64,000 nt of DNA, from NCBI RefSeq assembly GCF_022808815.1, contig NZ_JAKZLC010000003.1, positions 62,001 through 126,000 of the forward strand, given 5' to 3'. The stretch comes from Geothrix paludis (GTDB taxonomy: Bacteria; Acidobacteriota; Holophagae; Holophagales; Holophagaceae). Below the pieces are notes generated by a model. That model had not been told where the DNA came from and did not search any database. It worked only from the letters and a program-made list of their open reading frames with translations. Made by a program: the position numbers and the translations under genes. Shown one piece after another: positions 1-64,000 of this stretch (its first letter is position 1; each line of letters opens with the position of its first letter).

Positions 1-22
1 CGAAGCCGGGCTCCAGTTCTAG
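1..22 (+). CDS. rplR: 50S ribosomal protein L18, 3' end only
   Basis: Only the last six codons and the TAG stop (20-22) are inside the window. They encode EAGLQF, which matches the usual C-terminus of L18, and rplR is the normal gene before rpsE in the spc operon. The identification rests on this short tail plus gene order. Confidence 0.75.
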
Positions 23-31
23 GGGATCACC

Positions 32-559
32 ATGGCGACTGCAGAGCTCAAGGACAACAAGGAAACCCGCAACAACCCCGAAGCCGGGGAATTCAAGGAC
101 CAGGTCATCTACGTGGGCCGCGTCACCAAGGTGGTGAAGGGGGGCAAGAACTTCTCCTTCTCCGCGCTGGTGGTCGTGGGCGACGGCAACGGTAAGGTCG
201 GCTTCGGTCTCGGCAAGGCCCTGGAAGTGCCCTCCGCGATCAAGAAGGGCATCGAGAGCGCCAAGCGCAACATGATCAAGGTCCCCCTCACCTCGAACGG
301 CAGCCTGCCGCACCCGGTGACGGGCATCTTCGGTTCCGGCAGCGTGCTGCTGAAGCCGGCCCCCGAGGGCACCGGCATCATCGCCGGCGCCGCGGTGCGC
401 GCCATCATGGAGGCCGCCGGCGTCCACAACGTGCTGACGAAGAGCCTGGGCTCCTCCAACCCCCACAACGTGGTTCGCGCCACGTTCGAAGGGCTGAAGG
501 ACCTCATGGATCCCTACACGGTCCTGACCAACCGGGGCCTGGACCAGGCGGAGGTTTAA
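32..559 (+). CDS. rpsE: 30S ribosomal protein S5
   Basis: Ribosomal protein of the small subunit body, involved in decoding fidelity. The 175-residue product has the double-stranded-RNA-binding-like N-terminal domain (about residues 22-88, with the conserved [11 protein letters not shown] stretch) and the C-terminal S5 domain (about 105-165, with [12 protein letters not shown]). There is a short charged N-terminal extension. The ATG at 32 follows an AGGGGAT ribosome-binding sequence 9 bases after the rplR stop. It is part of the spc operon and translationally close to rpmD, with one base between genes. Confidence 0.98.
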
Positions 560-560
560 C

Positions 561-758
561 ATGTCGCAGTTCATCGGCAAGCAGGTGGTGCTGACCCTCA
601 AGCGCTCCATCATCTGCACCACTCCCAAGCACCGGGCCTTCATGCAGACCCTCGGTCTGAAGCGCCCCGGCGATACCCGCGAATGCGAATACACCCCCAA
701 CGTCCACGGGATGGTCAAGCTCGTCCCGCATCTCATCGACGTTCAGGTGAAGGGGTAG
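561..758 (+). CDS. rpmD: 50S ribosomal protein L30
   Basis: A 65-residue L30, the usual bacterial size. Conserved features are the basic LKRSIICTTPKHR segment near the N-terminus and the terminal VPHLIDVQV strand. Its ribosome-binding site (GGAGG) lies inside the last codons of rpsE, so translation of the two is probably coupled. It lies between rpsE and rplO, the standard spc operon order. Confidence 0.96.
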   Translation: MSQFIGKQVVLTLKRSIICTTPKHRAFMQTLGLKRPGDTRECEYTPNVHGMVKLVPHLIDVQVKG

Positions 759-761
759 GTC

Positions 762-1223
762 ATGAAGCTCAACGAACTCAAGCCCGCTGAGGGCGCCACC
801 AAGACCCGCAAGCGCCTGGGCCGCGGCAAGGGCTCCGGCCTCGGCAAGACGTCCGGCCGCGGCGAGAAGGGCCAGAAGTCCCGGTCCGGCTATCGCAGCA
901 AGCGCGGTTTCGAGGGCGGCCAGATGCCCCTCGTCCGCCGCCTGCCCAAGCGCGGTTTCACCAACATCTTCGCTCCCGAGACCAAGGAGATCACCCTCAG
1001 CCTCATCTCCATCCACTTCAAGGATGGCGAGACGGTCTGTCTGGATGCCCTGCGGGACAAGAAGCTCGTCAACTCCCGCGTCGAGAAGATCGTGGTGCTG
1101 GCCAGCGGCGAACTCACCACCAAGGTGAACGTCGTGGCCGACCGCATCACCAAGGGCGCCCGTGAAGCCATCCTGGCCAAGGGTGGCACGATCCAGGAGC
1201 CCGTCGCGAAGTCTGCCGAGTAA
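762..1223 (+). CDS. rplO: 50S ribosomal protein L15
   Basis: L15 of 153 residues. The N-terminal half is the glycine- and lysine-rich RNA-binding extension (GRGKGSGLGKTSGRGEKGQ region, about residues 20-40). The C-terminal globular domain carries the GGQMPLVRRLPKRGF segment. It starts 3 bases after the rpmD stop and precedes secY, the conserved spc order. Confidence 0.98.
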   Translation: MKLNELKPAEGATKTRKRLGRGKGSGLGKTSGRGEKGQKSRSGYRSKRGFEGGQMPLVRRLPKRGFTNIFAPETKEITLSLISIHFKDGETVCLDALRDKKLVNSRVEKIVVLASGELTTKVNVVADRITKGAREAILAKGGTIQEPVAKSAE

Positions 1224-1229
1224 CGGCCG

Positions 1230-2585
1230 ATGAACCGCCTCAAGAACCTCTTCGCAATCCCGGAGCTGCGCAAGCGGCTCCTCTTCACCCTCATCCTCCT
1301 GGCCATCTACCGCCTGGGGGTGCACGTCAGCGTGCCGGGGGTGAACGCCGAGAACCTGGCTGCCGCGCTCAAGCGCGGCGGCGGCGGGCTCTTCGACGTC
1401 GTCGACCTGTTCTCCGGTGGTGCGTTCAAGAAGTTCTCGGTCTTCGCCCTCGGCATCGCCCCCTACATCACGGCCAGCATCGTGCTGCAGCTGATGGGGG
1501 CCGTGGTGCCCTACCTGGAGAACCTCCAGAAGAAGGAAGGCGAAGCCGGCCGGCAGAAGATCACCCAGTGGACCCGCTACCTTACCGTGCTCCTGGCCTT
1601 CATCCAGGGCATGGGCATCGCCTCCCTGGCCCAGAGCCAGAATGCGCCGGGCCTCGAGGTGGTGACCAGCGCCATCTCGCCGACCGCCTTCCGCTTCCTG
1701 GCGGCTTTCACGCTGTCCGTGGGCACGATCTTCGTCATGTGGATCGGCGAGCAGATCACCGAGCGGGGCATCGGCAACGGCATCAGCCTGCTGATCTTCG
1801 CCGGCATCGTCGCGGGCCTGCCCCAGGGCCTCACCACCCTGACCGTGATGATCACCCAGTCCCTGAAGAACGCCCCGAACGTCCCGCCCCCGGGCATCTT
1901 CATCCTGCTCATCGGGGCCATGACCGTGGTGCTGCTGGCGGTGGTGCTGGTGGAGAACGCCTACCGGCGCATCCCCATCCACTACGCCCGCCGGGCCGAC
2001 TCGGCCGGCATGTCCAGCCAACGCAGTTCTTACATGCCTTTGAAGGTGAACACCGCCGGCGTGATGCCCGTCATCTTCGCCAGCTCGGTGATCTTCTTCC
2101 CCGCCACCATCGCCCAGTTCACCCGCTGGGAGTGGCTGGCCAAGGCGGCGGCCTACCTCAGCCCCCAGACCCACTTCTGGATCTACACGCCGGTCTTCGT
2201 GGGGGTGACGGTCTTCTTCTCCTTCTTCTACACCAGCATCGTCTTCAACCCCGATGAGACCGCCGAGAACATGAAGCGGTCCGGGGGCTACATCCCGGGC
2301 ATCCGCCCCGGCAAGGAGACCAGCGTCTTCATGGACAGCATCCTGTCCAAGCTGACCTTCGTGGGCGCCATCTACCTGGCCCTGGTCTCCATCGTGCCCC
2401 TGCTCATCACCAACAACATCCAGGGCCTCAACTTCTACTTCGGCGGCACCAGCCTGCTGATCGTGGTGGGCGTGGCCATGGACAGCGCGGCCCAGCTGGA
2501 GAGCCTGCTGGTCATGCGCCGCTACGACGGATTCCTCGAGAAGGGCCGCATCCGCGGTCGTTCCACCCGCAGGGGTGAGGCATGA
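1230..2585 (+). CDS. secY: Preprotein translocase subunit SecY
   Basis: Central channel of the Sec translocon in the inner membrane. The 451-residue protein has the expected ten hydrophobic segments, the family segment PYITASIVLQL (about residues 75-85) and the cytosolic-loop stretches around RRADSAGMSSQRSS and FNPDETAENMKRSGG. It has a conserved Arg-rich C-terminus. It is co-transcribed with ribosomal protein genes, as usual. The start at 1230 has a weak ribosome-binding site. Its TGA overlaps the adk ATG by four bases (ATGA). Confidence 0.98.
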   Translation: MNRLKNLFAIPELRKRLLFTLILLAIYRLGVHVSVPGVNAENLAAALKRGGGGLFDVVDLFSGGAFKKFSVFALGIAPYITASIVLQLMGAVVPYLENLQKKEGEAGRQKITQWTRYLTVLLAFIQGMGIASLAQSQNAPGLEVVTSAISPTAFRFLAAFTLSVGTIFVMWIGEQITERGIGNGISLLIFAGIVAGLPQGLTTLTVMITQSLKNAPNVPPPGIFILLIGAMTVVLLAVVLVENAYRRIPIHYARRADSAGMSSQRSSYMPLKVNTAGVMPVIFASSVIFFPATIAQFTRWEWLAKAAAYLSPQTHFWIYTPVFVGVTVFFSFFYTSIVFNPDETAENMKRSGGYIPGIRPGKETSVFMDSILSKLTFVGAIYLALVSIVPLLITNNIQGLNFYFGGTSLLIVVGVAMDSAAQLESLLVMRRYDGFLEKGRIRGRSTRRGEA

Positions 2586-3241
2586 GTCTGACTGCGAACA
2601 TCCTCCTCGGGGCCCCGGGCTCCGGGAAGGGCACCCAGGCCAAGCGCCTGGTGGAAACATTCTCTTTGACTCACCTCTCAACCGGTGACATTCTGAGAGA
2701 TGCCGTCTCGAAAGGGACGGAGATCGGCCTGAGGGCGAAAGCCATCATGGCCGAGGGAAAACTGGTGGACGACGACACCGTCAACGGCCTTGTCTTCGCG
2801 CGGCTGCTGGACGAGACCTCCGACGTGCTGTTCGACGGCTACCCACGTACCCTTCAGCAAGCTCAAGCCCTGGAAGACTTCCTCTCCTCCAAGGGCATGA
2901 AGACGGGTCACGTGGTGCTGGTCGATGTCCCCCAGGATGTGCTGGAAGCCCGCGTGGTGGGCCGGCGCGTCTGCAGCAACAACGCCTGCGGCGCCATCTA
3001 CCACCTGGAATCCAAGCCTCCCAAGCAGGCCGGTGTCTGCGATGTGTGCGGAAGTCCCCTGAAGCACCGTTCTGACGACACCGCAGAAGCCTTCCGGAGC
3101 CGGATGGGCGAGTTCCACTCGACCTTCCAGCCGCTCCTGGGTTTCTACAAGCATCGGCCGACCTTCCGGAGCGTGGATGGCAATCGCGCCCCGGAGCTGG
3201 TGTTTGATTCGCTGCGTCACGTCTTCGGAGAGCGCGCTTGA
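2582..3241 (+). CDS. adk: Adenylate kinase
   Basis: Catalyses ATP + AMP = 2 ADP in the cytoplasm. The 219-residue product has the P-loop GAPGSGKGT (10-18), the AMP-binding region (STGDILRD), the DGYPRT motif (85-90) and a long LID domain. The LID carries four cysteines (C131, C136, C153, C156) in the zinc-binding arrangement. It overlaps secY by 4 bases and shares the TTGA junction with infA. The gene for methionine aminopeptidase (map), often found next to adk, is absent here. Confidence 0.98.
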
Positions 3242-3456
3242 GCAAAGAAGAAGCCATTGAGCTCGAAGCCACAGTGGTCGAGGCCTTGCCCAACGCGGTA
3301 TTCCGGGTCGAACTGGAAAACAAGCACCAGGTGCTGGCGCACATCAGCGGGAAGATGCGCAAGAACTTCATCCGCATCCTCCCCGGTGACCGGGTCCTCG
3401 TCGAGGTCACCCCTTACGACCTGACCCGCGGCCGCATCATCTACCGATTCAAGTAA
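3238..3456 (+). CDS. infA: Translation initiation factor IF-1
   Basis: Small OB-fold factor that binds the ribosomal A site during initiation. The 72-residue product matches family length, with [28 protein letters not shown] in the core. The start is a TTG at 3238 that overlaps the adk stop (TTGA), a four-base coupling. No in-frame ATG gives a full-length product. The ribosome-binding sequence (GGAG) lies in the end of adk. Confidence 0.97.
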
Positions 3457-3474
3457 ACGACACGAGAGGACACC

Positions 3475-3591
3475 ATGAAAGTTCGGCCCTCCATCAAGAA
3501 GCTGTGCGAGCACTGCAAAGTGGTCCGGCGCGAAGGCATCAACCGGATCATCTGCAAGAAGAACCCCAAGCACAAGCAGCGTCAGGGTTAA
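3475..3591 (+). CDS. rpmJ: 50S ribosomal protein L36
   Basis: A 38-residue protein read directly from the sequence between infA and rpsM. It starts [15 protein letters not shown] and ends in a basic tail. The zinc-ribbon ligands are all present (C11, C14, C27, H33), so this is the zinc-binding form of L36. GAGAGGACACC precedes the ATG at 3475. rpsM follows after a 9-base gap. Confidence 0.97.
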
Positions 3592-3600
3592 GGAGACACG

Positions 3601-3969
3601 ATGGCACGCATCGCAGGCATTGATCTGCCCATCGGCAAGCGCATCGAGATCGCGCTCACCTACATTTTCGGCATCGGGCGCGCCAAGGCGCACAGCATCC
3701 TGACCCGCGCCAAGGTTGATTTCGGCACGAAGGTGCGCGACCTGACCGAGGACGAGGTCGGCCGCATCCGCCGCGTCATCACCGCCGAGGAGACTGTGGA
3801 GGGCGACCTCCGCAAGAACATCGCCCTCGACATCAAGCGGCTCATGGACATCGGCTGCTACCGCGGCCTGCGCCACCGGAAGGGTCTGCCCGTCCGTGGC
3901 CAGCGCACGCACACCAACGCCCGCACCCGCAAGGGCAAGCGGCGCACCGTGGCCGGCAAGAAGAAGTAA
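3601..3969 (+). CDS. rpsM: 30S ribosomal protein S13
   Basis: S13, in the head of the small subunit, contacts P-site tRNA and the B1 bridges. The 122-residue product begins [10 protein letters not shown] and has the helix-hairpin-helix part near residues 15-60. It ends with the conserved [15 protein letters not shown] segment and a Lys/Arg-rich tail. It is preceded by an AAGGAG ribosome-binding site. First gene of the alpha-operon part of the cluster. Confidence 0.98.
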
Positions 3970-3981
3970 GGCGAGGAGACC

Positions 3982-4389
3982 ATGGCCAAGACTCAGACCC
4001 GGACCGCCGGCAAGAAGGTGGTCAAGAAGAAGGAAAAGAAGAACGTCCCCCACGGCGTGGCTCACGTCCAGGCGTCCTTCAACAACACCATCATCTCCAT
4101 CTCCGATCCGATGGGGAACATGCTCTGCTGGGCTTCCAGCGGCAACCAGAACTTCCGCGGCACGCGCAAGGGCACGCCCTTCGCGGCCCAGGTGGCCGCC
4201 GGCGTCTGCGCCGAGGCCGCCAAGGAGCAGGGCGTCCGCTCGGTGGACGTCCGCGTCAAGGGCCCCGGTGCGGGCCGTGAGAGCGCCATCCGCGCCCTCA
4301 ACGCCGCCGGCATCCAGGTGACCAGCATCCGCGACGTCACCCCCATCCCCCACAACGGCTGCCGGCCGCCCAAGCGGCGCCGGGTTTAA
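3982..4389 (+). CDS. rpsK: 30S ribosomal protein S11
   Basis: S11, platform protein of the small subunit. The 135-residue product has an extended lysine-rich N-terminus, then [13 protein letters not shown] and the conserved [19 protein letters not shown] region. It ends in the typical [15 protein letters not shown] tail. A GAGGAG ribosome-binding site precedes the ATG. It lies between rpsM and rpsD, the conserved order. Confidence 0.98.
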
Positions 4390-4404
4390 GAGAGGAGGAG
4401 AGAC

Positions 4405-5037
4405 ATGGCACGTTACACAGACGCCGTTTGCCGCCTCTGCCGCCGCGAGGGCATGAAGCTTTATCTCAAGGGCGAGCGCTGCTTCAAGGAGAAGTGCTCC
4501 TTCGAGACCCGCAAGGGCAAGATCCCCGGCCAGCACGGCGCGGGGAAGATCAAGAAGCCCACCGGCTACGCCCTGCAGCTCCGCGAGAAGCAGAAGGTGA
4601 AGCGCATCTACGGTGTGCTCGAGAAGCAGTTCCGCCACTACTTCGAGAAGGCCGACGCCAAGAAGGGCGTCACCGGCCACAATCTGCTCGGGTTCCTCGA
4701 GAGCCGCCTGGACAACGTGGTCTACCGCCTGGGCTTCGCGCCCAGCCGCACCGCCGCGCGCCAGATGGTCATGCACGGCCACGTGCTGGTCAACGGCAAG
4801 CGGGTGGACATCCCCTCCTACCAGGTGAAGCCTGGCCAGGCGGTGGAGCTGGGCAAGCGCGCCCGCGAGAACGACGGCGTCAAGACCTCCGTCGAGACCT
4901 CCACCGGCCGTGGCATTCCCAAGTGGCTTTCCCTGGACGCCGCCGCCTTCAAGGGCCAGGTGCTCGCCGCGCCGACCCGCGAGGACATCACCCTGGACAT
5001 CAACGAGCAGCTGATCGTTGAACTGTATTCCAAGTAA
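4405..5037 (+). CDS. rpsD: 30S ribosomal protein S4
   Basis: Primary 16S rRNA-binding assembly protein; in many bacteria it also represses the alpha operon. The 210-residue product has an N-terminal zinc motif (C9, C12, C26, C31), so it is the C+ type S4. A central S4 RNA-binding domain follows (about residues 97-160, SRLDNVVYRLGFAPSRTAAR). AGAGGAGGAG precedes the ATG. It sits just before rpoA. Confidence 0.98.
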   Translation: MARYTDAVCRLCRREGMKLYLKGERCFKEKCSFETRKGKIPGQHGAGKIKKPTGYALQLREKQKVKRIYGVLEKQFRHYFEKADAKKGVTGHNLLGFLESRLDNVVYRLGFAPSRTAARQMVMHGHVLVNGKRVDIPSYQVKPGQAVELGKRARENDGVKTSVETSTGRGIPKWLSLDAAAFKGQVLAAPTREDITLDINEQLIVELYSK

Positions 5038-5046
5038 GGGGGCAGG

Positions 5047-6018
5047 ATGCTGAACCTCAGCGATTTCCAGAGGCCGCGATTCGCGGAGGTGACCCCCGGG
5101 TCCCTCACGGACTCCTACGGAGAATTCGTGGCCTACCCCTTCGAGCGTGGCTTCGCCACGACCGTGGGGCACAGCCTCCGCCGGGTGCTGCTCAGCAGCA
5201 TCCAGGGGGCGGCTGTCACCAACGTCCGCATCAAGGGCGTCATGCACGAGTTCACCACCCTTCCGGGCGTCTGGGAGGACATCACCCATGTCCTCCTGAA
5301 CCTCAAGGAAGTGCCGTTCAAGCTGCACAGCCCCGAGCCCCAGACGGTGACCATCTCCGCCAAGGGCGAGGGCACGGTGACCTCGGCCGCCATCCGCTGC
5401 AACCAGAACGTGGAGGTCGTGGATCCCAACATCCACATCGCCACCCTGGGCGAAGAGGGCGAGCTGGAGATCGAGATGGTGGTGCGTCTGGGCCGCGGGT
5501 TCGTGACCGCGGACCACAACCACGACGAGAGCCTGGGCCTGGGCTTCATCCCCATGGATGCCAACCACAGCCCCATCATCCGCGTGAACTACATCGTCGA
5601 ACCCGCCCGCGTGGGCCAGAGCACCGACTACGAGAAGCTCACGCTCCAGGTCTGGACCAACGGCGCCGTCAACCCCAAGGAAGCCGTCTCCGACGCAGCC
5701 CTCATCCTGCGCGACCACTTCCTCGTGTTCGCCCGCCAGGACGAGGACTTCACCGAGATGGAGATGGGCGCCGCCACCCTGGGCGCCGAGGCCGCCAACA
5801 CCTGGCTGGGCAAGTCCGTCGAGGAGCTTGAGCTCTCCGTTCGCGCCAACAACTGCCTCCGCAACGCCAACATCACCACCATCGGCGAGCTGGTCCAGCG
5901 GACCGAGGCTGAACTGATGAAAACCAAGAACTTCGGCAAGAAGTCGCTCCAGGAGATCAAGGACGAGCTCGCTCGTATCGGCCTCTCCCTCGGCATGCGG
6001 CTCGAGCAGGAAGTGTAA
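5047..6018 (+). CDS. rpoA: DNA-directed RNA polymerase subunit alpha
   Basis: Alpha subunit of RNA polymerase, 323 residues. The N-terminal dimerisation domain (about 1-232) has the [21 protein letters not shown] motif split over residues 25-46. The C-terminal domain (about 250-315) binds UP elements and activators and has helix-hairpin-helix repeats ([25 protein letters not shown]). It is co-transcribed with rpsD and rplQ. Confidence 0.99.
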
Positions 6019-6027
6019 GGAGCCCCC

Positions 6028-6420
6028 ATGCGTCACAACGTTTCCGGCAAGCGCCTGGGCCGCACCACCAACCAGCGCAAGGCCCTCATGAAGAACCTCG
6101 CGACCGCCCTGATCCAGAGCGAGCGCATCGAGACCACCCTGGTGAAGGCCAAGGAGCTTCGCAGCTTCGTGGAGCCCTTCATCACCCTCGCGAAGACCGA
6201 TTCGGTTGCCAACCGCCGCCTGGCGATGGCCCGCCTCGGAAGCAAGGACGCCGTGCAGAAGCTCTTCGGCGCCGACTTCCGCAAGCGGTTCGAGAGCCGT
6301 CCCGGCGGCTACACCCGCATCCTCAAGATGGCCCATCGCCTCGGCGACGCGGCTGACATGGCCCTCATCGAGTTCGTGGACTACACCCTCCCCGAGCCGA
6401 AGGCCGAGGACGCCGAGTAG
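6028..6420 (+). CDS. rplQ: 50S ribosomal protein L17
   Basis: L17, 130 residues, starting MRHNVSGKRLGRTTNQRKAL, the family N-terminus. The fold continues through KELRSFVEPFITLAK and the GGYTRILK motif. AAGGAG precedes the ATG. It is the last gene of the alpha operon and is followed within 15 bases by a 16-bp hairpin. Confidence 0.98.
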   Translation: MRHNVSGKRLGRTTNQRKALMKNLATALIQSERIETTLVKAKELRSFVEPFITLAKTDSVANRRLAMARLGSKDAVQKLFGADFRKRFESRPGGYTRILKMAHRLGDAADMALIEFVDYTLPEPKAEDAE

Positions 6421-6434
6421 GATTCCGCCGCAGC

Positions 6435-6470
6435 CATGGGAACGCCCCGGCCCGCCGGGGCGTTCCCATG
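6435..6470. terminator. Bidirectional hairpin between rplQ and the convergent kinase gene
   Basis: Perfect 16-bp inverted repeat (6435-6450 with 6455-6470) around a 4-base loop, between the convergent stops of rplQ and the minus-strand kinase gene. There is no clear T-run on either side, so termination is inferred from stem strength and position. Confidence 0.8.
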
Positions 6471-6477
6471 TACGGCC

Positions 6478-7935
6478 TCAGCCCACGGTCCAGGTGCCCT
6501 CGCCCTTGTCCTCGGGTTCGTCCTTGAAGTCGGACGTCCGCAGCCGCCGGGCCCGCACCACCGTCACGGTGCAGGGCGCCTGCGCGGCCACCTGGCTGGA
6601 CACGCTTCCCAGGAGCGTCCGCCGCAGGGAGCTGGCGCGGGCGCCGATGACCACGTGATCCACGTGATTGGCGTTCACGTACTGGAGGATGGCCCCCGCC
6701 GGGTCCGGTGACTGCAGGACGTGGAAGCTGATCCGGCCCTCCTCGAGGCCCAGGGGCTCCGCCCAGTGGCGCAGCTCCACGAGCCGCTGCAGGTGGCGGT
6801 TCCGGCCTTCGGCGTCCACCTGCTCGTCCAGGGTGATGCGCCCCAGCTTGAACACGTTCAGGCAGGCCACCCGCGCGCCGGGAAGGGCGGGGAGCATGTG
6901 GGCCACCATGCTGCGCAGGATGCCGGCGATGGGAGCCGCCTCGGGGGAGAGATCGACCGCCACGGCGAGGATCGGCGCATCACCGTCGCTCCGGCTGGGC
7001 GTCTTCCCGCCGGGGAGCACCAGCTCGCGATCGGCGAAGCGGCGCCGGAGCACGGTGGTGAAGGGGTCCTGGCGGAGCTTCTCCGAGCGCGCCGTGAGCT
7101 TCACCTGATCCGGGTGGCGGAGGGCCAGGGCCAGGTGGGCCGCGGTGGGATACCGCCAGGCGGGGTGTACCTCCAGGCAGCGCAGGATGATCTCCTGGAG
7201 CCAGGGTGGGCAGTCCGGGCGGAGCCGGCGGGGCGGCACCGGATCGCGCCAGATCCGCCGCTTCAGGCCGGAGAGGCGCTGAGGATCGCCGAAGGGCCGC
7301 ACGCCCGTGACGAAGAAGTACAGGAGCACGCCCAGCGCGAACTGGTCGCTGCGGGGATCCCGGCGCAGGCCGAGCACCTGCTCCGGCGCCATGTAGGGCG
7401 CCGTGCCGTAGGGCAGGCGGAACTCCTCGCCCATCAGGTCGGGCAGCTCCTCGTGGTGGGAGAGCCCGTAGTCGATGAGCACCATCTCCCCGGTGGGCCG
7501 CGTGAGGAGGTTGGAGGGCTTCACGTCCAGGTGGACCACGTGCTGGTGGTGGAGGTCGTCCAGCGCCGTGGCGATGCGGGCGCCCAGGGCCGCGACCTCT
7601 GGGCAGGCCAGGGGGAGCCGGGTCAGCATGGGCAGGAGGCTGGGACCGGGGATCCGCTCCATCACCAGGTAGGGCTGGAAGCCGGTGGAGCCCGTGGCGA
7701 TGAACCTGGGCACATGCGGGCCCGATAGCCGGGGAAGGATCATCTGCTCCATCTCGAAGCCGACGATGGCGGCGGGATCCGTGCCCTCCGAAAGCACGGG
7801 CGCCTTGACCAGCAGGGGGAAGTCGAACCCGGGATGGGACGCGGCCCAGAGCGAGGCCATGCCGCCCTGGTGGATCCGCTCCCCGACGAGGAAGCCGTCG
7901 AGGTTGGTCCCAGGCGCGATGGCCGTCTGCGGCAT
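6478..7935 (-). CDS. Serine/threonine protein kinase fused to a universal stress protein domain
   Basis: A 485-residue cytoplasmic protein with a Hanks-type kinase domain (about residues 12-275) and a C-terminal UspA-like domain (about 320-480). Kinase elements seen: a glycine loop IHQGGMAS, Lys44 for ATP, HLD in place of HRD at 135-137 with K139 and N142, DYG (155-157) in place of DFG, and APE (183-185). The USP part ends with a G-A-x8-GS-type nucleotide-binding loop (VIGARASSLRRTLLGS). The ATG at 7935 was chosen because it lies one base after the phosphoesterase stop; longer versions run into that gene. No membrane segment is seen. Substrates are unknown. Coupling of signalling and nucleotide sensing is inference. 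Confidence 0.85.
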   Translation of the reverse strand: MPQTAIAPGTNLDGFLVGERIHQGGMASLWAASHPGFDFPLLVKAPVLSEGTDPAAIVGFEMEQMILPRLSGPHVPRFIATGSTGFQPYLVMERIPGPSLLPMLTRLPLACPEVAALGARIATALDDLHHQHVVHLDVKPSNLLTRPTGEMVLIDYGLSHHEELPDLMGEEFRLPYGTAPYMAPEQVLGLRRDPRSDQFALGVLLYFFVTGVRPFGDPQRLSGLKRRIWRDPVPPRRLRPDCPPWLQEIILRCLEVHPAWRYPTAAHLALALRHPDQVKLTARSEKLRQDPFTTVLRRRFADRELVLPGGKTPSRSDGDAPILAVAVDLSPEAAPIAGILRSMVAHMLPALPGARVACLNVFKLGRITLDEQVDAEGRNRHLQRLVELRHWAEPLGLEEGRISFHVLQSPDPAGAILQYVNANHVDHVVIGARASSLRRTLLGSVSSQVAAQAPCTVTVVRARRLRTSDFKDEPEDKGEGTWTVG

Positions 7936-7936
7936 G

Positions 7937-8677
7937 TCAGAGCCCTTTCCGGAGGCGGGCTGCAAGGGCGCGCGGGAGGCCGGCTTGCAGGATGGAGGTC
8001 GCGGCGGCCTGGAGGTCGTAGGCCACCCGGAAATGGGTGAGCTCGGACGAGGCCGTGTCCAGCATGGCGTAGGCCGCCCCCGGGTGGCCATCGCGGGGCT
8101 GGCCCACCGAGCCGATCACGGTCAGCCAGCGGCGGTGGATCGGCAGGGGGATGGGCACGGCGGGGACGGGCTTGAAGGAGACCAACTGCCCCGTGGCGGT
8201 GATGCCGTGCAGGGCGGGAATATGCGTGTGCCCGCAGAAGACCACCTGGGCCCGGCTGGCTTCCAGCGCCCGGCGGGCGTCGCGGCCCTCGCGGATGTAG
8301 AGCCAGGGCGGGTAGGTCTGGGGGCTGGCGTGCACGTAGAGGCGGGGGCCGTCCTCGAAGCGCAGGGGCAGGCTGGCCAGGAACTCGCGCGCCTCCGGGC
8401 CGAGCTGGCCGCGAGTCCAGGCCATGGCGGTCTCGGCGTCGGAGGTCATCGATTCCCGCTCATCGGCCACGGCCTGGTCATGGTTGCCCGCCACCGCGAT
8501 GGCGCCCCGGCTCACCTCGGCCTGGATGCGCTCCACCACGTCGTTCGGCTGGGCGCCGTAGCCCACGTAGTCGCCGAGAAAGACGAGCCGCTCCGCGCCC
8601 CGTGTCCGGGCGTGCTCCAGGCAGGCCTCCAGCGCGAGCCGGTTGGCATGGATATCCGCCAGGAGGGCGATGCGCAT
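7937..8677 (-). CDS. Metallophosphoesterase family protein
   Basis: Calcineurin-like phosphoesterase of the YfcE/MJ0936 type, about 246 residues from the ATG at 8677 (MRIALLADIHAN). Metal-ligand motifs appear in order: DIH (8-10), GDYVGYG, GNHD and GHTHIP. The small size and lack of a signal peptide suggest a cytoplasmic enzyme; the substrate cannot be told from sequence. Two in-frame ATGs at 8713 and 8716 would add 12 or 13 proline-rich residues; no candidate has a good ribosome-binding site. The kinase-USP gene starts one base after its stop, so the pair forms an operon. Confidence 0.88.
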   Translation of the reverse strand: MRIALLADIHANRLALEACLEHARTRGAERLVFLGDYVGYGAQPNDVVERIQAEVSRGAIAVAGNHDQAVADERESMTSDAETAMAWTRGQLGPEAREFLASLPLRFEDGPRLYVHASPQTYPPWLYIREGRDARRALEASRAQVVFCGHTHIPALHGITATGQLVSFKPVPAVPIPLPIHRRWLTVIGSVGQPRDGHPGAAYAMLDTASSELTHFRVAYDLQAAATSILQAGLPRALAARLRKGL

Positions 8678-9204
8678 GGGGGCATCCGGAAGGGGTGGAG
8701 GGTCAGGGACCATCATAGGGGCTTGAGCGCGCCGGAGTCCGGTTCTCTCGCCCCCGCGAACCCATGCCGCGCCGTGGAGGCGCGGAATCTGACAACCCCT
8801 GTCGGCAGGGTCGCGAATGACGCCTTCCCGCGCTCGGCGCGTAACTTGAAGGCGATCACAAGGTCGCTTTAGAGCGGGAGTTGCGGCAAAATTTCCCGCC
8901 CTAAAAAAAATGGGTCTCCGGACATGGACTTGCTTGACCCGGAGGAAAGGAGTGCGTTAGCTAGTGGACAGCCAACCCAATCCAACCTGTTCCGCGGGGC
9001 ATGTCCGCCGCGAACCCATAACGATCCGTCGCATTCGGCCTGGAGCCATCCAGGCGTACTCAGACCACCATCACCGGCTCAGGCCGGCCTCACGAAAGGG
9101 GATTTCGAAAGGTTCCGCACCTGAGCTGCCATCCGGCTCGACCACGAGAAGGACCACTGAACGCCCAGCTTCAACCGAAGGAACATTCAAGGAGGCAACA
9201 CGAC
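8678..9204. other. Intergenic region upstream of the MHS transporter
   Basis: 527 bases between the divergent phosphoesterase and transporter genes. A short dyad (GCGGGA at 8874-8879, TCCCGC at 8894-8899) is followed by an A-run at 8903-8910. A TTGAAG-17-TTAGAG pair around 8846-8874 could be a weak sigma-70 promoter. An open frame at 8924-9124 has no ribosome-binding site of note and no recognisable product, so it is not called. Confidence 0.4.
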
Positions 9205-10866
9205 ATGGCCATCGTAACCGAGCAAATCGCCACCAAGACCCCGCTCACCAAAGAAGAACGCATGGTGATCGTCGCCTCGTCCGTGGGGACGGTGTTCGAG
9301 TGGTACGACTTCTACCTCTACGCCACGCTGGCGCCGTTCTTCGCCCACCTGTTCTTCCCCAAGGGGAATGACACGGCCGCCCTGCTGTCCGCCTTCGCGG
9401 CCTACGCGGCGGGCTTCCTGGTCCGACCCTTCGGCGCCCTGGTGTTCGGCCGCATCGGCGACCTCATCGGCCGCAAGTACACGTTCCTCGTGACCATCAT
9501 GGTCATGGGCCTCTCCACCTTCGGCGTGGGCCTCCTGCCCACCTTCGAGACCGTGGGCTGGCTGGCGCCCATCATCATGGTGACGCTGCGCCTCCTGCAG
9601 GGCCTGGCCCTCGGCGGTGAGTACGGCGGCGCCGCGACCTACGTGGCGGAGCACTCCGCCCACGACCGCCGCGGCTACAACACGAGCTGGATCCAGACCA
9701 CGGCCACCGTGGGCTTCTTCCTCTGCCTCGGCATCATCATGGCCTGCCGCGGCGGCATGACGAAGGAAGCCTTCGCCGTCTGGGGCTGGCGCATCCCCTT
9801 CCTGGTGTCCATCATCCTGCTCGGTGTGTCCGTCTGGATCCGCCTGAAGCTGCACGAGTCGCCGATCTTCACCAAGATGAAGGCCGAGGGCAAGACCTCC
9901 AAGGCCCCCCTCAGCGACAGCTTCCTGAAGTACCCCAACAACAAGTACGCGCTGCTCGCCCTCCTCGGCGCCACCGCGGGCCAGGGCGTGGTGTGGTACA
10001 CCGGCCAGTTCTACGCGCTCTTCTTCATGCAGATCACGCTGAAGCTGGACTACCAGACCACCTACATGCTCATCGGCGCCTCCCTGCTGCTGGGCACGCC
10101 CTTCTTCATCTTCTTCGGCTGGCTGTCGGACAAGATCGGCCGCCTGAAGATCATCCTGGCGGGCTGCCTCATCGCCGCCGTCACCTTCTTCCCCCTGTTC
10201 AAGCAGCTGACCCACTATGTGAACCCGGCCCTGGAGACCTTCCAGAACAGCACCGTGATCACGGTGGCCGGCAATCCCAAGGACGAGACCTTCAACCTCT
10301 TCGTCGGCCCCTGGAGCAAGTTCACGGAGCTGGACCGCGTGAACGACTTCTTCGGCAAGCAGGGCCTCAACTTCACCAAGGTGGCGCCCGAGGCCGGCAA
10401 GATGGTGGTCGCCACCATCCAGGGCCGGAACGCCGCCACGGGCCAGGTCACCACCACCCGGGTGGAAGGCTGGAGCGCGGCCTCGGAAGGCGCCCTCAAG
10501 AAGGCTCTGAACGACCTCGGCTATCCCAAGGAAGCCGACAAGTCCAAGGTCAACTACCCCATGACCCTCCTGATCCTGTTCGTCTTCCTCATCTACGTGA
10601 CCATGGTCTACGGGCCCATCGCCGCCTTCCTGGTGGAGCTCTTCCCCACGAACATCCGCTACACCTCCATGTCGCTGCCCTACCACATCGGCAACGGCTG
10701 GTTCGGCGGCATGCTGCCCCTCATCGCGACGGCCATCGTGGCGCTGAAGGGCAACATCTACTTCGGGCTTTGGTATCCCGTCGTCGTGGCCCTCATGACC
10801 GTGGTGATCGGGGCCCTCTTCCTGAAGGAGACCAAGGACCGCGACATCACCACCTACCAGCATTGA
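9205..10866 (+). CDS. MFS transporter, metabolite:H+ symporter (MHS) family
   Basis: Inner-membrane secondary transporter of 553 residues. The MHS hallmarks are present: GTVFEWYDFYLYA at the first membrane helix, RPFGALVFGRIGDLIGRK in the loop after helix 2, and RLLQGLALGGEYGGAA. Family members carry proline/betaine, citrate, alpha-ketoglutarate, shikimate or short-chain acids. About 113 extra residues (about 337-449), hydrophilic and without membrane helices, sit between two C-terminal helices, giving a protein longer than the usual 430-460. AAGGAGGCAACACGAC precedes the ATG. Its neighbour acs suggests a short-chain monocarboxylate such as acetate as substrate; this is inference. Confidence 0.88.
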   Translation: MAIVTEQIATKTPLTKEERMVIVASSVGTVFEWYDFYLYATLAPFFAHLFFPKGNDTAALLSAFAAYAAGFLVRPFGALVFGRIGDLIGRKYTFLVTIMVMGLSTFGVGLLPTFETVGWLAPIIMVTLRLLQGLALGGEYGGAATYVAEHSAHDRRGYNTSWIQTTATVGFFLCLGIIMACRGGMTKEAFAVWGWRIPFLVSIILLGVSVWIRLKLHESPIFTKMKAEGKTSKAPLSDSFLKYPNNKYALLALLGATAGQGVVWYTGQFYALFFMQITLKLDYQTTYMLIGASLLLGTPFFIFFGWLSDKIGRLKIILAGCLIAAVTFFPLFKQLTHYVNPALETFQNSTVITVAGNPKDETFNLFVGPWSKFTELDRVNDFFGKQGLNFTKVAPEAGKMVVATIQGRNAATGQVTTTRVEGWSAASEGALKKALNDLGYPKEADKSKVNYPMTLLILFVFLIYVTMVYGPIAAFLVELFPTNIRYTSMSLPYHIGNGWFGGMLPLIATAIVALKGNIYFGLWYPVVVALMTVVIGALFLKETKDRDITTYQH

Positions 10867-10871
10867 TCAGA

Positions 10872-10936
10872 CTTCCCGGCGGCCGGGCCGCCGGGAAGGC
10901 AGAAGGGGTCGGGCGGAGGGGACTTCGCCCGACCCC
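10872..10936 (+). terminator. Two tandem hairpins after the MHS transporter gene
   Basis: First hairpin: perfect 11-bp stem 10872-10882 with 10888-10898, loop of 5. Second: perfect 11-bp stem 10905-10915 with 10926-10936, loop of 10. Neither has a T-run. They start 6 bases after the transporter stop and separate it from acs. Confidence 0.65.
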
Positions 10937-11151
10937 ACCTCTTGGGTTCTGGGCACCGGACTGGAGGCTCTACCCGAGGTAACGAGTGCTGGACAAGGGC
11001 CGGGGCGGGTCGGAGAATGATCGCCTCCTCCCCCCTTCCAATGTCTTTCACAGCCTGACGGACCTGCGTGGAGATCCAGGCCTCCACCGGCATCCACACG
11101 CTCCTCCGCCATTTCCCGCCTTCATTTCACCCTCTGGCACGGAGCCGACCC

Positions 11152-13098
<1,947 letters not shown>

Positions 13099-13099
13099 T

Positions 13100-13140
13100 C
13101 CGGGGGTCCCGCGCTGCGCGCACACCCCCGGGCCCCCGCG
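13100..13140. repeat. Dispersed CCGGGGGT...ACCCCCGG intergenic element, copy 1
   Basis: Starts one base after the acs stop. An 8-bp stem (13100-13107 with 13124-13131) encloses GC-rich DNA, followed by GCCCCCGCG. A near copy occurs at 47558-47608. Both copies share GCTGCGCGCACACCCCCGG and both lie directly after a stop codon, between convergent genes. Confidence 0.75.
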
Positions 13141-13171
13141 AAGAAGCCCGGCAGAGCCGGGCTTCTTCTTT
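13140..13171. terminator. Rho-independent terminator between acs and the convergent phosphorylase gene
   Basis: Perfect 13-bp stem (13140-13152 with 13156-13168) and a three-base loop, followed by TTT on the plus strand and flanked by AAGAAG, so it can act in both directions. Confidence 0.88.
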
Positions 13172-13201
13172 CCCGTAACAGTGGGGCTGGTGTTCAGGCC
13201 A

Positions 13202-14017
13202 CTACAGCGGCAGATCCCTCACGAACGCCCGCACCAGGGCCTCGAAGCGGCCCGCGGCGGCGGCGCCGGCCTCGAGCACTTCCTGGTGGGTGAGGGGCTG
13301 GGGCAGGATGCCGGCGGCCATGTTGCAGAGGCAGGAGATTCCGGCCACGCGCATGCCTTCGTGCCGGGCCACGATGGCCTCGGGCACGGTGCTCATGCCC
13401 ACGGCGTCGGCGCCCATCACCCGGAAGGCCCGGATCTCGGCGGGGGTCTCGTAGCTGGGGCCCGTCAGGCCCAGGTAGACGCCTTCGCGGAGCGTTTGGC
13501 CCAGCCGCGCGGCGCAGGCAGCGAGGTGGGCCCGGAAGGTCGGGTCGTAGACCGCCGTCATGTCCGGGAAGCGGGGGCCGGGCGCCACGTTGGGGCCGAT
13601 GAGGGGGTTGGTGCCGAAGAGGTTGATGTGGTCCGTGAGGGCCATCAGCTCGCCCACGCCGAAAGCGGGGTTGAGGGCCCCTGCGGCGTTGGTGAGCAGG
13701 ACGGCCTTCGCGCCGAGGCGCCCGTAGAGGCGCATGGGCGTGACGACGAGGGGCATGGGATGGCCCTCGTAGAAGTGGAAGCGCCCCGCCTGGAGGACGA
13801 TCTTCCGGCCCTCGAACTCGCAGAAGACCAGCTTGCCGCCGTGGCCAGCCACGGTGGGGGCCGGGAAGCCCGGAAGGTCCGTGAAGGGGACGGCCACGCC
13901 GGCCTTCGCTTCGGGGCTTTCCGCCAGGGCGCCCAGGCCCGAGCCCAGGACGATGGCGAGATCCGGGACGAAGGGTGCCCGGGCCTGCAGGGCCTGGAGG
14001 GCGGAAGCGGCGGTCAT
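13202..14017 (-). CDS. Purine-nucleoside phosphorylase
   Basis: Phosphorolyses purine nucleosides to base and ribose-1-phosphate. The 271-residue protein belongs to the trimeric PNP / MTA phosphorylase superfamily. It has the phosphate-binding VLGSGLG (23-29), GRFHFYEGHP, the TNAAGALN motif, GLTGPSYETPAE and VGMSTVPEAIVARH; these favour class I PNP over MTAP. The ATG at 14017 has AGGAG five bases upstream. The reading frame is open far upstream, but that part overlaps the lipoprotein gene in another frame and is not coding. Confidence 0.93.
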   Translation of the reverse strand: MTAASALQALQARAPFVPDLAIVLGSGLGALAESPEAKAGVAVPFTDLPGFPAPTVAGHGGKLVFCEFEGRKIVLQAGRFHFYEGHPMPLVVTPMRLYGRLGAKAVLLTNAAGALNPAFGVGELMALTDHINLFGTNPLIGPNVAPGPRFPDMTAVYDPTFRAHLAACAARLGQTLREGVYLGLTGPSYETPAEIRAFRVMGADAVGMSTVPEAIVARHEGMRVAGISCLCNMAAGILPQPLTHQEVLEAGAAAAGRFEALVRAFVRDLPL

Positions 14018-14037
14018 GGCGTCTCCTGGGCGGAGGA

Positions 14038-15969
14038 CTAGAGGCTGGGCGTGAAGCTCACGGTCACGATCACGTCGGGCTGGATGGCGCCCGGGCTCTT
14101 CAGCCGCACCCGCACCGGATGGTAGGCCGGAGGGGTCCGGTAGGCGGGGAGGGTGAGCGCCTCCGTGGTGCCGCCGGCGCCGGTGAAGGCGAAGCTCCGG
14201 TCGATGTAAGGCAGGTCCAGATCCACCTCGCTGCCGGCCGCCAGGGCCGGGGAGATGCTCACGCCGACCACGTAGCGCCGGTCGGCGCTGAGGTTGAAGC
14301 CGCTGTAGAACACTTCGCCTTCGGACTGGTTCGGATAGCTGCCCGCCACCTGGACGGCCTTGGCCATGCTGAGGGTGAAGGGGGCCAGCGGGGTGGTGAG
14401 CGCGTTGGGATCCGTGCCCCAATCCACCACGAAGGAGGCCAAGGGCCCGGTGGTGGGCCGCGGCCAGGGCATGCCGAAGGGTGTCGTGAGGGCGCCCAGG
14501 GTCGAATCTGTGAAGATCGTCGCGAGATCGACCGGTTCGGCCGAGGTCTTGGACTCCTTGAGCCGGGCGACCTGGGAGTAGATGTTGAGCGGTTCCGAAT
14601 CCCGGAGCCCGTCGGAGTTCGTCCTGTTGGGGGACAGGAACAGCCTGGCCGCGGCCAGGGGATCGATCTTGGCCCAATCGGTGGGCGTCCCCGGGCTGGC
14701 GAGGCTGTTGGCCTTGAGGATGATCTGCCAGGCCAGGGCGCGGAGGGCCGGGGCGGCGTAGGGCGTGAGCTGGGCGGAGGTCAGCCCGCTCATGTCCCGG
14801 ATGTCGACGACGGGGGCGGCCAGGCCGGTGCCCTGGGTGTCCGCCAGGTAGGGGGACTTCAGGACATTGGCGGCCATGGCCCCGGCCAGGCCCTCGATGC
14901 GCGCCATGTCCGGGCTCAGGTCCGCGAGGGCCGCGCCGACGGGGAACAGGGGGGCCCGGGGGATGGAGAAGGTCCGGCCGGATCCGCTGGCATAGAGGGC
15001 GCCACGCGCGATCAGGGGCAGAATGACGCCTTCGTCCCACGCATCGTCGTTGGTCGGGCCGCCCTGGATGGATCCGAAATAATGGAAGGTCTGGCGGAGG
15101 TAGTCGTAGGACAGGGGGTAGACGGACTGGTCGAATTCCACGAAGGAGCCGCGGGGCTCCGACACGCCCGGGGCATAGTGGAGGTCAAGGACGCCGCCCG
15201 GGGTGGCGGTCCCGAAGGCGGTCCGGTAGCTGGCGATGGTGTCGCCGATGGCGAGGACGCGGCTGCCGGTGCCCGTGGTCCTGCCGGACAGGCTGGTCTC
15301 AAGGACGGGGCTGGCCCCTTCGGGGGACATGAGGTAGCCGGAAATCAGGGTCGGATCGACCAGCCACCAGGCGTCCGAGAGCCCGACCGTGAAGTTGACG
15401 ACGCTGTTTCCGGCCGGGAGGGCCGAAGGCGTCGGGTCTCCCGAAGGGGCGGTGCCGTCCACGGCCTTGCGCATCGCGTAGCGGAGGCGGGTGGCCTGGG
15501 GGATGGTGCTGTTGATGCCGGCCGGGTCTCCGATCAGGTTCACCGGGGTTCCGCCCCCGTCGAAGGTGCTCAGGAGCTCGACCATCAGGGGCTTGTCCTT
15601 GAGGACCGTCACGCTGTAGGCCCCGTTGGCGTCGGTGTAGGTCGAATCGTCCTTGGAGGAGACCTGGACCCAGGAGGTGGACTTGGTCACCCCATCGGGG
15701 TTGACCTGGTCCCAGCGCTGGTAGACCCGGATCTTGACGTACCGGGCGGGCAGAGACTTGAGGTTCGTCGCCACGGTGCTGTCCACCAGTCCCGTGGGCA
15801 CGCCATTGGCGTCCGTGGCGAGGGGCACGCGGGTGTAGGTGACGGTGCCCGAGACGGTGATCTTGGTGGCGGCGACACTGTCCCCGCCCTTCTTCCCTCC
15901 GCAGGCCAGCGCCGAGGCCAGAAGCACGACGGCCCCCAGGGCCCGAAGGGTAGCTCGGTACAACGGCAT
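14038..15969 (-). CDS. Putative lipoprotein of unknown function
   Basis: A 643-residue protein with an N-terminal hydrophobic segment and a lipobox-like ALAC ending at C23, followed by GGKKGG, consistent with a lipoprotein. Residues about 38-140 look like a beta-rich carboxypeptidase-regulatory or Ig-like region (TYTDANGAYSVTVLKD). The rest is not recognised. The ATG at 15969 is preferred over a GTG at 15975 because GAGGTGG is then at proper spacing. It lies 20 bases upstream of the phosphorylase gene. Predicted location is the outer membrane or periplasm; function unknown. Confidence 0.75.
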   Translation of the reverse strand: MPLYRATLRALGAVVLLASALACGGKKGGDSVAATKITVSGTVTYTRVPLATDANGVPTGLVDSTVATNLKSLPARYVKIRVYQRWDQVNPDGVTKSTSWVQVSSKDDSTYTDANGAYSVTVLKDKPLMVELLSTFDGGGTPVNLIGDPAGINSTIPQATRLRYAMRKAVDGTAPSGDPTPSALPAGNSVVNFTVGLSDAWWLVDPTLISGYLMSPEGASPVLETSLSGRTTGTGSRVLAIGDTIASYRTAFGTATPGGVLDLHYAPGVSEPRGSFVEFDQSVYPLSYDYLRQTFHYFGSIQGGPTNDDAWDEGVILPLIARGALYASGSGRTFSIPRAPLFPVGAALADLSPDMARIEGLAGAMAANVLKSPYLADTQGTGLAAPVVDIRDMSGLTSAQLTPYAAPALRALAWQIILKANSLASPGTPTDWAKIDPLAAARLFLSPNRTNSDGLRDSEPLNIYSQVARLKESKTSAEPVDLATIFTDSTLGALTTPFGMPWPRPTTGPLASFVVDWGTDPNALTTPLAPFTLSMAKAVQVAGSYPNQSEGEVFYSGFNLSADRRYVVGVSISPALAAGSEVDLDLPYIDRSFAFTGAGGTTEALTLPAYRTPPAYHPVRVRLKSPGAIQPDVIVTVSFTPSL

Positions 15970-16114
15970 GACCACCTCAGAACGGCGAAAGGATCAAGTC
16001 TAGCATGGCGCCCGCGGCCGGTCCCGCGCCGGGACACGGTGGGGCGCTTCCTTCCAGTGCCGCGGGTGGCGCGGAGGTTCAGCGTGCCTGGACCTCCCTG
16101 ATGGGAGTCGCGGA

Positions 16115-17182
16115 TCAGCGCCTGGCGCCGGTCCCCAGCAGGGCGTTCTGGGCGGCCAGTTCGGCGGAGATCTCTTCCTCGTCGTTGAGGACCGGCAGGG
16201 GATTCTGCTGAACCCCGTCGATCTTGAGCTCGAAGTGGAGGTGGGGACCCGTGGCGTTGCCCGTGCGGCCCACTTCGGCGATCTTCTGGCCCCGGCGGAC
16301 GATGTCGCCCTCATGGACCAGGTTCAGCTGATGGTGGGCGTAGAGGGTGGCCACACCGTTCCCGTGGTCCACCACCACGAAGTTGCCGTACTGCTTGTGC
16401 TTCCCGGCCATCACCACCTGCCCGTCCAGGGCCGCGAACACGGCCGTGCCGGCGGGGGCGTTGAGGTCGATGCCGCGGTGCCGGCCCTTGTAGCGGATCC
16501 GCTTCTTGCGCTGGTTCTTCACCCGCACCGTCTTGGTGCGCATCCGGGGGCCCCAGGCGGAGCTGATGGTCCGGGTCTCCACGGGCCAGAGCAGGTCGAG
16601 ATGGCCCGGGTCGGCCGGCGTGAAGGTGGGCAGCAGGGCGTTCAGCTCGGCTTCGCTGACGGGCGGCATGACGGGCTGCATCCGGGCCAGGAGCTGGGAG
16701 GGATTGTCCGGGGGCAAGTGCGCCTCGAGGTGGCCGGAGGTCCCGCCGGTCCGGGCTTCGGGAGCCACGGCGCGGACCTGGTAGGGCAGCAGGCGCTCCA
16801 GGTGGGGCATGGGCGCCGGGGGCACGACGGCGGGCGCGGGCAGGGCGGCGAGGGCGGGCCGGGGCACGGCCGGGAGAGGCTGGACGGCGGATTCTTCCGC
16901 CTCCGGCGCCGCGGCCCGGGTCTCGGCCTTGGACGCGCGCACCTTCAGCTTCATGCCCAGGGACAGCTTGGACAGCTTCCGTCCGGGGTTCAGGGCGGTC
17001 AGGTCGGCCAGGCTCATGCCATGGGCGCGGGCGATCGCGGCAGCGGTCTCGCCTTTGCGCACGATGTGGACGGCGCCATCATCGGCGGGCCTGGACGAGG
17101 TCTTCTTGGAGGTCCGCTTCGGAGCGGCCTGGAGGCCGAGGCTGAGGGACGCGAGAACGAGGGTCAAGACGGCAAGACGCAT
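16115..17182 (-). CDS. LysM domain M23 family metallopeptidase
   Basis: Secreted peptidoglycan endopeptidase candidate, 355 residues. Residues 1-20 form a signal peptide ending in LQA. A LysM repeat spans about 38-81 (HIVRKGETAAAIARAHGMS) and binds glycan. A Pro/Ala-rich linker follows, then an M23 domain (about 220-330) with GRHRGIDL giving the HxxxD ligand pair, and GPHLHFEL giving the HxH ligand pair, so the active site is complete. The ATG at 17182 has GGGAG upstream and gives the signal peptide; a longer frame to 17317 would bury it. Confidence 0.92.
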   Translation of the reverse strand: MRLAVLTLVLASLSLGLQAAPKRTSKKTSSRPADDGAVHIVRKGETAAAIARAHGMSLADLTALNPGRKLSKLSLGMKLKVRASKAETRAAAPEAEESAVQPLPAVPRPALAALPAPAVVPPAPMPHLERLLPYQVRAVAPEARTGGTSGHLEAHLPPDNPSQLLARMQPVMPPVSEAELNALLPTFTPADPGHLDLLWPVETRTISSAWGPRMRTKTVRVKNQRKKRIRYKGRHRGIDLNAPAGTAVFAALDGQVVMAGKHKQYGNFVVVDHGNGVATLYAHHQLNLVHEGDIVRRGQKIAEVGRTGNATGPHLHFELKIDGVQQNPLPVLNDEEEISAELAAQNALLGTGARR

Positions 17183-17342
17183 GAATAAACTCCCGGCTGG
17201 AACGGAAAAGCCTGCTTCGCTAGGCCTCCTTGGGGGGGTCGTGACCCCGGTCGACGATGGAATAAGGAACAGTCCAGTCCCCAATCCTACCGGGGTCCTG
17301 GAACCTTGCATATGCAAATGTTTTCCAACTGGCGTGGCGGGC

Positions 17343-17843
17343 TCAGGGCGCCCAGGGGCACCCTTCCCAGGGCAGGGTCACGGTGCCCCGTCGACCCCCT
17401 TCTTTGCGGAGGAGACGGGCCGGCCCGATGGCCATGCCGTGGCTCACGGCCTTGAGCATGTCGTAGAGCACCAGCAGGCCCACGGTCACCCCGGCCAGGG
17501 CCTCCATCTCGATGCCCGTGCGCCCCTCGCAGCTCACGGCCACCCGGAGCCAGGCCCGTCGGGTGGCGGGATCCCAGTGGTGGACGACATCCACGGCCTC
17601 GATGGCCAGGGGGTGGGCAAGGGGAATCAGGTCCGAGGCGCGCTTCACGCCTCCCACCGCCCCGATCCGCGCCACGGACCAGGGATCGCCCTTGGGGCCG
17701 CCGCCCTTCGAGAGGGCCTCGGCGGCGGGGGCGTCCAGCTCCAGGTAGCCCGCGGCCACGGCGATGCGCCGGGTCACGGCCTTGGCGGAGACGTCCACCA
17801 TCTTGGGGCGGCCTTCGGGATCGAGGTGCGTCAGCTCGGCCAT
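17343..17843 (-). CDS. moaC: Cyclic pyranopterin monophosphate synthase MoaC
   Basis: Second step of molybdenum cofactor biosynthesis, making cPMP from the MoaA product. The 166-residue product matches family length. Conserved blocks: MVDVSAK, KGDPWSVARI, KRASDLIPLAHPL, the TGIEMEALAG segment and LYDMLKAVS, which holds the catalytic Asp and Lys. GGAG lies five bases before the ATG at 17843. No other moa gene is in the window. Confidence 0.96.
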   Translation of the reverse strand: MAELTHLDPEGRPKMVDVSAKAVTRRIAVAAGYLELDAPAAEALSKGGGPKGDPWSVARIGAVGGVKRASDLIPLAHPLAIEAVDVVHHWDPATRRAWLRVAVSCEGRTGIEMEALAGVTVGLLVLYDMLKAVSHGMAIGPARLLRKEGGRRGTVTLPWEGCPWAP

Positions 17844-17942
17844 GAGGTCTCCGAAGTGGGGGCTTTCAGCAGGCTCGGCCTGGTGAAAGCCTGGGGGTCC
17901 GGGGGGACATCGCGAGCGCGGCGAGCAGGCGGTCCCCCCGGA

Positions 17943-18590
17943 TCATAGATAGGCCAGGAGGATGTCCCGCAGGGCCGCCGTGTCCGGGGCGTAGGCCCGG
18001 GGGCCGCAGGCGGCCAGGGCCTCCTGGGAGTAGAAGCCGTGGCCCACGGCCACGCTGGGCACCCCGGCGTCCCGGGCCATGTCCAGGTCGAAGGGGGTGT
18101 CGCCCACCATGAGGATCTCCTCCGGGGCCAGGCCGGTCAGGGCCTGCATCTTCTCCAGGCTCTCGGGGTGGGGCTTCCCGTGCGTGACCTCGTCGGGGGT
18201 GATGATGGGGTCGAAGTAGGCCTCCCAGCCCCAGCGGGCCATCTGGCGCAACAGGGGGACCCGGCGCTTGGAGGTGGCCACCGCCATGCGCTGGCCGCGC
18301 CCCCGCAGCTCCTCGAGCAGCTCCGGGATGCCGTCGAAGGGCTGCATCAGGTGCTCGTGGTCCGCATGGCCGAAGCTCCGGTAGGCCTTGAGCACCGTGT
18401 CGTAGTCCAGGCCCAGGGGGCCGAAGGTGTTCCGGATGCCCGCCTCCACGGGCAGGCCCACGTACTTGAGCCACTCGCCCATGACCGAGCGCGGCTGGCC
18501 CAGGGCGTCCAGGGCGTGGGCCATGCCCGCCTCGATGAGGGGGCGGCTGTCCACCAGCGTGCCGTCGAAGTCCCAGGCGATGAGTTTCAA
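17943..18590 (-). CDS. HAD family hydrolase, phosphoglycolate phosphatase-like
   Basis: 215-residue haloacid dehalogenase phosphatase. Motif I is DFDGTLVDS (8-16), motif II the VATSKRR segment and motif IV VGDTPFDLDMA. The cap insertion after motif I is of the alpha-helical subclass I type, as in Gph, PpaX and beta-phosphoglucomutase. The start is TTG at 18590, with GGAGG five bases upstream; no ATG lies in a suitable place. Phosphoglycolate is a likely substrate but is not proven by the sequence. Confidence 0.87.
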   Translation of the reverse strand: MKLIAWDFDGTLVDSRPLIEAGMAHALDALGQPRSVMGEWLKYVGLPVEAGIRNTFGPLGLDYDTVLKAYRSFGHADHEHLMQPFDGIPELLEELRGRGQRMAVATSKRRVPLLRQMARWGWEAYFDPIITPDEVTHGKPHPESLEKMQALTGLAPEEILMVGDTPFDLDMARDAGVPSVAVGHGFYSQEALAACGPRAYAPDTAALRDILLAYL

Positions 18591-18626
18591 AGAGGCCTCC
18601 AGCCCTCCATCATCGCATCCTCCAGC

Positions 18627-20231
18627 CTAGGCCTGCGCGGCGGAGGGCAGGTGCAGCGCCCGGATGAAGGTGGCCTCCGTGGCCTGCTGGAGCTCGGCGA
18701 CCACCGCGGGCGGCACCGGCGAGTCGACGGAGAGCACCACCATGGCCTCGCCCTTCTTCTCGCGGCGGCCCAGGTTCATGAAGGCGATGTTGACGTCATG
18801 CTGGCCCAGCACGGTGCCGATCTTGCCGATCATGCCCGGGCGGTCCAGGTAGCTCAGGAGGAGCATGTGCTCCTCGGGCATGAAGTCCATGGCGTAGTCC
18901 CGCAGGCGGACGATGCGGGGGGTGCCCTCGAAGAGGGTGCCCGACAGCACGCGGGTCTTCCCGCTGCCTTCCAGCGTGAGGGTGACCAGGTTGGAGAAGG
19001 CGCCCCCTTCGGTGGACTTCCGCTCCTCCACCACCAGGCCCATGCGCTCGGCCACCAGGTTGGCGTTGACCATGTTCACGGGCTGGTCCGTGGCCCGGCC
19101 CAGCAGGGCGGCCAGGCCGCTCACGGTGAGGGGCGAGCAGTCGTGGTGGGCGATGGCGCCGGCGAAGCCGAAGGTGACGCGGTCCAGGCTGCCCTTCACC
19201 AGCTGGAGGCCGAACTCGCTGAGCACGGCCATGAGCTTGAAGTAGGGCCGCATCTGGTCCATGACCGCCGGATCGAAGCGGGGCAGGTTCACGGCATTCT
19301 CCAGGGGGGCGCGATCCAGGTAGCTGAGGATCTCCCGGGACACGTCGATGGCCACGTTCACCTGGGCCTCCTGGGTGTTGGCGCCCAGGTGGGGGGTGAC
19401 CACCACCCGCTCGTGGCCGATGAGGCGCTTGAGCACGTCGGTCTTGGGCGGTTCCTCGGACCAGACGTCCACAGCCGCCAGGGCCACCTTGCCGGAATCC
19501 AGGGCCGCCAGCAGGGCGGGCTCGTCCAAGATGCCGCCCCGGGCCACGTTGAGCAGGATGACGCCCGCCTTCATCAGGGCCAGCTGCTCCGGGCCGATCA
19601 TGCCGCGGGTCTCGTCGTTCAGGGGGGTGTGCACCGTGAGGATGTCGCAGGTGCGGCAGAGCTCGTCCAGGTCCGTGAGGCGCACGCCCAGGTCCTGGGC
19701 CCGCTTGGCGCTGATGTAGGGATCGCAGCCCAGCACCTCGCACTCGAAGGCCTTGAGCCGCGTGGCCACGCGGCCGCCCACCTTGCCGAGGCCGATGACG
19801 CCGGCGGTCTTGCCCTTCAGCTCCACGCCCGTGAACTTCGCCCGCTTCCACTCCCCGGCCTTGAGGCTGGCGTCCGCGGCCGGAACGTGCCGGCAGGCCG
19901 AGAGCAGCAGGGCCAGGGTGTGCTCGGCGGCGCTGTTGGTGTTGCCGAAGGGCGCGTTCACCACGATGACGCCCTTGGAGCTGGCGTAGTCCACGTCCAC
20001 GTTGTCGATGCCCACGCCGGCCCGGGCCACGATCTTCAGGTTCGTGGCGGCGTCCAGCAGGGCCTTGTCCACCGTGGTGCCGCTGCGGGTGATGATGGCG
20101 TCGTAGCCGCCGATGCAGGCGTGCAGCTCCTCCGTGGACAGTCCCAGCTTCACGTCGAGGGTCACGCGCGGGTCGCGCTGGAGCAGGGCTAGGCCTTCGC
20201 CGGTCACCTCGTCGGTCACGATGATCTTCAT
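18627..20231 (-). CDS. serA: D-3-phosphoglycerate dehydrogenase
   Basis: First step of serine synthesis from 3-phosphoglycerate, NAD-dependent. The 534-residue product is the long SerA type. It has a catalytic domain with the nucleotide-binding GLGKVG, the catalytic arginine in VARGGILDEP and the histidine in TPHLGANTQEAQ. An intervening (ASB) domain spans about 320-450, and a C-terminal ACT domain (about 455-530, SYLDRPGMIGKIG) allows serine feedback. The HAD gene lies 36 bases downstream on the same strand. Confidence 0.96.
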   Translation of the reverse strand: MKIIVTDEVTGEGLALLQRDPRVTLDVKLGLSTEELHACIGGYDAIITRSGTTVDKALLDAATNLKIVARAGVGIDNVDVDYASSKGVIVVNAPFGNTNSAAEHTLALLLSACRHVPAADASLKAGEWKRAKFTGVELKGKTAGVIGLGKVGGRVATRLKAFECEVLGCDPYISAKRAQDLGVRLTDLDELCRTCDILTVHTPLNDETRGMIGPEQLALMKAGVILLNVARGGILDEPALLAALDSGKVALAAVDVWSEEPPKTDVLKRLIGHERVVVTPHLGANTQEAQVNVAIDVSREILSYLDRAPLENAVNLPRFDPAVMDQMRPYFKLMAVLSEFGLQLVKGSLDRVTFGFAGAIAHHDCSPLTVSGLAALLGRATDQPVNMVNANLVAERMGLVVEERKSTEGGAFSNLVTLTLEGSGKTRVLSGTLFEGTPRIVRLRDYAMDFMPEEHMLLLSYLDRPGMIGKIGTVLGQHDVNIAFMNLGRREKKGEAMVVLSVDSPVPPAVVAELQQATEATFIRALHLPSAAQA

Positions 20232-20338
20232 GGAGCCCCCGGTCGGATCCTGATGCAGCGCCGCATTGGGAATTCACCAGGGTACCGGCGAAAGGCTTTC
20301 AAGACAAGGATTCGGGCGCTACTCCGGGTAGGAGATGG

Positions 20339-21676
20339 CTATCCCTCCTGGTCCGGCAGCAGCTCCGGGTCCGTGCCGAAGACGCCTTCCCAGCGGGCTA
20401 CCACCACACTGGCCAGTCCGTTGCCGATGACGTTCACGGTGGTGCGGGCCATGTCCATGATCTCGTCCACGGCCAGCAGCATGGCGATGCCCGCCTCCCC
20501 CGGCAGGCCGAAGCTGCCGCAGGTGCCGGCGATGATGACCAGGGTGGCCCGGGGCACGCCCGCCACGCCCTTGCTGGTGAGCATGAAGGTGAAGACCATG
20601 AGCAGCTGCTGGCCCAGGCTCATGTGGATGCCCGCGGCCTGGGCGATGGTGAGGCTGGCCAGCACCAGGTAGAGGGTGGAGCCGTCCAGGTTGAAGCTGT
20701 AGCCCGTGGGGATGACGAAGCTGGCCACCTGGCGCGGCACGCCGAAGCGCACCACTTCTTCCAGCAGCTTGGGCAGGGCCGCCTCGCTGCTGGCGGTGCT
20801 GAAGGCCGTGAGGGCCGGGTCCTTGATGGCCTTCACGAAGCCCAGGACACGGATGCCCGCCATCCAGGCCACCGGCGCGAAGACGAGCACGAACAGCAGC
20901 GTGAGGGCCAGGTAGAGGCTGCCCACCAGCAGGCTGTACTGCTTGAGCAGGTGGAACACGGCGGGCCAGCCCTTGATGAGGGCGCCATTCACCGTGTGGC
21001 CCGCGGCCATGTGGCTCACGTTGTAGGCCATGGCGCCAAATACCCCCAGGGGCGTGAGGGTCATGACGAAGTCCGTGTACTTGAACATGGTCTGGGCCAC
21101 GCCATCGAAGAAGGCCAGGACGGGCTGACCCCGCTCGCCCACCTTCGTGAGGGCGATGCCGAAGATCGTCGCGAAGATCACCACCGGCAGGATGTCCCCG
21201 TCCGCCGCGTGCTGGATGAGGTTCGACGGGAACATGTGGAGGGCGATCTCCCAGCCGGTCTTGGCCTTGGCGGCGGCCACGGCCGTGTGGGCCCCCATGT
21301 CCATGGGCAGGTGGGCCCCGGGCTTCAGCCAGTTGGCCACGAAGAGGCCGATGAAGAGGGCCAGGGTGGTGATCACCTCGAAGTAGATGAGGGCCTTGGC
21401 GCCCATGCGGCCCACGGCCCGGATGTCCCCCGTCTGGGCGATGCCCACGATGATGGTGGAGATGAGCAGGGGGACGATGAGGCCCTTGATGAGGCTGATG
21501 AAGGCCTTGGAGAGGAAGCGGAAGGTGTCGTAGGCCCAGGGGTACTGGTCCTGGGGCAGGGAGCCGCCCAGGAGCACGCCCAGGATCAGGCCCATGAAGA
21601 TCCAGAAGGTGCTGGAGCGGTACCAGGGTCGTTTGACGGTCACAGAAACCTCATGGGGGAAAAGCCAGTTTGGCAT
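20339..21676 (-). CDS. Dicarboxylate/amino acid:cation symporter (DAACS/SLC1 family)
   Basis: Inner-membrane symporter, 445 residues, for glutamate/aspartate or C4-dicarboxylates. SLC1 signatures are visible: the serine-rich FSTASSEAALPKL re-entrant loop, then NLDGSTLY in helix 7 and TSKGVAGVPRATL in hairpin 2. AGGAA precedes the ATG at 21676. The choice between a GltP-like and a DctA-like substrate cannot be made from these motifs. It is transcribed divergently from the desaturase gene, with a 55-base shared promoter gap. Confidence 0.92.
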   Translation of the reverse strand: MPNWLFPHEVSVTVKRPWYRSSTFWIFMGLILGVLLGGSLPQDQYPWAYDTFRFLSKAFISLIKGLIVPLLISTIIVGIAQTGDIRAVGRMGAKALIYFEVITTLALFIGLFVANWLKPGAHLPMDMGAHTAVAAAKAKTGWEIALHMFPSNLIQHAADGDILPVVIFATIFGIALTKVGERGQPVLAFFDGVAQTMFKYTDFVMTLTPLGVFGAMAYNVSHMAAGHTVNGALIKGWPAVFHLLKQYSLLVGSLYLALTLLFVLVFAPVAWMAGIRVLGFVKAIKDPALTAFSTASSEAALPKLLEEVVRFGVPRQVASFVIPTGYSFNLDGSTLYLVLASLTIAQAAGIHMSLGQQLLMVFTFMLTSKGVAGVPRATLVIIAGTCGSFGLPGEAGIAMLLAVDEIMDMARTTVNVIGNGLASVVVARWEGVFGTDPELLPDQEG

Positions 21677-21731
21677 GGGGTTCCTGTGACAGTCCTCCGG
21701 TAGAATTGAGCTTCTTTTTGGAGTCTATGGA

Positions 21732-22895
21732 ATGAACCCATCCAAGCGCTGGAACCTGCTCAACACGCTCTTCCTCACGGGCACCTTGGCCCTGGCCGCG
21801 GTGCTGGTGCCCTGGCGGCTGGCCACGTCCGGCCTGCGGTGGAGCGAAGGGCTGGTCTTCCTCGCCATGATCACCGCCGTGGGCACCGCCATCAGCGGCG
21901 GCTACCACCGGCTCTTCAGCCACCGGGCCTACAAGGCCACCTGGCCCGTGCGCTTCCTCTTCCTCTGCTTCGGCGCCGCCGCCTTTGAGAACTCGGCCCT
22001 CAAGTGGGCCAGCGACCACCGGGTGCACCACCAGCACGTGGACACGGAGAAGGACCCCTACCAGATCGGCAAGGGCTTCTGGTACGCCCACTGGACCTGG
22101 GTGATGGAGGCCAAGGGCCTGCCCCTGGCCGGCGTGGCCGACCTGGAGAAGGATCCCCTGGTGCAGTGGCAGCACCGGCACCACTTCCTCATCGGGGCCG
22201 TGGTGACCTGCATCCCCCTCGTGATCGGCCTGGCCACGGGCAATGTCCTGGGCCACCTGGTCTTCGGCGTGGCGCTGCGCATCGTGGTGACGCACCACAC
22301 CACCTTCTTCATCAACAGCGCCGCCCACATGTTCGGCAGCCGGCCCTACACGGACGCCAACACCGCCCGCGATAACTGGCTCCTGGCGCCCCTCACCTAC
22401 GGCGAGGGCTACCACAACTTCCACCACCTCTGGCAGTGGGACTACCGCAACGGCGCCCTCTGGTACCAGTGGGACACCACCAAGTGGCTGCTGAACGTCC
22501 TGGGCTGGATGGGCCTCGTGGGCCAGTTCCGGCGGGTGCCCGCCGCGGCCATGACCCGGGCCCGCCTCCACATGGAGGAGAAGCGCCTGCGCGAGCGCCT
22601 GGCCCTGGCCAGCCCCGGCAGCGCCCACCCCATGCGGGACCGCCTGGAGGCCGCCCGCCTGAAGCTGGACACCGCCCTGGCGGCCCTGCACGACCGGCAC
22701 GAGGCCTGGCAGGCGAAGCAGGCCGAGTGGCGGGCCAAGGGCCTGGCCAAGGGCCAAGCCAAAGCCGAGGCCTGGCGCGAGGCCAAGGCCGAGTGGAAGG
22801 CCGCCCTGGCCCTGCACCGCGCCGAGCTCCGCAGCGCCTGGGCCGAGTGGAAGGCCGCCCGCCTGGAAGTGCGGTCTGCGCTGGTGTACGCCTAG
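21732..22895 (+). CDS. Acyl-CoA desaturase with a charged C-terminal extension
   Basis: Membrane di-iron fatty acid desaturase of the delta-9 type, 387 residues. Its three histidine boxes are intact: HRLFSH, HRVHH and HNFHH, and there are four hydrophobic helices. The catalytic part ends near residue 265. The last 120 residues are a predicted helical, Ala/Lys/Glu/Trp-rich tail with repeated AEW(R/K)A units (around 322-380) that is not part of the usual enzyme. GGAG precedes the ATG. Produces unsaturated acyl chains for membrane lipids. Confidence 0.92.
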   Translation: MNPSKRWNLLNTLFLTGTLALAAVLVPWRLATSGLRWSEGLVFLAMITAVGTAISGGYHRLFSHRAYKATWPVRFLFLCFGAAAFENSALKWASDHRVHHQHVDTEKDPYQIGKGFWYAHWTWVMEAKGLPLAGVADLEKDPLVQWQHRHHFLIGAVVTCIPLVIGLATGNVLGHLVFGVALRIVVTHHTTFFINSAAHMFGSRPYTDANTARDNWLLAPLTYGEGYHNFHHLWQWDYRNGALWYQWDTTKWLLNVLGWMGLVGQFRRVPAAAMTRARLHMEEKRLRERLALASPGSAHPMRDRLEAARLKLDTALAALHDRHEAWQAKQAEWRAKGLAKGQAKAEAWREAKAEWKAALALHRAELRSAWAEWKAARLEVRSALVYA

Positions 22896-22926
22896 GGCCG
22901 ACCCGGCCCCGGCAATATGGGATCAT

Positions 22927-22953
22927 GGGGTTCCGCCACGGAACCCCGTTCTT
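22927..22953 (+). terminator. Hairpin between the desaturase and lpdA genes
   Basis: Perfect 8-bp stem (22927-22934 with 22940-22947), 5-base loop, followed by GTTCTTT. It lies 31 bases after the desaturase stop and 12 bases before the ribosome-binding site of lpdA. Confidence 0.55.
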
Positions 22954-22964
22954 TGGAGCGCAGC

Positions 22965-24368
22965 ATGGCTTCCTTCGACCTCATCGTCATCGGCTCCGGC
23001 CCCGGCGGCTACATCGCCGCCATCCGCGGCGCCCAGCTGGGCCTCAACACGGCCCTGGTGGAGAAGGATGCGGGCCTGGGGGGCACCTGCCTCCACCGCG
23101 GCTGCATCCCCGCCAAGACCTGGCTGGAGAGCGCCCACCGCTTCGAGCAGATGCAGGTGGCCGACGACTACGGCATCGACGGCGTGGACGCCAAGAGCCT
23201 GAAGGCCAACCTCGCCACCATCGTCAAGCGCAAGGGCCGCATCGTCCTGAAGAACGCCAAGGGCATCGAGTTCCTCATGAAGAAGAACAAGGTGACCGTG
23301 CTCAAGGGCTTCGGCAAGCTGCTGGGCGGCGGGCGCGTGGACGTGGCGGGCGAAGTGCACGAGGCCAAGCGCATCATCCTGGCCACGGGCTCGGCCCCGA
23401 AGCCCATCCCCGGCCTGGAGACGGATGGCGTCCGGGTGCTCAACAGCGACCACATCCTCGACCTCACCGAGCTGCCGAGCCACCTGGTCATCCTGGGCGC
23501 CGGCGCCATCGGCGTGGAGTTCGCGTCTGTCTTCAGCCGCCTGGGCTCCAAGGTCACCCTGGTGGAGTTCATGGACACCATCCTGCCCCTGGAGGACGAG
23601 GAGATCGGCCTCGAGCTGGCCAAGATCTTCAAGAAGACCTACAAGATGGACGTGCGCACCAAGACCAAGATCACCCGCATCGAGAAGCGGGACGACGGCG
23701 TGGTGTGCTTCCTCGAAGGCGAGACCCCCGGCGAGGTGGTGGGCAGCCACCTGCTGGTGGCCGTGGGCCGCGCGCCCATGGTGGAGGGCATCGGCCTGGA
23801 GGCCACCAAGGCCCAGGTGGACCGCGGCTGCGTCCTCATCGACAAGTTCATGCAGACCGGCGAACCCGGCCTCTACGCCATCGGCGACATCGTGCGCACC
23901 CCCTGGCTGGCCCACGTGGCCAGCGACGAGGGCATCGTGGCCGCCGAGCACGCCGCGCAAAGCCTGGGCAAGGATGTGCACCCCCACCCCGTGCGCTACG
24001 ACCGCTTCCCCGCCTGCACCTACTGCGATCCCGAAGTGGGCACCATCGGCCTCAACGAGAAGGCCGCCAAGGCCAAGGGCTACGACGTGCAGGTGGGCAC
24101 CTTCCCCTTCGCCCCCATGGCCAAGGCCAACATCGTGGGCGAGCCCCACGGCTTCATCAAGATCGTGGCCGACAAGAAGTACGGCGAGATCCTCGGCATC
24201 CACATCCTCGGCCCCAAGGCCACCGAGCTCGTCGCCTCCAGCGTGGCCCTCATGGGCGGCGAGTTCACCGTGGATGAGCTCATCAACACCATGTACCCGC
24301 ACCCCAGCCTGAACGAAGTGTTCCCCGAGGCCGCGCGGGCGGTGTATGGGCGGGCGTTGAATATGTAG
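22965..24368 (+). CDS. lpdA: Dihydrolipoyl dehydrogenase
   Basis: E3 subunit of 2-oxoacid dehydrogenase and glycine cleavage complexes: reoxidises dihydrolipoamide with FAD and NAD+. 467 residues from the ATG at 22965, with GGAG seven bases upstream. FAD motif GSGPGG (10-15), redox disulfide GGTCLHRGCIPAK, NAD motif GAGAIGVE, second FAD motif YAIGDI, and C-terminal active-site HPHPSLNE carrying the His-Glu pair (here YPHPSLNE). Its E1 and E2 partners are not in the window. An upstream in-frame extension to 22917 covers the hairpin and is not used. Confidence 0.95.
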   Translation: MASFDLIVIGSGPGGYIAAIRGAQLGLNTALVEKDAGLGGTCLHRGCIPAKTWLESAHRFEQMQVADDYGIDGVDAKSLKANLATIVKRKGRIVLKNAKGIEFLMKKNKVTVLKGFGKLLGGGRVDVAGEVHEAKRIILATGSAPKPIPGLETDGVRVLNSDHILDLTELPSHLVILGAGAIGVEFASVFSRLGSKVTLVEFMDTILPLEDEEIGLELAKIFKKTYKMDVRTKTKITRIEKRDDGVVCFLEGETPGEVVGSHLLVAVGRAPMVEGIGLEATKAQVDRGCVLIDKFMQTGEPGLYAIGDIVRTPWLAHVASDEGIVAAEHAAQSLGKDVHPHPVRYDRFPACTYCDPEVGTIGLNEKAAKAKGYDVQVGTFPFAPMAKANIVGEPHGFIKIVADKKYGEILGIHILGPKATELVASSVALMGGEFTVDELINTMYPHPSLNEVFPEAARAVYGRALNM

Positions 24369-24408
24369 GTTTTTGATTCATTAAGCGGGACACTAGGGCT
24401 TGAAAACG

Positions 24409-24439
24409 CGAAGAACCGCCCGACATGGGCGGTTCTTCG
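24409..24439. terminator. Hairpin terminator after lpdA
   Basis: Perfect 13-bp stem (24409-24421 with 24427-24439), loop GACAT, 40 bases after the lpdA stop. It marks the end of the GC-rich block and the start of the AT-rich island. Confidence 0.82.
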
Positions 24440-24454
24440 TATGTAGAAGGATTG

Positions 24455-24565
24455 GATTAACGAATGAAGCTAACCGGCCACGCCTGCGCCGAGTCGCTGA
24501 ACGGAGCCGAGGAAGCGGGATGTTGAGAGAGAACGCAAAGCAATGCAGGCGGGGCTTGGCTGAGC
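24455..24565. repeat. 111-bp imperfect palindromic repeat, copy A (attC-like)
   Basis: Shares about three quarters of its bases by eye with copy B at 25581-25692, including the start ACGAATGAAGCT and the AATGCAGG near the end. Its ends can pair: GGCCACGCCTGC (24476-24487) with GCAGGCGGGGC (24545-24555). The outermost boxes, GATTAAC and GCTGAGC, are each one base off the integron attC core consensus (RYYYAAC / GTTRRRY). It sits 23 bases downstream of the stop of the minus-strand gene 24589-25515. Whether it is a true attC is inference. Confidence 0.6.
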
Positions 24566-24588
24566 GCAGGCTAGGCCAGAGATGGGTT

Positions 24589-25515
24589 TCACTTTAAATT
24601 TAAATATTTTAATAAATGATATTTACCGGTTTTCATGTCTTCGAGAGTGACGGTAGAAGGACGAGCTGAATAATTTGTTTCGTACCATTCTGGTGGATTT
24701 TTGAAACGTTCATACCGACGGGTGATGGGTCTATTTTTTGTAGCAATAATAGCTAAAGGTTGTTTTGACTGATTAACAGAAATTTCTATACCAGCAGAGA
24801 ACGGTATGGTTGCTGTATAGTCAAAGTCATTGCCGTGGTCGCTATAATTACCAAGATAAGTGGCATAATCCTTCCAGCGTGCAAATTCATATTGAAATTC
24901 GCCGATGATATTAATTGAATCGCCATTTACGCTACCGACATAAAGACCGGGTAGATTAGACCCTTTATCCTTGGATGTTATAGCCATGTGCCCGACAAGT
25001 AAAATATTGTCCCTGCTAGGTCGGCGATAGTTGTGTTCGTGACCATAATCATTGAATGCCCAATAATTTGTTAGCCCTAAGGATTTAATCTGCACTATCA
25101 TTGATTCTGATTCGAAGCGAGAGTTGTCGTGAATAGCTTTGAAGCCAAGCCGTTTAATTCGTTCAGCTTCTTGGGCATCACGAATGAGTTTCTGTTCTAG
25201 GTTTTTAACCAAGACTTCGGCTTTGACCTTTTCTGGAGAAAGTGGATATTTTGATATCATATCCGCTAATAATTTTTTAGATTCCTGCAAATTTTGTTTC
25301 TTAACTTCGGATGAAATCGATTCAAGCAAGTTGGCTGGGGTTAACTTGAGATTAGCATTCTCAATTTCTAGGGCTGAAATTCTTTGTTTCAATTGATTAA
25401 TCTCGGATTGAGAAATGCTGTTGTCCGACGCTTTGTTGGAGCAGGCAACTGTAATTGCGATGCATAATGTTGGTATAGCAAAATCTTGAATAGATTTGGA
25501 TATGTAGGATGTCAT
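24589..25515 (-). CDS. Hypothetical lipoprotein with coiled coil, AT-rich island
   Basis: 308-residue protein not recognised as a known family. A hydrophobic N-terminus leads to a lipobox TVAC at C25, so a lipoprotein is likely. Residues about 35-60 form a short heptad coiled coil (INQLKQRISALEIENANLKL region), followed by a helical part to about 125. The remainder is beta-rich and aromatic, with a YGHEHNYRRPSRD segment. AGGAG lies six bases before the ATG at 25515. Base composition is strikingly AT-rich compared with genes on both sides, a sign of acquisition. A repeat follows its stop by 23 bases. Confidence 0.75.
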   Translation of the reverse strand: MTSYISKSIQDFAIPTLCIAITVACSNKASDNSISQSEINQLKQRISALEIENANLKLTPANLLESISSEVKKQNLQESKKLLADMISKYPLSPEKVKAEVLVKNLEQKLIRDAQEAERIKRLGFKAIHDNSRFESESMIVQIKSLGLTNYWAFNDYGHEHNYRRPSRDNILLVGHMAITSKDKGSNLPGLYVGSVNGDSINIIGEFQYEFARWKDYATYLGNYSDHGNDFDYTATIPFSAGIEISVNQSKQPLAIIATKNRPITRRYERFKNPPEWYETNYSARPSTVTLEDMKTGKYHLLKYLNLK

Positions 25516-25580
25516 AATTTCTCCTGATAGAAATTGTAAGGTAAATATATTTGGGTTGAAGGTTTACTATTTTTTAAGAA

Positions 25581-25692
25581 GCCTGACGAATGAAGCTTAT
25601 CGGCCCCGCCTGCACCGAGGCGAGGAGCGGAGCCGAGGAGGCAAGAAGCTGAGAGAGAGCGAAAGACAATGCAGGTAGGGTCCGAGTTGAGC
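25581..25692. repeat. 112-bp imperfect palindromic repeat, copy B (attC-like)
   Basis: Second copy of the repeat at 24455-24565. The right-hand box GTTGAGC (25686-25692) fits the attC GTTRRRY consensus exactly, and the left box GCCTGAC (25581-25587) is one base off RYYYAAC. TCGGCCCCGCCTGCA near the left end can pair with TGCAGGTAGGGTCCGA near the right end with one bulged base, as in folded attC sites. It lies 24 bases downstream of the stop of the gene 25717-26115. Confidence 0.6.
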
Positions 25693-25716
25693 GGAGGGTC
25701 AGCCGCAAGCGAGTAT

Positions 25717-26115
25717 CTATAGCAATTTTGCTTTGTCGTTCAATGCTGGATATTCGAAAGGAAGTACTTCTACATCAGGCTGCTCGACGATCTCGGAACC
25801 CAATAGTACAGACGTCCATTGGTTGGGTGTGCGTTTGATCGTTCTGATGGTTTTAGTGGTTCTATTCGATTTAATGGTGGCAATTTTTTCTTGCAAATGA
25901 ATGATGCTCCCTGTCCCTCTTAATATTTCAAGCCTACCGAGGTTTTCATTTGTTTCTGGGTCAAAAAGTTCTTCATTTTCAAGAAAATATACTAAGAATT
26001 GATCGCCGATTTTCAATCCGTGATCACTACCTTTGTTGATGACAAGAGTATATTCGTTGATGATTTTAACAATAGAGGCAATAAGTTGTCTTTTGGGTTT
26101 AACTTCATTAGACAT
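25717..26115 (-). CDS. Small hypothetical protein with FlgT C-terminal-like domain
   Basis: 132 residues. Residues about 10-85 resemble the small beta-barrel domain seen at the C-terminus of FlgT and in many stand-alone accessory proteins: VINKGSDHGLKIGD, then FLVY, then DPETNENLG, then HLQEKIATIKS. No signal peptide. AAGGAG is six bases before the ATG at 26115, and the start overlaps the upstream gene by 8 bases, so the two are coupled. AT-rich like its neighbours. Domain assignment is from memory of the motif pattern; the biological role is unknown and not implied to be flagellar. Confidence 0.72.
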   Translation of the reverse strand: MSNEVKPKRQLIASIVKIINEYTLVINKGSDHGLKIGDQFLVYFLENEELFDPETNENLGRLEILRGTGSIIHLQEKIATIKSNRTTKTIRTIKRTPNQWTSVLLGSEIVEQPDVEVLPFEYPALNDKAKLL

Positions 26116-26659
26116 TAACAGCTCCTTCTATTATATAGTTTGGAACGGATGGTTTAATGATTAACTTTGATAGATCATCGGAACGATTCTCATACAAGGC
26201 CTTCCATCTGTCTCCAAAATCGACATCAGAAATGACAGCTATTTGAATCTTTTTGTCTAATTGAATGTTAATCACTCGCCCGATCCCTACAAGTCTTTCA
26301 AGTTCGGATTCAAGTATGTAAATGGAAACGAGACTGTCATAAGTCAAAAGTGGAGTTGGATTTAATAACAATAAAGCATGTGTGGTTTGGTACGCACCAA
26401 GGGGTTTTCTGGCTATTTTTATTTTAGGTAAAAAATTATTAGAATAATTATAAGAATCAATAAAAGCTCGTAACAATACTAGGCATAGATATGCGAAAAT
26501 CATAAAAATAACTATTACCCACCTTGTTTCATATTTGGTTTCTTTGGGGATTATAAATAATGATATTGTTGTAGCGAAAAACCCTAGCGCAGTGATTACC
26601 CCACCCCAGGATTTTATGGCTGCTGATAAAAGTATGTCTATCTGGGATTGTTCATGCAT
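26108..26659 (-). CDS. Hypothetical membrane protein with two N-terminal helices
   Basis: 183 residues. Two membrane helices at about 18-36 (GGVITALGFFATTISLFII) and 46-66 (VVIFMIFAYLCLVLLRAFI) are followed by a soluble region of about 115 residues, probably cytoplasmic. No known domain is recognised. It overlaps the FlgT_C-like gene by 8 bases, and the two likely form one transcription unit. GAGGGTG precedes the ATG at 26659. AT-rich. Confidence 0.72.
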   Translation of the reverse strand: MHEQSQIDILLSAAIKSWGGVITALGFFATTISLFIIPKETKYETRWVIVIFMIFAYLCLVLLRAFIDSYNYSNNFLPKIKIARKPLGAYQTTHALLLLNPTPLLTYDSLVSIYILESELERLVGIGRVINIQLDKKIQIAVISDVDFGDRWKALYENRSDDLSKLIIKPSVPNYIIEGAVNV

Positions 26660-26979
26660 TACACCCTCGGAAGATGGAGGATTGGTTGGAATTGGGAACG
26701 ATCTTCATGATAGTGCCTAATTAAGATTTAAACGAACAATAACAAGCAGGAATGAAAGTCGCCTAATCTGAGCTACAGGGGCGTAACTGCTGATTGAATA
26801 CTAAGGTGATCGGATTGGCGACACGCTAGGGCAACCGAAGAGAGAGGTTGCCTTAACACTCGACAGAGAGAAGGACCTTAGGTGCTTCCCATGGAGACAC
26901 ACTGGTCTTGTATCTTCAAGAGAGATCGTTCAAACGGTCGAAACTCCGCCCCGAACGGTAGGGCCCTCCCGTCAATGAC
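26660..26979. other. Intergenic edge of the AT-rich island
   Basis: 320 bases between the island genes and the kinase gene. It contains a hairpin at 26828-26854 (GGCAACC/GGTTGCC core, loop of 9), about 125 bases past the kinase stop and without a T-run. GCCTAAT occurs twice (26717-26723 and 26761-26767). I see no third copy of the 111-bp repeat. Base composition returns to GC-rich from about 26940. Confidence 0.45.
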
Positions 26980-28290
26980 TCACGCCCCGTACTCCCCCTT
27001 CAGCAGCCTCGCCCTCAGCTCCGCCGGCAGCCGCCCGGCCTTGCGGTCCTGGGTGAGCATGGCTTTGTAGCGGCGGTTCTGGAGGAGGTCGGTGGCGGGG
27101 ACGTGTCTAGCCTCGGCATCCTTGAGGGTGGCGAGGAAGCCTTCCAGGTCCTTGGCGCGGTACTGGACCACCAGCAGGAGGGCCAGGGCGTCGGGGTCCA
27201 CCCGCTGGCCGGGCGGGGCTTGGGCCAGCACGTCGCGGATGATGCGCAGGGCGCTGAGGGGGTCGCTGTCCACCAGGGCCTCGGCCCCCTTGAGGGCGGC
27301 GTCGTCCAGGGCGGCGTTCCTCGGCGGGGCCGGGCGCAGGGCCCACCAGGCGGCGCCACCCGCGGCCAGCAGGCCCGCCAGCCCCAGGGCCCAGGCCCCG
27401 CGGCGCCGGGGCGCGACCTTGGCGGGGTGAGGCAGGGCCACGGTGGGCTGGTCTTGGGGGCGCCAGGCGGGATCCAGGGCGGCGCGCAGGGCCTCGCCCA
27501 GCTCCTTCGCGGAGCCGAAGCGCTCCAGGGGATCCTTGGCCAGGGCCCGGGTCACCAGGTCCCGCAGGGCGGGGTTCAGGCCGTCGAGGGCCTCGATGTC
27601 CAGGTCGGGGGTGGGCTCGTTGAGGATGCAGTAGATGAGCGAGCCGTTGGTGTCGCCCTGGAAGGGGCGGTGCCCCGCCAGGCCCTCGTAGAGGATGACG
27701 CCCACGGCGAAGAGGTCGGCGGAGGGCGTGGCCTGGCCCCGGCTCAGGTACTCGGGGGCCATGTAGGCGAGGGTGCCCACCACCATGCCCGTCTGGGTGG
27801 CCTCCTGGCCCAGGGATTTCGCCACGCCGAAGTCCAGGATCTTGGCCACGGGCCGCTCGCCTTCGCGGGCGATCATGATGTTGGCGGGCTTGATATCTCG
27901 ATGGACGATGCCCTTCTGATGGGCGGCCTGGAGGCCGTCGCAGACCTGGGCCATGGCCTCCAGGAAGGCCCGGGGCGCCAGGGCCTGGCGGCGCAGGAGG
28001 CTCTCCAGGCTGGGGCCCTCCACCACCTCCATGGCGAAGTAGAGCAGCCCGTCCGCCTCGCCGAACTCGTAGATGGTTACCACGTTCGGGTGGTGCAGCC
28101 CCGCGGCGGACTGGGCCTCCCGCGCGAAGCGGGCTTTCAGATCGCCCAGGGCCTCGGCGTCCGCCTGGGGCCGGATGGTCTTGAGGGCCACCTCGCGCCC
28201 CAGCGTCGTGTCCCGCGCCAGGAACACCTCGCCCATGGCCCCCTGGCCCAGGGTGCGGAGGATCTCGAACTTGCCGATGCGGTCGGGCAT
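26980..28290 (-). CDS. Membrane-anchored serine/threonine protein kinase
   Basis: 436-residue Hanks-type kinase, PknB-like. Kinase domain about 7-270: glycine loop LGQGAMGEV (14-22), K37, HRDIKPAN (130-137), DFG (153-155) and APE (178-180) are all canonical, so it should be active. A single membrane helix lies at about 298-318. It is followed by a 115-residue extracytoplasmic, helical, TPR-like tail rather than PASTA repeats. It reads toward the AT-rich island; a palindromic element separates it from the upstream ABC operon. The signal and substrates are unknown. Confidence 0.92.
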   Translation of the reverse strand: MPDRIGKFEILRTLGQGAMGEVFLARDTTLGREVALKTIRPQADAEALGDLKARFAREAQSAAGLHHPNVVTIYEFGEADGLLYFAMEVVEGPSLESLLRRQALAPRAFLEAMAQVCDGLQAAHQKGIVHRDIKPANIMIAREGERPVAKILDFGVAKSLGQEATQTGMVVGTLAYMAPEYLSRGQATPSADLFAVGVILYEGLAGHRPFQGDTNGSLIYCILNEPTPDLDIEALDGLNPALRDLVTRALAKDPLERFGSAKELGEALRAALDPAWRPQDQPTVALPHPAKVAPRRRGAWALGLAGLLAAGGAAWWALRPAPPRNAALDDAALKGAEALVDSDPLSALRIIRDVLAQAPPGQRVDPDALALLLVVQYRAKDLEGFLATLKDAEARHVPATDLLQNRRYKAMLTQDRKAGRLPAELRARLLKGEYGA

Positions 28291-28674
28291 GGGGCTTCCG
28301 GGGATGAGGCTGCGGGGGGAAGGCTTTCCTGGATTCTAGAGCGAAGGCGGGCCCCATCCGAGCCGCCATCAGCGTCATCGGCGAAATCGGTGGCAGACAC
28401 ACCTTCCTGGCGATCAGCCTGATTCATCCAGAAAAGCTGGGAACCGCGAATGACGCGAATCGCCCTGCGGGCGCGCGAATGGCGAACGATCCTGCTTCCG
28501 CCTCCACACGCGGGGCGGGCATGTCAGCTCCTGAAGGCTGCCGGACCCGCCCCGCGTGTGGCCAGCCGCGCCTCGCGCGACTGGGGGCCGAAGGCCCAGG
28601 CGGTCCATCCCCGCCGCGATTCGCGCCCATTCGCGTCATTCGCGGTTTGATCTTTTAGGGTTGACGCTCCCCGT
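28291..28674. repeat. Nested palindromic intergenic element, copy 1
   Basis: The 384-base gap between the kinase gene and the ABC operon is mostly a nested palindrome. Outer arms: AACCGCGAATGACGCGAAT (28442-28460) and its exact complement (28629-28647). Inner arms: a perfect 16-bp inverted repeat, 28504-28519 with 28546-28561. The left arm, 28440-28482, differs by only four bases from 43792-43834 in the arginine operon. It is non-autonomous; no transposase frame is present. Bases 28291-28435 show nothing recognisable. Confidence 0.75.
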
Positions 28675-29481
28675 TCAGCAGCGCGCGCAGAAGTGCGGTG
28701 GCGCGGGCAGGCGGGAGAGGCCTTCGAAGGCCAGCTCCCAGGCGCGAGCTGGACCACGGAAGGCCGTGGCTTCCGGCGTGAGCCTGCGCAGGGCGTGGAG
28801 GGGCGCGGGGTCGCCGGGCAGGGGCAGGAAGGGGACGGGCTGGCCGGTGGCCGCGCGCAGGGCCGCGCGCAGGGCGTCCGTGAGGGCCGTGGCCTCGGGC
28901 AGCACCAGGGGCGGCACCCGCAGCTCGGCGCCGTCAGGCAGGGGCACGCCGGGCCAGAGGTCCATCTCGAAGCCGCCGTGTTCGGGGTGATCCGGCGCCT
29001 CCCGCCACTCGGGCCGGCGGAAGATCCGCTTGCGGTCGGCCTTGTCCCAGTCCGCCAGGAAGCCCTTCAGCTCCGCCTTCTCCAGGGGGCCCATGGGCGC
29101 CTTGGGCAGGGCCACGGGAAGATCGCGCGCGATGCGGCCCGGCAGGCGCCGGACCAGCATGGGCTTGCCGTCCAGCCAGGGCAGGCCCGCGTCCAGGGCC
29201 GCCACCAGGGCGCCCAGGCGGCGGCGGTGCAGGTCCAGGGCGGTGGCCAGATCGCTGCCGGGCACGGGCACGAGGCCCAGCAGGTTCAGGGGCAGGCCCC
29301 GGGCCTGGACAGCATCGGCGGCCGCCAGAGGCTCGCGCAGATCCTCTGCTGTCCGCCCCAGCACCAGCACCTGGGGCAGGCCGTGGCCCTGGATGCGCTC
29401 CACCAGGATGAGGCTGCTGCCGGGCGCCGAGAGCACACTCCCCCCCAGCTCCGCGGCGAGACGCAGGGCCTCGGGGTTCAT
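28675..29481 (-). CDS. Hypothetical protein coupled to ABC transporter
   Basis: 268 residues, no signal peptide or membrane helix; not recognised as a known family. It is Leu/Ala/Pro-rich and ends in FCARC. Its ATG overlaps the stop of the permease gene (ATGA, 29478-29481), so it is co-translated with the transporter and probably acts with it. Third gene of the set ATPase, permease, this protein. Confidence 0.72.
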   Translation of the reverse strand: MNPEALRLAAELGGSVLSAPGSSLILVERIQGHGLPQVLVLGRTAEDLREPLAAADAVQARGLPLNLLGLVPVPGSDLATALDLHRRRLGALVAALDAGLPWLDGKPMLVRRLPGRIARDLPVALPKAPMGPLEKAELKGFLADWDKADRKRIFRRPEWREAPDHPEHGGFEMDLWPGVPLPDGAELRVPPLVLPEATALTDALRAALRAATGQPVPFLPLPGDPAPLHALRRLTPEATAFRGPARAWELAFEGLSRLPAPPHFCARC

Positions 29482-31091
29482 CCCAGGGCCTCCACCAGCT
29501 TCTCCCGGCGGCGGTCCAGGGCCGCGGCCGCGGCGGGCAGCAGCAGCAGGTGGGCCGTGAGCACCAGCCCGAAGAGCAGCGCCATGCCCGGCACCAGCAG
29601 CCGCGGCGAGATCCAGGCCAGCAGCGCGTAGGCCCCGCCGAAGAGGCCCGCCCAGAAAGCCGAGGTGCCCATGCTCAGCAGGCCCAGGGCGAAGGGCATG
29701 CTGTTGTTCTTGAGGCTGTCCATGGCCATGGGCCGCGGCGCCCAGGTGGAGGTCCACTGCCCCACGGCGGTCTGGGCCAGGAAGATGCAGCCCATGAGCA
29801 GCATGCCGCCCAGGAGGGGGATGGGGCCCGCGTGGTCCAGCAGCATCAGCAGGCCGGCCAGTACCAGCGCCTGGAGCCCCTGGTGCGCGGCCAGGCCCAG
29901 CAGCTTCCCCTTGAGCAGGTCCTCCGGGCCCACGGGCAGGAGTAGCAGGCCCTTCACGCCGTGCCGGTCCAGCCCGAACTGGTTGAACACGAAGTTGTTG
30001 GCCACCAGGGACAGGTAGGCGAAGGCCGCGGGTACGGTCCAGAGCGGGTTCGGCTTGAACTGGGCGAAGGGGCCCTTCAGCAGCACCACGGTCATGAGGG
30101 GCATGAGGAAGGCGAAGCGGCCCAGGTGGCTGCGCATGATCGTCTGGAAGTGGAGCCTGCCGAGGCCTTCCGCGGGATGGCGGAAGCTCCAGAGGCGGTC
30201 GGGGCCGCGGGTCTGCGGGGCCACCGAGGTGCCGCTTGCCTCCCGCGCCATGATCCGCGCCCCCAGGACCATCACCAGGGCCAGCAGGGCCAGGGGATAG
30301 AGGTGCAGGGCCAGGGCCGCGCCCCAGTGCCCCGCTCGCGCTTCCGCCAGGCTCCGGGCGGCGCCGTGGGTGGGCAGGGCCTCGAGGACCCGGGCCGCGC
30401 CCCGGCCCAGGGCCTGGACCTTCTGGATCTGGGCGGCCTGGATGGGCCGGGCCCCAGACCTGGCAGCGGCACTCGGACCGCGCTTCGACAGGCCCGGGGA
30501 CATCAGGGTGGAGCCCAGCCAGGCCAGGATGGCCAGCGCCGTCAGGGCCACGCGGAGGCGCTTCACCAGTGCCGAGGCCAGTCCGCCCACGAGGAGCTGG
30601 AGGGCCAGCATCATCAGCAGCGTCTCGAGAAGAACGAGGGGCACCAGAATCAGGGTCCGGGGCGCGGCCAGGCCGATGCCCAGCAGCAGGCCGGTCAGGG
30701 CCAGGCCCATGGTCAGCGGCAGCATGTCCACCAGGCCCGCCGTCAGCTCCGCCAGGTAGAGGGTGCGCAGGCGCAGGGGGAAGCCCCGGTAGGCCTCCCA
30801 GGCCAGCTCGCGGGCCCCGCCCAGCACGCCGCCGATGAGGCCGCCGCCGAAACCGAAGAAGGCGAGCACGGCGCCCAGGACGGTGGCGGCGATGGGCCGG
30901 TCGAGACGACTGCCCAGCAGCCAGCCCAGGGCCCCGCCGCCCAGGACCAGGCCCACGGCGGCGAAGGCGGCGAGGATCCCCACCACCAGGACCAGCACCC
31001 ACGCCCCCTGCCGGCCCAGCTCCCGGGCCGAGCGGTTCCAGGTGGCCTGCCCGTGGGCCGCCAGCAGGGCGCGGAAGGCTCCTACGACCAT
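29478..31091 (-). CDS. ABC transporter permease, large integral membrane protein
   Basis: 537 residues with about twelve hydrophobic segments. No ATP-binding motif. It directly follows an ABC-2-type ATPase gene (52-base gap), so it is most likely the membrane partner of an exporter. Soluble stretches around 205-235 and 285-305 separate helix groups. Substrate cannot be inferred. A cupin or glycosyl-transfer role is not suggested by any motif. Confidence 0.8.
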   Translation of the reverse strand: MVVGAFRALLAAHGQATWNRSARELGRQGAWVLVLVVGILAAFAAVGLVLGGGALGWLLGSRLDRPIAATVLGAVLAFFGFGGGLIGGVLGGARELAWEAYRGFPLRLRTLYLAELTAGLVDMLPLTMGLALTGLLLGIGLAAPRTLILVPLVLLETLLMMLALQLLVGGLASALVKRLRVALTALAILAWLGSTLMSPGLSKRGPSAAARSGARPIQAAQIQKVQALGRGAARVLEALPTHGAARSLAEARAGHWGAALALHLYPLALLALVMVLGARIMAREASGTSVAPQTRGPDRLWSFRHPAEGLGRLHFQTIMRSHLGRFAFLMPLMTVVLLKGPFAQFKPNPLWTVPAAFAYLSLVANNFVFNQFGLDRHGVKGLLLLPVGPEDLLKGKLLGLAAHQGLQALVLAGLLMLLDHAGPIPLLGGMLLMGCIFLAQTAVGQWTSTWAPRPMAMDSLKNNSMPFALGLLSMGTSAFWAGLFGGAYALLAWISPRLLVPGMALLFGLVLTAHLLLLPAAAAALDRRREKLVEALG

Positions 31092-31143
31092 GACGTCACT
31101 CCGCTCTTCCTGAGGCCAGAGGACTGAGGCCTGAGGCCTACCT

Positions 31144-31887
31144 TCACAGCCACGAGAGCGCCCCCTTCTGCCCGCCGCCCACCAGATCGACGAAGAGCTG
31201 CTCCAGGCTCTCGCCGCCGCGGCGCAGCTCGTCCAGGGGGCCGAAGCCCTTGAGCCGGCCCTCGTCCAGGATGGCGATGAGGGGGCAGAGCTTCTCCACC
31301 ACCTCGAGGATGTGGCTGGTGAGCACCAGCGTCACGCCGCGCTGCTGCAGGCTCTGGAGGATGTCCTTGATGGTGCGGCTGGTGACGGGGTCGATGCCTT
31401 CGAAGGGCTCGTCCAGGAACACGACCTGGGGCCCGTGGATCAGGGCGGCGCAGAGGGCCACCTTCTTCTTCATGCCGAAGCTGTAGTCCGCAATGAGGGT
31501 CTTGGGGCCGGGCGCCAGGTCCAGGGCGTCGAACAGCTCCTCCCGGCGGCCGTCGATGAGGGCGTCCGGCATGCCGTACATCCGCCCCACGAAGCGCAGG
31601 TACTGGGGGCCCGTGAGCATGTCGAGGAGGGCCATGTCCTCGGGCATGGCGCCGATCTGGCGCTTCACCGCCAGGGGATCGGCCTCCAGGTCCAGGCCCA
31701 GCACGCGGATGCTGCCCGACGTGGGCTTCAGCAGGCCCGTGACCATCTTCAGCGTCGTGCTCTTCCCGGCGCCGTTGCGGCCCAGCAGGCCCAGGAAGGC
31801 ACCGGGTTCCAGGGCGAGGCTGAGGCCGTCGACGGCCGTCTTGCCGCCGAAGCGTTTGGTGAGGGAGGCCAGTTCCAGGGCGGGCAT
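31144..31887 (-). CDS. ABC transporter ATP-binding protein
   Basis: 247-residue ATPase. Walker A GRNGAGKST (36-44), Q-loop around RQIGAMPEDM, a shortened signature YSFGMKKK (135-142) in place of LSGGQ, Walker B VVFLDEP (155-161) and the switch histidine in LTSHILE. This signature variant is common in ABC-2 exporter ATPases of the CcmA/NatA type. The ATG at 31887 directly follows GGAGG with no spacer; an alternative at 31941 adds 18 residues without homologous character. First gene of the minus-strand exporter set. Confidence 0.92.
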   Translation of the reverse strand: MPALELASLTKRFGGKTAVDGLSLALEPGAFLGLLGRNGAGKSTTLKMVTGLLKPTSGSIRVLGLDLEADPLAVKRQIGAMPEDMALLDMLTGPQYLRFVGRMYGMPDALIDGRREELFDALDLAPGPKTLIADYSFGMKKKVALCAALIHGPQVVFLDEPFEGIDPVTSRTIKDILQSLQQRGVTLVLTSHILEVVEKLCPLIAILDEGRLKGFGPLDELRRGGESLEQLFVDLVGGGQKGALSWL

Positions 31888-31971
31888 CCTCCGAGGGTAG
31901 CAGTGGCGTGCCGAGAGCCATCGGGGGCCATCAGGGGGCATCCGAATCGCTGAGCCGGTATGCTGGGCGCC

Positions 31972-32547
31972 ATGAAGCCCGCCCTCTTCCCGGTCGCCGC
32001 CCTGCTGGTCCTCTCAGCCATGCTGGCGCTCTCCGGCTGCGCCAAGCCCGAAACCGGGGGGCTCTCCGGCGCCGCCACAGCGCCCCTGGGCGACCTCAAC
32101 CTGGTGCGCGCCAAGATCCCGCCCATCCTGCTGGCGGCCCAGAAGGCCCCCTACGGACCGCCGGCGGATCCCACCTGCGCCGGGCTGGTGGCGGAGGTGC
32201 GGCAGCTGGACGCGGTCCTGCCGCCGGACCTGGACGCCCCGCCGGCGACGGACCCGAGCCTGGGCGAACGCGGGCGGGCCGAGGCCAGCGGCGCGGCCGT
32301 GGGCGCCGTGCGCCATACCACCGAGGGCCTCATCCCCTTCCGGGGCTGGGTGCGGAAACTGAGCGGCGCCGAGCGCCACTCCCGGCTGGTGGCCGAGGCC
32401 GTGGCCGCGGGCCTGACCCGGCGAGCCTACCTCAAAGGTCTGGGTCAGGCCCAGGGCTGCCCGCCGCCCGCCGCGCCCCGGCGCGCCGAACCGGCCGCGC
32501 CCGCCCCCCTGCTTCCCGGAAACCCGACACCACCCCCATCCCGGTAG
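31972..32547 (+). CDS. Putative lipoprotein of unknown function
   Basis: 191 residues from the ATG at 31972; a second ATG at 31960 adds four residues. Signal peptide with a perfect lipobox LSGC at C23. The conserved-looking core includes IPFRGWVRKLSGAERHSRLV and AYLKGLGQAQGC, a pattern I recall from uncharacterised proteobacterial lipoproteins. Proline-rich tail. Fourteen bases separate it from the SDR gene. Function unknown. Confidence 0.78.
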   Translation: MKPALFPVAALLVLSAMLALSGCAKPETGGLSGAATAPLGDLNLVRAKIPPILLAAQKAPYGPPADPTCAGLVAEVRQLDAVLPPDLDAPPATDPSLGERGRAEASGAAVGAVRHTTEGLIPFRGWVRKLSGAERHSRLVAEAVAAGLTRRAYLKGLGQAQGCPPPAAPRRAEPAAPAPLLPGNPTPPPSR

Positions 32548-32561
32548 CCCAGGAGGAACCC

Positions 32562-33350
32562 ATGGATCTCGGCATTCGCGGCAAGGTGGCCATGGTGGCG
32601 GCCGGCAGCAAGGGGCTGGGCCGCGCCACGGCCCTGGCCCTGGCGGCGGAGGGCTGCGCCGTGTCGGTCTGCGGCCGGGGCGGCGAGGCCCTGGCGGCGG
32701 TGAAGGCCGAGCTGGAGGCCCTGGGCGTGCCCGCCCTGGCCCTCGCCGCGGACGTGGCGAAGGCCGAGGACCTGGCCCGCTGGCACCAGGCCACGGCGGT
32801 GGCCCTGGGCCCCGTGGAGATCCTGGTGACCAACACGGGCGGGCCCAAGGCGGCCGGATTCTCGGGGCTTTCCGACGACGACTGGGCCGCCGGGGTGGAG
32901 TCCACGCTCATGAACGTGGTGCGCCTCTCGCGGCTCGTGCTGCCCGGCATGCGGGCGGCCCGGTGGGGGCGCATCGTCCACATCACCAGCCTGGTGGCCA
33001 AGCAGCCCGCGCCCCTGCTCACCATCAGCTCGACGCTGCGGGCCGGCCTCTCGGGCCTCACCCGCACCCTGGCCCAGGAGACCGCCGCGGACGGGATCAC
33101 GGTGAACGCCGTCCTGCCCGGCCACGTGATGACCGACCGCCAGGTCCACCTGGCCGAGCTGCGCTCCGCCGCCGAGGGCATCTCCATGGACGAGTACTAC
33201 GCCCGCACCGCCGCCGCCATCCCCGCCGCCCGCATTGGCGACCCCGGGGAGGTCGGCGCCGTCATCGCCTTCCTCTGCGGCCAGCCCGCGAGCTACGTCA
33301 CCGGCCAGAGCCTGCTGGTGGACGGAGGGCTGGTGCAGGGGACCTTCTAG
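32562..33350 (+). CDS. SDR family oxidoreductase lacking the canonical YxxxK pair
   Basis: 262-residue short-chain dehydrogenase. Cofactor-binding GxxxGxG is GSKGLG (15-20), with the NTGG motif at 91-94 where NNAG is usual. Catalytic Ser143 is present in ITS. At the Tyr/Lys positions the sequence is S156...R160 (ISSTLRAG), so the general base pair is missing. A subgroup of FabG-like proteins has this same SxxxR pattern. C-terminus VTGQSLLVDGG is normal. AGGAGG precedes the ATG. It may be a non-classical reductase or a structural homologue. Confidence 0.88.
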   Translation: MDLGIRGKVAMVAAGSKGLGRATALALAAEGCAVSVCGRGGEALAAVKAELEALGVPALALAADVAKAEDLARWHQATAVALGPVEILVTNTGGPKAAGFSGLSDDDWAAGVESTLMNVVRLSRLVLPGMRAARWGRIVHITSLVAKQPAPLLTISSTLRAGLSGLTRTLAQETAADGITVNAVLPGHVMTDRQVHLAELRSAAEGISMDEYYARTAAAIPAARIGDPGEVGAVIAFLCGQPASYVTGQSLLVDGGLVQGTF

Positions 33351-33432
33351 GTCCGGTTCAACCGCCGGAGGGTTTCCCCCCTCGAATGCTGCAACAACCC
33401 AAGGGATGGTTCCTTCCCAATCCGAGGTCGCC

Positions 33433-34428
33433 ATGCGCGCATCCGTGGTCCTGCTGAGTCTCCCCCTCCTCCTGGTTCCGGGATGCGCGCGCCTGCAGGT
33501 GTGGCTTGGCTGGCGGGCGCGTCTGGACAAGGTCCAGGTCGTCAGCCTGGCGTGCCGGTTCCCGAAGGGCCAGAGCATCGCCCCCGGGGAGTCGCTTCCC
33601 CTCGTGGTGGAACTCACGGAGCCCGATGGCACCCGCCTGCTGTCCGAAGGCGAGGGGAAGGGCAAGGTGCGCTGGGAGGAGCTGCGGGTGGAGGCCTCGG
33701 TGGTCGAGGTGGGGCGCCGGGGGCGGCTGACCCTCCCCGCGGATCCGCGCCTCAGCGACGGAAGGACCCCGCACGTGGTGGTGACGGTGCCCAGCCATCC
33801 CGGGCTGCGGGCGGAGGCGGACCTCCAGATCCGCTACGACCAGGCCTTCGTGGCGACCTTCTCGGGCTCGGCAGGCGCCTCGGGCCTGGATGGGCTGAGC
33901 GGGTCGGATGGGATGAGCGGCGCCATGGGATCCTTCGATTCCGACAATCCCTCGCCAGGCGGGAACGGGTCCGATGGGGGGACCGGCAGCGACGGCTCGG
34001 ACGGGGGAGCCGGGGGCGACGCCCCTCCGGTCCTGGTCCAGGTGGCCCTCCGCCCGGGGCCCCGCCCCCTCCTGCAGGTGCGGGCCGAGGGGGGCCAGGT
34101 GGTGAAGTACTTCCTGGTGGATCCCCTCGGAGGGACGCTCCAGATCAAGGCCGAGGGCGGGCCCGGCGGGTCCGGGGGCCGAGGGGGCCGCGGGGGACGG
34201 GGCGGATCCGGGGGCCTGGGATCGCCCAATGGCCTGAGCGGAAGCGACGGCCGGAGTGGCCTGGATGGACAAGACGGCCCCCCGGGGCGGCCGGGCCCCA
34301 TCACGGTCACCTACGATCCCGCGGCGAGGCCCTACCTGTCGGCGATCCAGGCGATCTACCGGGAGGGCGGACGGCGCCCCGGACCGAGGCCCGTCTTCCA
34401 GGAGGCGCCGGTGGCAGCCCTCTGGTGA
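33433..34428 (+). CDS. Glycine-rich lipoprotein with collagen-like segments
   Basis: 331 residues. Signal peptide with lipobox VPGC at C18. Residues about 35-135 look like a beta-sandwich domain. From about 140 there are two low-complexity blocks: GSDG/SGLDG-type repeats (about 140-195) and GG(R/S)GG repeats going into GxxGxx collagen-like repeats (about 240-292). GAGG lies six bases before the ATG at 33433; the frame is open further upstream but overlaps the SDR gene. Probably cell-surface; function unknown. Confidence 0.78.
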   Translation: MRASVVLLSLPLLLVPGCARLQVWLGWRARLDKVQVVSLACRFPKGQSIAPGESLPLVVELTEPDGTRLLSEGEGKGKVRWEELRVEASVVEVGRRGRLTLPADPRLSDGRTPHVVVTVPSHPGLRAEADLQIRYDQAFVATFSGSAGASGLDGLSGSDGMSGAMGSFDSDNPSPGGNGSDGGTGSDGSDGGAGGDAPPVLVQVALRPGPRPLLQVRAEGGQVVKYFLVDPLGGTLQIKAEGGPGGSGGRGGRGGRGGSGGLGSPNGLSGSDGRSGLDGQDGPPGRPGPITVTYDPAARPYLSAIQAIYREGGRRPGPRPVFQEAPVAALW

Positions 34429-34438
34429 GACCTGGTAC

Positions 34439-34539
34439 GCAGAAGCGGGGGGGGGGGGGGGGCGGGGGGGGGGGGGGGGGCGCCGGGGGGGGGGGGCCCC
34501 GCCCACCCCCCCCCGCGGGGCCCGGCCCCCCGCTTCTGC
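34439..34539. repeat. G/C homopolymer tract inside an inverted repeat, between convergent genes
   Basis: Arms GCAGAAGCGGGGGG (34439-34452) and CCCCCCGCTTCTGC (34526-34539) are perfect complements. Between them lie runs of 16, 17 and 12 G (34447-34462, 34464-34480, 34485-34496) and of 9 C (34506-34514). The position between convergent stops fits a bidirectional terminator. The long runs may be a sequencing or assembly artefact at a hard-to-read hairpin. Confidence 0.6.
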
Positions 34540-34552
34540 ACAGGGAACGATT

Positions 34553-35929
34553 TCAGCTCTTGAACCCGCTCACCGTCTCGAAGTAGTGGGCGAACGCCGC
34601 GATGCCACCCGAGGCCTGCTCCCAGTCGTAGTTTTCGTTGGGGGCGTGGTAGCCGTGGCTGGGGAGGCTGAGGCCCAGGAAGAACACCTCGCAGCCCAGG
34701 ATGTCCTCCATGGTCTTCACGGCGCCGATGCTGCCGCCCTCGCGGGTGAAGGAGCAGGGGGCGTCGAAGGCGAAGCGGTAGGCGTCCTTGATGGCCTCGG
34801 CGTAGGGGCCGGTGACGTGGCCCTTGAAGGGGGCGAGGCCGTGCTCTTCGTGGAACTGCACGTCGGGGAAGTGCTCGTTCACGAAGGCGCGGATGCGCTC
34901 GATGGTCTTCGCCTCGTCCATGTCGGGCACCAGGCGGCAGGAGAGCTTCACCTCGGCCCGGGGGGGCACGGCGCTCTTGATGCCGGGGCCCGTGTAGCCG
35001 CCCACGACGCCGTGGACCTCCATGGTGGGCCGGCCCCACACGCGCTTCATGACCTTGATGGGATCCTCCGTACGCATGCCGGTGATCATGTGGTCCTTCT
35101 TGAAGGTCTCCACACTGAAGCCCGCGTGGGCCCACTCCTCCAGCTCCTGCTTGGAGGGCTTCACCACTTCGTCGTAGAAGCCGGGGATCTTCACCTTGCC
35201 GGTCTCGCCGTCCATCATGGCGGCGACCACCTTGATGAGCTCGGCCAGGGGGTTGCGCGCCGCGCCGCCCACCACGCCGCTGTGCAGGTCGTGATCCGCC
35301 GTCTCCAGCGTCAGGCGGAAGCCCTTGAGGCCGCGGAGGCCCGCCGGGGTGCTGGGCTTGCCCCGGGTGATCCAGACCGTGTCGCTCACCACGATGGCGT
35401 CGGTCTTCAGGCGGTCCCTGTGGCGGTTCAGGCCGCCCTCGAAGCTGGGGGAGCCGATCTCCTCCTCGGTCTCCCACAGGAAGTGGATGTTGAGGGGCAC
35501 GCCCGCCTTCCGGGCCGCCAGGGCGCCGAAGAAGGCCGTGACGGCCGGGCCCTTGTCGTCCGTGCTGCCGCGGCCCCGGTAGGTGTCGCCGTCCACCACG
35601 AAGGTGAAGGGCTCCGCCGTCCACTCGGGCTCGTTGGCGGGCTGGACGTCCATGTGGTTGTAGACCGTGATGGTCGAGCAGCTCGGATCCTCCCCGAACC
35701 AGCCGTGGATGAGCGGGTTGCCGCTGGTCTCCAGGATCTCGGCCTTGCCTCCGTGCCGCTCGAAGAGCGCCCGCGCGGCCTCGGCCACGCGCCGCACATC
35801 GCCCTGGCGGGCCGGATCGGCGCTGATGGAGGGGATCTCCACCAGGGTCTTCAGCTCCGCCTCGAAGGCCGCACGGCTCGCGCTGGCGAACTGCCCCAGG
35901 GCTTCACGGGTGAGAAGGGACGGATTCAT
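34553..35929 (-). CDS. M20 family dipeptidase
   Basis: 458-residue zinc metallopeptidase of the M20 (CNDP/PepV-like) family. Metal-ligand and catalytic motifs: NHMDVQPA, GRGSTDDKGP, the catalytic glutamates in ETEEEIGS, and a late SHGYHAPNE histidine. The large insertion domain for dimerisation is present (about 200-330). The ATG at 35929 has GGAG five bases upstream; a TTG at 35950 is less likely. It lies 78 bases downstream of argC on the same strand and may belong to the arginine operon. Dipeptide cleavage is expected; a role in N-acyl amino acid cleavage is possible. Confidence 0.9.
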   Translation of the reverse strand: MNPSLLTREALGQFASASRAAFEAELKTLVEIPSISADPARQGDVRRVAEAARALFERHGGKAEILETSGNPLIHGWFGEDPSCSTITVYNHMDVQPANEPEWTAEPFTFVVDGDTYRGRGSTDDKGPAVTAFFGALAARKAGVPLNIHFLWETEEEIGSPSFEGGLNRHRDRLKTDAIVVSDTVWITRGKPSTPAGLRGLKGFRLTLETADHDLHSGVVGGAARNPLAELIKVVAAMMDGETGKVKIPGFYDEVVKPSKQELEEWAHAGFSVETFKKDHMITGMRTEDPIKVMKRVWGRPTMEVHGVVGGYTGPGIKSAVPPRAEVKLSCRLVPDMDEAKTIERIRAFVNEHFPDVQFHEEHGLAPFKGHVTGPYAEAIKDAYRFAFDAPCSFTREGGSIGAVKTMEDILGCEVFFLGLSLPSHGYHAPNENYDWEQASGGIAAFAHYFETVSGFKS

Positions 35930-36007
35930 AGACGCTCCGGAAAGGGTCAATCATCATCCCACAACCGGAAGTCTTGTCTATTAAGCGATCTAGCTGTCCT
36001 CGATGCC

Positions 36008-37006
36008 TCAACCCGGGTAGCCCCCCGCCACCTTCAGCCCCGTCCACTCCGGCAGCCCCAGGGCCAGGTTGAGGTTCTGCACGGCCTGGGCGGCCATGCC
36101 CTTGCCCAGGTTGTCGAGAGCCACCATGACGGCGCCGTGCCCGCCCTTGGCCACCACGCCGATATCTGCGAAAGCGCTCCCCGTGGTGGCCGCCACCCTC
36201 GGGCTGCCGTCCACGATCCGCACAAAGAACCGCCCTTTGTAGAATTCCTCGTAGTGGGCCCGAAGGGCCCCTGCTTCCATTCCCGGGGGAAGCGGGAATT
36301 GCGCCGTGGCGAAGATCCCCCGGACCATGGGCGCGCTCTGCGGCACGAAGCTGAGGGGCGCCTCCCAGCCCTCGGTCGCCAGGGTGCGCAGCACCTCGGC
36401 CTCGTGCTGGTGGCTGAGCATCTTGTAGGCGCGGAAGTCCGTGGCGCGCGTCGGATGGTGGGTGGTGTCCGACGGCGCGGCGCCCGATCCCGAGGAGCCC
36501 GTGGCTGCCGTGACGGCCACGAAGGCGGGCTTCCAATCGGCCAGCGGCAGCAGGGCCAGCTGCAGGGCCGTGGCGAAACATCCCGGGTTGGCGATGCGCC
36601 TGGCGCCCCTCATGCGCTCGGGCTTCCAGTCCACCAGCCCGTAGACCCAGGCGGGATCCAGCCGGAAGTCCGTGGAGAGGTCGATGACCGTGAGGCGCTC
36701 CAGCAGGTCGTGATCCTTCCCCGCGGCCTCGATCTCCGGCCAGAGCTTGCCCAGCTCCCCATGGGGCAGGGCCGAAAAGAGGACCGGATTCGGGCTCTGG
36801 GCCAGGGCCGCCCAATCCGGCGCGGCCTCGAAGGTGCCCTCCACCAGCCCCCGCAGGTTCGGATGCTGCGCGTGGAAGGGCTTGCCCGCATGGCTGCGCG
36901 CCGTGCCCCGCAGGGAGGCCACCGCCGGATGGTTCGAGAGCCAGCGCAGCAGCTCCCCCCCGCCGTAGCCCGACGCGCCGAGGATGAGGACATCAACCTT
37001 GCTCAT
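36008..37006 (-). CDS. argC: N-acetyl-gamma-glutamyl-phosphate reductase
   Basis: Third step of arginine synthesis: reduces N-acylglutamyl phosphate to the semialdehyde with NADPH. 332 residues. Rossmann motif GASGYGGGEL (10-19), catalytic Cys143 in ANPGCFAT, and a His-containing segment downstream (SHQHEAEV). The ATG at 37006 overlaps the stop of the P-loop gene (ATGA). If the pathway uses succinylated intermediates, ArgC acts on the succinyl analogue. Confidence 0.96.
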   Translation of the reverse strand: MSKVDVLILGASGYGGGELLRWLSNHPAVASLRGTARSHAGKPFHAQHPNLRGLVEGTFEAAPDWAALAQSPNPVLFSALPHGELGKLWPEIEAAGKDHDLLERLTVIDLSTDFRLDPAWVYGLVDWKPERMRGARRIANPGCFATALQLALLPLADWKPAFVAVTAATGSSGSGAAPSDTTHHPTRATDFRAYKMLSHQHEAEVLRTLATEGWEAPLSFVPQSAPMVRGIFATAQFPLPPGMEAGALRAHYEEFYKGRFFVRIVDGSPRVAATTGSAFADIGVVAKGGHGAVMVALDNLGKGMAAQAVQNLNLALGLPEWTGLKVAGGYPG

Positions 37007-38055
37007 ACCTTGGCCGAGATCTTGGGCTCGACGAGGCCGAGGACGAACTTGCCGAGGGCGTCGGCGTCGGCGCGGGCGTTGCGGGCGGGGAGGCCGAGGG
37101 TGGCGATGAAGCGCTCGCCCACGCGGTTGTCCGTGGCGGGGCCGGCCACCAGGTCCGTCTGGATGCCGAAGGCGGACTTCAGGTACTGGACGCCACCCGC
37201 CGCGCCCACGGGGTCGTTGGCGCAGAGGAGGAAGGCGCCGCCCAGGGCCTTCAGGTCCGGGTCCGACAGGATGGACTGGACGCCGTACTCGCCCATGATG
37301 CCGTCGCCGGTCTCCGCCACGATGACATCCACGCCGTGGGTCGCCAGCTCCGAGAAGATGATGTGCGACATGGCGGCGGCGCTGTCCGCGTCGGTGCAGA
37401 CACTGCCGGCATCCGTGAAGTCCAGGGCCACCTCCGCGCCGTAGTCCCGCATGGCCAGGGCGTCGCGCATGAGCGACACGCCCGTGAGCTTGCAGCCGCC
37501 CACGCGGTAGCCCGCCCGGCTGAGCACGCGGATGGCGGCGCAGGCGGCGGCGGTCTTGCCCGCGTTCATGCAGGTGCCGGCCACGTAGACCACGGGGCAG
37601 TGGGGCGAGAGGCTGGTGCCCTTGAGGGCGCCCATGCGGATGTGGGCAGGCTGGCCGGCGCGGGACTGGAACTCGGGGAAGACGAGCACCTGGCCCAGCA
37701 CCTCCAGCTCGAAGGGCTTGCCCACGTCCGGGTTGTGGGAGAGGCACTTGCCGAGCACGCCGCCCATGTTGAGCAGGTTCACCGTGTCGCCGGGCTTCAG
37801 GGACTCGGGCATGACGCCCTCGTAGCCCTGCAGCGCGTTGCGGTGGCCCAGGGCCCCCACGACGATGTCCCCGTCATGCAGGGTGCTCATGCGCCCGTGG
37901 GGATCCTCCAGCTGGTTGTAGGTGGTCTTCTCGCCGCGGATGCGGCAGGCGATGACCGAGCCCTCCTCCAGCAGGATCTCCGGCCCGAGGGTGAGGGTCC
38001 GGCCCAGCCGCAGGTTGCGGGTGACCGAGGCGAGCTTGTCGACGTGGATGCGCAT
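37003..38055 (-). CDS. P-loop NTPase-like protein in the arginine operon
   Basis: 350 residues. N-terminal part (about 1-150) has no recognised domain. A Walker A motif GTCMNAGKT lies at 160-168, followed by a GCKLTG segment and AETGDGIMGEYG, an arrangement like the MobB, dethiobiotin synthetase and cobyrinate synthase P-loop group. The gene sits between argG (25-base gap) and argC (4-base overlap), so it is co-expressed with arginine synthesis. It is not a standard arginine enzyme. A ligase or amidotransferase-like role in acyl transfer, or regulation, are possibilities without direct support. Confidence 0.78.
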   Translation of the reverse strand: MRIHVDKLASVTRNLRLGRTLTLGPEILLEEGSVIACRIRGEKTTYNQLEDPHGRMSTLHDGDIVVGALGHRNALQGYEGVMPESLKPGDTVNLLNMGGVLGKCLSHNPDVGKPFELEVLGQVLVFPEFQSRAGQPAHIRMGALKGTSLSPHCPVVYVAGTCMNAGKTAAACAAIRVLSRAGYRVGGCKLTGVSLMRDALAMRDYGAEVALDFTDAGSVCTDADSAAAMSHIIFSELATHGVDVIVAETGDGIMGEYGVQSILSDPDLKALGGAFLLCANDPVGAAGGVQYLKSAFGIQTDLVAGPATDNRVGERFIATLGLPARNARADADALGKFVLGLVEPKISAKV

Positions 38056-38080
38056 GGGGACCTCTGATGGATTCGGGGGA

Positions 38081-39268
38081 TCAGTTCGGCTTGGCCTTGA
38101 GGGTCAGAACCTGCTGGACGCCGAAGAGCTTGGCGAAGCCGGCGGCCTCCTCGCCGGTCCAGAGCTTGTTGGCTTCGCCGTAGGTGGCGATGCGGGGGTC
38201 CATCAGGGAGTAGGGGGACTGCACGCCCTCCACCACGAAGGCGCGGGGGTGCAGGGTGAGGCGCACCTCGCCGCTCACGCGGTCCTGGCTGGACGTGAGG
38301 AAGGCCTCCAGGTCCCGGGCCAGGGGATCGAAGAAGTGGCCCTCGTGGAGGAGCGAGCCGTAGAGGTTGCCGAGGCTCTCCTTCCAGAAGAGCTGCTTGC
38401 CGCTGAGCACCAGCTTCTCCAGCTCCCGGTGGGCGCCGATGAGCAGGTGCGCCGCCGGGGCGTCGAAGCCCACGCGGCCCTTGATGCCCAGGATGGTGTC
38501 GCCCAGGTGCACGCCCCGGCCGATGCCGTAGGGGCGGCCCACGGCGTTGAGCTGGGCGATGAGGGTGACGGGGTCCATGCTGTTGCCGTCCAGGGAGACG
38601 GGCACGCCCTGCTCGAAGCCGATGACCAGCGACTTGGGGGCCAGGGTGCCGATGACGCCGCCGGGGAAGGCCGCCTCGGGCAGGGAGGTCCAGGGGTCGA
38701 GGGTCTCGCGGCCGCCCACGCTGGTGCCCCACATGCCCTCGTTGATGGAGTAGTCCTTCGTCTTCGGCGGGAAGATCACGCCCCGGTCGGCGCAGTAGGC
38801 CATCTCCTCCGCCCGGGACAGGGCCAGGTCGCGGATGGGGGTGAGCAGGCCCAGGTCGGGCGCCAGGGCGCGGAAGGCCACGTCGAAGCGCACCTGGTCG
38901 TTACCCGCGCCCGTGGAACCGTGGGCGATGGCGGCGGCGCCCATGTCCTTGGCCAGCTCCGCCACGGCCTTGGCCTGGCAGACCCGCTCGGCGGAGACGG
39001 ACAGCGGGTACATCTGGCCCCGCAGCACGTTGCCGTAGACCAGGTAGCGCAGGTAGCCGTCGAAGAGTCCGGTCCGGGCGTCCACCGTGGTGTGGCTCAC
39101 GGCGCCCAAGCGGGGCGAGGCGGCCTCGATGCGGGCCAGCTCCTCGGGCGAGAACCCGCCGGTGTTCACCGTGACCGTGGCCACGTCGTAGCCCTGCTCC
39201 TTCAGGTAGAGCACGCAGAAGGAGGTGTCGAGACCTCCCGAGAATGCGAGGACCGCGAGCTTGCTCAT
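38081..39268 (-). CDS. argG: Argininosuccinate synthase
   Basis: Joins citrulline and aspartate with ATP. 395 residues from the ATG at 39268. The PP-loop SGGLDTS (10-16) is at the N-terminus; GSTGAGNDQVRF binds citrulline and aspartate. Sequence details (VNTGGFSPEEL, WGTSVGGRE) resemble the variant found with N-acyl-citrulline pathways in Bacteroidetes. The frame is open upstream to 39427 but that part is the palindromic element between argH and argG. Confidence 0.96.
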   Translation of the reverse strand: MSKLAVLAFSGGLDTSFCVLYLKEQGYDVATVTVNTGGFSPEELARIEAASPRLGAVSHTTVDARTGLFDGYLRYLVYGNVLRGQMYPLSVSAERVCQAKAVAELAKDMGAAAIAHGSTGAGNDQVRFDVAFRALAPDLGLLTPIRDLALSRAEEMAYCADRGVIFPPKTKDYSINEGMWGTSVGGRETLDPWTSLPEAAFPGGVIGTLAPKSLVIGFEQGVPVSLDGNSMDPVTLIAQLNAVGRPYGIGRGVHLGDTILGIKGRVGFDAPAAHLLIGAHRELEKLVLSGKQLFWKESLGNLYGSLLHEGHFFDPLARDLEAFLTSSQDRVSGEVRLTLHPRAFVVEGVQSPYSLMDPRIATYGEANKLWTGEEAAGFAKLFGVQQVLTLKAKPN

Positions 39269-39302
39269 GGGAGACCCTTCATGATGTGAAAGAAGAACGC
39301 CA

Positions 39303-39370
39303 ACCGCGGAGAACGCAGAGAACGCGGAGAAAGACCGGTTTTCCTCTGCGCTCTCCGCGTTCTCCGCGGT
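39303..39370. repeat. Palindromic CCGCGGAGAACGC element between argH and argG
   Basis: Imperfect inverted repeat: ACCGCGGAGAACGCAGAGAA at the left (39303-39322) against TCTCCGCGTTCTCCGCGGT at the right (39352-39370). The arm is itself built from a repeated (C)GCGGAGAA unit. It fills the 124-base gap inside the operon and will form a strong RNA hairpin. Confidence 0.7.
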
Positions 39371-39392
39371 GAAACAACAGAAGCGATCATCC

Positions 39393-40751
39393 CTAACCCG
39401 CCCATAGCGCGGCCTCCGCCTGGGCATGGAGGTTCTGCTTCGCCTCGATCCAGCCTCGAGCGGCGGCGAGGTCGGTTTCCAGGGCGTCCAGGGCCAGATT
39501 GCCGGCGCCGCCCAGGTGGGTGGCGGTGAGGGCGCTGCGGTCCGGAGCGAAGGTGCCGTCCTGGATCTGCTGGGCCACCTTGCGGTAGGCCTCGCGGAAG
39601 GGCAGGCCCTGTTGCACGAGGACGTAGGCCTGATGGGCGGCGTAGAGCTCGTCGCTGGAGGCCTGGGAGGCGGCTTCGGCCTTCACCTGGAGGGCGGGCA
39701 GCAGGGGCGTCAGCACGGTGAAGAGGTCCTCGGCGTGGCGCAGGGCGGTGATGAGTGGCTGCTTCAGCAGCTGGAAGTCCCGGTGGTAGCTGGAGGGCAG
39801 GCCCGAGGCGAGCTGCTCCACCAGACCCGCCGCGCCCCGCAGCTCCCGGCAGCGGCCGCGAGCCAGCTCCACCACGTCCGGATTCTTCTTCTGGGGCATG
39901 ATGCTCGAGCCCGTGGTGAAGGCGTCCGGCAGCTTGAGGAAGCCGAACTCCTCGGTGCTGTAGAGGGAGACATCCCACAGGAACTTCTCCAGCACACCGC
40001 CCACGGAGGCGGCCCACTGGAGCACGGCGGCCTCATGGCGGCCCCGGCTGTTCTGCACGTCGATGGGGCTGCGCTGCACCTTCGAGAAGCCCAACAGCTT
40101 CGCCGTGAGCGCCCGGTCGATGGGCAGGGGCACGCCGAAGCCCGCGGCGGATCCCAGCGGGCAGCGGTCCAGGCGGCCGTACACGCCCTGCAGGGCCTCG
40201 AGCTCCTCCAGCAGGCCCTCGGCGAAGGCCGTGGCCCAGAGGCCGAAGGTGCTGGGCATGGCCCTCCGCAGGTGGGTGTAGCCCGGCAGGGGCGTGTCCT
40301 GGTGGGCCTTGGCGAAGGCCAGGAAGCCCTCGGCCAGGTCCGCCACGCGCAGGCCCAGGCGCACCAGCTTGTCCCGAAGGTAGAGGCGCAGGGCCAGGAT
40401 CACCTGGTCGTTGCGGGAGCGGGCCAGGTGGATGCGCCCGCCCGCGGGGCCCAGGTGCCGGGTGAGGTCCACCTCGATGGCGGTGTGGCCGTCCTCCATG
40501 TGGGGCGGGATTGGGAAGGCGCCCTGCTTGGCGAGGTTGGCGATGCGCCGCAGGCCGCGGACCAGCGAGACGGCATCGGCTTCGGGGATGAGGCCCGTGG
40601 CGGCCAGCATCTTCGCGTGGGCCGCGCTGCCCAGGGCGTCCCAGGCCAGGAGGGCCAAGTCCGTCTCGGGATCCTCGCCCACGGTGAAGCGGTGGATGGC
40701 CGCATCAAGGGGGATGTCCTTCGCCCAGAGGGTGGTGGCTTCAGGCCTCAT
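39393..40751 (-). CDS. argH: Argininosuccinate lyase
   Basis: Splits argininosuccinate to arginine and fumarate. 452 residues of the fumarase/aspartase superfamily: SRNDQ (112-116) and the signature GSSIMPQKKNP (281-291) holding the catalytic serine. The ATG at 40751 overlaps the argE-like stop (ATGA) and has AGGTG upstream. Confidence 0.97.
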   Translation of the reverse strand: MRPEATTLWAKDIPLDAAIHRFTVGEDPETDLALLAWDALGSAAHAKMLAATGLIPEADAVSLVRGLRRIANLAKQGAFPIPPHMEDGHTAIEVDLTRHLGPAGGRIHLARSRNDQVILALRLYLRDKLVRLGLRVADLAEGFLAFAKAHQDTPLPGYTHLRRAMPSTFGLWATAFAEGLLEELEALQGVYGRLDRCPLGSAAGFGVPLPIDRALTAKLLGFSKVQRSPIDVQNSRGRHEAAVLQWAASVGGVLEKFLWDVSLYSTEEFGFLKLPDAFTTGSSIMPQKKNPDVVELARGRCRELRGAAGLVEQLASGLPSSYHRDFQLLKQPLITALRHAEDLFTVLTPLLPALQVKAEAASQASSDELYAAHQAYVLVQQGLPFREAYRKVAQQIQDGTFAPDRSALTATHLGGAGNLALDALETDLAAARGWIEAKQNLHAQAEAALWAG

Positions 40752-41809
40752 GCGGGCACCTGCATCTTGAAGAACGCGGGGACGAGCTTGGCATAGAAAT
40801 CCGCGCCGGCCTCAAGTTCCTGGATGGTCAGGTATTCGTTGGGGCTGTGGCTGCGGAAGGTGTCGCCGGGGCCGGCCTTCACCGCCGGGATGCCGCCGAG
40901 GAAGGCCCAGTCCGAGGTGGTGCCGGAGCCCACGGGGCCCGCCTTCTTCGCGGCCTGGAGGGCGGCGCGGACGATGGCGTGCTGGGGGTCCGTGCCCTTG
41001 GGCAGGTAGCGCTTGGAGTGGATGGCGACCTCGCTCTCCAGCTGCCGCTGGAAGTCGGCGCAGAGGGCGTCGTGGTCCTGGTCCGGGCCCGTGCGGAGGT
41101 CGATGAAGAACTCGCAGGCGTCGGGCACCTGGTTGCGCCGCAGGCCGCCGCTGATCTGGGTGACCTGGGCCTTCTGGCTGCCCAGCAGCGGATGGGCCGG
41201 GAAGTCCATGGCCGCGACCTTGGCGATGTCCCGGGCCGCCTTGTGGATGGCGTTCTCGGCGCCCAGCATCTGGGCGTTGGCCACGTGGCCGCTCTGGCCC
41301 CGGGCCGTGCACTTCAGGAGGAGCATGCCCCGCTGGGCGGCGCAGATGCGAAGACCCGTGGGTTCGCCCACCACGGCGCCATCGAAGGGGCCGAGCTGGT
41401 CGAGGATGGTGGCGATGCCCTGGCCGCCGGTCTCCTCCTCGGCCGTGAGGGCCACGACCACCTCGCCGTCGAGGGGCTGTTTCGCGAGGTCGAAGGCCGC
41501 GAGCAGGATGGCGGTCACGCAGCCCTTGGCGTCGTTGGCACCCAGGCCCTGGAGCCGGGAGCCGTGCCAGACGGGCGTGAAGGGGTCGCCTTCCCAGCCG
41601 GCGCTGGGCGGCACGGTGTCCAGGTGGGAGTTGAGCAGCAACCGGGCGCCGCCCGGCTTTCCGAAGCTGAACCAGAGGTTGTTCCCCTGGCGCTGGACCT
41701 TGAAGCCCTGGGTGGCCAGGAGGTTCTGCACCAGGTCCGCGAGGGGGCCCTCCTCGCCGGACACGCTGGGCGTGCCGACCAGGAGCGTGAGCAGCTCGGC
41801 GGGGCTCAT
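40748..41809 (-). CDS. M20 family deacylase, ArgE/DapE-like
   Basis: 353-residue zinc hydrolase. Motifs: NSHLDTVPP (first metal ligand), GANDAKG (bridging Asp), the TAEEETGGQG segment with the catalytic glutamates, and VVGEPTG. Its place between argB and argH, with four-base overlaps on both sides, points to removal of the N-acyl group in arginine synthesis, most likely from N-acyl-citrulline since the carbamoyltransferase is of the acyl-ornithine type. The sequence alone does not separate acetyl from succinyl specificity. DapE function is less likely in this context. Confidence 0.88.
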   Translation of the reverse strand: MSPAELLTLLVGTPSVSGEEGPLADLVQNLLATQGFKVQRQGNNLWFSFGKPGGARLLLNSHLDTVPPSAGWEGDPFTPVWHGSRLQGLGANDAKGCVTAILLAAFDLAKQPLDGEVVVALTAEEETGGQGIATILDQLGPFDGAVVGEPTGLRICAAQRGMLLLKCTARGQSGHVANAQMLGAENAIHKAARDIAKVAAMDFPAHPLLGSQKAQVTQISGGLRRNQVPDACEFFIDLRTGPDQDHDALCADFQRQLESEVAIHSKRYLPKGTDPQHAIVRAALQAAKKAGPVGSGTTSDWAFLGGIPAVKAGPGDTFRSHSPNEYLTIQELEAGADFYAKLVPAFFKMQVPA

Positions 41810-42756
41810 GGCTTGGTCCCCGCGGTGGGCGCGGCGGCGCCCGATGCGATCCCGGGCACGATCCCCGATACGATCATCGTCCCGCTGCCTTCGTTGGTGA
41901 AGATCTCCGCCAGCAGGCCGTCCGGCGCGACGCCGCTCACCAGGTGGGCGCTGGAGACGCCTCCCTGGAGGGCCGCCTTCACGGCCGCGAGCTTGGGCCG
42001 CATGCCGCCGCTGATGATGCCCTTGGCCTCGAAGGCGGCCAGCTCGTCCAGGGTGGCGTGGGGGATGAGGGACGAGGCCTTTTTGACGTCCTTCAGCAGG
42101 CCCGGCACGGAGAGCAGGAAGAAGAGCTTCTCCGCGCCCAGCGCCGTGGCCAGGCTGGCGGCGATGGTGTCGGCGTTGGTGTTGTAGATGGCGCCGTCCA
42201 CCCCCCCGGAAAGCGGCGCCACCACGGGCACGAAGCCTCCCTCGAGCAGGTGGCTGAGCACGTGGGGATCCACGGCGTCGATGTCGCCCACCAGGCCGTA
42301 GTCCACCAGCTGGGGCTCCGTGGCGCCGTCGGGCACCACGGGCACCGGAGGCCGCTTGGTGGCCTTGAGCAGGCCCGCGTCGAGGCCCGTGAGGCCCACG
42401 GCGGGCACGCCCGCGGCCTGGAGCTCCGCCAGCAGATCCATGTGCACCTGGCCCGCGAAGACCATCTTGGCGGCGTCCAGCACCTCGGGGCTCGTCACCC
42501 GGCGCCCCGCTACCTTCTGCACGGGGATGTTCATGGACTCGCAGACGGCGTCCAGCTCGGCGCCGCCGCCGTGCACCACCACCACCCGGATGGAGAAGGA
42601 CCACAGCAGGGCGATCTGCTCGGAGAAGGCCTTGCGGATCTTGGGCTCGGCGATGACTTCGCCGCCCACCTTCACCACGAAGGTCTTCCCGCGGAACAGG
42701 CGGACGTAGCGGGAGGCTTCCTTGAGGGCGGCATAGGGATTGGGGGAGAGCGGCAT
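41806..42756 (-). CDS. argB: N-acetylglutamate kinase
   Basis: Second step of arginine synthesis, phosphorylating N-acylglutamate. 316 residues of the amino acid kinase family. Lys in VVKVGGEV, HGGGAELD for substrate, and the NTNAD segment in the C-lobe. An insertion of residues around 140-165 and a C-terminal Gly/Ala/Pro extension after about 295 are unlike E. coli ArgB. GGAG precedes the ATG at 42756. Overlaps argE-like by four bases. Confidence 0.94.
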   Translation of the reverse strand: MPLSPNPYAALKEASRYVRLFRGKTFVVKVGGEVIAEPKIRKAFSEQIALLWSFSIRVVVVHGGGAELDAVCESMNIPVQKVAGRRVTSPEVLDAAKMVFAGQVHMDLLAELQAAGVPAVGLTGLDAGLLKATKRPPVPVVPDGATEPQLVDYGLVGDIDAVDPHVLSHLLEGGFVPVVAPLSGGVDGAIYNTNADTIAASLATALGAEKLFFLLSVPGLLKDVKKASSLIPHATLDELAAFEAKGIISGGMRPKLAAVKAALQGGVSSAHLVSGVAPDGLLAEIFTNEGSGTMIVSGIVPGIASGAAAPTAGTKP

Positions 42757-42782
42757 CAGAAACTCCAGGATCGGACGGGAGA

Positions 42783-43772
42783 TCAGGCGTTAAGAAGGTG
42801 GTGGATGGTGGCCCGCTGCACGTGGAAGCGGTTCTCGGCCTCGTCCACCACGCGGCTCCAGGGGCCGTCCAGGACGCTGTCGTGGACTTCCAGGTTCCGG
42901 CGCACGGGCAGGCAGTGGGTGAAGATGGCTTCCTTGGCGGCCTTCTGCATGTGGGCGGCGGTGGGCATCCAGGCGGAGAGGTCGGTCATGGGCGCGGCCT
43001 CCAGGCCCGACGTGGTGGAGGGGCCCCAGGCCTTGGCGTAGACGGCGGCGCTGCCCTCCAGGGCGGCATCCTGGTCCGTGGTGTAGACGATCTTCCCCCC
43101 GGTGGCCGCGGCGTACTTCTCCGCCTCGGCCCGCACTTCCGGCGCCAACTCGTAGCCCTTGGGGTGGGCCACGCGGATCTCCGCCCCGCAGGTCGCGGCG
43201 GTCAGCAGGAAGGAGTTGGGCACGGCCTTGGGCAGGGGCTTCATGTGAGGCGCCCAGGTGAGGGTGACGGGCACCTTGGTGGTGCCATGGGCCTCCTGGA
43301 TGGTGAGGAGGTCGGCCAGGCCTTGGTGCGGGTGCTCCCGGGCGCTCTCCATGCTCAGCACCGGCACGGTGCTGAAGCGGCGGAAGGCGTTGATGATGGG
43401 ATCCAGCTCGTCGATGTCGTCACCGTCGCCGTGGCTGAAGGTGCGCACGGCCAGGGCGTCCACATAGCGGCCCAGCACGGGCACGCCCTCGCGGACGTGC
43501 TCGGCCCGGTCCTGGTCCATGACGGCCCCGTCCCGGTCCTCCAGCTTCCAGGTGCCTGCGCCCACCTCGAGCACGATGGCGTGGCCGCCGTGGCGCAGCA
43601 TGGCCGCCTCGAAGCTGGCCCGGGTCCGCAGGCTGGGGTTGAAGAAGACCATGCCGAGGATGCGGTCCGCGAAGATGGCGCCGGGCGGTTCCTTCTTCCA
43701 GGCGGCGGCGGTCTTGAGGATCTCCGCCACTCCGGCGGGACCCAGGTCGGCGATGCGGGTGAAGTGCTTCAT
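42783..43772 (-). CDS. argF': N-acetylornithine / N-succinylornithine carbamoyltransferase
   Basis: 329 residues, transcarbamylase fold. Carbamoyl-phosphate motif SLRTR (47-51), HPHQGLAD (here in place of HPxQ), and the HCLPVRR motif near the C-terminus. The long 80s-loop region (WKLEDRDGAVMDQDRAEH) and the overall pattern fit the AOTCase/SOTCase group rather than ordinary ornithine carbamoyltransferase. At the position of the Glu that fixes N-acetyl specificity in Xanthomonas AOTCase this protein has Ala90, so a succinyl substrate is possible. The ATG at 43772 replaces a longer frame to 43826 that is element sequence. Confidence 0.88.
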   Translation of the reverse strand: MKHFTRIADLGPAGVAEILKTAAAWKKEPPGAIFADRILGMVFFNPSLRTRASFEAAMLRHGGHAIVLEVGAGTWKLEDRDGAVMDQDRAEHVREGVPVLGRYVDALAVRTFSHGDGDDIDELDPIINAFRRFSTVPVLSMESAREHPHQGLADLLTIQEAHGTTKVPVTLTWAPHMKPLPKAVPNSFLLTAATCGAEIRVAHPKGYELAPEVRAEAEKYAAATGGKIVYTTDQDAALEGSAAVYAKAWGPSTTSGLEAAPMTDLSAWMPTAAHMQKAAKEAIFTHCLPVRRNLEVHDSVLDGPWSRVVDEAENRFHVQRATIHHLLNA

Positions 43773-43791
43773 GGAAACCTCGGGAAAGACT

Positions 43792-43914
43792 GGAACCGCG
43801 AATGGCGCGAATCGCCCTTCAGGCACGCGAATGGAAAAGCGGAAAGAAAGATCAGTTCAGGAAGGGGCAGCCGTCAGGCCTTCATTTGCGAACATTCGCC
43901 TCATTCGCGGTTTC
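43792..43914. repeat. Palindromic CCGCGAATG element between argD and argF', copy 2
   Basis: Left arm GGAACCGCGAATGGCGCGAA (43792-43811) and right arm CATTCGCCTCATTCGCGGTTT (43893-43913) form an imperfect inverted repeat. The left 43 bases differ by four from 28440-28482. The right arm reaches the argD stop codon. It lacks the inner 16-bp stem of copy 1, so it is a shorter version. Confidence 0.72.
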
Positions 43915-45052
43915 AAGCCTTGAAGGACTTGATGGCGGCGACGAGGGCCTGGAGGGCGGCGTCGCTGACGTTGAGGGGAGGCATGAGGCGCAGCACCTGG
44001 GGATCGCCGGAGCCGCCCAGGAGGATGTTCTGGGCCATGAGGTGCTTCTTGAGGGCGGCGGCATGGGGCGTGCGGAGGCCCAGCAGCAGACCTTCGCCCT
44101 GGATCGCCTCGACCACAGATCTCTTCAGTTCCTTTCGAAGCCGCGCCGCGGCTTCGGAAGCCTGCGTCATCAGCCCTTCTGATTCGATGACGTCCACGGT
44201 GGCCAGCAGGGCCGCACAGGCCAGCGGGCCGCCGCCGAAGGTGCTGCCCAGGTCGCCGCCCTTGAGCTTCGAGGCCACGGCGGTGGTCATGAGGAGGGCC
44301 GCCATGGGCACGCCGGAGGCCAGGCCCTTGGCGGAGGTCATGAGGTCGGGCCGCACGCCGTAGAACTGGGCGGCGAAGGGCGTGCCCATGCGGCCCATGC
44401 CCGTCTGGATCTCGTCGAAGATGAGCAGGGTGCCGCTGGCGTCGCACTTGGCCCGCAGGGCCTGGAACCATTCGCGGGAGGCGGTCTTGATGCCGGCCAT
44501 GCTCTGGATGGGCTCGAGGATGACGCCGGCCACGTCGGAGAAGTCGGCCGCGTCGAGGGCCAACCGGTCGCCGAAGGGCAGGCGCAGGCAGGGCGTGAGG
44601 CTGTCGGCGAAGGGCTGGGTGATCTTGGGGTCGTCCGTCACCGAGAGGGCCAGGGTGGTCCGGCCGTGCCAGCCGCCGTCGAAGGCGGCCAGCGTCTTCC
44701 GGCCCGTGAGCAGCAGCGCGACCTTGAGCGCGTTCTCGTTGGCCTCGGCGCCGCTGTTGCAGAAAAAGACCGAGTCCATGCCGGAGAAGGCCGTGATCTT
44801 CGCGGCGGCGGCGTCCCGCACGGGCAGGGCAGCGGCTGCGGAGTAGAAGAGCAGCGAGGCGGCCTGGTCCGCCACGGCCTTCACCACCTTGGGATGGCTG
44901 TGGCCCGTGGCGCACACGCAGTGGCCGCCATAGAAGTCCCACCAGGCCTGGCCCCGGTCGTCGAAGACCCGGTCGCCCTCGCCCTTCACCAGCGGGAAGG
45001 GATAGGGGGCGTAGGTGGGCAGGAGGGCGGGGACGGCGGAGGTGGAAGGCAT
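43913..45052 (-). CDS. argD: Acetylornithine/succinylornithine aminotransferase
   Basis: PLP-dependent class III aminotransferase, 379 residues. SGAEANENALK (100-110), DEIQTGMGR (213-221) and the PLP lysine K242 in SAKGLASG are all conserved. Converts N-acylglutamate semialdehyde to N-acylornithine. First gene of the arginine operon; AGGA is seven bases before the ATG at 45052. The upstream region holds the operator cluster. The frame is open upstream to 45139 but that is operator DNA. Confidence 0.94.
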   Translation of the reverse strand: MPSTSAVPALLPTYAPYPFPLVKGEGDRVFDDRGQAWWDFYGGHCVCATGHSHPKVVKAVADQAASLLFYSAAAALPVRDAAAAKITAFSGMDSVFFCNSGAEANENALKVALLLTGRKTLAAFDGGWHGRTTLALSVTDDPKITQPFADSLTPCLRLPFGDRLALDAADFSDVAGVILEPIQSMAGIKTASREWFQALRAKCDASGTLLIFDEIQTGMGRMGTPFAAQFYGVRPDLMTSAKGLASGVPMAALLMTTAVASKLKGGDLGSTFGGGPLACAALLATVDVIESEGLMTQASEAAARLRKELKRSVVEAIQGEGLLLGLRTPHAAALKKHLMAQNILLGGSGDPQVLRLMPPLNVSDAALQALVAAIKSFKA

Positions 45053-45064
45053 GCGGAAATCCTG

Positions 45065-45218
45065 TGCATATGCGCGCATGGGGATGCATAACCATGCAAT
45101 CGATTGCATAATATGCACAGATCGAATGCCACGAAGCAAGAACTATTTCACGACTTTTGTAAGAAGGTTGAGTGAATGGCTTGCGAGTTCATGCAATTTC
45201 ATGCAACATCCATGCATG
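45065..45218. promoter_or_regulatory. Putative ArgR operator cluster in the argD-argR divergent region
   Basis: Overlapping TGCAT-type palindromes: TGCATATGCGCGCA (45065-45078), TGCATAACCATGCA (45085-45098), ATGCAATCGATTGCAT (45094-45109, perfect), TGCATAATATGCA (45105-45117), and TGCAATTTCATGCA (45192-45205). Such half-sites resemble ArgR/ARG boxes. They overlap both starts, so repression of argD and of argR itself is expected. Consensus and binding are inferred. Confidence 0.7.
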
Positions 45219-45620
45219 GATTTGGATCAGCTCATCCTCCGGCTGCTGGAGGCCCACCCCATCGCGGACCAGACGGACCTGCTGGAGAAGCTGTCCGCCG
45301 AGGGCCACGAGCTCACCCAGTCCACCCTGTCCCGGCGCCTCAAGCGCCTGGGGGTGCAGAAGGTCCAGGGCCGCTACCGCCGCGTGGAGGCCGCCGCCCA
45401 GATCCTGCCGGACATCACCCTCACCGAGGTGCCGCCCAACCTGTTGGTGTTGCGCACCGCGCCCGGCTTCGCCCAGGCCCTGGGCCTCAGCCTCGACGCC
45501 GATCCCGTTCCCGGCCAGATGGGCACCCTCGCCGGCGACGATACGGTCTTCGTGGCCGTGCTGCCGGAGCGCCTGGCCGACGTGAAGGCCCACCTCGCGC
45601 GGGTGGTGGCGGCGCGGTAG
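45216..45620 (+). CDS. argR: Arginine repressor ArgR
   Basis: 134-residue transcription regulator of arginine genes. N-terminal winged helix (about 1-60, with TQSTLSRRLKRLGV as recognition helix) and C-terminal oligomerisation/arginine-binding domain with VLRTAPGFAQAL and TLAGDDTVFV, the family motif GTIAGDDT. It is shorter than the usual 150. The ATG at 45216 has no clear ribosome-binding site; an ATG at 45201 adds five residues. Divergent from argD over an operator cluster. Confidence 0.92.
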   Translation: MDLDQLILRLLEAHPIADQTDLLEKLSAEGHELTQSTLSRRLKRLGVQKVQGRYRRVEAAAQILPDITLTEVPPNLLVLRTAPGFAQALGLSLDADPVPGQMGTLAGDDTVFVAVLPERLADVKAHLARVVAAR

Positions 45621-45665
45621 GGCCTTCAGCCGCTAGACTGACCTCCTGACCGTCTGGGAGTTGGC

Positions 45666-46406
45666 ATGGACCGTTTCGGAAGTTCGAAGCTGCGCATCGG
45701 CTGGACGCTGGTCTGCCTGTTCCTCGCGGGGCTGGTGTTCATGGCGATCCGCGGGCAGCAGGGGCCGGACGGGTCGCAGGTGGTGGTCTTCGGCACGGCG
45801 GTTCCCCTGGGGGCCGAATCGCTCAAGGACTACGCGCTGGGCGGCCTGCAGGGCGTCATGTACTGGCTGGTGTCCCTGGTGGTGCTGCTGGGCGCCTTCG
45901 GTCCCGTGAGCCAGTGGACCGCGGCCGCCTCCCGCGGCGAGCGGCTCAAGGGCTTCTTCGCGGGCACGGGCCTGGGCTTCGCCCACGGGCTATTCCTCTC
46001 CCAGGTCGCGCTCCTCCCCGTGTGGACCCTGAGCTGGCGCCTCATCGGCCAGGCCTGGCCGCCGGAGCTGCTGCGGGCGGACCTCCACGGCCTCCTGCTG
46101 GGCCTCCAGATGCTGCTGTGGGGGGTGCTCCTGTCGCGGCTCCTGAAGTCCAGCGCCGGCCTGGCCCTGCTGCTTACGCTGCTGCTCCGCGAGCTGGGCC
46201 CGCGCCTGAGCTTCTTCCTGGACTTCGGCCAGGACCTGGGCTGGAGCGCGGGTCAGGTGAAGGTGCTGGAGGTCTTCGTGCGGCTGCTGCCCATGGCTCA
46301 GCTTCCCTCGGACCCCTTCTCGCCGCTGGCGCTGCCCCTGTCCATCGGCGGTCCCCTGGTGCTGGGCGCGCTGGCCATGCTGCTGCCGGCCGGGGGGCGG
46401 AAGTAA
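45666..46406 (+). CDS. Hypothetical integral membrane protein
   Basis: 246 residues with about six hydrophobic segments, the first at 10-28. No known family recognised. GGGAG lies five bases before the ATG at 45666. Four bases separate it from the EnvC-like gene, so they are co-transcribed; it might be a membrane partner of that protein, in the way FtsEX works with EnvC, but it does not look like FtsX. Inference only. Confidence 0.72.
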   Translation: MDRFGSSKLRIGWTLVCLFLAGLVFMAIRGQQGPDGSQVVVFGTAVPLGAESLKDYALGGLQGVMYWLVSLVVLLGAFGPVSQWTAAASRGERLKGFFAGTGLGFAHGLFLSQVALLPVWTLSWRLIGQAWPPELLRADLHGLLLGLQMLLWGVLLSRLLKSSAGLALLLTLLLRELGPRLSFFLDFGQDLGWSAGQVKVLEVFVRLLPMAQLPSDPFSPLALPLSIGGPLVLGALAMLLPAGGRK

Positions 46407-46410
46407 GCGG

Positions 46411-47553
46411 ATGCGCCCCGCCGTCGGATTGCTGCTCCTGCCGCCGGTGCTGGCGGCCCAGGGGACCCAGAATCCGGCGGAGCTGCGCCAGAAGCTGGCG
46501 GCCATCCAGGGGCGTCTGGGCCAGGTGGACCAGCAGCTGGAGGCCCTGAAGAAGCGACGCAAGGGCGTGCTGGTGGAGATGCAGGGTATCGCGCTCCAGC
46601 GCGATCGGGCCCAGGCCCAGGTGGATGGTGCGCGGCTGCGGCGAGACCAGGCTCAGAGTGAAGTCCAGATCATCGGCCGCGAGCAGGCCCGCATCCAGGG
46701 CGAGGTGCTGAAGCTCCAGGGCGACCTCCGCAAGCAGGTGCGCTGGATGCAGGCGCTGGGGCCCCTGGGCGACCTGGGCGTCTACACCACGTTCAAGGAT
46801 CCCGACGCCTGGCTGGAGCGGGGCCGCCTCCTGGCCTGGGCGCGGTTGCAGGAGCGGAAGCGCCTGGACCAGATCCACCGTCTGCAGGGCGACCTCGCCG
46901 CCAAGGAGAAGTCCCTCAAGGAGGTGCTGGCCCGGCTGGCCCGGGAAGAGCAGGAGGCCGCCCAGCTCCAGGCCGCGCTGCGCCTGCAGGAGGACAAGCT
47001 CAACAGCTTCCTCGACGGCCTGCAGAAGGACGAGACGGCCCAGCGGCAGGTCCAGGCGGAGCTGGCGGAGGAGGCCATCCAGCTGGAGCGCCTGCTGGCG
47101 GGCCTGCTGGCCAAGCCCAGGGCCGAGGTCTTCGAATCCGCCGTGGCCTTCGCCACCCTGCACGGCAGCCTGCCCCAGCCCGTGGAGGGCACCCTGGCCC
47201 AGGGCTTCGGCGAGCACCTCCATCCCCGCTTCCACACCAAGACCATGCAGAGCGGCCTGCTCATCGCGGCGTCCAGCGGCGCCCCGGTGGCTGCGGTGGC
47301 CGATGGCAAGGTGGTCTACGCGGACTACTACCAGAGCTACGGCCCCATGGTGATTCTCGAGCACGGCGGCGGCTGGTTCACCCTCTACACGCACCTCCAG
47401 GGCCTGCAGGTGGCCAAGGACCAGGTGCTCAAGGCCGGCGAGCGGGTGGGCGCCGTGGGCGACACCGTGGACGGCCCCCGCCTCGGCTTCGAGATCCGCC
47501 ACCAGGCCCAGCCGCAGGATCCGCAGAAGTGGCTGAAGCAGAGGTATCGCTGA
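46411..47553 (+). CDS. EnvC-like murein hydrolase activator with degenerate LytM domain
   Basis: 380 residues. Signal peptide about 1-16, long coiled coil about 22-240 rich in Gln/Leu/Arg, and a LytM (M23-type) domain at about 265-375. Catalytic zinc ligands look missing: the HxxxD position reads MQSGLLI and the HxH position reads PRLGFEI; a single His remains in YTHLQ. This pattern is that of EnvC/NlpD-type activators of amidases, not active endopeptidases. Predicted to be periplasmic. Confidence 0.85.
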   Translation: MRPAVGLLLLPPVLAAQGTQNPAELRQKLAAIQGRLGQVDQQLEALKKRRKGVLVEMQGIALQRDRAQAQVDGARLRRDQAQSEVQIIGREQARIQGEVLKLQGDLRKQVRWMQALGPLGDLGVYTTFKDPDAWLERGRLLAWARLQERKRLDQIHRLQGDLAAKEKSLKEVLARLAREEQEAAQLQAALRLQEDKLNSFLDGLQKDETAQRQVQAELAEEAIQLERLLAGLLAKPRAEVFESAVAFATLHGSLPQPVEGTLAQGFGEHLHPRFHTKTMQSGLLIAASSGAPVAAVADGKVVYADYYQSYGPMVILEHGGGWFTLYTHLQGLQVAKDQVLKAGERVGAVGDTVDGPRLGFEIRHQAQPQDPQKWLKQRYR

Positions 47554-47557
47554 TGAT

Positions 47558-47608
47558 CCGGGGGTTCCACGCTCCGCTCCGCTGCGCGCACACCCCCGGA
47601 CCCCCGCG
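47558..47608. repeat. Dispersed CCGGGGGT...ACCCCCGG intergenic element, copy 2
   Basis: Copy of the element at 13100-13140, with a ten-base longer spacer. The 8-bp stem is 47558-47565 with 47592-47599. Located four bases after the EnvC-like stop, before a convergent gene. Followed by a GCCCGGCAGAGCCG stretch that is also present after copy 1 (13146-13159). Confidence 0.75.
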
Positions 47609-47665
47609 CTCGGCCCGGCAGAGCCGTGCCTCGCTTCCTCACCTTCTGGGATCCTGCGAACCCTC

Positions 47666-48853
47666 TTACCGCACGACGTTGCTGGCGTTGAAGAGCGGCA
47701 CGTAGATAGCGAGGAGGAGGCCAAGGACGACGACGCCCATGAAGAGGATGAGCACGGGACCGATGAGGCTGGTAACGGCGGTGGTGGCCTTCTCCACTTC
47801 CTGGTCGAAGAAGTCGGCCACGTGGTCGAGCATCTCGGGCAGGGCGCTGCTCTGCTCGCCCACGCGCACCATCTCGACGGCCAGGGGATCGAGGATCTTC
47901 GCCTGTTCCAGGGCCAGGTGCAGGCTGCTGCCGGCCCGCACCTTCTCGGTGACCACGGCCAGGCCGCCCTTCAGGCGCTCGCTGGGGCTGGTGCGCTGCA
48001 CGACCTCCAGGGCCTGCACCACGGGCAGGCCACCGGAGAGCAGCACGCCCAGGGTGCGCGAGAACACGCTGGAGTGGTACATGCGGTAGAGGGTGCCGAC
48101 CTTGGGGAGCATCAGCAGCATCCTCTCCGCCAGCTTGCGCCCGGCCTCCGAGGCCGCCATCCAGCGGATGAGCACCGCGAGGCCCGCGAGGAGGATGCCC
48201 TGGAGCCAGAGCGTGGAGCTGACCACCTTGCCCATCCCCAGCAGGATCCGGGTGACGAGGGGCATCTCGATGTCGCCCCCCGCGTAGAACTCCGCGAAGC
48301 GGGGCAGCACCACGTTGAAGATCACGCCCAGGGCCAGGATGAGCACCAGCACCAGGAAGGCGGGATAGAAGAGGGCCTCGATGATGCGCCGGCGGCTGCT
48401 CTGGGCGAACTTCTGGAAGGACAGCCAGCGGGCCAGCACTTCCGGCAGGGTGCCGCTGCGCTCGCCCGCCACCACGTTGCTGCGGTAGACCGGCGGGAAG
48501 GCCCCGGCCTGCTCCAGGGCGTCAGAGAAGGACATGCCCTCCCGCACCAGCTCCACCACGTGGGCCAGGGCGCGGCGGAGCTGGGGATCCTTGCCGTGGC
48601 CCACCAGCAGCTCCAGCGACTGCAGCAGGGGGATGCCGGCCTTCAGCAGGGCCAGCAGCTCCTGGTTGAACAGCACCAGGGATTCGGTCTTGAGCTGGGT
48701 GCGGCTGCGGAAGGCGGTGTCCGTGCGGGTGATCTCGAGGGGGAACCCGCCTTCGGCCAGCACGCGGGCCCGCAGCGCCTCGACACTCTCCGCCTCGAAG
48801 TCCCGCACGAGGACGTCGCCATTGGAATGCGTGAGCCGGACCGTGAATCGCAT
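47666..48853 (-). CDS. Type II secretion system F family protein (GspF/PilC)
   Basis: Inner-membrane platform protein of type II secretion or type IV pilus systems, 395 residues. Two T2SSF domains (about 65-190 and 268-390), with LFNQELLALLKAGIPLLQSLE in the first and FSRTLGVLLSGGLPVVQALE in the second. Three membrane helices, at about 165-190, 215-235 and 370-390. The ATG at 48853 has AGG upstream. No other gsp/pil gene is adjacent, so assignment between the two systems is open. Confidence 0.93.
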   Translation of the reverse strand: MRFTVRLTHSNGDVLVRDFEAESVEALRARVLAEGGFPLEITRTDTAFRSRTQLKTESLVLFNQELLALLKAGIPLLQSLELLVGHGKDPQLRRALAHVVELVREGMSFSDALEQAGAFPPVYRSNVVAGERSGTLPEVLARWLSFQKFAQSSRRRIIEALFYPAFLVLVLILALGVIFNVVLPRFAEFYAGGDIEMPLVTRILLGMGKVVSSTLWLQGILLAGLAVLIRWMAASEAGRKLAERMLLMLPKVGTLYRMYHSSVFSRTLGVLLSGGLPVVQALEVVQRTSPSERLKGGLAVVTEKVRAGSSLHLALEQAKILDPLAVEMVRVGEQSSALPEMLDHVADFFDQEVEKATTAVTSLIGPVLILFMGVVVLGLLLAIYVPLFNASNVVR

Positions 48854-48950
48854 GGGCACCTGGGAGCTTTGAGGATAGCGGGAAAGGAAGCCCGGAGTCT
48901 GGAGGCTCCGCCCCCGACCGGATAGCCTCAGGAGATTCTTTGGAGGCCTC

Positions 48951-51440
48951 GTGCCGCTTCGCCCGCTCCTTGCGCTGCCCGTCCTGACCTTCACCCTGGC
49001 AGCCCAGGCCCCGCCCTCCGCGCCCCTGCGCACGGGCGTGGCGGAGCCCGCGGTCCTGGACCTGCGCGCTGTGGACGGAACGCTCCTGGTGCCCCGGGAC
49101 AACCGGGACGCGACCCAGGTGGAGGCGGCCCGGCAGGGCTGGATCGCCCTGGTGGCGGGCCTGAAGGAGGCCTCCGCCGTGCGGCTGCGCCTGCCCTCCG
49201 GCGAAGGGCGCCTCTCCCTTCTGCTGGCGGCGGCCCAGGCCCTCAAGGCCCAGTCGCCGGCCCAGCGCCTCTACGTGGCCTTCGACCCCGAGGCCGCGCC
49301 CCTCCTGGACGAGACCGCCTGGGGGGCCGTGGACGGCGGCGCCCTGGTGCCCGCGGACCTGAACCTGGACCCGGCGAAGTGGCGGGCGCAGCTCACCCGG
49401 GCCCAGGACAGCTTCCCGGGCCGCCCCTGGACCCTCTGGCTGCCCTCGGATCCGGGCGCCCTGGTGTCCGTCCTCATGGGCGATGGAGGGCGGGTGGTGG
49501 TGCCTGCCGGCGGCCCCGGGGGCCGGCTGGCGGAGGCGCTGCCCGCGGGCTTCACGGACGTGGAGGGCGGGCTCGGCGACCTCACCCTCCGGAACCGCGC
49601 CGGGGCCATGCGCCGCTGGACCTTCGCGGGCGGCGCCTGGTCGGCGGTGCCCCTGCCCAAGGACCGCACGGAGGTGGCCGTCAGCGCCGCCGAGGCCTAC
49701 GACGTGGGCGCCCTGCTGGCCAAGGTCCGGGCCGCCCAGCTCCGGTCCCGCGCCATGGCGCGGACCGTCCAGGCCAAGGCGGAGCTGGACCTGCACCTCC
49801 AGGCGCCCTCGGGCCGGGGCGGGGACCTGGGCTTCAGCTTCGGCTACTTCGAGCGGGCCGGCGAGTGGCCGGAGCTGCTCCAGAAGGCCGTCCGGTTCAA
49901 CGGCGTTACCGCCAAGCTCGACGGCGAGGTGCAGCTGCCCCTCATCGAAAGCCGCCAGTCCATGTCCCTGCCCGTGGCCCTCGGCATGACCGAGCGCTAC
50001 CGCTACCGGGACAGCGGCGCCGCGGGCCCGGGCCGGCGGCGGCTGCGCTTCGAGCCGGTGGACGCGGACCCCCTGCTGTATTCCGGCGACCTGGAGGTGG
50101 AGGAGGCCACGGGGCGGATCCTGGTGGAGCGTCGGGAGCGCGCGGACCTGCCGGGCACCGTGAAGAGCGAGCGGGAAATCCTCACCTACGGCGAGGCCGC
50201 GCCGGGCCTGTGGCGGCCCGTCTCCGTGCAGACCTTCGAGCGCTGGGTGAGCGCCGATGGCGTGGTGCAGGTGCAGCGTCGCTTCACCTACCGCGATTTC
50301 CAGGTGAACGGCGAGGGTTTCGAGGCGGCGCGCGCCGAGGCCCGGGCCTCGGGAGCCACCATGATCAAGGTGACGCCGGACGGGGCCCGCTACTTCACCA
50401 GGCAGGGCGACGGCACGCGGAAGATCGAGGAGAAGCCCAAGAGCAGCGGCCGCGCCCTGGCCGGGGTGGTGCTGGCGGACCCGGGCCTCACGCCGCCGGT
50501 GGCACCCCTGGGCGGCCTCCTCTACTTCGACTACAACGCCTTCGGGAAGGGCGTGCAGCTCAACGCCCTCACGGCCATCCTCTTCAACACCGCCAGCCTG
50601 GCCATCCCCCGGGGCCTGGGCAGCTTCGACGTGAGCGCCGACGCCACGGCCCTGCTGCTCAAGGGCACGGAGCGTCCCGTGGTGAACGGGCGGCTCTCGG
50701 ACCGGGACGGCGTGGGCCGCCGCTTCGGGAAGATGGGCCTGGAGCTGGGGCGGGACCTGGGCCTGGGCTTCCGTCTGGAGGGCCGGGGCGACTTCGAGTA
50801 CGACGACTTCAGCGAGGGGGACAGCAAGTACCGCACGCCGGGCTACCAGCTGCCACCCTCGGGCCTGACCCGCATCGGCACCCTCCAGGGCTCCTGGCTC
50901 TTCCGGGGCTTCCAGGTGCGGGCCTACCACGGCTGGGGCCGCCGCCCGGACGGGACCTACGGATTGGCCGCGGATCTCCAGGAGGTCCCCGACGGGGGTG
51001 ATTTCCGCCGCTGGGGCGGCAGCCTGGGCCTGGATCGCGAGGTGTCGCCCGGGCTCTGGTTCCATGGCGAGGCCGGGTGGGCTTCGGGCCGCGCCTTCGA
51101 CCGCTTCAAGGCGCTGGATGTGGGCGGCCTGGGCGGCGTGGTGCGCATCGCCGGCATCCGGGCCAATGCCATCACGGCGGACCGGCTCTCCTATGCCAAG
51201 ACGGCCCTCGCCATCCCCACGGGACCGAACCTGCGCCTGTCCCTCAGCCTGGAGTACGCCCGGGCCCGCAGCCTGGACGACCAGAAGACCTACGGCATGG
51301 GCGGCGTCGGCGTCACAGGGGACCTGCCGGGCTTCTGGCTCTTCACCGCCGTGCGCGTGGACCTGGGCGTGGGCGTGCAGAGCGACATCGCGGGCGTCCG
51401 CACCGTGAACGGGTACGTGGCCCTGCTCAGGGTGTTCTAG
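48951..51440 (+). CDS. Large secreted protein, probable outer-membrane beta-barrel C-terminus
   Basis: 829 residues starting at GTG (48951) with GGAGG four bases upstream. Signal peptide about 1-18 (LTFTLAAQA). The N-terminal half has no known domain. The C-terminal half (about 520-829) has alternating hydrophobic strands and ends in LLRVF with a terminal Phe, the hallmark of outer-membrane barrels. No TonB box or plug domain is recognised. Function unknown. Confidence 0.75.
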   Translation: MPLRPLLALPVLTFTLAAQAPPSAPLRTGVAEPAVLDLRAVDGTLLVPRDNRDATQVEAARQGWIALVAGLKEASAVRLRLPSGEGRLSLLLAAAQALKAQSPAQRLYVAFDPEAAPLLDETAWGAVDGGALVPADLNLDPAKWRAQLTRAQDSFPGRPWTLWLPSDPGALVSVLMGDGGRVVVPAGGPGGRLAEALPAGFTDVEGGLGDLTLRNRAGAMRRWTFAGGAWSAVPLPKDRTEVAVSAAEAYDVGALLAKVRAAQLRSRAMARTVQAKAELDLHLQAPSGRGGDLGFSFGYFERAGEWPELLQKAVRFNGVTAKLDGEVQLPLIESRQSMSLPVALGMTERYRYRDSGAAGPGRRRLRFEPVDADPLLYSGDLEVEEATGRILVERRERADLPGTVKSEREILTYGEAAPGLWRPVSVQTFERWVSADGVVQVQRRFTYRDFQVNGEGFEAARAEARASGATMIKVTPDGARYFTRQGDGTRKIEEKPKSSGRALAGVVLADPGLTPPVAPLGGLLYFDYNAFGKGVQLNALTAILFNTASLAIPRGLGSFDVSADATALLLKGTERPVVNGRLSDRDGVGRRFGKMGLELGRDLGLGFRLEGRGDFEYDDFSEGDSKYRTPGYQLPPSGLTRIGTLQGSWLFRGFQVRAYHGWGRRPDGTYGLAADLQEVPDGGDFRRWGGSLGLDREVSPGLWFHGEAGWASGRAFDRFKALDVGGLGGVVRIAGIRANAITADRLSYAKTALAIPTGPNLRLSLSLEYARARSLDDQKTYGMGGVGVTGDLPGFWLFTAVRVDLGVGVQSDIAGVRTVNGYVALLRVF

Positions 51441-51441
51441 G

Positions 51442-51473
51442 AAAGATAGACCCAAAGATCTATATCTTTATTT
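51442..51473 (+). terminator. Weak hairpin after the outer-membrane protein gene
   Basis: AAAGAT (51454-51459) pairs with ATCTTT (51464-51469), and AAAGATA (51442-51448) offers a competing arm. ATTTG follows. Directly after the stop at 51440; stem is short and AT-rich. Confidence 0.35.
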
Positions 51474-51574
51474 GATTGACCTTAAAACTCGTTTTTTAAT
51501 TTGCGGACGAGCGCCTCCGGGACCATGATGGCTGTCCTGATGTCCTTATCCGGGGCATGAGATCGGAGGTGAAC

Positions 51575-52741
51575 ATGCTGAAATGGCGCGCAACCTTCCT
51601 GACGCTGGCCGGTCTGGGCCTCGCCTTCCTGCTGGCATGCAGCGGCTCTGGCTCCGGCTCCGGCAGCGGCGGCAACGTCGCCAGCGGAAGCATGAACGTG
51701 CATCTGGTGGACGGGCCCATCTCCGGCTACCAGGAGATCAACGTCAACATCCAGGCCGTGGAGATCAACAGCAACGGCACCTGGATCACCCTGGGCACGC
51801 CCAACAAGACCATCAACCTGCTGGGCCTCGTGGGCGGCGTGGAGGAGACGCTGGCCACCGGGGCCACCCTGCCCGCGGGCCACTACGGCCAGATGCGGCT
51901 GGTGCTCGGCTCCGGCAACACCGTCAAGCTGGCCGACGGGTCCGTCCAGCCTCTCAAGGTGCCTTCGGGCATGCAGAGCGGCATCAAGCTGATCGTCAAC
52001 TTCGATGTGGCGGCCGGCACCACGAAGGACGTCTGGATCGACTTCGACGCCGCCCACTCCATCCAGGTGGTGCAGGCCGGCATGTCCGGCCAGTACATCC
52101 TGCGTCCCACCATCTGGGCCTTCGACAAGATCGCCACGGGCTCCATCCAGGGCACCTTGACGGATGCCGCCACCTCCACGGGCCTGCCCGGCGTGACGGT
52201 CTATGCCGAAACCCTGGATGGCTCCGGGAACGCCCGGATCGCGCGCAGCACCGTGACGGACGCCAATGGCGCCTACACCCTGGACCTGCTGCCGGTGGGC
52301 ACGACCTACTACGTGGTGAGCCACCCGCTGGTGGGGACCACGACCCCGAAGGCCTATGACGCCAAGGCCAGCGAGGCCTTCGCCCTGACGGCCTCGACGC
52401 CGGTGTTCACCTACAGCGCGGCCTTCACCGCGAACGCCTCCACGGGCACCGTGTCCGGCGGCCTCACGCCGCTGGCCACCAGCAGCCAGAGCGACCAGGT
52501 GAACCTGCTCCAGTCGCTGGTCACCTCCTCGGGCACCTTCAGCTTCATCGTGCGCACCACCATGGCCGTCGTGGGCACCACGGAGACCTACGGCTTCACC
52601 ACCGTTCCGGTCGGGACCTACAGTGTCCAGGCCGTGCGGAGCACCTTGAACCTGGATGGCACCACCACCACGACCACCTCGACCGTGCAGCCCGCCACAG
52701 TGACCGCGAGCACGACAACGACCGTGAACCTGGGGCTCTGA
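51575..52741 (+). CDS. DUF4382 domain lipoprotein, copy 1
   Basis: 388 residues. Signal peptide with lipobox LLAC at C22, then a Ser/Gly linker. DUF4382 domain about 45-190 (MNVHLVDGPISGYQEINVNI, then LPAGHYGQMRL). A carboxypeptidase-regulatory-like repeat follows (about 195-270, GLPGVTVYAETLDGS), and a Thr-rich C-terminus. The ATG at 51575 has GGAGGT six bases upstream. A close paralogue is at 62429-63583. Outer surface or periplasmic; molecular function unknown. Confidence 0.9.
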   Translation: MLKWRATFLTLAGLGLAFLLACSGSGSGSGSGGNVASGSMNVHLVDGPISGYQEINVNIQAVEINSNGTWITLGTPNKTINLLGLVGGVEETLATGATLPAGHYGQMRLVLGSGNTVKLADGSVQPLKVPSGMQSGIKLIVNFDVAAGTTKDVWIDFDAAHSIQVVQAGMSGQYILRPTIWAFDKIATGSIQGTLTDAATSTGLPGVTVYAETLDGSGNARIARSTVTDANGAYTLDLLPVGTTYYVVSHPLVGTTTPKAYDAKASEAFALTASTPVFTYSAAFTANASTGTVSGGLTPLATSSQSDQVNLLQSLVTSSGTFSFIVRTTMAVVGTTETYGFTTVPVGTYSVQAVRSTLNLDGTTTTTTSTVQPATVTASTTTTVNLGL

Positions 52742-52752
52742 TCCGCCCGCCT

Positions 52753-52793
52753 CAAGGCCCGGAGGCCCACGGATACTGGGTCTCCGGGCCTTG
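52753..52793 (+). terminator. Hairpin terminator after DUF4382 copy 1
   Basis: 17-bp stem with a single mismatch (52753-52769 with 52777-52793), 7-base loop, 12 bases after the stop codon. Followed by CCTTGTCC, so no T-run. Confidence 0.7.
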
Positions 52794-52962
52794 CCTTGTC
52801 CGCGGGGCCGGGCCTCCCGTCCGCATCGGTTTTGAAGACACGCCCGGGTTGGGAGTAGCATGGGCCCAACCGACCCCGGCCCATCTGATGACGAGCCCCT
52901 ACCCGGGTGCCCCAGCCAAAACCTGAGCCGCCGGGCTCGTTTCCTGAACCCGGAGCGTGCAG

Positions 52963-54924
52963 ATGCTGGATGTGGCCTTGGTCCTCGCGTCCTCCGGGTG
53001 CTGGTTCGCGGGGGCCCTGGCCTCGGCCTCCCCGCGCGCGCCGGAGCGCCTGGCCACGGGCCTCGGCCTCCTGGGCAGTCTCTTCGCCCTGGGCGCGGCG
53101 CTCCACCTCCTGCTCGGGGGGGCCGTCTCGGGCCTGGACTTCCGCGTCTGGGGCCTCCCGGCCCGCCTGGAGCTGGATGCCCTGTCCGCGGCCTTCCTGC
53201 TGCCCCTGCACCTGGTGGGCGGCCTGGGCCTGATCTACGGGCAGCGCTACTGGCCGGTGCAGCTGGCCTGGGGCTCGGGCCGATCCCTGCGCTTCTTCTA
53301 CGGCCTGCTGGTGGCGGCCATGACGCTGCTCTTCCTGGCCCGGCACGGCCTGGTGTTCCTGGTGGCCTGGGAGCTGATGGCCGTGTCCGCCTTCTTCCTG
53401 GTGGGCACCGAGCACGAGAAGCCGGAGGTCCGGCGCGCCAGCTGGGTCTACCTGGCCTGCACCCACACGGGCACCCTGCTTCTGACCGCCATGGTGATCC
53501 TCATGGCCCAGCGGATGGGGGGCCTCCAGTGGACGGCCCTTCCGGCTTCCACCTCGCCCTGGTTCGAAGGCGGCATCCTCTTCCTGGCCCTCGCGGGCTT
53601 CGGCTTCAAGGCGGGGGTGCTGCCCCTGCACTTCTGGCTGCCTTCGGCCCACGCCAGCGCCCCCAGCCACGTCTCTGCCATCCTCTCGGCGGTGATGCTC
53701 AAGACGGGCATCTACGGCATCCTCCGCGTGTCAAGCCTATTGCCAGGCATCCCCCGGGGCGTGGGCGGGACGCTCCTGGCCCTGGGCGCCCTCACCGCCC
53801 TCTACGGCGTGGGGAACGCGCTGGCCCAGCGGGACTACAAGCGGCTGCTGGCCTACTCCAGCATCGAGAACCTGGGGATCATCGCCATGGGCGTGGGGCT
53901 GGGCTGGACGGGCCGGGCTACGCACGATCCCTGGCTCATGGCCCTGGGCTTCGGCGGGGCGATCTTCCACGTCTGGAACCACGCCCTCTTCAAGAGCCTC
54001 CTCTTCTACGGAGCCGGGGCCCTGTTGCACGCCACGGGCACCCGGGACATGGAGGCGCTGGGCGGCCTGGCGCGGCGGATGCCCCGCACGGCCCTGGTGG
54101 TCTTCCCGGCGGTGCTGGCGGTGGCGGCCCTGCCGCCCTTCAACGCCTTCCTGAGCGAGTGGTTCCTCTACCGGGGCCTCTTCGCCTCCCTGGGTCGGGG
54201 CTATCCCTGGTCCGCGGCCCTCGGCCTGGTGGCCCTGGCCCTGGCGGGGGGGCTGGCGGCGGTGGCCTTCGCGCGGTTCTTCGGCACCCTCTTCCTGGGT
54301 GCGCCCCGGAGCGAGTTGGCGGATCACGCTCACGACCCCGCCGCCTCCATGCTGCTGCCCATGGCCGTCCTGGCGGGGCTCTGCCTGGCGGTGGGTTTGG
54401 GGGCCTTCCTGCTGCTGCCCCTGCTGGACCGGGTGATCGCGGCGGCGGCCCCTGGGACGCCAGCCCTGCTGGCCGCGGGTCTCCGCGTGGACTTCCACCG
54501 GCTGGCCGGGGTGGAGCTGGGCCTGCTGGCCCTCGTCGGGGCGGGTCTCGCCTGGCTGCGCCGATCGCCCGAGGCGCCGGAGGCGGACCTTCCCACCTGG
54601 GACTGCGGCTACGCCGCGGCCGTGGCCCGGGCCCAGTACACGGGCAGCTCCTTCGCGGATGCGTGGGCGCCGGTCCAGCCGGGCCTGCGGGCGCGGCGGC
54701 CGCGCCTCCGGGGGCTCTTCCCGGGCGGGGCCTCCTTCCGCCAGGCCTTCCGGGAGCCCTTCGGCGAGGTGTTCCTGGAGCCGCGGGTGGTCCGGGTGGC
54801 GGAGCGCCTGCTCCGGTTCCGGCGCTTCCAGCAGGGTCACCTCCCGGTCTACCTCCTCTATGTGCTGCTGACCCTCCTGGGCACCTTCCTCTGGATGCTA
54901 CTGCGGGGGAGGCTGCTGGGATGA
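52963..54924 (+). CDS. hyfB: HyfB-like proton-antiporter-type membrane subunit 1
   Basis: 653 residues, about 16 hydrophobic helices; homologue of HyfB/HycC and complex I NuoL. Key pump residues are present: Glu in AWELMAV and Lys in GFGFKAGVLPLH, plus an SSIENLGI helix. C-terminal LPTWDCGY motif and long soluble tail are typical of HyfB. The ATG at 52963 has GGAG upstream; a GTG at 52957 is possible. First gene of the operon; overlaps the next by four bases. Inner membrane; expected to move H+ or Na+. Confidence 0.9.
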   Translation: MLDVALVLASSGCWFAGALASASPRAPERLATGLGLLGSLFALGAALHLLLGGAVSGLDFRVWGLPARLELDALSAAFLLPLHLVGGLGLIYGQRYWPVQLAWGSGRSLRFFYGLLVAAMTLLFLARHGLVFLVAWELMAVSAFFLVGTEHEKPEVRRASWVYLACTHTGTLLLTAMVILMAQRMGGLQWTALPASTSPWFEGGILFLALAGFGFKAGVLPLHFWLPSAHASAPSHVSAILSAVMLKTGIYGILRVSSLLPGIPRGVGGTLLALGALTALYGVGNALAQRDYKRLLAYSSIENLGIIAMGVGLGWTGRATHDPWLMALGFGGAIFHVWNHALFKSLLFYGAGALLHATGTRDMEALGGLARRMPRTALVVFPAVLAVAALPPFNAFLSEWFLYRGLFASLGRGYPWSAALGLVALALAGGLAAVAFARFFGTLFLGAPRSELADHAHDPAASMLLPMAVLAGLCLAVGLGAFLLLPLLDRVIAAAAPGTPALLAAGLRVDFHRLAGVELGLLALVGAGLAWLRRSPEAPEADLPTWDCGYAAAVARAQYTGSSFADAWAPVQPGLRARRPRLRGLFPGGASFRQAFREPFGEVFLEPRVVRVAERLLRFRRFQQGHLPVYLLYVLLTLLGTFLWMLLRGRLLG

Positions 54925-56876
54925 GCCTCGCCCTCCTCGCCCTGCTGGTCGCGGCGGTCTCCGGCGTGCCGGGGCTGTTCCTGCGGCGGCGGGGCGGGGA
55001 GGTGGCAGCGGGCCTGCTGGGCCTGGCGGCGGTCCTGGGCCTGATGGCCGCCCTGCGGGTGCTGGCCGGGGGGGCTGGCGGGGCCCTCCAACTCCGTACC
55101 GCGGCGCTGGGATCACCGGGGCTCCTGGTGCTGGATCCGCTCGCGGCCTTCTTCTCCATTCCGGTGCTGCTGCTCTCGTTCTGCGGGGGGCTCTACGCCG
55201 TGGGCTACTGGGAGGGTCACCGGGGGCACACGCCGATTCTGCGTCTGGTCTTCGGATTCCTGACGGCCTCGCTGCTGATGCTGGTGATGGCGTCCCACGC
55301 CCTGACCTTCCTGCTGGCCTGGGAGGGCATGGCCATCGCCGCCTTCCTGCTGGTGATGGCCGAGGACCGCGAGCCCGAGACCCGGCGGGCGGGCTGGATC
55401 TACCTGGCGGCGACGCACACGGGTACGTTGTTCCTCTTCGCGGCCTTCGCGCTGCTGGCCAAGGTCCAGGGCCACTCGGGGTTCGGCGCCCTGCCCGCGG
55501 GCCTCGCGGCCACCCGCGGAGGCACGGCCCTCTTCGCGCTGTTCCTGCTGGGTTTCGGCTTCAAGGCCGGCGTCCTGCCGCTGCACGTCTGGTTGCCACC
55601 GGCCCACGCCGCCGCCCCCAGCCACGTCTCCGCGCTGATGTCGGGCGTGCTGCTCAAGATGGGCATCCTGGGGATCATCCGCTTCCTCTCCTGGGTGCCG
55701 GACCCTCCACCCTGGTGGGGCGGGACGCTGGTGGCGCTGGGCGCCCTGTCCGGCATCCTCGGCGTGGCCTTCGCCCTGGGCCAGCACGACCTGAAGCGCC
55801 TGCTGGCGTATCACTCCATCGAGAACATCGGGATCATCCTGCTGGGCCTGGGGCTGGGCACCCTCGGCAAGGCCACGGGCCATCCCGCGATGCAGGCCCT
55901 GGGCTATGCCGGGGCCCTGCTCCACGTGGTGAACCACAGCCTGTTCAAGGGCCTGCTGTTCCTGTCGGCGGGGTCCGTGCTGCACGCCACGGGCACGCGC
56001 GATCTGGAGCGCCTGGGCGGCCTGGGGCGGACGATGCCCTGGACGTCGGCCGCGTTCCTGGCCGGGTCCTGGGCCATCTGCGGCCTGCCGCCCCTCAACG
56101 GCTTCGTGAGCGAGTTCCTCATCTACCTGGGCGCCTTCCGGGGCCTGGGCCTCGAGCTCGGGCTGGGCCGGCAGGCCTGGCCGCTGGTCATCCTCGTCTC
56201 CCTCGCCCTCATCGGGGCCCTGGCCCTGGCCTGCTTCGCCAAGGCCTTCGGCGCGGTCTTCCTGGGGCTGCCTCGGACTCAGGCGGCGCAACAGGCGCCG
56301 GAAGCGCCGCGCAGCATGCTCCTGCCCATGGGTCTGCTGGCCCTGGCCTGCCTGGCCATCGGCGTGGTGCCCGCCCTCTTCGCGCCGGCCCTGGGGCGGG
56401 TGGTCGGCTTGGTCGGGGGGGCGCCGGCAGGTGGCGAGGCGCTCGTGGCGCTGGCTCCCCTGCGCATGCTGACCTGGGCGGCCCTGGTCCTGGGGCTCCT
56501 GACCCTCCTGCTCGGGCGCTGGCTCCGCCTGGTGCCGCAAGGGAGGGACTTGCCCACCTGGGACTGCGGCTACGCGGCGGCGGACGCGCGGATGCAGTAC
56601 ACCGCATCCTCCTTCGCGGACGGCCTGGTCAGGGGCCTCCGCTGGGCCCTGCGGCCCGTGGCGCACCTTCCCCGCCTCGTGGGCTGGTTCCCCCGTCCGG
56701 CGCGGTACGAAAGCCATGTGCCGGATCCGGCCCTGGACCGGGCAGCCTCGCCCGCGCTTCAGCTCGCCGTGCGCGGCGCCGGCCTCCTCCGCGTGGCCCA
56801 GGGCGGGGCGCTGCCCGTCTACCTGCTCTACGTCCTGCTCACCCTGCTCGCGCTCCTGGTCTGGATGGTGGCCTGA
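54921..56876 (+). CDS. hyfB: HyfB-like proton-antiporter-type membrane subunit 2
   Basis: 651 residues, tandem paralogue of the preceding gene. Same signatures: Glu in AWEGMAI, Lys in GFGFKAGVLPLHVWLPPAHA, HSIENIGI, and the C-terminal LPTWDCGYAAADAR. It starts with ATGA overlapping the first copy. Two HyfB-type subunits in tandem are unusual, as Hyf has one HyfB plus HyfD and HyfF. This copy may take the HyfD position. Confidence 0.9.
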   Translation: MSLALLALLVAAVSGVPGLFLRRRGGEVAAGLLGLAAVLGLMAALRVLAGGAGGALQLRTAALGSPGLLVLDPLAAFFSIPVLLLSFCGGLYAVGYWEGHRGHTPILRLVFGFLTASLLMLVMASHALTFLLAWEGMAIAAFLLVMAEDREPETRRAGWIYLAATHTGTLFLFAAFALLAKVQGHSGFGALPAGLAATRGGTALFALFLLGFGFKAGVLPLHVWLPPAHAAAPSHVSALMSGVLLKMGILGIIRFLSWVPDPPPWWGGTLVALGALSGILGVAFALGQHDLKRLLAYHSIENIGIILLGLGLGTLGKATGHPAMQALGYAGALLHVVNHSLFKGLLFLSAGSVLHATGTRDLERLGGLGRTMPWTSAAFLAGSWAICGLPPLNGFVSEFLIYLGAFRGLGLELGLGRQAWPLVILVSLALIGALALACFAKAFGAVFLGLPRTQAAQQAPEAPRSMLLPMGLLALACLAIGVVPALFAPALGRVVGLVGGAPAGGEALVALAPLRMLTWAALVLGLLTLLLGRWLRLVPQGRDLPTWDCGYAAADARMQYTASSFADGLVRGLRWALRPVAHLPRLVGWFPRPARYESHVPDPALDRAASPALQLAVRGAGLLRVAQGGALPVYLLYVLLTLLALLVWMVA

Positions 56877-56877
56877 C

Positions 56878-57852
56878 ATGGTTCGATCCCTGCTCCCGAC
56901 AACGCTCCCGACAACGCTTCCGGTGATGCTCCCGGCGATGCTCCCGGCGATGCTCCAGTTCCTGCTGCACGGGCTCACCGTGCTGCTGCTGCCGCCCCTG
57001 ATCCCGGGCCTCATCGCCAAGACCAAGGCCCTGATGGCCGGCCGGCAGGGCCCGCCGGTGCTCCAGCTCTACTACGACCTGGCCAAGCTCGCCCGCAAGC
57101 AGGCCGTCTTCAGCCGCACCACCACCTGGGTGTTCCTCGCCGGCCCGGTGGGGGGCGTGGCCGCCGGCCTGGTGGCCTCCTGCCTGGTGCCCTTCGGCCA
57201 CACGCCGGCGCCGGTCTCCTTCCAGGGCGACGTCATCCTCTTCGCCTACCTCTTCGGGCTGGCCCGCTTCCTCACGATCCTCTCGGCACTCGACACGGGC
57301 TCCAGCTTCGAGGGCATGGGCGCGGCGCGTGAAGCCACCTTCTCGGCCCTGGCGGAACCCGCGCTGTTCCTGGGCTTCGCGGCCCTGGCCAAGGCCAACG
57401 GCAGCCTCTCGCTGGGAACGATGCTGGCCTTCCCGGGCAGCCTCACGACCCGCTTCACGGGACCCCTGATCCTCATCCTGGCGGGCTGGGTGATCGTCTA
57501 CCTGGCGGAGAACTCGCGCATCCCCGTGGACGACCCCAACACCCACCTGGAGCTCACCATGATCCACGAGGTGATGGTGCTCGACCACTCGGGTCGCCCC
57601 CTCGCCCTGGTGCTCTACGGCGCCAGCCTCAAGCTCCTGGTGCTGGGCGCGCTCATCCTGACGCCGGCCCTTCCGCGCGCGCCCCACGCCTGGCAAAACT
57701 GGCTGGCGTTCTATGCGGCCCTGGGGGGCCTGGCCGTGGGAGTGGGCGTGGTGGAGAGCTCCATGGCCCGGTTCCGCATGACCAAGGTTCCGCAGTTCCT
57801 CGTGGCCGGGGTGCTGGCCACCGCCTTCGCCTTCCTCCTGATGCTGGTGTAG
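56878..57852 (+). CDS. hyfC: HyfC/NuoH-like membrane subunit
   Basis: 324 residues, about eight helices. NuoH-like loops that dock the soluble arm are present: the [20 protein letters not shown] region and [20 protein letters not shown]. The N-terminus has a repetitive [20 protein letters not shown] stretch, coded by five 12-bp DNA repeats. One base separates it from the preceding stop. Its expected job is to link electron transfer in HyfG and the NuoB-like subunit to ion movement in the membrane. Confidence 0.92.
56892..56951 (+). repeat. Five in-frame 12-bp tandem repeats in hyfC
   Basis: Units GCTCCCGACAAC x2, GCTTCCGGTGAT, then GCTCCCGGCGAT x2. The period of 12 keeps the frame and encodes a repeating Leu-Pro-x-x pattern at residues 6-25, before the first membrane helix. 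Slipped-strand copy-number change here would alter only the N-terminus. Confidence 0.9.
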
Positions 57853-57854
57853 CC

Positions 57855-58490
57855 ATGCTGCCCGACCTGCTCATCGCCCTCACCATGCTGTCCAACTTCA
57901 GCCTCGTGGCCACGAGCCGCGTGGCCAAGGCCATTCAGTTCGCCGTGCTCCAGGGCGTGCTGCTGGGCCTGATGCCCCTGGCCATGGGCCTGGGCCGCCA
58001 CTTCCACATCATCCTGCTGGCCATCGCGGCGGTCGCGGTGAAGGGCTGGCTCATCCCCTTCCTGTTCCGCCGCGCCCTGAAGCAGGTCCACATCCAGCGC
58101 GAGGTGGATCCCTACATCGGCTACACGGTCTCGCTCATGCTCTGTGCCCTGGGCACGGGCCTCAGCCTGCTCCTGGCCCACAACCTGCCGCTGAAGCCGG
58201 GCACGGAGTACGTGCTGATGGTGCCGGCCTCGCTGGCGACGCTGTTCACGGGCTTCCTGCTGCTGGTGTCCCGCCGAAAGGCCCTCACCCAGGTGGTGGG
58301 CTACCTGGTGCTGGAGAACGGCATCTACCTCTTCGGCCTCCTGCTGGTGGAGGACATGCCGGCCCTGGTGGAGGCGGGCATCCTGCTGGACCTCTTCGTG
58401 GGCATCTTCGTGATGGGCATCGTCATCAACCACATCCGCGTGGCCTTCGATTCCACCGACACCCGGCACCTGGCCGAGCTGAAGGACTGA
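57855..58490 (+). CDS. hyfE: HyfE-like membrane subunit
   Basis: 211 residues with about seven helices, fitting HyfE, a NuoK-related subunit of the group 4 hydrogenase superfamily. Typical segments: LVATSRVAKAIQFAVLQG, the GWLIPFLFRRAL loop and YLVLENGIYLFGL, with a buried Glu. Two bases separate it from hyfC and three from hyfF. Confidence 0.9.
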   Translation: MLPDLLIALTMLSNFSLVATSRVAKAIQFAVLQGVLLGLMPLAMGLGRHFHIILLAIAAVAVKGWLIPFLFRRALKQVHIQREVDPYIGYTVSLMLCALGTGLSLLLAHNLPLKPGTEYVLMVPASLATLFTGFLLLVSRRKALTQVVGYLVLENGIYLFGLLLVEDMPALVEAGILLDLFVGIFVMGIVINHIRVAFDSTDTRHLAELKD

Positions 58491-58493
58491 CCC

Positions 58494-59951
58494 ATGGCCT
58501 GGCTGCTCATCCTCGTCCCCCTCCTGGCCGCCGCCCTGGCCTTCGCCGTGTCATCCCCCGCCCTCCGCGCCTGGATCCTGCCGGCCGTGGGCGTCGTCCA
58601 CCTGGGGCTGCTGCTCGTGGCCCTCGCGGGCTGGCGCACCCTGCCTGCCACCGCCTGGTTCGGCCTCGACGCCCTGGGCGGCTGGGTGCTGCTGGTGATC
58701 AGCGTCCTCTTCTGCATCTGCGCCTTCTACGCCCCGGCCTACCTGGCCCTGCGCCCGGACCGCGACCACCGCGTGCTTGCCACCTGCCTCCTGGGCTTCC
58801 TGGGCCTGGCCTCGCTGCTGGCCCAGGCCCGCCACCCCGGCATTGCCTGGGTGGCCATGGAGACCACCACCCTGGTCAGCGCGCCGCTGATCTACTTCAA
58901 CCACAACCGCCGCTCCCTGGAGGCCACCTGGAAGTACCTGGTCATCGGCTCCGTGGGCATCGCCCTGGCGCTGCTGGGCACCCTGTTCATCGCCTACGCG
59001 GCGCACATGGGCGGACTGGAGGAGCCGCTGCGCTACACGCGGCTCGTGGAGAACGCCTCCCTGCTATCGCGGCCCTGGCTGCGGGCGGGCTTCGTGCTGA
59101 CGCTGGTGGGCTACGGCACCAAGATGGGCCTGGCGCCCCTGCACACCTGGAAGCCGGACGCCTATGGCGAGACGCCGGGCATTGTTGGAGCTCTCCTGGC
59201 GGGCGGCGTCACCAGCTGCGCGTTCCTGGCCCTGCTGCGGATCTACGGCGTGGTGGCGGCGGCGGGCGAGGGGGCCTTCGCCCGGGAGCTGCTGGTGGCC
59301 TTCGGCATGCTCTCCATGGCCTGGGCCCTGGTCTTCATGATCCGGCAGACCGACATCAAGCGGATGCTGGCCTACTCCAGCGTGGAGCACATGGGCATCC
59401 TCGTCTTCGGCATCGGCATCGGGGGCCTGGCGGCGAAGTTCGCCCTCTTCCATCTGGCGGCCAACGCCCTGGTGAAGAGCGTGCTCTTCCTATCGGCGGG
59501 CAATATCCACCGCAGCTACGCCAGCAAGCAGCTGCCCTTCGTCACCGGCGCCCTTCGGCGCACGCCGGTATCCGGCTGGCTCTTCCTCCTGGCCTTCCTG
59601 GCCATCACGGGCATGCCGCCCTTCGCGCCCTTCCTCAGCGAGTTCAGCATCGCCTCGGGGGCCCTGGGCACCGGCCACCTCGCCAGCGGCGCCGCCTTCC
59701 TCGTCCTGCTGGGCGGCATCTTCCTCGCCATGAGCGAAACGGTGGTGAAGGTGGTCTTCGGCACGCCCAGCGCCCAGCGGGTCCGCACCCCCTACAAGGA
59801 TGCGCCGGCCACCACGGCGCCCCTCATCGTGGCGCTGGCCCTGGCCCTGGTCTTGGGCATCTGGCTGCCCCGGCCCCTCCAGGCCATGCTCGACCACGCG
59901 AGCACCACCGCCGAGGGCCTCCGATCCGCCCACCTGGAGGTGCGGCCATGA
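58494..59951 (+). CDS. hyfF: HyfF-like proton-antiporter-type membrane subunit
   Basis: 485 residues, 13-14 helices; NuoL/N/MrpD relative of the HyfF type. Pump residues are present: Glu in AMETTTLVSAPL and Lys in GYGTKMGLAPLHTWKPDAY, plus YSSVEHMGI. This is the third antiporter-like subunit of the complex. It overlaps hyfG by four bases (ATGA). Confidence 0.92.
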   Translation: MAWLLILVPLLAAALAFAVSSPALRAWILPAVGVVHLGLLLVALAGWRTLPATAWFGLDALGGWVLLVISVLFCICAFYAPAYLALRPDRDHRVLATCLLGFLGLASLLAQARHPGIAWVAMETTTLVSAPLIYFNHNRRSLEATWKYLVIGSVGIALALLGTLFIAYAAHMGGLEEPLRYTRLVENASLLSRPWLRAGFVLTLVGYGTKMGLAPLHTWKPDAYGETPGIVGALLAGGVTSCAFLALLRIYGVVAAAGEGAFARELLVAFGMLSMAWALVFMIRQTDIKRMLAYSSVEHMGILVFGIGIGGLAAKFALFHLAANALVKSVLFLSAGNIHRSYASKQLPFVTGALRRTPVSGWLFLLAFLAITGMPPFAPFLSEFSIASGALGTGHLASGAAFLVLLGGIFLAMSETVVKVVFGTPSAQRVRTPYKDAPATTAPLIVALALALVLGIWLPRPLQAMLDHASTTAEGLRSAHLEVRP

Positions 59952-61462
59952 ACGCCAATCTCCCGATCCTCCGCAATGGCCAGCGCCTGCCCCTGCGGGA
60001 GGTGCCCGAGCTGCCCATTGGCGAGTTCCGCGAGGCCATCCTGCGGCGCGTGCAGGAAGGGGACCGCCTCGCCTGCCTGTGCGCCGGCTTCGACCTGCAG
60101 CTCATGGCGGTGCTGGCCGACGATGCGGGGCACGCGCTCCGCGTCCTCCGCACGAAGCTGGAGGCGCCCCGCTATCCCGCCCTCACGCCCGACTGCCCCC
60201 AGGCCCACCTCTTCGAGCGGGAGATCGCCGAGCAGACCGGCATCGTCCCCGAAGGCCATCCCTGGCTGAAACCCGTCCGCTTCCACCTGCCCTGGACCGG
60301 CGCGCCCGATCCGTGGAAACGGAACGGGGCGCCGATTCCCGGCGCGGCGGACTTCTACCGCGTGGAGGGCGAGGAGGTCCACGAGGTGGCCGTGGGGCCC
60401 GTCCACGCGGGCGTCATCGAGCCCGGGCACTTCCGCTTCCAGTGCCACGGCGAGCGGGTCTTCCACCTGGAGATCGCCCTGGGCTACCAGCACCGCGGAC
60501 TTGAGAAGGCCCTGATCGGCGGTCCCCATCCCCTCAGCCTCAAGCAGGCGGAGACCATCGCAGGGGACAGCAGCATCGCCCACGTCTGGGCCTACTGCCG
60601 CCTGCTGGAGGGCCTGGCGGACGTCCAGGTGCCGGAGCGCGTGGACCTGGTGCGGGGCGTGGCCCTGGAGCTGGAGCGCGCCGCCAACCATGTGGGCGAT
60701 CTGGGCGCCCTGTCCGGCGATGTGGGCTTCCTGCCCACGGCGTCCTTCTGCGGGCGCATCCGCGGTGACTGGCTGAACCTGAGCGCCGAGGGCTGTGGCA
60801 GTCGCCTGGGCCGGGACTGGCTGCGGCCGGGCGGGTTGCGCCAGGACCTGGAGCCGGCGCGGGCCGCCGCCATGCGGCCGCGCCTGGCGCGCGCCTGGGC
60901 GGACACGAAGGACGCGGTGGAGCTGCTCTGGGGCGCGGCTTCCGTGATGATCCGCTTCGAGGCGGCGGGCCGCGTGGATCCCGACCAGGCGCGCCAGATC
61001 GGGCTGGTGGGCGTGGCGGCGCGGGCCTGCGGCCTGGGTCGCGATGCTCGCCGCGACCATCCGTTCGGTCCCTACGGGATACGGCCCCTTCCTGTGGCGC
61101 AGGCCGAGAGCGGCAACGTGCACTCCCGGGCCTGGGTGCGTTGGCTGGAGCTGGGCGAGAGCTCGCGCTTCCTCGCCGCGGCCCTGGCCGCTCTGACGGA
61201 AAGCGAAGTCGATCCCAGGCCCCGGCCCCTGCCGCCGCGGGCCCCGGAACACCTGTGCGTCTCGCTCACGGAGGGCTGGCGCGGCGAGGTGCTGCACCTG
61301 GCCTGGACCGATGCCCAGGGGCGCTTCGCCCGCTACAAGGTCGTGGATCCCTCCTTCCACAACTGGTTCGGGTTGGCCCTGGCGCTGCGGGGCGAGCAGG
61401 TTTCCGACTTCCCCCTGTGCAACAAGAGCTTCAACCTCTCCTACTGCGGGCACGACCTATGA
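59948..61462 (+). CDS. hyfG: HyfG-like large subunit (NuoC-NuoD fusion) without NiFe ligands
   Basis: 504 residues. N-terminal NuoC-like domain about 1-130; NuoD/NiFe-large-subunit-like domain about 145-504 (YQHRGLEKAL at 180-189, then LELERAANHVGD). In true group 4 hydrogenases two CxxC pairs bind NiFe. Here the first site reads ETIAGDSSIAH (202-212) with no Cys, and the second reads PLCNKSFNLSYCGHDL (489-504) with C491 and C500 but no CxxC. The protein also lacks the cleaved C-terminal extension. It is therefore an Ehr-type subunit and not a hydrogenase; its redox partner is unknown, with quinone or another carrier possible. Confidence 0.88.
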   Translation: MNANLPILRNGQRLPLREVPELPIGEFREAILRRVQEGDRLACLCAGFDLQLMAVLADDAGHALRVLRTKLEAPRYPALTPDCPQAHLFEREIAEQTGIVPEGHPWLKPVRFHLPWTGAPDPWKRNGAPIPGAADFYRVEGEEVHEVAVGPVHAGVIEPGHFRFQCHGERVFHLEIALGYQHRGLEKALIGGPHPLSLKQAETIAGDSSIAHVWAYCRLLEGLADVQVPERVDLVRGVALELERAANHVGDLGALSGDVGFLPTASFCGRIRGDWLNLSAEGCGSRLGRDWLRPGGLRQDLEPARAAAMRPRLARAWADTKDAVELLWGAASVMIRFEAAGRVDPDQARQIGLVGVAARACGLGRDARRDHPFGPYGIRPLPVAQAESGNVHSRAWVRWLELGESSRFLAAALAALTESEVDPRPRPLPPRAPEHLCVSLTEGWRGEVLHLAWTDAQGRFARYKVVDPSFHNWFGLALALRGEQVSDFPLCNKSFNLSYCGHDL

Positions 61463-62286
61463 TCCACATCCTGCTCTCCCGCTGGCGCCAGGGGTATCGC
61501 ACCTTGCCCTATCCGAAGGCGCTGCCCGCGCTGCCCGAGCGGTTCAGAGGCCGGCCGAAGATCCATCCGGAGCGCTGCGCCGAAAGCTACTCCGGGGGCT
61601 GCCGGGCCTGCGCGGAAGCCTGCCCCACCGAGGCCATCACGGTCGGAGCCGCGGGTCCGCGCATTGATCTGGGCCGCTGTCTCTTCTGCCCCGACTGTGT
61701 GGAGGCCTGCCCCGAGGGCGCCATCGAATACACCGGGGAGCACCGCCTTGCCACCCGGACGCGGGAGGACCTGAGCCTGGACGCTGCGGAGGAATACCGG
61801 CTGGCGGCGGCCCTGGACGGGGAGATGAAGCGGCTCTTCGGCCGGTCGCTCAAGCTCCGGGTGGTGAGCGCCGGCGGCTGCAACGGCTGCGAGGTGGACG
61901 TGAACGTGCTGGGCACCCTGGCCTGGGACCTGGGCCGCTTCGGCATCCAGTACGTGGCCTCGCCGCGCCACGCCGATGGCTTGCTTCTCTGCGGGCCCGT
62001 AACGAAGAACATGGAGCTGGCCGTGCGCAAGACCTACGACGCCATCCCGGGGCCCAAGCTCGTCATCGCCGTGGGGGCCTGCGCCATCGCCGGCGGGCCC
62101 TACCACCGGCAGGAGGAGCAGCTCGGCGGCGCCGCGAGCGTGGTGCCCGTGGACCTCTTCATTCCCGGCTGCCCGCCCCACCCGCTGACCATCCTGGATG
62201 GCATGCTGCGCCTGCTGGGGCGGATCGGAACCAATGGCCGAGATGGAACTAGGTCTTTGGATGGGGGCGAAACGTCACAAAAATAG
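61459..62286 (+). CDS. Fused ferredoxin and NuoB-like small subunit
   Basis: 275 residues. N-terminal 2[4Fe-4S] ferredoxin-like region, with C40, C48, C51, C55 for one cluster (unusual seven-residue first gap) and C74, C77, C80, C84 for the other. A NuoB/HyfI-like domain spans about 130-250 and has C141, C144, C208 and C238 as ligands of the proximal [4Fe-4S] cluster. In Hyf the HyfH and HyfI proteins are separate; here they are one polypeptide. It overlaps hyfG by four bases and ends the operon. Cytoplasmic face of the membrane. Confidence 0.88.
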   Translation: MIHILLSRWRQGYRTLPYPKALPALPERFRGRPKIHPERCAESYSGGCRACAEACPTEAITVGAAGPRIDLGRCLFCPDCVEACPEGAIEYTGEHRLATRTREDLSLDAAEEYRLAAALDGEMKRLFGRSLKLRVVSAGGCNGCEVDVNVLGTLAWDLGRFGIQYVASPRHADGLLLCGPVTKNMELAVRKTYDAIPGPKLVIAVGACAIAGGPYHRQEEQLGGAASVVPVDLFIPGCPPHPLTILDGMLRLLGRIGTNGRDGTRSLDGGETSQK

Positions 62287-62428
62287 ACACTCAGCCGCCT
62301 GTGATTTTTTTCGCCTTTCGATAATTTGTATAAATATTCATATTTCTATCGTTTGGCCCAGGTGGCGCCTCCTCCGCCCTTCAACCAAAGAATGGTTTCG
62401 GGACTCAATAACCCCCGAGGAGGCAACC

Positions 62429-63583
62429 ATGAGCCGTTGGCGTGGATTAACCATCGTTGTTTTGGCAACCCTGGGATTGGCGTTCCTGATGGCCTGCGGG
62501 GGCTCGTCGGGCTCCAGCACCGGCACCATGAATGTCCACCTGGTGGACGGCCCCATCACGGGCTACCAGGAGGTGAATGTCCACATCCAGTCCGTGGAGA
62601 TCAGCGGCAATGGCGGCTGGATCACCCTCGGAACCCCGGACAAGACCTACAACCTGCTGAGCCTCACCGGCGGCGTGAGCGAGATGCTGGCCGCGGGGAC
62701 CACCCTGCCCGCAGGCCACTACCAGCAGATGCGGCTGATCCTCGGAGCGGGCAACACCGTGAAGCTGGCGGATGGCAGCGTCCAGCCCCTCACCGTGCCT
62801 TCGGGCCTCCAGTCGGGCGTCAAGCTGATCGTGAGCTTCGACGTGATGGCCGGCACCACGAAGGACGTGTGGATCGACTTCGACGCGGCCCACTCCATCC
62901 AGGTGGTGCAGGCCGGGATGTCCAACCAGTACCTCCTCCGTCCCACGGTCTGGGCCTACGACAAGATCGTCACCGGCTCCATCTCCGGGAAGCTGACGGA
63001 TGCCGCGACCTCCACGGGTCTGGCCGGCGCCGTGGTTTATGCGGAGACCCTGGACACCACGGGGAACGCCCGGATCGCGCGCAGCGCCACCACGGACGCC
63101 ACCGGCGCGTACACCTTGGACCTCCTGCCCGTGGGCGCCACCTACTACGTGGTGAGCCAGCCCGTGCTGGGAACCACCACGCCGAAGGCCTATGACGCCA
63201 AGGCCAGCGACGGCTATGCCCTCAGCGCGGCCACGCCGGTCTTCACCTACAACGCGGCCTTCACCGCGGACGCGGCCACCGGCGGCGTATCCGGCGGCCT
63301 GACGCCTGTGGCCACCAGCAGCCAGAGCGACGCCGTGAACCTGCTCCAGACCCTGGCCGCGCCGACCTCGGGCAGCTTCGCCTTCATCGTGGACAGCGCC
63401 ATGGCCACCGTGGCGACCTCCACCGAGACCTATGCCTTCGCGACGGTGCCGGCGGGTCTCTACAGCGTCCAGGCGGTGCGGGCCACGCTGAACCTGGATG
63501 GCACCACCACGGTGACCTCCTCTACCCTCCAGCCCGCCACCGTGACGACCGGGCTCACCGTGACCGTGAACCTGGGGCTCTGA
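62429..63583 (+). CDS. DUF4382 domain lipoprotein, copy 2
   Basis: 384 residues, paralogue of 51575-52741 with the same domain order: lipobox LMAC at C23, DUF4382 (about 40-185), carboxypeptidase-regulatory-like repeat and Thr-rich tail. Much of the sequence is identical (for example TTKDVWIDFDAAHSIQVVQA in both). GAGGAGG precedes the ATG at 62429. The upstream 142 bases (62287-62428) are AT-rich, as before copy 1, and probably carry its promoter. Function unknown. Confidence 0.9.
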   Translation: MSRWRGLTIVVLATLGLAFLMACGGSSGSSTGTMNVHLVDGPITGYQEVNVHIQSVEISGNGGWITLGTPDKTYNLLSLTGGVSEMLAAGTTLPAGHYQQMRLILGAGNTVKLADGSVQPLTVPSGLQSGVKLIVSFDVMAGTTKDVWIDFDAAHSIQVVQAGMSNQYLLRPTVWAYDKIVTGSISGKLTDAATSTGLAGAVVYAETLDTTGNARIARSATTDATGAYTLDLLPVGATYYVVSQPVLGTTTPKAYDAKASDGYALSAATPVFTYNAAFTADAATGGVSGGLTPVATSSQSDAVNLLQTLAAPTSGSFAFIVDSAMATVATSTETYAFATVPAGLYSVQAVRATLNLDGTTTVTSSTLQPATVTTGLTVTVNLGL

Positions 63584-63603
63584 GCCCGGGAAGGCTTGCC
63601 ATG

Positions 63604-63631
63604 GGGGCGGTCCGAGCGGGCCGCCCCTTTT
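63604..63631. terminator. Rho-independent terminator after DUF4382 copy 2
   Basis: 10-bp stem (63604-63613 with 63618-63627, one G-T pair), GAGC loop, followed by TTTT on the plus strand. Lies between convergent stops, three bases before the kinase stop on the other strand. Confidence 0.88.
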
Positions 63632-63633
63632 GT

Positions 63634-64000
63634 TCAGCCTGCCAGCCCGGTCAGCACGCTCAGAACCTCCTCATCCTCGGGTCGCTGGTCGGGGTCCTTG
63701 CGGCAGAGCCGTTCGACGAGGTCCACCAGGGCCGCGGGGATGTCGGGGCGAAGGGCCGACAGATCCGGCAGGGGATCCCTCCGGTGCTTGTCGAGGATCT
63801 CGAAGGGTGTCTCGCCATCAAAGGGCGGATGTCCGGCCAGCAGCTCGAACAGCACGATGCCGAGGGAGTACCGGTCCGCGGCGGGCCCCACCTGGGCCCT
63901 GGTCTGAGCCTCCGGCGCGGCGTAGCGGGGTGTGCCCAGGAAGGCGTAGGTGGTGGTCAGGGTGCTGGAGTCCACGATCCGTGAGATCCCGAAGTCCATC
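63634..64000 (-). CDS. Serine/threonine protein kinase, C-terminal part
   Basis: Partial: the gene continues past the window end. The visible 122 residues begin just before the DFG motif (MDFGIS), followed by an activation loop, the APE motif (in YAAPEAQT), DRYSLGIVLFELLAGHPPF and the final helices of a Hanks-type kinase domain. It ends soon after the kinase domain, with no membrane segment. HRD and glycine-loop motifs lie outside the window. Confidence 0.9.
   Translation of the reverse strand, partial: MDFGISRIVDSSTLTTTYAFLGTPRYAAPEAQTRAQVGPAADRYSLGIVLFELLAGHPPFDGETPFEILDKHRRDPLPDLSALRPDIPAALVDLVERLCRKDPDQRPEDEEVLSVLTGLAG

Follow-up and report, generated by a model that had tools for sequence, protein, structure and literature searches.

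The seven-gene Hyf-like operon at positions 52957-62286 of the window (the whole 64,000-nucleotide stretch of Geothrix paludis DNA analyzed here) encodes a complex of the already known Ehr kind, identified by comparison with published descriptions of Ehr; named Geobacteraceae members (L140 and L157) share a clade with its large subunit, EhrL. EhrL has lost the four cysteine ligands of the NiFe site. We give a probability of about one half to the reading that the complex would be a ferredoxin-fed ion pump reducing an acceptor, probably not a quinone, in a rebuilt EhrL pocket. The operon and the two genes that flank it are arranged as follows.

51557-52741, + strand: DUF4382 and CarboxypepD_reg protein, left copy of a direct-repeat pair flanking the operon (Pfam DUF4382, 1.1e-34)
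52957-54924, + strand: HyfB-like antiporter-type subunit, copy 1 (Pfam Proton_antipo_M, 3.2e-49; NCBIfam hydrogenase 4 subunit B, 4.4e-149, under the curated cut-off)
54921-56876, + strand: HyfB-like antiporter-type subunit, copy 2 (Pfam Proton_antipo_M, 1.5e-55; NCBIfam HyfB, 8.2e-163, under the cut-off)
56878-57852, + strand: HyfC/NuoH-like membrane anchor (Pfam NADHdh, 6.1e-30; start placed from the stop of the preceding gene)
57855-58490, + strand: HyfE-like membrane subunit (NCBIfam hydrogenase 4 membrane subunit, 3.9e-23, under the cut-off)
58494-59951, + strand: HyfF-like antiporter-type subunit (Pfam Proton_antipo_M, 3.3e-43; NCBIfam HyfF, 5.1e-86, under the cut-off)
59948-61462, + strand: EhrL, large subunit resembling HyfG/HycE, NiFe cysteines lost (AGDS at 205-208, NLSYCGHDL at 496-504)
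61459-62286, + strand: fused HyfH-HyfI (Pfam Oxidored_q6, 3.5e-26, and Fer4 families)
62429-63583, + strand: DUF4382 protein, right copy of the repeat pair (Pfam DUF4382, 1.1e-33; probable start, the open reading frame being listed from 62198)

The EhrL reading frame specifies 504 amino acids with Pfam matches to Complex1_49kDa (2.6e-29) and Complex1_30kDa (1.9e-7). Its closest solved structure is E. coli HycE, both by sequence (7z0s_E, 1.7e-44) and by predicted fold (TM-score 0.87); the loop at 151-165, which faces the pocket, is poorly modeled (pLDDT below 50). In an alignment to HycE and HyfG, where the reference motifs are RVCGICGFAH and DPCYSCTDR, the four ligand columns of EhrL hold A205, S208, S498, and G501. 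CGxC has thus become AGDS and CxxC has become SYCG, and the group 4 [NiFe] signature (RxCGxC plus DPCxxC) is absent. The original prediction had placed a cysteine-free first motif, ETIAGDSSIAH, at 202-212 and had reported the second CxxC as gone, and both statements hold: C491 and C500 lie outside the ligand columns, C500 falling between the two lost cysteines of the second motif. It had also recognized a group 4 (Hyf/Hyc) gene context, and we find two HyfB-like subunits, HyfC, HyfE, HyfF, and the fused HyfH-HyfI around EhrL. The fold, the subunit set, and the E158 and H212 columns are shared with E. coli formate hydrogenlyase and hydrogenase 4; unlike HycE and HyfG, EhrL lacks the four NiFe cysteines and the C-terminal extension, and unlike E. 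coli Hyf/FHL, no HyfA or formate dehydrogenase was found in the window.

The loss extends well beyond this genome. Clade A, to which EhrL belongs, comprises 117 distinct sequences (the window protein included) from about a dozen phyla; L042, L056 (which has an in-frame TAG), L057, L077, and L078 were left out of the alignment, L056 and L057 were left out of the residue counts, and the identical pair L097/L126 was counted once. Not one of the 117 has all four NiFe cysteines or even more than one of the four, a lone cysteine occurring at column 205 in six sequences. The replacing residues are fixed: G206 and D207 are found in 117/117, and S498 and G501 in 116/116 rows that reach those columns (the truncated L115 ends short of columns 487-501). 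E158, at the column of MbhL E21, survives in 116 of the 117 sequences. The 12 cluster cysteines of HyfH-HyfI are each found in 106-114 of 117 rows; duplicates were kept in these counts, and there may be further overlap between the named and unnamed collections. The dN/dS of EhrL against seven congeners is 0.14-0.22, and pairwise values over all seven operon genes run from 0.08 to 0.28, indicating purifying selection. Since no clade A member keeps more than one cysteine and EhrL evolves under such constraint, the loss of the NiFe site is neither decay nor a sequencing error, the latter being ruled out by 117 distinct sequences.

Genome content agrees with a complex that has no NiFe center. No hypD, a gene of NiFe assembly, was found in the window's own genome (96.65% complete), and HypD is absent from nine of the 12 genomes of the genus that carry EhrL, this one included; with HypD as the marker, the Hyp maturation set expected with group 4 enzymes appears to be missing. 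EhrL must be dispensable, since 9/21 genus genomes lack it.

The tree, built from 40 of 117 clade A rows and, for a second cysteine-less set (clade B), from 14 of 15 rows, bears on whether EhrL falls inside the active hydrogenases, a placement that would have counted against the original prediction. In part it does, being nested within group 4 beside cousins that have all four cysteines; its own clade, in contrast, consists of NiFe-less proteins only. Together with the nearness of HycE in sequence and fold, this makes the Ehr label apt. Because the four-cysteine cousins separate the two cysteine-less clades, the tree suggests that the NiFe ligands were lost twice. A single loss uniting NiFe-less clades A, B, and D3 is disfavored (AU p = 0.033, in a comparison of two trees with the group defined after the first). 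Three Acidobacteriota cousins (L069, L072, and L075) share with the window HAGxIEPGHFRF, NKSF, the long HyfC loop (longer by three residues in the operon's anchor), and the gene order B-C-E-F-G-I, but only one HyfB was detected in them. Unlike the window protein they keep CGxC and CxxC; HypD occurs in 3/3 of their genomes, and their ferredoxin-domain cysteines are partly gone. Our guess, drawn from the placement of Ehr close to group 4f in PMC10284858, is that these three may be group 4f. Whatever their name, the four-cysteine cousins offer a natural before-and-after pair for a hydrogenase turning into another enzyme, a kind of step by which complex I, too, has been proposed to have arisen. 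Clade B, separate from the window's clade A, may correspond by gene order to the Mycobacterium tuberculosis Rv0081-Rv0087 type (gene names from PMC6901956); several of its loci have the order small subunit, HyfB, C, E, F, G, some with an upstream ArsR-type gene (one confirmed by Pfam).

We suspect that reduced ferredoxin would deliver electrons to the two-cluster domain of HyfH-HyfI, from which they would move on to the proximal [4Fe-4S] cluster and, from there, reach a compound held in the EhrL pocket at the former NiFe position. That pocket would be formed by A205, D207, S/T208, S498, and G501, and would retain E158 as a proton-delivery glutamate. Because there is no NiFe, the acceptor would not be a proton. 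HyfC would link the redox reaction to ion pumping, carried out by the two HyfB-like subunits and HyfF. The parts for such a route are present. The fused HyfH-HyfI has the cysteines of a two-[4Fe-4S] ferredoxin domain (C40, C48, C51, C55; C74, C77, C80, C84) and of the small-subunit proximal cluster (C141, C144, C208, C238), although which cysteine serves which cluster is a presumptive assignment. By eye, both HyfB-like copies retain their helix Glu and Lys residues, and the three antiporter-like subunits their key charged residues. POR-type proteins, which reduce ferredoxin, are encoded in 21/21 genus genomes. Ehr complexes cannot all depend on ferredoxin input, since Geobacter argillaceus (L140) lacks the first-cluster ferredoxin cysteines and, among 13 small subunits of clade B that were compared, most have no such domain.

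The nature of the acceptor is where the alternatives diverge. A ferredoxin:menaquinone oxidoreductase, with the quinone in the chamber under the proximal cluster and bound by residues differing from those of complex I, is possible though unlikely. Ferredoxin has a potential far below that of menaquinone, and the reaction would therefore be energetically sound; the complex is closely related to NuoD, NuoB, and NuoH of complex I, and the genome encodes MqnA/D, so that the acceptor could be a quinone here. Quinone reduction was also considered for FDH-Ehr in PMC6349859. However, the columns of Nqo4 H38 and Y87, which PMC7684303 names as quinone residues, hold I157 and G206 in 117/117 clade A rows; E. 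coli NuoCD and one NuoD of the same genome have the H and Y, and the small subunit here has CNGC instead of the adjacent CC of complex I. The Ehr-bearing Riflemargulisbacteria, as PMC6349859 describes them, are without a full quinone pathway. Neither MenD nor MqnA/D, which mark the two menaquinone pathways, was found in 12 of 18 clade A carriers, a hand-picked set favoring phyla possibly without quinones, of which 17 are of unstated completeness and mostly metagenome-assembled, so that absence may reflect assembly gaps. UbiA, matched in 17/18, was too unspecific to serve as a marker.

Archaeal MBS, which we take to be the complex formerly called Mbx, suggests another reading, improbable in our estimation, in which polysulfide or sulfane sulfur would be reduced at the proximal cluster. 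The Pyrococcus furiosus enzyme, a NiFe-less group 4 relative of known reaction and structure, takes its electrons from ferredoxin and has antiporter-type pumps (PMC7684303); in EhrL, too, the NiFe cavity is vacant. But MBS reduces polysulfide with E21 lost and a cluster loop three residues shorter that leaves only three cysteine ligands (PMC7684303), whereas EhrL retains E158 and the CNGC of HyfH-HyfI is in gapless register with MbhJ, the protein against which the loop was judged. Taken together, these residue comparisons indicate that the acceptor is probably neither quinone nor polysulfide. Electrons might instead come from a molybdenum formate dehydrogenase, as PMC6349859 proposes for other phyla, and the genome does encode one FdhA-type protein above the TIGR01591 cut-off. 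Its gene lies on another contig (C2, the operon being on C3), FdhA above cut-off occurs in 9/12 genus carriers yet also in 4/9 non-carriers, and searches with the genus FdhA and E. coli HyfA (E 1e-8) found no relative in 120 clade A loci, window included and many of them short. That FdhA query does find a match in each of the four Hyf-like loci that keep the four cysteines (L099-L101 and L104). With no association in the genus or in the clade A flanks, we find such a partnership very unlikely. Very unlikely too, and a shade more so than a formate dehydrogenase partner, is a decayed or non-redox remnant working as ion channel or antiporter only; the catalytic metal site is gone and the operon is patchy in the genus (12/21), but the conservation of cluster cysteines and new pocket residues over many phyla, and the constraint on all seven genes, argue against it.

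To the ferredoxin-fed pump with a probably non-quinone acceptor we would add a more tentative proposal, one we consider somewhat doubtful as a whole: that the pocket was rebuilt in an ancient lineage, spanning about a dozen phyla, as an active site of its own (GD[ST] with H212; N-L-S-Y-x-G-x-D) for a soluble compound that is neither quinone nor sulfur, or for another cofactor, that outside the window's family a dedicated HTH-EIIA phosphotransfer regulator would be linked to its expression, and that the reaction would be an undescribed respiratory one. The regulator accompanies clade A in 19/28 carrier genomes outside the window's family and in 0/28 non-carriers; the carriers are 28 of 29 (G100 left out), and the non-carriers were taken from the top of the genome list, not at random. 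Our literature search, a weak one confined to open-licence texts, found no recognized link between an EIIA-type regulator and Ehr, no experimental function for Ehr, and no biochemistry for any member.

Undescribed energy metabolism, as the original prediction had it, was too strong a phrase. Ehr is widespread and already in print, its function called unknown in PMC4378227 and PMC10284858 and the subject of hypotheses in PMC6349859; published Ehr likewise has a Hyf/Nuo-type operon and a group 4-like large subunit and lacks the CxxC motifs, with no essential difference from the complex described here. To that description we add the two HyfB copies, the HyfH-HyfI fusion, the fixed replacement motifs, the HTH-EIIA regulator outside the window's family, and many carriers without HypD. 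Further additions, as read from sequence, are the joint absence of the quinone residues and the MBS pattern, the selected carriers without menaquinone markers, the suggestion of two losses, and the HTH-EIIA companion. Ill-fitting acceptors, a pocket fixed in the manner of an active site, hypD-less carriers, and a clade-linked regulator turn a vague question about Ehr into a short list of tests.

Sigma-54 control of the Hyf/Hyc kind was considered and rejected: the window holds 9 two-mismatch sites where 29 are expected by chance, and the only two in the operon span (53665, minus strand, and 55003) are intragenic. The left and right DUF4382 copies that flank the operon are 81.4% identical in DNA over 1072 bp.

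The window locus is a genuine Ehr (energy-converting hydrogenase related) complex, a kind already known. Its operon comprises seven genes on one strand, neighbors overlapping or lying a few bases apart:

52957-54924, +, HyfB-like, copy 1
54921-56876, +, HyfB-like, copy 2
about 56878-57852, +, HyfC-like
57855-58490, +, HyfE
58494-59951, +, HyfF
59948-61462, +, EhrL, the large subunit (504 residues; 30-kDa [NuoC-like] and 49-kDa [NuoD-like] domains)
61459-62286, +, fused HyfH-HyfI

By eye, the helix Glu and Lys residues of HyfB/HyfF are retained in all three antiporter-type subunits. Of the 12 cluster cysteines in the fused HyfH-HyfI, eight are positioned for two [4Fe-4S] clusters and the other four for the proximal one; every one of them is retained in 106-114 of 117 rows (duplicates included) from clade A, the NiFe-less EhrL clade that holds the window protein. 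The first-cluster cysteines are missing in Geobacter argillaceus (L140). Small subunits of clade B, another NiFe-less set, mostly have no ferredoxin domain, and keep the proximal four cysteines in all 13 rows. Whereas the complex I small subunit has an adjacent CC, the window protein has CNGC, which aligns without gaps with MbhJ of a related hydrogenase, in contrast also to the shortened cluster loop that PMC7684303 describes for MBS, the archaeal NiFe-less polysulfide reductase.

E. coli HycE (7z0s_E) is both the top solved relative of EhrL by sequence search (E 1.7e-44) and the top structural match (TM-score 0.87 by query length) of a model built on a 34-sequence alignment (mean pLDDT 89.5). 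In an alignment with HycE and HyfG, A205 and S208 occupy the ligand positions of CGxC, the first motif, and S498 and G501 those of CxxC, the second, with C500 between the latter's two lost cysteine columns. The original prediction, that this protein has lost its NiFe site, gave coordinates and residues correctly: the ligand cysteines are replaced.

Of the 117 distinct clade A sequences, 103 have A at position 205, 8 have S and 6 have C (L119 and five of the window's congeners); at position 208, 90 have T, 23 S, 3 A and 1 V. None carries more than one ligand cysteine. Since column 205 varies among A, S and C even within the genus, the ligand is no longer selected there. Adjoining this drifting column, G206 and D207 are invariant (117/117 each); S498 and G501 each occur in all 116 rows having those columns, and D503, E158 and H212 in 117, 116 and 115 of the 117. 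Eighty-six columns are fixed (at least 95%) in clades A and B, of which 11 differ from L069, L072 and L075, the four-cysteine cousins; four of the 11 (207, 496, 498 and 501) fall in the two ligand loops, a pattern that, with as few as three cousins, is suggestive only. In pairwise comparison with seven congeners, EhrL has dN/dS values of 0.14-0.22, within 0.08-0.28 over all seven operon genes. EhrL is not decayed.

In a tree of 75 sequences with both NiFe motifs excised, clade A (40 rows) is monophyletic (bootstrap/SH-aLRT 100/99) and groups with clade B (97/93), all NiFe-less, clade B itself being non-monophyletic. The sister of this group is the cousins (99/94); outside lies a third NiFe-less clade, D3 (L102, L103, L105, L106; union 100/100), and beyond it HycE/HyfG and other group 4 enzymes. 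The union of the four sets is also supported by a HyfC loop that they share in the rows shown and that exceeds the loop of other group 4 members by three residues. A tree constrained to unite A, B and D3 is worse by 7.6 log units (AU p = 0.033), and because this constraint is disfavored the tree weakly favors two separate losses of the NiFe site, the alternative being one loss followed by a regain. The cousins sit in Ehr-like operons, and their large subunit has all four NiFe cysteines and terminates at CTDR with no extension; they are possibly active hydrogenases adjoining Ehr. Several clade B loci share gene order with M. tuberculosis Rv0082-Rv0087 (gene names from PMC6901956). Outside the tree sample, the clade B type motif, cysteines missing, occurs in three named plasmid-borne genes: those of Rhizobium johnstonii pRL11 and Rhodococcus sp. 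ZPP are annotated NADH-quinone oxidoreductase subunit C, and that of Azospirillum thermophilum (L196:8740-10305) nickel-dependent hydrogenase large subunit, yet it has no cysteine motifs.

Ehr needs no NiFe assembly; carriers without HypD exist. HypD was not found in the window's own genome (96.65% complete), and is missing from 9 of 12 genus carriers, own genome included, and from 13 of 36 carriers tested overall. All three genomes that hold one of the four-cysteine cousins have it, and the search matched 26 of 44 genomes and 4 of 14 controls.

MBS and complex I, as described in PMC7684303, supply residue tests for the acceptor. The Nqo4 H38 and Y87 columns, in a register taken from the structure-relative search alignment, hold I157 and G206 in 117/117 clade A rows; E. 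coli NuoCD and one NuoD of the own genome have H and Y at these quinone columns. MBS has lost the MbhL E21 column, whereas clade A keeps it (E158). Neither MenD nor MqnA/D, searched as markers of the two menaquinone pathways, was found in 12 of 18 genomes, comprising the own genome, which has MqnA/D, and 17 carriers titled outside Acidobacteriota, which we picked with a leaning toward groups likely to be quinone-free and whose completeness is not stated. In L185 and L190, which belong to these 12, H212 is replaced as well.

A formate dehydrogenase might be the partner of Ehr: FdhA exceeds its cut-off in 9/12 genus carriers versus 4/9 non-carriers, the own-genome gene lying on a contig other than the operon's. 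Against this, FdhA occurs in those genus non-carriers too, and the 120 clade A loci, window included and many of them short, hold no relatives of genus FdhA or E. coli HyfA; the same FdhA query does match in each of the four Hyf-like loci that keep four cysteines (L099-L101, L104). Such a partner is thus unsupported, and we consider it very improbable, slightly more so after this locus search. POR-type proteins are present in 21/21 genus genomes. We favor, at a probability of about one half, a mechanism in which electrons would enter from ferredoxin, pass three clusters and reach the rebuilt EhrL pocket, where the acceptor is probably not a quinone, their transfer being coupled to pumping.

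Among the matches listed, EhrL is matched at 47% identity or more (a cut-off we chose from the match table) in at least 43 of 297 phylum genomes, a few as fragments; 12 of 21 sampled genus genomes carry it. A scan of named genomes gave at least 80 loci among the matches listed, relatives making up 582 of 584 candidate stretches, with titles including Geothrix and Holophagaceae, Planctomycetota, Myxococcales, Verrucomicrobia, Lentisphaerae, Treponema, Elusimicrobia, Omnitrophota, Geobacter and Geomonas, Fibrobacteres, Chloroflexi, Nitrospinales and others; the closest named record listed is a Geothrix MAG (77% identity), which makes Geothrix or a neighboring genus of Holophagaceae the probable source of the window. 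In L056 (G043:C30), omitted from counts, the EhrL gene is interrupted by one in-frame TAG, through either genuine breakage or misassembly.

Often upstream of or within clade A operons is a gene fusing HTH_17 to PTS_EIIA_2 (domain content from three examples scanned by Pfam):

L095:3869-4543, example of this regulator, which about 50 other clade A loci from many phyla also have

It occurs in 51 of the 83 clade A loci having at least 1.5 kb upstream (duplicates retained) and in 0/22 comparison loci (other groups and the own complex I); half of the 32 loci without it (16: L079-L090, L092, L112, L114, L115) belong to the window's family or bear a Holophagaceae name. Outside that family, 19 of 28 clade A carriers (of 29, omitting G100) have a full-length match, two of these matches with one stop, and one further carrier has a partial match at a contig end; 0/28 non-carriers, taken from the top of the match list rather than at random, match at full length, and six match in the EIIA part alone. 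The phospho-histidine column is H in 60/65. We found no published link between this regulator and Ehr in the open-licence literature. A single-sequence search with no positive control found none in the own genome, so the regulator is apparently dispensable there.

The operon is bracketed by two DUF4382 genes (51557-52741 and 62429-63583), which form direct repeats and are 81.4% identical in DNA sequence over 1072 bp. The corresponding site was inspected in four of nine genus non-carriers. G027 and G053 (completeness rating 100% in both) share the upstream gene with the window, followed by a single DUF4382 gene, about 1.9 kb of other DNA and the same downstream genes; recombination between the repeats (loss), or gain, would explain these empty sites. 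In G087 the flanking genes are present about 5 kb apart, with DUF4382 absent there, and in G190 the match to the window region resumes further downstream. Upstream of the left DUF4382 gene, 48951-51440 encodes an 829-aa protein with no Pfam match, which has a relative in all 12 genus genomes that were searched, truncated in one and almost full length in the other 11, operon present or not.
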